This document shows, in pieces, positions 1 to 12,398 of a stretch of DNA of 12,398 bases. The notes beneath the pieces were generated by a model. That model ran no database searches. It worked only from the letters and a program-made list of their open reading frames with translations, and was not told the origin of the DNA. The position numbers and the translations under genes were made by a program. Every line of letters starts with the position of its first letter. Position 1 is the stretch's first letter. The DNA lies in the NCBI GenBank assembly GCA_946479615.1, contig CAMLGR010000138.1:1-12398 (forward strand). Direction: 5' to 3'. The DNA comes from an uncultured Bacteroidota bacterium (lineage in GTDB: Bacteria > Bacteroidota > Bacteroidia > Chitinophagales > Chitinophagaceae).

Positions 1-8
1 AATACGAA

Positions 9-114
9 GTATACAGTATCCGGTATTGAGTACTTAGTCAGAGTGGTTGAGATCAAACGGAAGCCGCTGCTGATTATATGTCTTCGTACTAAATACTGTA
101 TACTGAATACTCCT
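9..114. repeat. Heptad-periodic inverted repeat upstream of the LTA-synthase-like gene
   Basis: Two arms face each other across a spacer of roughly 47 nt. The right arm (87-114) divides into four 7-nt units beginning tact: tactaaa, tactgta, tactgaa, tactcct. The left arm (9-36) divides into units beginning gta in the opposite orientation: gtataca, gtatccg, gtattga, gtactta. Aligned unit by unit as an inverted repeat, the arms differ at about 6 of 28 positions, and gtatacagtat is an exact 11-nt inverted match after shifting by one unit. A short T run (114-118) follows the right arm, so the structure could terminate transcription from a gene lying before the window. The rest of 1-204 shows no gene. 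Confidence 0.6.
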
Positions 115-204
115 TTTTAACTATTAACACAAATCTATTGGGCAAACCATATAAATTCTATTCTTTTGCATTTTCTATTTATCTAAACAGGCAGCAATCC
201 CTCC

Positions 205-2175
205 ATGCTCAAAAGGTATAAAATTCCTAAAACGATTTTATGGGTCATCAGCCTGTTCCTGATCTTTTTATTAATTTTTACATTATTCCGCCTGGCTACT
301 TATCTCGCGTTTAAACCACGGGATTTTTCTTTGGGTGAGCTGTTGCCTTCTTTTTTGATGGGATTGCGGTATGATATGCGCTGGATATCGATCGTATTGT
401 TGCCGATCGTACTCCTCAGTATGTTTCCACGTTTATCGCCGTTTTATTCGGCCCGGAATAAAAAGTGGTGGACATGGTACCTGGCGATCCTTACATTTAT
501 CATCTTCTTTTTCTTCGCTGCTGATTTTGGTAATTTTTCTTATAACCAAACACGTCTCGATGCCGGCGCTATGAATTTTGTGGAAGATCCCCGCATATCC
601 TGGCAGATGATGTGGCAAACCTACCCGATGATCTGGATGATACTGGGATTGCTGGTCACGGTATGGTTTTTTCGCTGGATGTATCATAAAAGTCACTGGC
701 GGGTGATCAACCAGACCGACGGACTGGGAATCCCTTATCGCCGCAAGCATTTTATTATTACTGCGATCGTACTGGCAGTTTTTATCTATGGTACTTTATC
801 ATGGCCGCCATTGAGCCGCAAGGATAGTTTCCGTTTCCGTGATAGTTTTAAATCCTTTTTAGCGATCAATCCTTTACAGAATTTCTTTACAACGCTTCGT
901 TTCCGTCACCCGGAGTATAATGAACAAAAAGCAAGAGCTGCCTTCCCATTGATGAAAGAATGGATGCAATGGCCGCAGCAGAATGATTTTTCTTATCAAC
1001 GGTTGATATCGCCGGGTAGCAGCGCTATTGAAAGCCGTCCGAATATCGTACTGGTGATGTGTGAATCGTTCAGTATGTATAAAAGCAGCATGAGCGGCAA
1101 CCCGATGAACACAACGCCTTTTTTTGATTCGTTATCGAGAAACGGAATCTTTTTTAATCGTTGTTTCTCCCCTCATTTTTCTACTGCACGTGGATTGTTT
1201 GCCATTGTAACAGGTATACCGGATGCCCAGATGTTCCGGTTTTCCACGCGTAACCCGCTGGCTTTGTCGCAGCATACCATCATTAATAATTTTGAAGGGT
1301 ATGATAAACATTATTTTCTGGGCGGTAATCCCGAGTTCAATAATTTCAAAGGACTGTTGACCAATATCAACGACCTGCAGATGCATACAGAGGGTAGTTT
1401 TAAATCACCCAGGATCAATGTATGGGGCATCAGTGATAAGAATCTTTTCCTGGAAGCGAATAATGTATTCAAACAGGAGAACAAACCTTTCTTTGCCATT
1501 GTACAGACATCGGATAATCACCGGCCATACATGATACCGGAAGGCGATTCAGATTTTCATCGCATCACGGTAACGGATGAGGAACTGGATAAGTATGGGT
1601 TTGAATCATTGGATGAATTCAATACGTTCCGGTATTCCGATTATTGTTTTAAGACATTTATCAGGGCGGCAGAGAAAGAAGAATATTTCCATAATACCAT
1701 TTTTGTTTTTGTCGGCGATCATGGAGTAGCTGGTAATGCTTCCCAAATGTATCCTTCCGCCTGGACGGATCAGCGCCTGACTGATGAACACGTACCGCTA
1801 TTATTTTATGCTCCTTATTTATTAAAACCACAGCAACACCAGGAAGTAGTGTCGCAGATAGATGTATTGCCAACGATTGCAGGAATGTTGCAACAGCCTT
1901 ATGTCAATACCACGCTGGGTCGCGATCTGCTTGATCCATTCAAGAAAAATAACTTTGCTTTCGTTACCAATACAGCAGGTAAGATTGGTGTGGTGACCGA
2001 TGATTTTTATTTTATTACAAACCTTGATTTTCCTGACGAACAAATGGTTCCCGTCCGTTACAGTGACCGCAGCTATACCAAATCACAACGCGATTCCGTC
2101 CAGCAGCAACTCTCCAAATTCACCTCCGCCTTTTATGAAACTGCGAGGTATATGCTGATGAATAATAAGAAGTGA
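205..2175 (+). CDS. LTA synthase family / sulfatase-fold membrane enzyme (putative phosphoglycerol or phosphoethanolamine transferase)
   Basis: This is a 656-residue inner-membrane protein with five predicted transmembrane helices (about 11-35, 57-75, 89-108, 139-158, 182-200), followed by an alkaline-phosphatase-fold periplasmic domain from about residue 278. Family landmarks are visible. NIVLVMCESFS carries the metal ligand Glu287. FSTARG carries Thr327, the expected nucleophile. WGISDKN lies at 407-413, SDNHRPY at 436-442, the metal site GDHG at 504-507, and DEHVPLLFY supplies His529. Length and architecture match LtaS-type proteins. Gram-negative Bacteroidota are not known for lipoteichoic acid, so the acceptor is probably a glycan, lipid or periplasmic glucan; that part is inference. 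The ATG at 205 follows a region without a Shine-Dalgarno, and helix 1 starts soon after it. The gene converges on the methyltransferase gene and ends just before a perfect hairpin. Confidence 0.85.
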   Translation: MLKRYKIPKTILWVISLFLIFLLIFTLFRLATYLAFKPRDFSLGELLPSFLMGLRYDMRWISIVLLPIVLLSMFPRLSPFYSARNKKWWTWYLAILTFIIFFFFAADFGNFSYNQTRLDAGAMNFVEDPRISWQMMWQTYPMIWMILGLLVTVWFFRWMYHKSHWRVINQTDGLGIPYRRKHFIITAIVLAVFIYGTLSWPPLSRKDSFRFRDSFKSFLAINPLQNFFTTLRFRHPEYNEQKARAAFPLMKEWMQWPQQNDFSYQRLISPGSSAIESRPNIVLVMCESFSMYKSSMSGNPMNTTPFFDSLSRNGIFFNRCFSPHFSTARGLFAIVTGIPDAQMFRFSTRNPLALSQHTIINNFEGYDKHYFLGGNPEFNNFKGLLTNINDLQMHTEGSFKSPRINVWGISDKNLFLEANNVFKQENKPFFAIVQTSDNHRPYMIPEGDSDFHRITVTDEELDKYGFESLDEFNTFRYSDYCFKTFIRAAEKEEYFHNTIFVFVGDHGVAGNASQMYPSAWTDQRLTDEHVPLLFYAPYLLKPQQHQEVVSQIDVLPTIAGMLQQPYVNTTLGRDLLDPFKKNNFAFVTNTAGKIGVVTDDFYFITNLDFPDEQMVPVRYSDRSYTKSQRDSVQQQLSKFTSAFYETARYMLMNNKK

Positions 2176-2177
2176 TG

Positions 2178-2210
2178 TGTTAATTCATAATTCATAATTA
2201 TGAATTAACA
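2178..2210. terminator. Perfect AT-rich hairpin between convergent genes (bidirectional terminator)
   Basis: Arms 2178-2190 (tgttaattcataa) and 2198-2210 are exact reverse complements, giving a 13-bp stem with the 7-nt loop ttcataa. It fills almost all of the 37 bp between the stop codons of the LTA-synthase-like gene (2175) and the methyltransferase gene (2213), so it is placed to end both transcripts. The stem is A/T-dominated and no long T tract follows it. The left arm and loop repeat the 7-nt unit attcata, which links the hairpin to the other heptad repeats in the window. Confidence 0.65.
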
Positions 2211-2212
2211 GC

Positions 2213-3028
2213 CTATGTCAGCGGATCGCTTTTCCTCCCATCGCTATACAATCTCGTAGTGGTTTCTTCCGGTTCGTTGCTTTTTTTACGGGCAATGATG
2301 ATCAGGCGGGGTGCTTTTTTGATATTATAATCGCCTAGTTGATAATCGCCGTACACTTCCTGTACCTGCAACGATTGATAGCTTAGCATATCTGTAAAAT
2401 CCCCGAGAGAAAACTTGGCTACTTTTTCGGTGAAACTGAGTGGTTCTTTAAGAGAAGGATCAGCGATCGTTATTTTTTTATAGAAATGAGCGGCATCATC
2501 CCAGCGATGAATATCGTAGACAGTGTCACCAATTTTTTTGACTTCATTATGCACCAGGTGATCTTCGGCATAATGCATATTGAGATAATCAATCACAAAA
2601 ATACCACCTGGTTTCAGGCTGCCCCCGATGGTGCGGATCGCATCATCATGTTCACGACGGGTCCTGAAATAACCGAAGCTGGTGAAAAAATTGAAGGCAT
2701 AATTGAAATAATTGATCCAGAAAGGCAGGCGCAGATCGTGTACAAAAAAATGCAACCGTTCCGTTTCATCCTTTTTTGCATACGAGATGCTGTCAGGCGA
2801 AAGATCGACCCCGGTTACATCAAATCCCAGTGCAGTAAGTATTTTGCTGTGACGGCCACGGCCGCAGGCTGCATCCAGCATACGGCTGCCATGCGGGGGC
2901 TGTAAACGCCGGACCAGTTTATGAATAAAATCCCTGGCCTCCTGCTCATCCCTTTCAAAATATAATTTGTGATAAAAAGGAGAGCTAAACCATTCCCGGT
3001 ACCAGTCATGTGATAACACATCATTCAT
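2213..3028 (-). CDS. Class I SAM-dependent methyltransferase
   Basis: This is a 271-residue cytosolic Rossmann-fold methyltransferase. Motif I is LDAACGRGRHS at residues 51-61 (SAM-binding glycine loop). Motif II is VTGVDLS at 71-77, with Asp75 expected to contact the SAM ribose. HDLR at 97-100 is the adenine-side acidic motif. A FNFFTSFGYF segment follows at 112-121, and LKPGGIFVIDYLN at 138-150 is the usual post-strand-4 motif. The first 30 residues, rich in aromatic residues (WYREWFSSPFYHKLY), resemble the substrate lid of Methyltransf_25/11-type enzymes of Bacteroidota. The substrate cannot be read from the sequence. The ATG at 3028 is the only reasonable start, because the conserved aromatic N-terminus begins about eight residues later. 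The tail from about residue 248 is polar and probably disordered. The gene stands alone, convergent with the upstream membrane enzyme and divergent from glmM. Confidence 0.85.
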   Translation of the reverse strand: MNDVLSHDWYREWFSSPFYHKLYFERDEQEARDFIHKLVRRLQPPHGSRMLDAACGRGRHSKILTALGFDVTGVDLSPDSISYAKKDETERLHFFVHDLRLPFWINYFNYAFNFFTSFGYFRTRREHDDAIRTIGGSLKPGGIFVIDYLNMHYAEDHLVHNEVKKIGDTVYDIHRWDDAAHFYKKITIADPSLKEPLSFTEKVAKFSLGDFTDMLSYQSLQVQEVYGDYQLGDYNIKKAPRLIIIARKKSNEPEETTTRLYSDGRKSDPLT

Positions 3029-3032
3029 TTAA

Positions 3033-3040
3033 CAAATGTA
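3033..3040 (-). promoter_or_regulatory. Bacteroidota -7 box of the methyltransferase gene
   Basis: On the minus strand 3040-3033 reads TACATTTG, a full match to the Bacteroidota sigma-A -7 consensus TAnnTTTG. Only four bases separate it from the ATG at 3028, so transcription would start at or within a few bases of the start codon, giving a leaderless or nearly leaderless mRNA. I found no convincing -33 TTTG at the expected distance. Confidence 0.35.
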
Positions 3041-3058
3041 AGAAGGTGAGGGGAATCG

Positions 3059-3106
3059 GATTGAGATTTTGAAATTTCCTGGTTTCCCAATTCCAAATTT
3101 CAAAAT
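3059..3106. repeat. Heptad-periodic inverted repeat in the methyltransferase/glmM divergent gap
   Basis: Segments 3066-3077 (attttgaaattt) and 3095-3106 are exact reverse complements of 12 nt around a 17-nt loop. Both arms divide into 7-nt units. The left arm gives gattgag, attttga, aatttcc from 3059. The right arm, read on the minus strand from 3106, gives attttga, aatttgg, aattggg. It lies upstream of both flanking genes, so it cannot be a terminator for either. It could be a mobile or relic repeat, or a regulatory cruciform. Confidence 0.5.
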
Positions 3107-3161
3107 GGCCCTTTAATTTCCCCTTCTGAATGTTATCCTAATAGATTGGGCCAGAATAACG

Positions 3162-3169
3162 TATTTTTG
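3162..3169 (+). promoter_or_regulatory. Possible -7 box of glmM
   Basis: TATTTTTG fits the Bacteroidota -7 consensus TAnnTTTG and lies about 85 bp before the GTG start of glmM. No clear -33 TTTG sits 19-21 bp upstream. The A/T-rich match could be chance. Confidence 0.25.
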
Positions 3170-3253
3170 TCCGATAACTACTCCGCCCAATACCGGAGGC
3201 TGCAACTTCCAATATCCTCCAACCGATAAACCTTAAACTTACAATTTTACAGC

Positions 3254-4633
3254 GTGGCATTGATTAAAAGTATTTCCGGGATCAGAGGAACGATAGGAGG
3301 AGAGCCCGGCAAAAACCTTACTCCCTTAGATGTAGTGAAATTTACCGCAGCATTTGGTACTATTATTTGCGGAAAGAAGAAGACGACGAAGATCGTCCTG
3401 GGCCGTGATGGCAGGATCAGCGGTGGCATGGTGCGCGATCTGGTCGCAAGCACACTGACCGGTCTTGGTATCGATGTGGTCGACCTGGGTCTTTCTACAA
3501 CCCCTACCGTAGAGGTAGCGGTGAAAATGGAAAATGCAGATGGTGGTATTATTCTTACCGCCAGCCATAATCCCAAAGAATGGAATGCCTTAAAACTGCT
3601 GAACGAAGAAGGTGAATTCATTTCTGCCGAAGCCGGTGAAAAAGTACTGGAACTGGCAGAGAAAAATGATTTCAGGTTTGCCCCGGTCGATAAACTGGGT
3701 GCTCTTACTATCGATGATAGTTATATGCAAAAGCATATCGATGCTATTCTGGCTTACCCGCTTGTAAATACAGAAAAAATCACCGCCAGGAATTATAAAG
3801 TAGTTGTTGATGCTATTAATTCCACCGGTGCCACATTTGTACCGGCTTTATTAAAAGCATTGGGTGTAGAAAATGTGATTATATTGAATGGAGAGGTCAA
3901 TGGTAAATTCGCACACAATCCCGAACCATTACCCGATCATCTTACCCAGTTGAGCAATGAAGTGGTCAAGCAAAAAGCTGACCTGGGAATTGCCGTCGAT
4001 CCTGATGTGGACAGGTTATGTTTTGTCTGCGAGGATGGAAGCATGTTTGGTGAAGAATATACACTCGTAGCGGTAGCCGATTATATTTTAAGTAATAAAA
4101 AGGGGAATACGGTTAGTAATATGAGCAGTACCAAGGCCCTCAAAGAAATTACTTTAAAACATGGTGCTGAATATTTCCCTTCTGCTGTTGGTGAAGTGAA
4201 TGTAGTGACTAAAATGAAAGCGGTGAATGCCGTGATCGGTGGCGAAGGCAATGGAGGTATTATCGTTCCTGATTTCCATTATGGCCGTGATGCACTTATC
4301 GGCATTGCATTATTCCTTAGTCACCTGGCCAACCATAAGAATGGGTTGCGTTCTTTCCGTACCCGCTATCCTGATTATTTTATTTCCAAGAATAAAATCG
4401 AACTGGAGAAGGATATCGATGTAAAAGAGGTGTTTGAAAAGATCAGGCAGAAATACCAGAAGAACCCGGTCAATACAGAAGACGGGTTAAAAATAGAATT
4501 TGATAATGATTGGGTGCATCTCCGCACTTCCAATACAGAGCCGATCATCCGCATTTATGCCGAAAGTGATTTTGAATCGAAGGCGAATAATATTGCGACG
4601 AGGTTGATGCAGGATATCAAAGAGTTCTCATAA
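3254..4633 (+). CDS. glmM: Phosphoglucosamine mutase (alpha-D-phosphohexomutase family)
   Basis: This is a 459-residue cytosolic enzyme expected to convert glucosamine-6-phosphate to glucosamine-1-phosphate, the step before UDP-GlcNAc in peptidoglycan and LPS synthesis. The four family sites are present in order. The phosphoserine loop LTASHNP has Ser104. The Mg2+ loop DPDVDR spans 249-254. The sugar-binding loop is GEGNGG at 330-335. The phosphate-binding loop RTSNTEP spans 424-430. The GEGNGG loop, in place of the GEMSGH of proteobacterial GlmM, is the form I associate with the archaeal-like branch used by Bacteroidota. Phosphomannomutase or phosphoglucomutase activity cannot be excluded on sequence alone. 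The start is GTG: the family N-terminus (ALIKSISGIRG) follows at once and the next in-frame Met is residue 59. There is no Shine-Dalgarno. The gene is transcribed alone. Confidence 0.88.
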   Translation: MALIKSISGIRGTIGGEPGKNLTPLDVVKFTAAFGTIICGKKKTTKIVLGRDGRISGGMVRDLVASTLTGLGIDVVDLGLSTTPTVEVAVKMENADGGIILTASHNPKEWNALKLLNEEGEFISAEAGEKVLELAEKNDFRFAPVDKLGALTIDDSYMQKHIDAILAYPLVNTEKITARNYKVVVDAINSTGATFVPALLKALGVENVIILNGEVNGKFAHNPEPLPDHLTQLSNEVVKQKADLGIAVDPDVDRLCFVCEDGSMFGEEYTLVAVADYILSNKKGNTVSNMSSTKALKEITLKHGAEYFPSAVGEVNVVTKMKAVNAVIGGEGNGGIIVPDFHYGRDALIGIALFLSHLANHKNGLRSFRTRYPDYFISKNKIELEKDIDVKEVFEKIRQKYQKNPVNTEDGLKIEFDNDWVHLRTSNTEPIIRIYAESDFESKANNIATRLMQDIKEFS

Positions 4634-4653
4634 AAAATTGGGCAGTTTTTTGT

Positions 4654-4821
4654 TTGAACAGTAGAACACGGATAGAAGTGGATGGATGTTATATTGATTG
4701 CTCCAAATTTTATTGTTTGATTATGATCAGCCCGCGGGTTTAACCGCGGGCGAAAGCATCGTTTACAATAATATCACCATAACATCCGTCCATCCATTTC
4801 TATCCGTGTTCTACTGTTCAA
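4654..4821. repeat. Long inverted repeat with GC-rich palindromic core downstream of glmM
   Basis: The 311-bp gap between glmM and the desulfurase gene is dominated by this element. The outer arms are 4654-4692 and 4779-4821. The first 24 nt of the left arm match the right arm exactly as reverse complement (ttgaacagtagaa and onward). After one mismatch the match resumes through tggatgg and then atgttat, with a 4-nt insertion in the right arm. The centre holds a second hairpin, gcccgcgg (4730-4737) against ccgcgggc (4744-4751) around a 6-nt loop; it is strikingly GC-rich for this A/T-rich gap. The nested symmetry resembles a MITE or REP-type element. Whether copies exist elsewhere cannot be seen here. 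No convincing gene lies inside; the open frame crossing it just reads the palindrome. Confidence 0.75.
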
Positions 4822-4896
4822 CTATAATGATTCCCCCCCGGTCCCCAGCCCGTCAAAAATCCATTTTGAGTGATATGATAAGAACCATCAAATCTT

Positions 4897-4904
4897 TATC
4901 TTTG
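4897..4904 (+). promoter_or_regulatory. -7 promoter box of the cysteine desulfurase gene
   Basis: TATCTTTG is an exact fit to the Bacteroidota -7 consensus TAnnTTTG, about 40 bp before the ATG at 4945. That predicts a short 5' leader of roughly 30 nt. The nearest upstream TTTG (4865-4868) is 28 bp away, farther than the usual 19-21 bp, so the -33 element is not established. Confidence 0.4.
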
Positions 4905-4944
4905 CGCCTCCTGCTGATTAATACTAACGCCTGATAGTCTGAAT

Positions 4945-6069
4945 ATGACCCGAATTTATCTCGATAATGCCGCTACTACGCCGCTGGATAAGGAAGTGCT
5001 GGATACCATGCTGCCTTATATGACTACCCATTTTGGAAATCCATCTTCGATCTATTCTTATGGGCGCGAAACCAGGCTGGCGATCGAGACGGCCAGGAAA
5101 TCCGTGGCCAAACAACTGAATGCTCACCCGGGTGAGATCTTCTTTACAAGCGGGGGTACCGAAAGCAATAATACGGCTATCGTTTCTGCGATCCGTGACC
5201 TGGGTTGTAAACATATTATCACATCACCGGTAGAGCATCATGCCGTACTTCATACCGTAGAACATTATGGTTGTGGGGACGGGGTGACTTCCAGTTTTGT
5301 GAAATTGCTGCCGAATGGCCAGGTAGACCTGAAAGACCTGGAGGCACAGCTTGGCTCGCACAAGGAGCGTTGCCTGGTTTCGCTGATGCATGCGAATAAC
5401 GAAGTAGGGAACCTGCTGCCAATAAAAGCAGTTGGCGAGATCTGCCAGAAATACAATGCGATCTTTCATTCTGACTGTGTGCAAACCGTCGGTCATTACC
5501 CGATTGACCTTCGTAAACTGACCGTACATTTTATTTCAGCTGCTGGTCATAAATTTCATGGACCCAAAGGAGTAGGTATTCTTTATGTTAACGATAATGT
5601 GAAGATCAAGCCCTTTATTTTCGGGGGTGGGCAGGAGCGTAATATGAGAGCGGGTACAGAGAACCTGTATGGTATTGTCGGCTTTGCAAAAGCGCTGGAA
5701 CTGGCCATGTCGAACTATGAAAAGGACAGTGCATATATCCAGTCATTAAAGACGTATATGACGGAAAAACTCCGACAAGAGATAAAAGGTGTGCAATTCA
5801 ATGGGGATGGGCAAAGCAATTTATATACGGTACTTAGTGCTGCTTTTCCTAAAACAGAAAAATCGGAAATGATCCTCTTCAATCTCGATATAAATAACAT
5901 CTGTGTATCGGGCGGCAGCGCTTGTAGCAGCGGCGCCGATATCGGTTCGCATGTAATTCGGGCCATCAACAATAACCCCAATCTTGTTACTGTACGTTTT
6001 TCATTCAGCAAACACAATACAAAGGAAGAAATAGATGTGGTAGTGGAGAAGCTGAAGGAACTGATATAG
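4945..6069 (+). CDS. Cysteine desulfurase (NifS/IscS-like, class V aminotransferase fold)
   Basis: This is a 374-residue PLP enzyme expected to take sulfur from L-cysteine, leaving alanine and a persulfide for Fe-S cluster, thio-tRNA or other sulfur-transfer pathways. The N-terminus IYLDNAATTPLD (4-15) is typical. TSGGTESNN (68-76) binds the PLP phosphate. VEHHAV gives the ring-stacking His98. FHSDCVQ gives Asp177 and Gln180. AAGHKFHGPKG gives the Schiff-base Lys203. RAGTEN lies at 235-240. The catalytic cysteine is Cys327 in SGGSACSSG. The loop carrying Cys327 resembles the NifS/IscS side rather than SufS, but no iscU, nifU or iscA homologue is adjacent, so the sulfur acceptor is unknown. 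There is no Shine-Dalgarno. The stop codon touches a heptad repeat that continues downstream. Confidence 0.9.
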   Translation: MTRIYLDNAATTPLDKEVLDTMLPYMTTHFGNPSSIYSYGRETRLAIETARKSVAKQLNAHPGEIFFTSGGTESNNTAIVSAIRDLGCKHIITSPVEHHAVLHTVEHYGCGDGVTSSFVKLLPNGQVDLKDLEAQLGSHKERCLVSLMHANNEVGNLLPIKAVGEICQKYNAIFHSDCVQTVGHYPIDLRKLTVHFISAAGHKFHGPKGVGILYVNDNVKIKPFIFGGGQERNMRAGTENLYGIVGFAKALELAMSNYEKDSAYIQSLKTYMTEKLRQEIKGVQFNGDGQSNLYTVLSAAFPKTEKSEMILFNLDINNICVSGGSACSSGADIGSHVIRAINNNPNLVTVRFSFSKHNTKEEIDVVVEKLKELI

Positions 6070-6227
6070 TGAATGGTCAGTGGTGAGTGGTGAATAGTCA
6101 ATAGAGAATCATTAGCTTCCCTATCCATAATTTCACGAGGATTGGTACTTTCTTTCAGTACTTCAAATAATATCTGATTTGTAGTTTTTCTGCAATTTCC
6201 ACATCCCATTCACTATTCACCACTCAC
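6069..6227. repeat. Heptad-periodic inverted repeat joining the 3' ends of two convergent genes
   Basis: The left part (6069-6110) reads as six successive 7-nt units: gtgaatg, gtcagtg, gtgagtg, gtgaata, gtcaata, gagaatc. The right part (6207-6227) gives three units in opposite orientation (minus strand gtgagtg, gtgaata, gtgaatg). Segment 6083-6103 pairs with 6207-6227 as a 21-bp inverted repeat with two mismatches, including a 16-nt exact match. The left arm starts on the last base of the desulfurase stop codon, and the right arm contains the stop codon of the pspC-like gene (6224-6226). About 103 nt of non-repetitive DNA separates the arms. Transcripts of either gene could fold this into a 3'-end stem. 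Confidence 0.7.
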
Positions 6228-6445
6228 AAATAATACCACGGGTTTCTCTTCGCAGAACTCATATATCTTTTTACATTTTTCAGGAAAGCCAGCACCATAT
6301 AGATAATAATAGGGGAGCCTACGGTAAGAAGAGAGGTATAGATAAAATACTGGCGGATGCGACTGGTGGCGATTCCCATACGGTTGCCAATGGCAGAACA
6401 AACACCAAAAGCATTCCATTCAACGAAATCCTTGAATCTGTTCAT
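6224..6445 (-). CDS. Small PspC-domain membrane protein
   Basis: This is a 73-residue protein made of one PspC-like domain. FGVCSAIGNRMGI (13-25) is the helix-turn portion with the usual GVC-x-G pattern, IRQYFIYTSL (30-39) follows, and a hydrophobic segment (about 37-55, ending MVLAFLKN) would span or associate with the inner membrane. The tail is basic (KRYMSSAKRNPW). In enterobacteria PspC relays envelope stress to the psp response. Stand-alone small PspC proteins are common in Bacteroidota and their role is less defined. No pspA or pspB homologue is next to it. The ATG at 6445 is preceded by a good promoter candidate only four bases away. The stop codon lies inside a heptad repeat arm. Confidence 0.75.
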   Translation of the reverse strand: MNRFKDFVEWNAFGVCSAIGNRMGIATSRIRQYFIYTSLLTVGSPIIIYMVLAFLKNVKRYMSSAKRNPWYYL

Positions 6446-6449
6446 ATTG

Positions 6450-6480
6450 CTAAATTAAAAAATCCCGGTTAATAGTGCAA
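6450..6480 (-). promoter_or_regulatory. Promoter of the pspC-like gene
   Basis: On the minus strand a TTG (6480-6478) is followed after 20 bp by TAATTTAG (6457-6450). This differs from the Bacteroidota -7 consensus TAnnTTTG at one position and keeps the expected -33/-7 spacing. The -7 box ends four bases before the ATG at 6445, so the mRNA would be leaderless or nearly so. Confidence 0.4.
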
Positions 6481-6486
6481 TAACCA

Positions 6487-6517
6487 TTTTAAAACCGCCT
6501 GAATTTTCGTAAATTTG
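6487..6517 (+). promoter_or_regulatory. Promoter of the aconitase gene
   Basis: TTTT (6487-6490) is followed after 19 bp by TAAATTTG (6510-6517), an exact -7 consensus TAnnTTTG with a near-match -33. It faces away from the pspC promoter at 6450-6480, so the two are divergent within about 70 bp. Transcription from here would give a 5' leader of about 130 nt before the ATG at 6654. I see no riboswitch-like fold in that leader. Confidence 0.4.
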
Positions 6518-6653
6518 CAACACTTTGTAAGGCAATCGTCTATTAGTCAGCAGGTCAAAGAGCGGGAAACGTCAATTCCACCGGACCCATAAGGCTTAAA
6601 TGACCCAATGACCAGGATAACAGGCCCCAATATCTAACCTCAAATTATTGCAC

Positions 6654-8930
6654 ATGGTTTTTGATCTCGACCTCATTAAGAAATTATATGCTGAAATGCC
6701 GGGTAAAGTCGCCGCCGCCCGTAAACTGGTTGGCAAGCCCCTGACACTTACTGAAAAGATTTTATACTCCCACTTGTATGCACCTGCAGCCAAACCGCAT
6801 ACAAGAGGCAAAGATTACGTGGATTTTGCACCGGACCGCGTAGCGATGCAGGATGCCACTGCGCAAATGGCCTTGTTGCAATTCATGACCTGTGGACGTG
6901 ATAAAGTAGCGGTTCCTTCCACTGTGCATTGCGATCACCTGATCCAGGCCAAAGTGGGTGCGAAGAAAGATCTTCAGCTCGCTATCGAGACCAATCGTGA
7001 AGTATATGACTTCCTGTCTTCTATTTCCAATAAATATGGTATCGGTTTCTGGAAAGCCGGTGCCGGTATCATTCACCAGGTAGTACTCGAGAATTATGCA
7101 TTTCCCGGCGGAATGATGATCGGTACAGATTCCCATACACCGAATGCCGGTGGCCTGGGTATGGTGGCCATTGGTGTTGGGGGTGCGGATGCTGTGGATG
7201 TGATGGCAGGATTGCCATGGGAACTGAAAATGCCAAAAGTTATCGGTGTAAAACTGACCGGTAAGATGAGTGGCTGGACATCCTGTAAAGATGTGATCCT
7301 TTGGGTAGCCGGGCAACTGACCGTAAAAGGTGGAACCGGTGCTATCGTGGAATATTTTGGTGAAGGTGCCGATAGTATGAGTGCTACCGGTAAAGGAACT
7401 GTTTGTAATATGGGTGCTGAGATCGGCGCTACCTGTTCCTTATTTGCGTATGATGAAAAAATGAGCGCTTACCTGCAATCGACTGGTCGCAAAGAAGTAG
7501 CAAAACTGGCAGATGGTATCAAAGAACATTTGCGTCCCGATCCTGAAGTATATGCATCACCTGAAAAATATTACGACCAGGTACTGGAACTCGATCTTGG
7601 TACACTGGAGCCGTATGTGAATGGTCCTTTTACACCGGATCTTGCCACGCCCATCTCTAAAATGGCAACTGCAGTAAAAGAAAATGGCTGGCCGGAAAAA
7701 TTGGAAGTGGCTCTCATCGGTAGCTGCACCAATTCTTCCTATGAAGATATCAGCCGTTCCGCTTCCATTGTGGAAGATGCAGTGAGCAAAGGATTAAAAG
7801 CGAATTCTGAATTTACGATCACTCCAGGCAGTGAGCAGGTTCGGTATACGATCGAAAGAGATGGATTTATCAATACGTTTGAAAAAGTAGGCGGTGTGGT
7901 ATTGGCCAATGCCTGCGGCCCCTGTATTGGTCAGTGGGCACGTCACATTGATGATCCGAACAGGAAGAACACGATCATTACTTCTTTCAATAGAAACTTC
8001 GCTAAACGTAATGATGGATTAGCTTCCACTCATGCATTTGTAGCAAGTCCCGAGATTGTTACTGCAATGGCTATTGCCGGTACGATTGCATTCAATCCCT
8101 TAACAGATAAATTAAAGAATGCAAAAGGCGAGGAAGTATTGTTGAAAGAACCAACCGGTTTTGAATTACCTCCCAAAGGTTTTGCTGTGGAAGATGCGGG
8201 CTTCCAGGCCCCGGCAGAAGACGGCAGCACCGTGAAAGTGGTCGTTGATCCGGACAGTAAACGCCTGCAATTATTAGCTGCCTTTGCTCCCTGGGAAGGA
8301 TACGATCTGCAGGCATTGAAATTATTGATCAAGGCCAAAGGAAAATGTACCACTGACCATATTTCGATGGCAGGCCCCTGGTTGAAATTCCGCGGTCACC
8401 TCGATAATATCAGTAACAACATGCTGATCGGTGCGATCAACTTTTTCAATGATCAGACTGATACCGTAAAGAACCAACTGACGGGTGAATACGGACCTGT
8501 ACCTGCTACAGCCCGTGCTTATAAAGCAGCCGGTATCGGCAGTGTGGTGGTAGGTGATGAGAACTATGGTGAAGGTTCATCCCGCGAACACGCAGCGATG
8601 GAACCACGTCACCTTGGTGTTCGTGCCATCCTGGTAAGAAGTTTTGCGCGGATACACGAGACCAACCTGAAAAAACAGGGTATGCTGGCATTGACATTCG
8701 ATAACAAAACGGATTATGATAAAGTGCAGGAAGATGATAGTATCGATATTAATGGCCTGATCAACTTTGCACCGGGTACGCCATTGACAGTGGACCTGAA
8801 CCATAAAGATGGTACAGTGGATACGATCACAGTGAACCATACCTATAATGAACAACAGATCGAATGGTTCAAGGCAGGTGGTGCACTCAATGTGATCCGT
8901 GCTGAAGTAGCCAAAAAACAGACGAGCTGA
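6654..8930 (+). CDS. Aconitate hydratase, mitochondrial-type
   Basis: This is a 758-residue cytosolic [4Fe-4S] enzyme of the TCA cycle that isomerises citrate to isocitrate through cis-aconitate. The cluster ligands are visible: Cys358 in [10 protein letters not shown], and Cys421 and Cys424 in [22 protein letters not shown] (157-169) holds active-site residues. In the C-terminal swivel domain [12 protein letters not shown] (641-652) holds the catalytic serine region, and [13 protein letters not shown] (664-676) the substrate arginine region. Length and motif spacing match the mitochondrial aconitase branch common in Bacteroidota, not bacterial AcnA (about 890 aa) or AcnB. I chose the ATG at 6654; an in-frame TTG at 6648 would add only Met-His, and homologues as I recall them begin near MVFD. 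There is no Shine-Dalgarno. The gene is monocistronic with a terminator at 8957-8985. Confidence 0.93.
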
Positions 8931-8956
8931 TCATACAGATAAATAATCATTTAGAT

Positions 8957-8985
8957 AAAATTCGCAATCGAAAATTGCGAATTTT
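8957..8985 (+). terminator. Intrinsic terminator of the aconitase gene
   Basis: Arm 8957-8968 (aaaattcgcaat) pairs perfectly with 8974-8985, giving a 12-bp stem with the 5-nt loop cgaaa. A T-rich tract continues to about 8993. It begins 27 bp after the aconitase stop codon. The A run before and T run after also allow weaker function on the opposite strand. Confidence 0.8.
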
Positions 8986-9038
8986 TATTTTTTAGTCAGA
9001 TTGCTTTTGTAAATTACCTTAAACCTAAACCACCCGTT

Positions 9039-9647
9039 ATGAGAAAATTTATTATTGTGTTTGTTATTACGCTTACCGGCGGTATTGTATCAGCACAAAA
9101 AACCGCGCTGGAAAAAGTAGTGGACAGCAGTTGCAAATGCCTGAACGAGATCAAAGGAAAGATCAAAAACACAGATGACTTTAATAAATTAGGGCAGGGT
9201 TGTATTATGCAGGCAGCAGCTCCGCACCTGGAAGAGATCGCCAAAGATGAAGGTATTCCCCTCGAAAAAATGGATGAAGATGGCGGCGAGAAAATTGGTG
9301 AGAAGATCGGAATTAAACTCGCTACTTCCTGCCCTGCCTTCCTGGAACTGTTTACCCAATTCGGGCAGGACGACGAAGAACAAGGTGTGATCAAAGGAAG
9401 TGTCAAGGGCACTATTATCAATGTGGAAGTAAACGATCAACTGACGCTGACATTAAAGGATGATGCAGGTAAATTAACCAAACTCACCTGGCTCACTTAT
9501 TTTGAAGGAGCTGATGAGTATAAAACAAATCCTTTGGTGCTTAAAGGCAGGAAAGCAGAGCTCAATTGGGTACAGGTAGAGTTGTATGCTGTTAAACAAA
9601 AAGACTTTATTTTGGTGAAAGAAATCACTAAACTAAGCGTGAAATAG
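9039..9647 (+). CDS. Exported protein of unknown function with four cysteines
   Basis: This is a 202-residue protein with a clear Sec signal peptide: MRKF, a hydrophobic core to about residue 16, and a probable signal-peptidase I cut after VSA (residue 19). No lipobox cysteine is present, so a soluble periplasmic or secreted protein is likely. The first half of the mature part is helical and acidic and holds all four cysteines (32, 34, 55 and 98), positioned as if for two disulfides. The second half (about 118-202) looks beta-rich: GTIINVEVNDQLTLTLKD, then alternating hydrophobic strands, suggesting a small beta-barrel or OB-like domain. I do not recognise a named family. It has no Shine-Dalgarno and is co-directional with aconitase but separated by a terminator, so it is probably its own unit. 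Confidence 0.75.
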   Translation: MRKFIIVFVITLTGGIVSAQKTALEKVVDSSCKCLNEIKGKIKNTDDFNKLGQGCIMQAAAPHLEEIAKDEGIPLEKMDEDGGEKIGEKIGIKLATSCPAFLELFTQFGQDDEEQGVIKGSVKGTIINVEVNDQLTLTLKDDAGKLTKLTWLTYFEGADEYKTNPLVLKGRKAELNWVQVELYAVKQKDFILVKEITKLSVK

Positions 9648-9686
9648 GGAAATATTTCCAGGTTAATTTAATGTCTTATTTTTATA

Positions 9687-9702
9687 GTAATCTCCTGATT
9701 AC
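9687..9702. promoter_or_regulatory. Short dyad upstream of the dinD-like gene (possible operator)
   Basis: GTAATC (9687-9692) and GATTAC (9697-9702) form a perfect 6-bp dyad around tcct. It lies about 45 bp upstream of the possible -35 element and could be an operator. A second, 12-bp gapless palindrome (ggaaatatttcc, 9648-9659) sits right after the previous stop codon. Neither matches a LexA box I know. Confidence 0.25.
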
Positions 9703-9745
9703 AATCAATCATCTCCCAGATAGATTATAAGACCTTCTCCATTCT

Positions 9746-9775
9746 TTGTTACTATCATAAGTAAAAGAGTAGAAT
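9746..9775 (+). promoter_or_regulatory. Possible sigma70-like promoter of the dinD-like gene
   Basis: TTGTTA (9746-9751), an 18-bp spacer and TAGAAT (9770-9775) resemble the proteobacterial -35/-10 pattern (4 of 6 and 5 of 6 matches) rather than the Bacteroidota TTTG/TAnnTTTG form seen before other genes here. In A/T-rich DNA such matches arise easily, so this is weak evidence. Confidence 0.25.
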
Positions 9776-9831
9776 GTAAAGCTATGCGGCTGTCAGTGCA
9801 GTTGTATGGTATTTTTTAACATGATAAAAAT

Positions 9832-9836
9832 GGAGG
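9832..9836 (+). promoter_or_regulatory. Strong Shine-Dalgarno before the dinD-like gene
   Basis: GGAGG lies four bases before the ATG at 9841. It is the only strong Shine-Dalgarno before any confidently called gene in this window. Bacteroidota genes generally lack one, so it supports this start and hints at a different origin or translation mode. Confidence 0.6.
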
Positions 9837-9840
9837 TTTT

Positions 9841-10698
9841 ATGTCAACAAAAAAATCAAAAAGAAACCTGCCTGTTTTCGAACAAATAAAACAAGCAGAT
9901 GAGAATGGAAATGAATTTTGGTCAGCAAGAGATCTGGCTAAAGTGCTTGAGTATTCTGAATACCGACATTTCTTACCGGTAATTGAAAAAGCAAAAGAAG
10001 CCTGTAAGAATAGTGGTCAGGCAGTCGAGGATCATTTCGAGCACCTGCTCGGAATGATCGAACTTGGAAAAGGGGCATTACGAAAAGTTGAAAATGTAAG
10101 ACTGTCTAGATATGCCTGTTATCTGATTGTCCAAAATGCTGATCCTAATAAAGAAGTAGTGGCATTGGGGCAAACTTATTTTGCTGTACAAACACGAATA
10201 CAGGAAATACAGCAACTCGATGCTTATAACAGGCTTAATACAGAATTGGAGAAAAGATTGTTTCTAAGGGATGAAATGAAAACGCATAATATTCATTTGG
10301 CTAAAGCTGCAAAAAATGCAGGAGTAGCGACCCCGTTTGATTATGCCATTTTTCAGAATCACGGATATAAAGGTTTGTATGGAGGTCTTGATGCCAAAGG
10401 AATTCATTCCAAAAAGCGTCTGAAGAAGAAAGAAAATATTCTGGATCACATGGGTAGTGCAGAATTGGCGGCTAACCTGTTTCGCACTACACAAACAGAA
10501 GAGAAATTACGCAAAGAGAATATCCAGGGAAAACAAAAAGCGAACCAGGCGCATTATGAGGTAGGAAAGAAAGTACGGAAAACGATAGAAGAAATTGGTG
10601 GCACAATGCCGGAAAACCTGCCGGTTGCCGATAGTATTAAGGAACTGCATAAAAAAGAGACGCCCAGGAAAATAAGAGGCATAAAAAAGAAAAAATAA
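9841..10698 (+). CDS. dinD: DNA-damage-inducible protein D-like (BRO-N domain)
   Basis: This is a 285-residue protein that matches DinD in length (about 274 aa in E. coli) and layout. A BRO-N/antirepressor-type domain occupies about residues 10-122 (FWSARDLAKVLEYSEYRHF, then LSRYACYLIVQNADPNKEVVALGQTYFAVQTR). A charged linker follows, then a C-terminal region with the GYKGLYGGLDAKGI block and a TMPENLPVADSIKELHKK block (255-272). It ends in a very basic lysine/arginine tail. E. coli DinD is SOS-induced and has been reported to inhibit RecA-mediated strand exchange. Homologues are scattered, often in mobile or accessory DNA. No E. coli-type LexA box is visible upstream. A strong Shine-Dalgarno and A-rich codon use set it apart from its neighbours, consistent with transfer. 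No partner gene of a toxin-antitoxin or phage module is adjacent. Confidence 0.85.
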   Translation: MSTKKSKRNLPVFEQIKQADENGNEFWSARDLAKVLEYSEYRHFLPVIEKAKEACKNSGQAVEDHFEHLLGMIELGKGALRKVENVRLSRYACYLIVQNADPNKEVVALGQTYFAVQTRIQEIQQLDAYNRLNTELEKRLFLRDEMKTHNIHLAKAAKNAGVATPFDYAIFQNHGYKGLYGGLDAKGIHSKKRLKKKENILDHMGSAELAANLFRTTQTEEKLRKENIQGKQKANQAHYEVGKKVRKTIEEIGGTMPENLPVADSIKELHKKETPRKIRGIKKKK

Positions 10699-10785
10699 TA
10701 ATAACCGGTTTATATATAATCAAACCTGACAGGAATTAATCTCCCCATTTTTATATTTAAAATCCAACCTGAAAATCCACGCCTT

Positions 10786-10929
10786 TTAAATTAAATCTAT
10801 TTTCTCAGGCAACACGGGAATGTTCTGACCCATGGATTGTTGAAAAGCAATGCATCCGGTATGATAAATGCCAGCATATTCACCGGGCCGGTCTTTCATT
10901 GGCGTTTCTTGTAACCTCCACTGATTCAT
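10786..10929 (-). CDS. Possible 47-residue small protein
   Basis: A minus-strand ORF runs from ATG (10929-10927) to TAA (10788-10786). The translation has balanced, protein-like composition: it starts MNQWRLQETPMKDRPG, continues EYAGIYHTGCIAFQQ, and ends IPVLPEKIDLI. The order RPG, then GIY, then a G-x-x-x-P turn recalls small YjzC-type proteins, but the zinc-ribbon cysteines of those families are missing apart from one Cys. A weak -7-like TTAATTTG lies about 25 bp upstream (10961-10954 on the minus strand). There is no Shine-Dalgarno, as usual here. An ORF this short can arise by chance; the support is composition only. Confidence 0.35.
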   Translation of the reverse strand: MNQWRLQETPMKDRPGEYAGIYHTGCIAFQQSMGQNIPVLPEKIDLI

Positions 10930-11105
10930 GTGAAAGAATCAAAAAGCGTATGACAAATTAAGCCCCCGGATGGTCTAAAAACAGGAGATGCATTTCCTGG
11001 TGACAATAATTACCCGGGAAATTATTTTTTTAATTTCAAAACTCCCTTACCTTAGTAGAGAGAGGCACAGTATACACAACCATTATCATCAACGGACATT
11101 TCGTC

Positions 11106-11207
11106 CTATGGCCAAGAAAGATCCTCCAGTTCTTCGGTGGGTTGCCAGTTTTCAAAACAGCAACTTCCCGGGGATACGTAAGGGTCCTGATCAGAGCCAT
11201 TAATCAT
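11106..11207 (-). CDS. Possible 33-residue micro-ORF
   Basis: A minus-strand ORF runs from ATG (11207-11205) to TAG (11108-11106). The peptide is acidic, with a vicinal cysteine pair and two tryptophans (SPGSCCFENWQPTEELE). The composition is more protein-like than the overlapping plus-strand frame, which is basic and histidine-rich. An AAGG lies a few bases before the ATG. I recognise no family, and the length gives little statistical support. Confidence 0.22.
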   Translation of the reverse strand: MINGSDQDPYVSPGSCCFENWQPTEELEDLSWP

Positions 11208-11338
11208 TAAACCTTATCGCACTCTGGCGGAAGCCAGCAGGATGTCTCGTGTCATTCATGGCATGTAACAGCCTGATCTGATTTGATGCGCCGGTATTTC
11301 GGTGACAGATTATTATTGAAAATTAAAAAGGTTTACTG

Positions 11339-11560
11339 ATGGCAACACAGGTTCCAACCAATCGTACCGGTAAACAATTACCGGAAAACGAAAATGACAG
11401 ATCTCCGGAAGAGCTCGAAATCAATTGCCTGGGGATTAAGATCAGAACTAAATCACCGGGACCGAAGACCATTCTCATCCTTGTGATATGCCTTCTGTTT
11501 ATTATAGCATTGGTTGTGCTGTTGCCAAAGATCGTCGTGTTTCGATGGTTCTCAGGGTGA
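11339..11560 (+). CDS. Small single-pass membrane protein of unknown function
   Basis: The 73-residue product has a hydrophilic N-terminal half (residues 1-43, including QLPENENDRSPEELE), one strong transmembrane segment (about 44-68, starting TILILVICLLFIIAL) and a short C-terminal end (VVFRWFSG). The tract before the helix is basic (KIRTKSPGPK), which favours a cytoplasmic N-terminus. The ATG at 11339 has a weak AAAAAGG about 11 bases upstream. The gene is co-directional with the DPP III gene 67 bp downstream, but a separate promoter candidate lies between them. I recognise no family. The amphipathic charge pattern and a real-looking helix make it a likely gene. Confidence 0.5.
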   Translation: MATQVPTNRTGKQLPENENDRSPEELEINCLGIKIRTKSPGPKTILILVICLLFIIALVVLLPKIVVFRWFSG

Positions 11561-11574
11561 TGTATATTGCTAAA

Positions 11575-11606
11575 ATTGGCCTTCTTCCCTGAAAATCCTA
11601 CTTTAG
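11575..11606 (+). promoter_or_regulatory. Promoter candidate of the DPP III lipoprotein gene
   Basis: ATTG (11575-11578) is followed after 20 bp by TACTTTAG (11599-11606). Each element is one mismatch from the Bacteroidota -33 TTTG and -7 TAnnTTTG, and the spacing is right. The -7 box ends 21 bp before the ATG at 11628. Confidence 0.35.
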
Positions 11607-11627
11607 CCCCTCTAAAAATCACAACAC

Positions 11628-12398
11628 ATGAAATTCAAAGCAATTTTGTTTGCCTTCGTTTGCGTTTCTTCGTTCTTCATTATTTCCTGTAATAACAATA
11701 CTGAATCCGGGCAAACAACTACCGGCAGTAAGGACAGTACTGCCGATAGTTATGATCCGAATTTTACGGTAGAGGCTGAATCGTTCGCCGATCTGCAGGT
11801 GCTGCGATACCAGGTACCCGGTTTTCATGAATTAAGTTTACAACAAAAGCAACTCGCCTATTATTTATATGAAGCTGCTTTATGCGGACGTGATATTATT
11901 TATGATCAGAAAAGTAAATATGGCATCATGCTTCGTAAAACACTGGAAGCAGCCTATGGTTCTTTTAAAGGGGATAAAAATAGCGATGACTGGAAAAAAT
12001 TTGAACAATATTGCGGACAGGTATGGTTTAGTAATGGCAACCATCACCATTATGGCAATGAAAAGATCATTCCTGTCTGTTCTTTTGAATATTTTTCTTC
12101 CGTGGTAAAAGGTGCGGATACAGCCAGTCTTCCCAAAGAAGCTGGTGAATCAGTGGATGCTTTCCTCATCCGCATCAAACCGATCATCTACGATCCGAAA
12201 GTAGAAGCGAAACTGGTAGATCTTCGTCCGAATATCGATAACATCACTAATTCATCCGTTAATTTCTATGAAGGCGTTACACAAAAAGAAGTGGAAGCAT
12301 TTTATGGAAAATTCGATACGGTACGCACAGCACCATCCTGGGGATTGAACAGCAAAACCATGAAAGAGAATGGCCAGATCGTGGAAAAGAAATGGAAA
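11628..12398 (+). CDS. Dipeptidyl peptidase III-like lipoprotein (peptidase family M49), N-terminal part
   Basis: An open frame of 257 codons starts at ATG 11628 and runs off the window end with no stop. Residues 1-20 form a lipoprotein signal ending FIISC, so Cys21 would be lipidated and the protein anchored to the outer or inner membrane. A low-complexity Asn/Thr/Ser linker follows. From about residue 53 the sequence matches the N-terminal region of Bacteroidota M49 peptidases as I recall them: FADLQVLRYQVPGF, then LAYYLYEAALCGRDIIYDQ, then the IMLRKTLEAAYG block. These enzymes remove dipeptides from the N-terminus of oligopeptides using zinc. The catalytic HExxGH-type motif lies beyond the window, so activity cannot be confirmed. 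Family members are about 550-700 aa, so more than half is missing. There is no Shine-Dalgarno. Confidence 0.8.
   Translation, partial: MKFKAILFAFVCVSSFFIISCNNNTESGQTTTGSKDSTADSYDPNFTVEAESFADLQVLRYQVPGFHELSLQQKQLAYYLYEAALCGRDIIYDQKSKYGIMLRKTLEAAYGSFKGDKNSDDWKKFEQYCGQVWFSNGNHHHYGNEKIIPVCSFEYFSSVVKGADTASLPKEAGESVDAFLIRIKPIIYDPKVEAKLVDLRPNIDNITNSSVNFYEGVTQKEVEAFYGKFDTVRTAPSWGLNSKTMKENGQIVEKKWK

Follow-up and report, generated by a model that had tools for sequence, protein, structure and literature searches.

An excess of heptamer repeats has been reported since 2007, when, as cited in two later papers (PMC4679880, PMC4692102), Mrazek et al. found heptanucleotides to be the most abundant class of long simple sequence repeats in most genomes and tied slippage to the length of DNA held by the polymerase; the available parts of these two papers give no established function. 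The heptamers GGGAATC in Xanthomonas and GGGGA(C/T)T in Nostoc have the same polarity relative to genes as the arrays described below, and divergent gaps are under-represented among their locations. Inverted heptamer pairs number 70 and 75 in two Xanthomonas genomes and are few in Nostoc; the authors found no function and considered quadruplexes (Rehm et al. 2015, PMC4692102), which have so far been a main structural idea for G-rich heptamers. Intergenic arrays of TAACTGA have also been described in five Bacteroidetes, in some of them beside other heptamers (MacGregor 2015, PMC4679880). The P6b stem-loop of the Nostoc trnL intron is composed of 7-nt motifs, the classes of which have replaced each other several times while the structure stayed similar (PMC4476775), and inverted repeats 50–80 bp after stops, mostly with 4–5-nt spacers, have been reported across bacterial phyla (PMC13155455).

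Here, we focus on a window, namely the whole stretch of 12,398 nucleotides that was analysed. It has its affinities with Chitinophagaceae; the cysteine desulfurase-like protein encoded in it reaches up to 86% identity to Terrimonas genomes and MAGs. An earlier note had claimed that four of its gaps carry inverted repeats parsed into 7-nt units, unrelated in sequence from site to site. The features concerned are the following.

8–33, unstranded: site 1 left arm, TACTGAA/TACAGTA type, period 7; inverted repeat 8–33/86–111
86–111, unstranded: site 1 right arm; tandem repeat at 87–111, period 7
205–2175, plus strand: sulfatase-family gene, left neighbour of site 2
2178–2192, unstranded: site 2 left arm, TAATTCA units; inverted repeat and tandem repeat
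2196–2210, unstranded: site 2 right arm; inverted repeat
2213–3028, minus strand: methyltransferase-like gene, right neighbour of site 2
3066–3077, unstranded: site 3 left arm, in the divergent gap 3029–3253
3095–3106, unstranded: site 3 right arm, C-rich side
3254–4633, plus strand: phosphoglucomutase/phosphomannomutase-family gene, probably glmM-like
4654–4698, plus strand: fifth hairpin, left arm, G-rich
4773–4821, plus strand: fifth hairpin, right arm, C-rich
4945–6069, plus strand: cysteine desulfurase-like gene (Aminotran_5; the finer name is putative), query for the related loci
6066–6102, plus strand: site 4 left array, G-rich, GTGAATG/GTGAGTG
6206–6227, minus strand: site 4 right array, C-rich
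6224–6445, minus strand: 73-aa PspC-domain gene (25.2 bits, cut-off 25), convergent partner of site 4

A repeat search of the window returned inverted repeats at 8–19/93–104, 2178–2192/2196–2210, 3066–3077/3095–3106 and 6083–6102/6208–6227, and Tandem Repeats Finder gave period-7 entries at 87–111, 2181–2199, 6069–6093 and 6206–6227, with no such entry at site 3. When each of the four gaps was compared with 400 exact dinucleotide shuffles of itself, the best lag-7 score was matched by none of the 400 at any site, and lags 5, 6, 8 and 9 were matched by at least 17 (the lowest count being that of lag 8 at site 3). The inverted-repeat score was matched by 0, 0, 9 and 0 of 400 shuffles at sites 1 to 4, respectively, site 3, with its 12-nt A/T-rich arms, being the weakest inverted repeat. 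The four inverted repeats of 7-nt units are thus borne out, and a purely A/T-driven resemblance of the arms is rejected by the shuffles, least firmly at site 3.

Two of the sites lie between convergent genes. Site 2 is flanked by genes that end at 2175 (plus) and 2213 (minus). The left array of site 4 starts at the TAG that ends the cysteine desulfurase-like gene; on the other side, the array overlaps the stop codon (TGA, 6224–6226) of the minus-strand PspC-like gene. Because this gene of 73 aa ends at 6224, the stretch 6066–6227 lies between two convergent stop codons. The RNA fold of 6060–6240 has a free energy of −43.7 kcal/mol (z −3.3, none of 200 shuffles as good). The strongest hairpin of the window, 4654–4698/4773–4821 (RNA −94.6 kcal/mol, z −12.0), had been left out of the earlier list of sites. 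This hairpin starts 21 nt past the end of the glmM-like gene, is 168 nt long, near-perfect and of G-first polarity, and has at most a weak period of 8 (21 of 400 shuffles); its loop holds a G+C-rich palindrome, GCCCGCGGGTTTAACCGCGGGC, at 4730–4751, which resembles a nested REP-type element. Rfam gave no match in the window at gathering scores. An ordinary intrinsic terminator-like hairpin with a T-tract, at 8957–8985 after the aconitase gene, provides a contrasting case. The otherwise housekeeping stretch also contains a gene at 9841–10698 with a Bro-N domain, presumably the N-terminus of a phage-type antirepressor, followed by a 929-nt gap in which no gene was called.

The repeat period was surveyed in a related set of 80 loci (1.36 Mb) obtained from one scan with the cysteine desulfurase-like query, by counting intergenic arrays that score at least 9 against the mean of three first-order shuffles. 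Lag 7 gave 127 arrays against 5.7 in shuffled gaps, lag 8 gave 62 against 4.7, and lag 9 gave 10 against 7.0, while lags 4, 5 and 6 were without excess (3, 2 and 6 arrays against 12.0, 11.3 and 8.7). The counts at lags 10 to 13 were 6, 7, 7 and 5 (6.7, 5.3, 3.7 and 3.0 shuffled), and lags 14, 16 and 21 are accounted for as multiples. In the gaps of these loci, the shuffles are also exceeded at lags 18, 19, 20 and 22 (17, 13, 7 and 9 against 7.7, 2.0, 1.7 and 2.7). Hairpins with arms of at least 14 nt numbered 97 in the 80 loci and the window, in a scan that covered gaps up to 900 nt, or below about 700 nt in the two large genome pieces introduced below (G007, G010) and in 4-kb loci of the phylum. 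Their arms reached a lag-7 score of at least 6 in 20 of the 97, against 0.8 expected from shuffled arms, with 12 at lag 8 (1.2 expected), 3 at lag 9 (1.0) and the other lags at expectation. From the excesses in gaps and arms alike, the period is therefore 7–8 nt, sometimes 9, with a sharp lower limit. The predicted predominance of period 7 holds against shuffles and against period 6 (127 arrays against 6); against period 8, itself in excess, it amounts to only about twofold, so that a period of 7 alone is too narrow a description.

Several arrays depart from the simple pattern. Strong period-9 arrays (GTTGATTGA), the period being a multiple of three, occur in stop-to-stop hairpins at 2568–2675 and 5117–5247 of locus L010, and weaker lag-9 arrays are found in G007 and G010. 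Hairpins at 3173–3362 of L056 and 11134–11278 of L010 consist of phrases like ACACGGAT and CGCAAAGACGC at uneven spacings of 8–9 nt; such phrases occur in many environmental genomes. Elsewhere in the phylum (40 stretches from 39 other genomes), lag 7 at score 9 gave only 12 arrays against 8 shuffled, so a phylum-wide excess is rejected. At score 10 there were 18 arrays of lag 7–9, confined to 9 of the 40 stretches. Given the weak lag-7 excess in these 40 stretches, the trait is therefore patchy. One 50-kb stretch of E. coli K-12 had no lag-7 or lag-8 array.

For the position of arrays relative to genes, the set was enlarged by 400 kb from each of two array-rich genomes, G007 and G010, to 2.18 Mb, 86% of it coding. 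Genes were called as longest open frames or by a hexamer model, by which small genes, the window's PspC gene among them, are missed; array counts cover gaps of 15 to 1000 nt and stop-adjacency counts gaps of at least 50 nt, and the counts pool loci, among which orthologous gaps are not independent. The enlarged set contained 348 arrays (235 of lag 7, 91 of lag 8 and 22 of lag 9) in 206 of 1289 gaps, 108 of these 206 with a single detected array. The loci with arrays include those of two cultured relatives, Niastella yeongjuensis DSM 17621 (L042) and Terrimonas ferruginea DSM 30193 (L015). Array density is 2.97 per kb in convergent gaps, 1.29 in tandem and 0.77 in divergent gaps. As the earlier note had proposed to check, arrays are indeed placed relative to gene ends: 77 of 342 convergent stops have an array at a distance of 25 nt or less, against 62 of 627 tandem stops (Fisher p 1.7e-7), although tandem gaps include operon-internal ones, in which the array rate may be low for other reasons. 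For starts, the corresponding counts are 32 of 627 in tandem gaps and 13 of 572 in divergent gaps. Arrays at both ends occur in 27 of 171 convergent gaps, against 8.7 expected. Sense-G-rich arrays in tandem gaps begin a median of 5 nt past the stop, 54 of 77 of them within 25 nt, against 17.7 by random placement. Some hairpins reach from stop to stop, such as 11122–11212 in the gap 11123–11213 of L030 and 7503–7567 in the gap 7500–7569 of L006, and site 4 of the window belongs to this type. What is new here is that in this group of bacteria, from soil and water, arrays mark gene boundaries, abutting stop codons, above all between convergent genes.

The stop codons themselves differ. TAA is the stop of 34% of the 146 array-adjoining genes, against 58% of 1472 others, and stop triplets are enriched 1.51-fold on the sense strand of stop-adjacent arrays (1.43-fold without arrays that overlap the stop), compared with 1.04-fold on their antisense strand and 1.17- and 1.18-fold on the G-strand of other arrays. 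This pattern fits arrays that grow into the gene end and then supply the stop codon. Supply of stop codons as the purpose of the arrays was set aside, the triplet enrichment being more simply read as arrays overwriting gene ends.

Arrays also obey a rule of base composition: on either strand, G predominates in the 5' array and C in the 3' array, so that the G-rich strand points away from the gene. After omission of 51 of the 348 arrays with |G−C| below 2, the rule by gap position is obeyed by 248 of 297 arrays and broken by 49. In convergent gaps, arrays at the left stop are G-rich in 37 cases and C-rich in 4, and those at the right stop C-rich in 45 and G-rich in 5. Divergent gaps follow the same polarity (left side G 20, C 3; right side C 26, G 6; 46 of 55 arrays in all). 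Single arrays obey it too, those of tandem gaps being mostly G-rich near the stop (G 25, C 6) and C-rich near the start (C 20, G 3), and a hidden partner was found for 31 of 83 single arrays tested, against 7.5 by chance, 29 of the 31 in accordance with the rule. The exact pattern G then C occurs in 50 gaps and C then G in one, in L003, which belongs to the set orthologous to site 2; site 2 itself is neutral in polarity. Counted by source (loci, the two genome pieces and the window), 37 of 44 with a polar array have a majority for the rule, 4 against it and 3 are even, two genomes possibly being counted twice. The polar arrays in the other stretches of the phylum (score 10, lag 7–9) obey it in 14 of 15 cases.

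A general base skew was rejected as the cause of polarity after stops, where the first 20 nt have a skew of 0.00 in array-free gaps against +0.37; before starts, array-free gaps show a general lack of G (skew −0.17), and there it may be responsible in part. A weaker RNA–DNA hybrid at the 3' arm was likewise considered and set aside: by approximate calculation, the hybrid is weaker at that arm in 43 of 65 pairs, but the difference is small (−1.25 against −1.36 kcal per dinucleotide).

Polarity is not the same thing as pairing. Among 69 gaps with both a G-rich and a C-rich array, complementarity is at least 0.6 in 25 and below 0.3 in another 25. Same-gap pairs exceed different-gap pairs clearly in G007 (median complementarity 0.60 against 0.22) and barely in G010 (0.24 against 0.16). 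Since complementarity is weak in many pairs, polarity is more general than the hairpin. The arms of 29 hairpins picked for complementarity (of 30 periodic ones, one with unequal arms being omitted) are 0.93 identical in register and on average 0.77 one unit off, a difference that is partly built in because the best register was chosen. A shifted register is equal or better at L043 7020, L034 19098 and L034 10, and irregular positions are clearly common to both arms in L056, L003 3514, L010 11134 and L030 11122. The loops of the 30 periodic hairpins measure 2–149 nt.

Sequence turns over faster than period. Site 2 (2176–2212) is one of 22 orthologous convergent gaps, 11 of which have arrays, with periods of 7, 8 and 9 and different units; 7 others are without arrays and 4 fall outside the size limits. 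When both members of a convergent pair have arrays, no unit is common to 49 of 54 pairs at less than 70% identity and to 10 of 16 at 80% or more; for array gaps drawn at random from different genomes, a common unit occurs in 3.7% of cases. The number of both-array convergent pairs is that of independence (54 against 56.4 below 70% identity, 16 against 15.6 at 80% or more), so that inheritance of position beyond the class rate was rejected for convergent gaps; it is seen at 80% or more in tandem (34 against 20.6) and divergent gaps (12 against 4.0). Within a genome, unit families recur: AGTGGTG, AATCGTG, AACAAGG, AATGAGTG and others in G007, and ACGGCAG, AATGGGC and AAACGTG in G010. The description of the repeats as sequence-unrelated therefore stands insofar as the period outlives the sequence, orthologous gaps usually having different units, and fails insofar as units recur within a genome and the stretch 6060–6235 has BLAST matches in 6 of 10 relatives. 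The earlier note had thus made a real observation and stated its main feature nearly right.

Canonical intrinsic terminators, counted by a simple definition in gaps of 30–500 nt, are scarce where arrays are present. They occur in 39 of 125 convergent gaps without an array, 5 of 29 with other arrays and 2 of 25 with a G/C pair; the corresponding figures for tandem gaps are 77 of 550, 5 of 71 and 0 of 26. Pooled over both classes, 2 of 51 G/C-pair gaps, 10 of 100 other-array gaps and 116 of 675 array-free gaps have a terminator (p 0.0097, pair against no array). With stratification by genome, class and length bin, 2 terminators were seen in G/C-pair gaps against 6.7 expected (a count as low arose in 0.0055 of 4000 permutations) and 12 in all 151 array gaps against 20.5 (0.001 of permutations). 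A mere genome effect is rejected, array-free gaps having terminators in 69 of 363 cases in pair-bearing genomes and in 47 of 312 in others. Read by eye, the desulfurase-like gene is followed by an ordinary terminator in L028, L029, L041 and L072 and by a periodic hairpin in L027, L030 and L021, the gene beyond this gap differing among the compared loci. The 3' arm is not followed by a T-tract (T content 3.32 per 10 nt, against 3.23 in mid-gap), and the 5' arm of canonical terminators has more C than G in 97 cases, more G than C in 54 and equal numbers in 28, which is opposite to the polarity of the arrays. A replacement of the terminator would therefore be one of role and not of mechanism.

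The observed basis for an explanation is thus the period of 7–9 nt, the position at stops, the convergent bias, the polarity, the turnover of units and the scarcity of terminators. The account that we tentatively favour, though we give it somewhat less than an even chance, is that slippage-born arrays are kept at gene ends as 3'-end hairpins and are candidate substitutes for terminators. The arrays would originate by tandem duplication or slippage in intergenic DNA, with a lower limit near 7 nt, and fold-back (template-switch) copying may have produced those arms that are close inverted copies; slippage plus template switching gives a good account of the origin of the arrays. Retention would be favoured mainly at two places, right after stops and between convergent genes, since there the RNA of either gene would end in a long hairpin. 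Such a hairpin, in place of an intrinsic terminator, could limit read-through into the opposing gene, block 3'-to-5' exonucleases, or both. Several observations count against a role at the 3' end: the missing T-tract, the long loops and the polarity opposite to that of canonical terminators; the many G/C pairs that are not hairpins and the 108 of 206 gaps with a single array; the arrays in divergent gaps, at 0.77 per kb, with the same polarity in 46 of 55; and the distant convergent orthologues, which have arrays in both no oftener than the class rate.

It is also possible, if less probable, that the arrays are a neutral by-product: slippage and template switching would make 7–9-nt arrays and inverted copies anywhere, and these would persist in the least vulnerable places, just past stop codons and between convergent genes. 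Mismatch repair deals efficiently with loops of 1–3 nt, and template switching can perfect imperfect inverted repeats (PMC4060949). The turnover of units, which extends to 10 of the 16 both-array convergent pairs at 80% identity or more, agrees with such an origin, as do the many single arrays, the 25 of 69 pairs with little complementarity, the intrusion of arrays into gene ends by as much as 12 nt, the limit of the search, and the lower array density in divergent gaps and before starts. Neutrality alone, however, does not predict the G/C polarity, which is absent after stops in array-free gaps (0.00 against +0.37), nor the scarcity of terminators that survives stratification by genome, class and length, nor the 2.6-fold odds of convergent over tandem stops.

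Rho-dependent or antisense control is an unlikely alternative to the 3'-end hairpin. The C-rich, G-poor 3' arm would act as a rut site against read-through or antisense transcription, with no hairpin needed; rut sites are C-rich, and by the polarity rule either convergent gene, read in its own sense, has a C-rich array downstream of it (C 45, G 5 at the right stop), also in gaps whose arrays lack complementarity. In paired arms, however, the C-rich arm would be locked in a stem, and the polarity is the same ahead of starts, a position in which a rut site should be harmful to the gene. More speculative still, and held at a rather lower level of belief, are 'register' terminators, a class that would be defined by repeat period and not by sequence. 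The RNA–DNA hybrid behind the active site of the polymerase comprises about 7–9 nt of RNA, and because the period of the arms is about this length, the nascent hairpin might shift along by a unit at every step and pair anew against the polymerase. On this improbable scheme, any sequence would work if period, symmetry and G-first polarity were kept, and the principle would hold for Bacteroidota, Xanthomonas and Nostoc alike.

A MITE- or REP-like mobile element with heptad-repeat ends that inserts at stop codons is very unlikely. The convergent genes are, as read by eye, about 7 nt apart in L003, about 11 nt in L015 and 154 nt in the window; families of units recur within a genome, and 19 of 46 loops have some match elsewhere; among the matches listed for these 19, most come from one long stretch of L034, and two loops within a single gap of L006 are similar to one another (82% over 38 nt). 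For the other 27 of the 46 loops, the 2.18 Mb contain no second copy, which counts against a mobile core common to the loops, and arm sequence and period vary between sites, with no Rfam match in the window. A G-quadruplex function, as considered for the G-rich heptamers of Xanthomonas and Nostoc, which share the polarity and the inverted pairs (PMC4692102), is scarcely credible here, for only 4 of 297 polar arrays fit a G3+ pattern and 57 a loose G2+ pattern, and since arrays without any GG obey the rule (80 of 97), quadruplexes do not explain the polarity and are rejected as its general cause.

Compared with known systems, the arrays resemble intrinsic terminators in forming a stem-loop after the stop codon and between convergent genes, and differ from them in the lack of a T-tract, the long loops, the tandem-repeat arms and the opposite G/C polarity. 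Their closest counterparts are the repeats of Xanthomonas and Nostoc (PMC4692102), which share tandem 7-nt intergenic units, polarity and inverted pairs in convergent orientation; here the units are not GGGNATC or GGGGAYT and are mostly not quadruplex-capable, periods of 8 and 9 also occur, there are several unit families per genome, and arrays abut stops. The TAACTGA system (PMC4679880) consists of one unit in direct repeat, which in the main genome is mostly found immediately before starts; one indirect repeat is reported for that genome. Mrazek et al. (2007), as cited in the parts available of these two papers, make no mention of hairpins, polarity or stop codons, and the P6b hairpins of Nostoc trnL (PMC4476775) lie within one group I intron, while the arrays here lie at gene ends. 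The earlier note knew of no Bacteroidota counterpart that forms hairpins; heptamers in Bacteroidetes (PMC4679880) and inverted pairs in Xanthomonas (PMC4692102) had in fact been published, and it is hairpins of this kind in Chitinophagaceae, and the same polarity in units unable to form quadruplexes, that were not found in the open-licence literature. The arrays thus belong with the heptamer repeats already described, whose range of period, sequence and phylum they extend, and for which they add a link to stops, convergent genes and missing terminators. Non-quadruplex units and units of period 8 show the same polarity and position, in another phylum, with terminators scarce in the same gaps, and this turns an old heptamer curiosity into a direct question, namely whether such structures end or protect transcripts.
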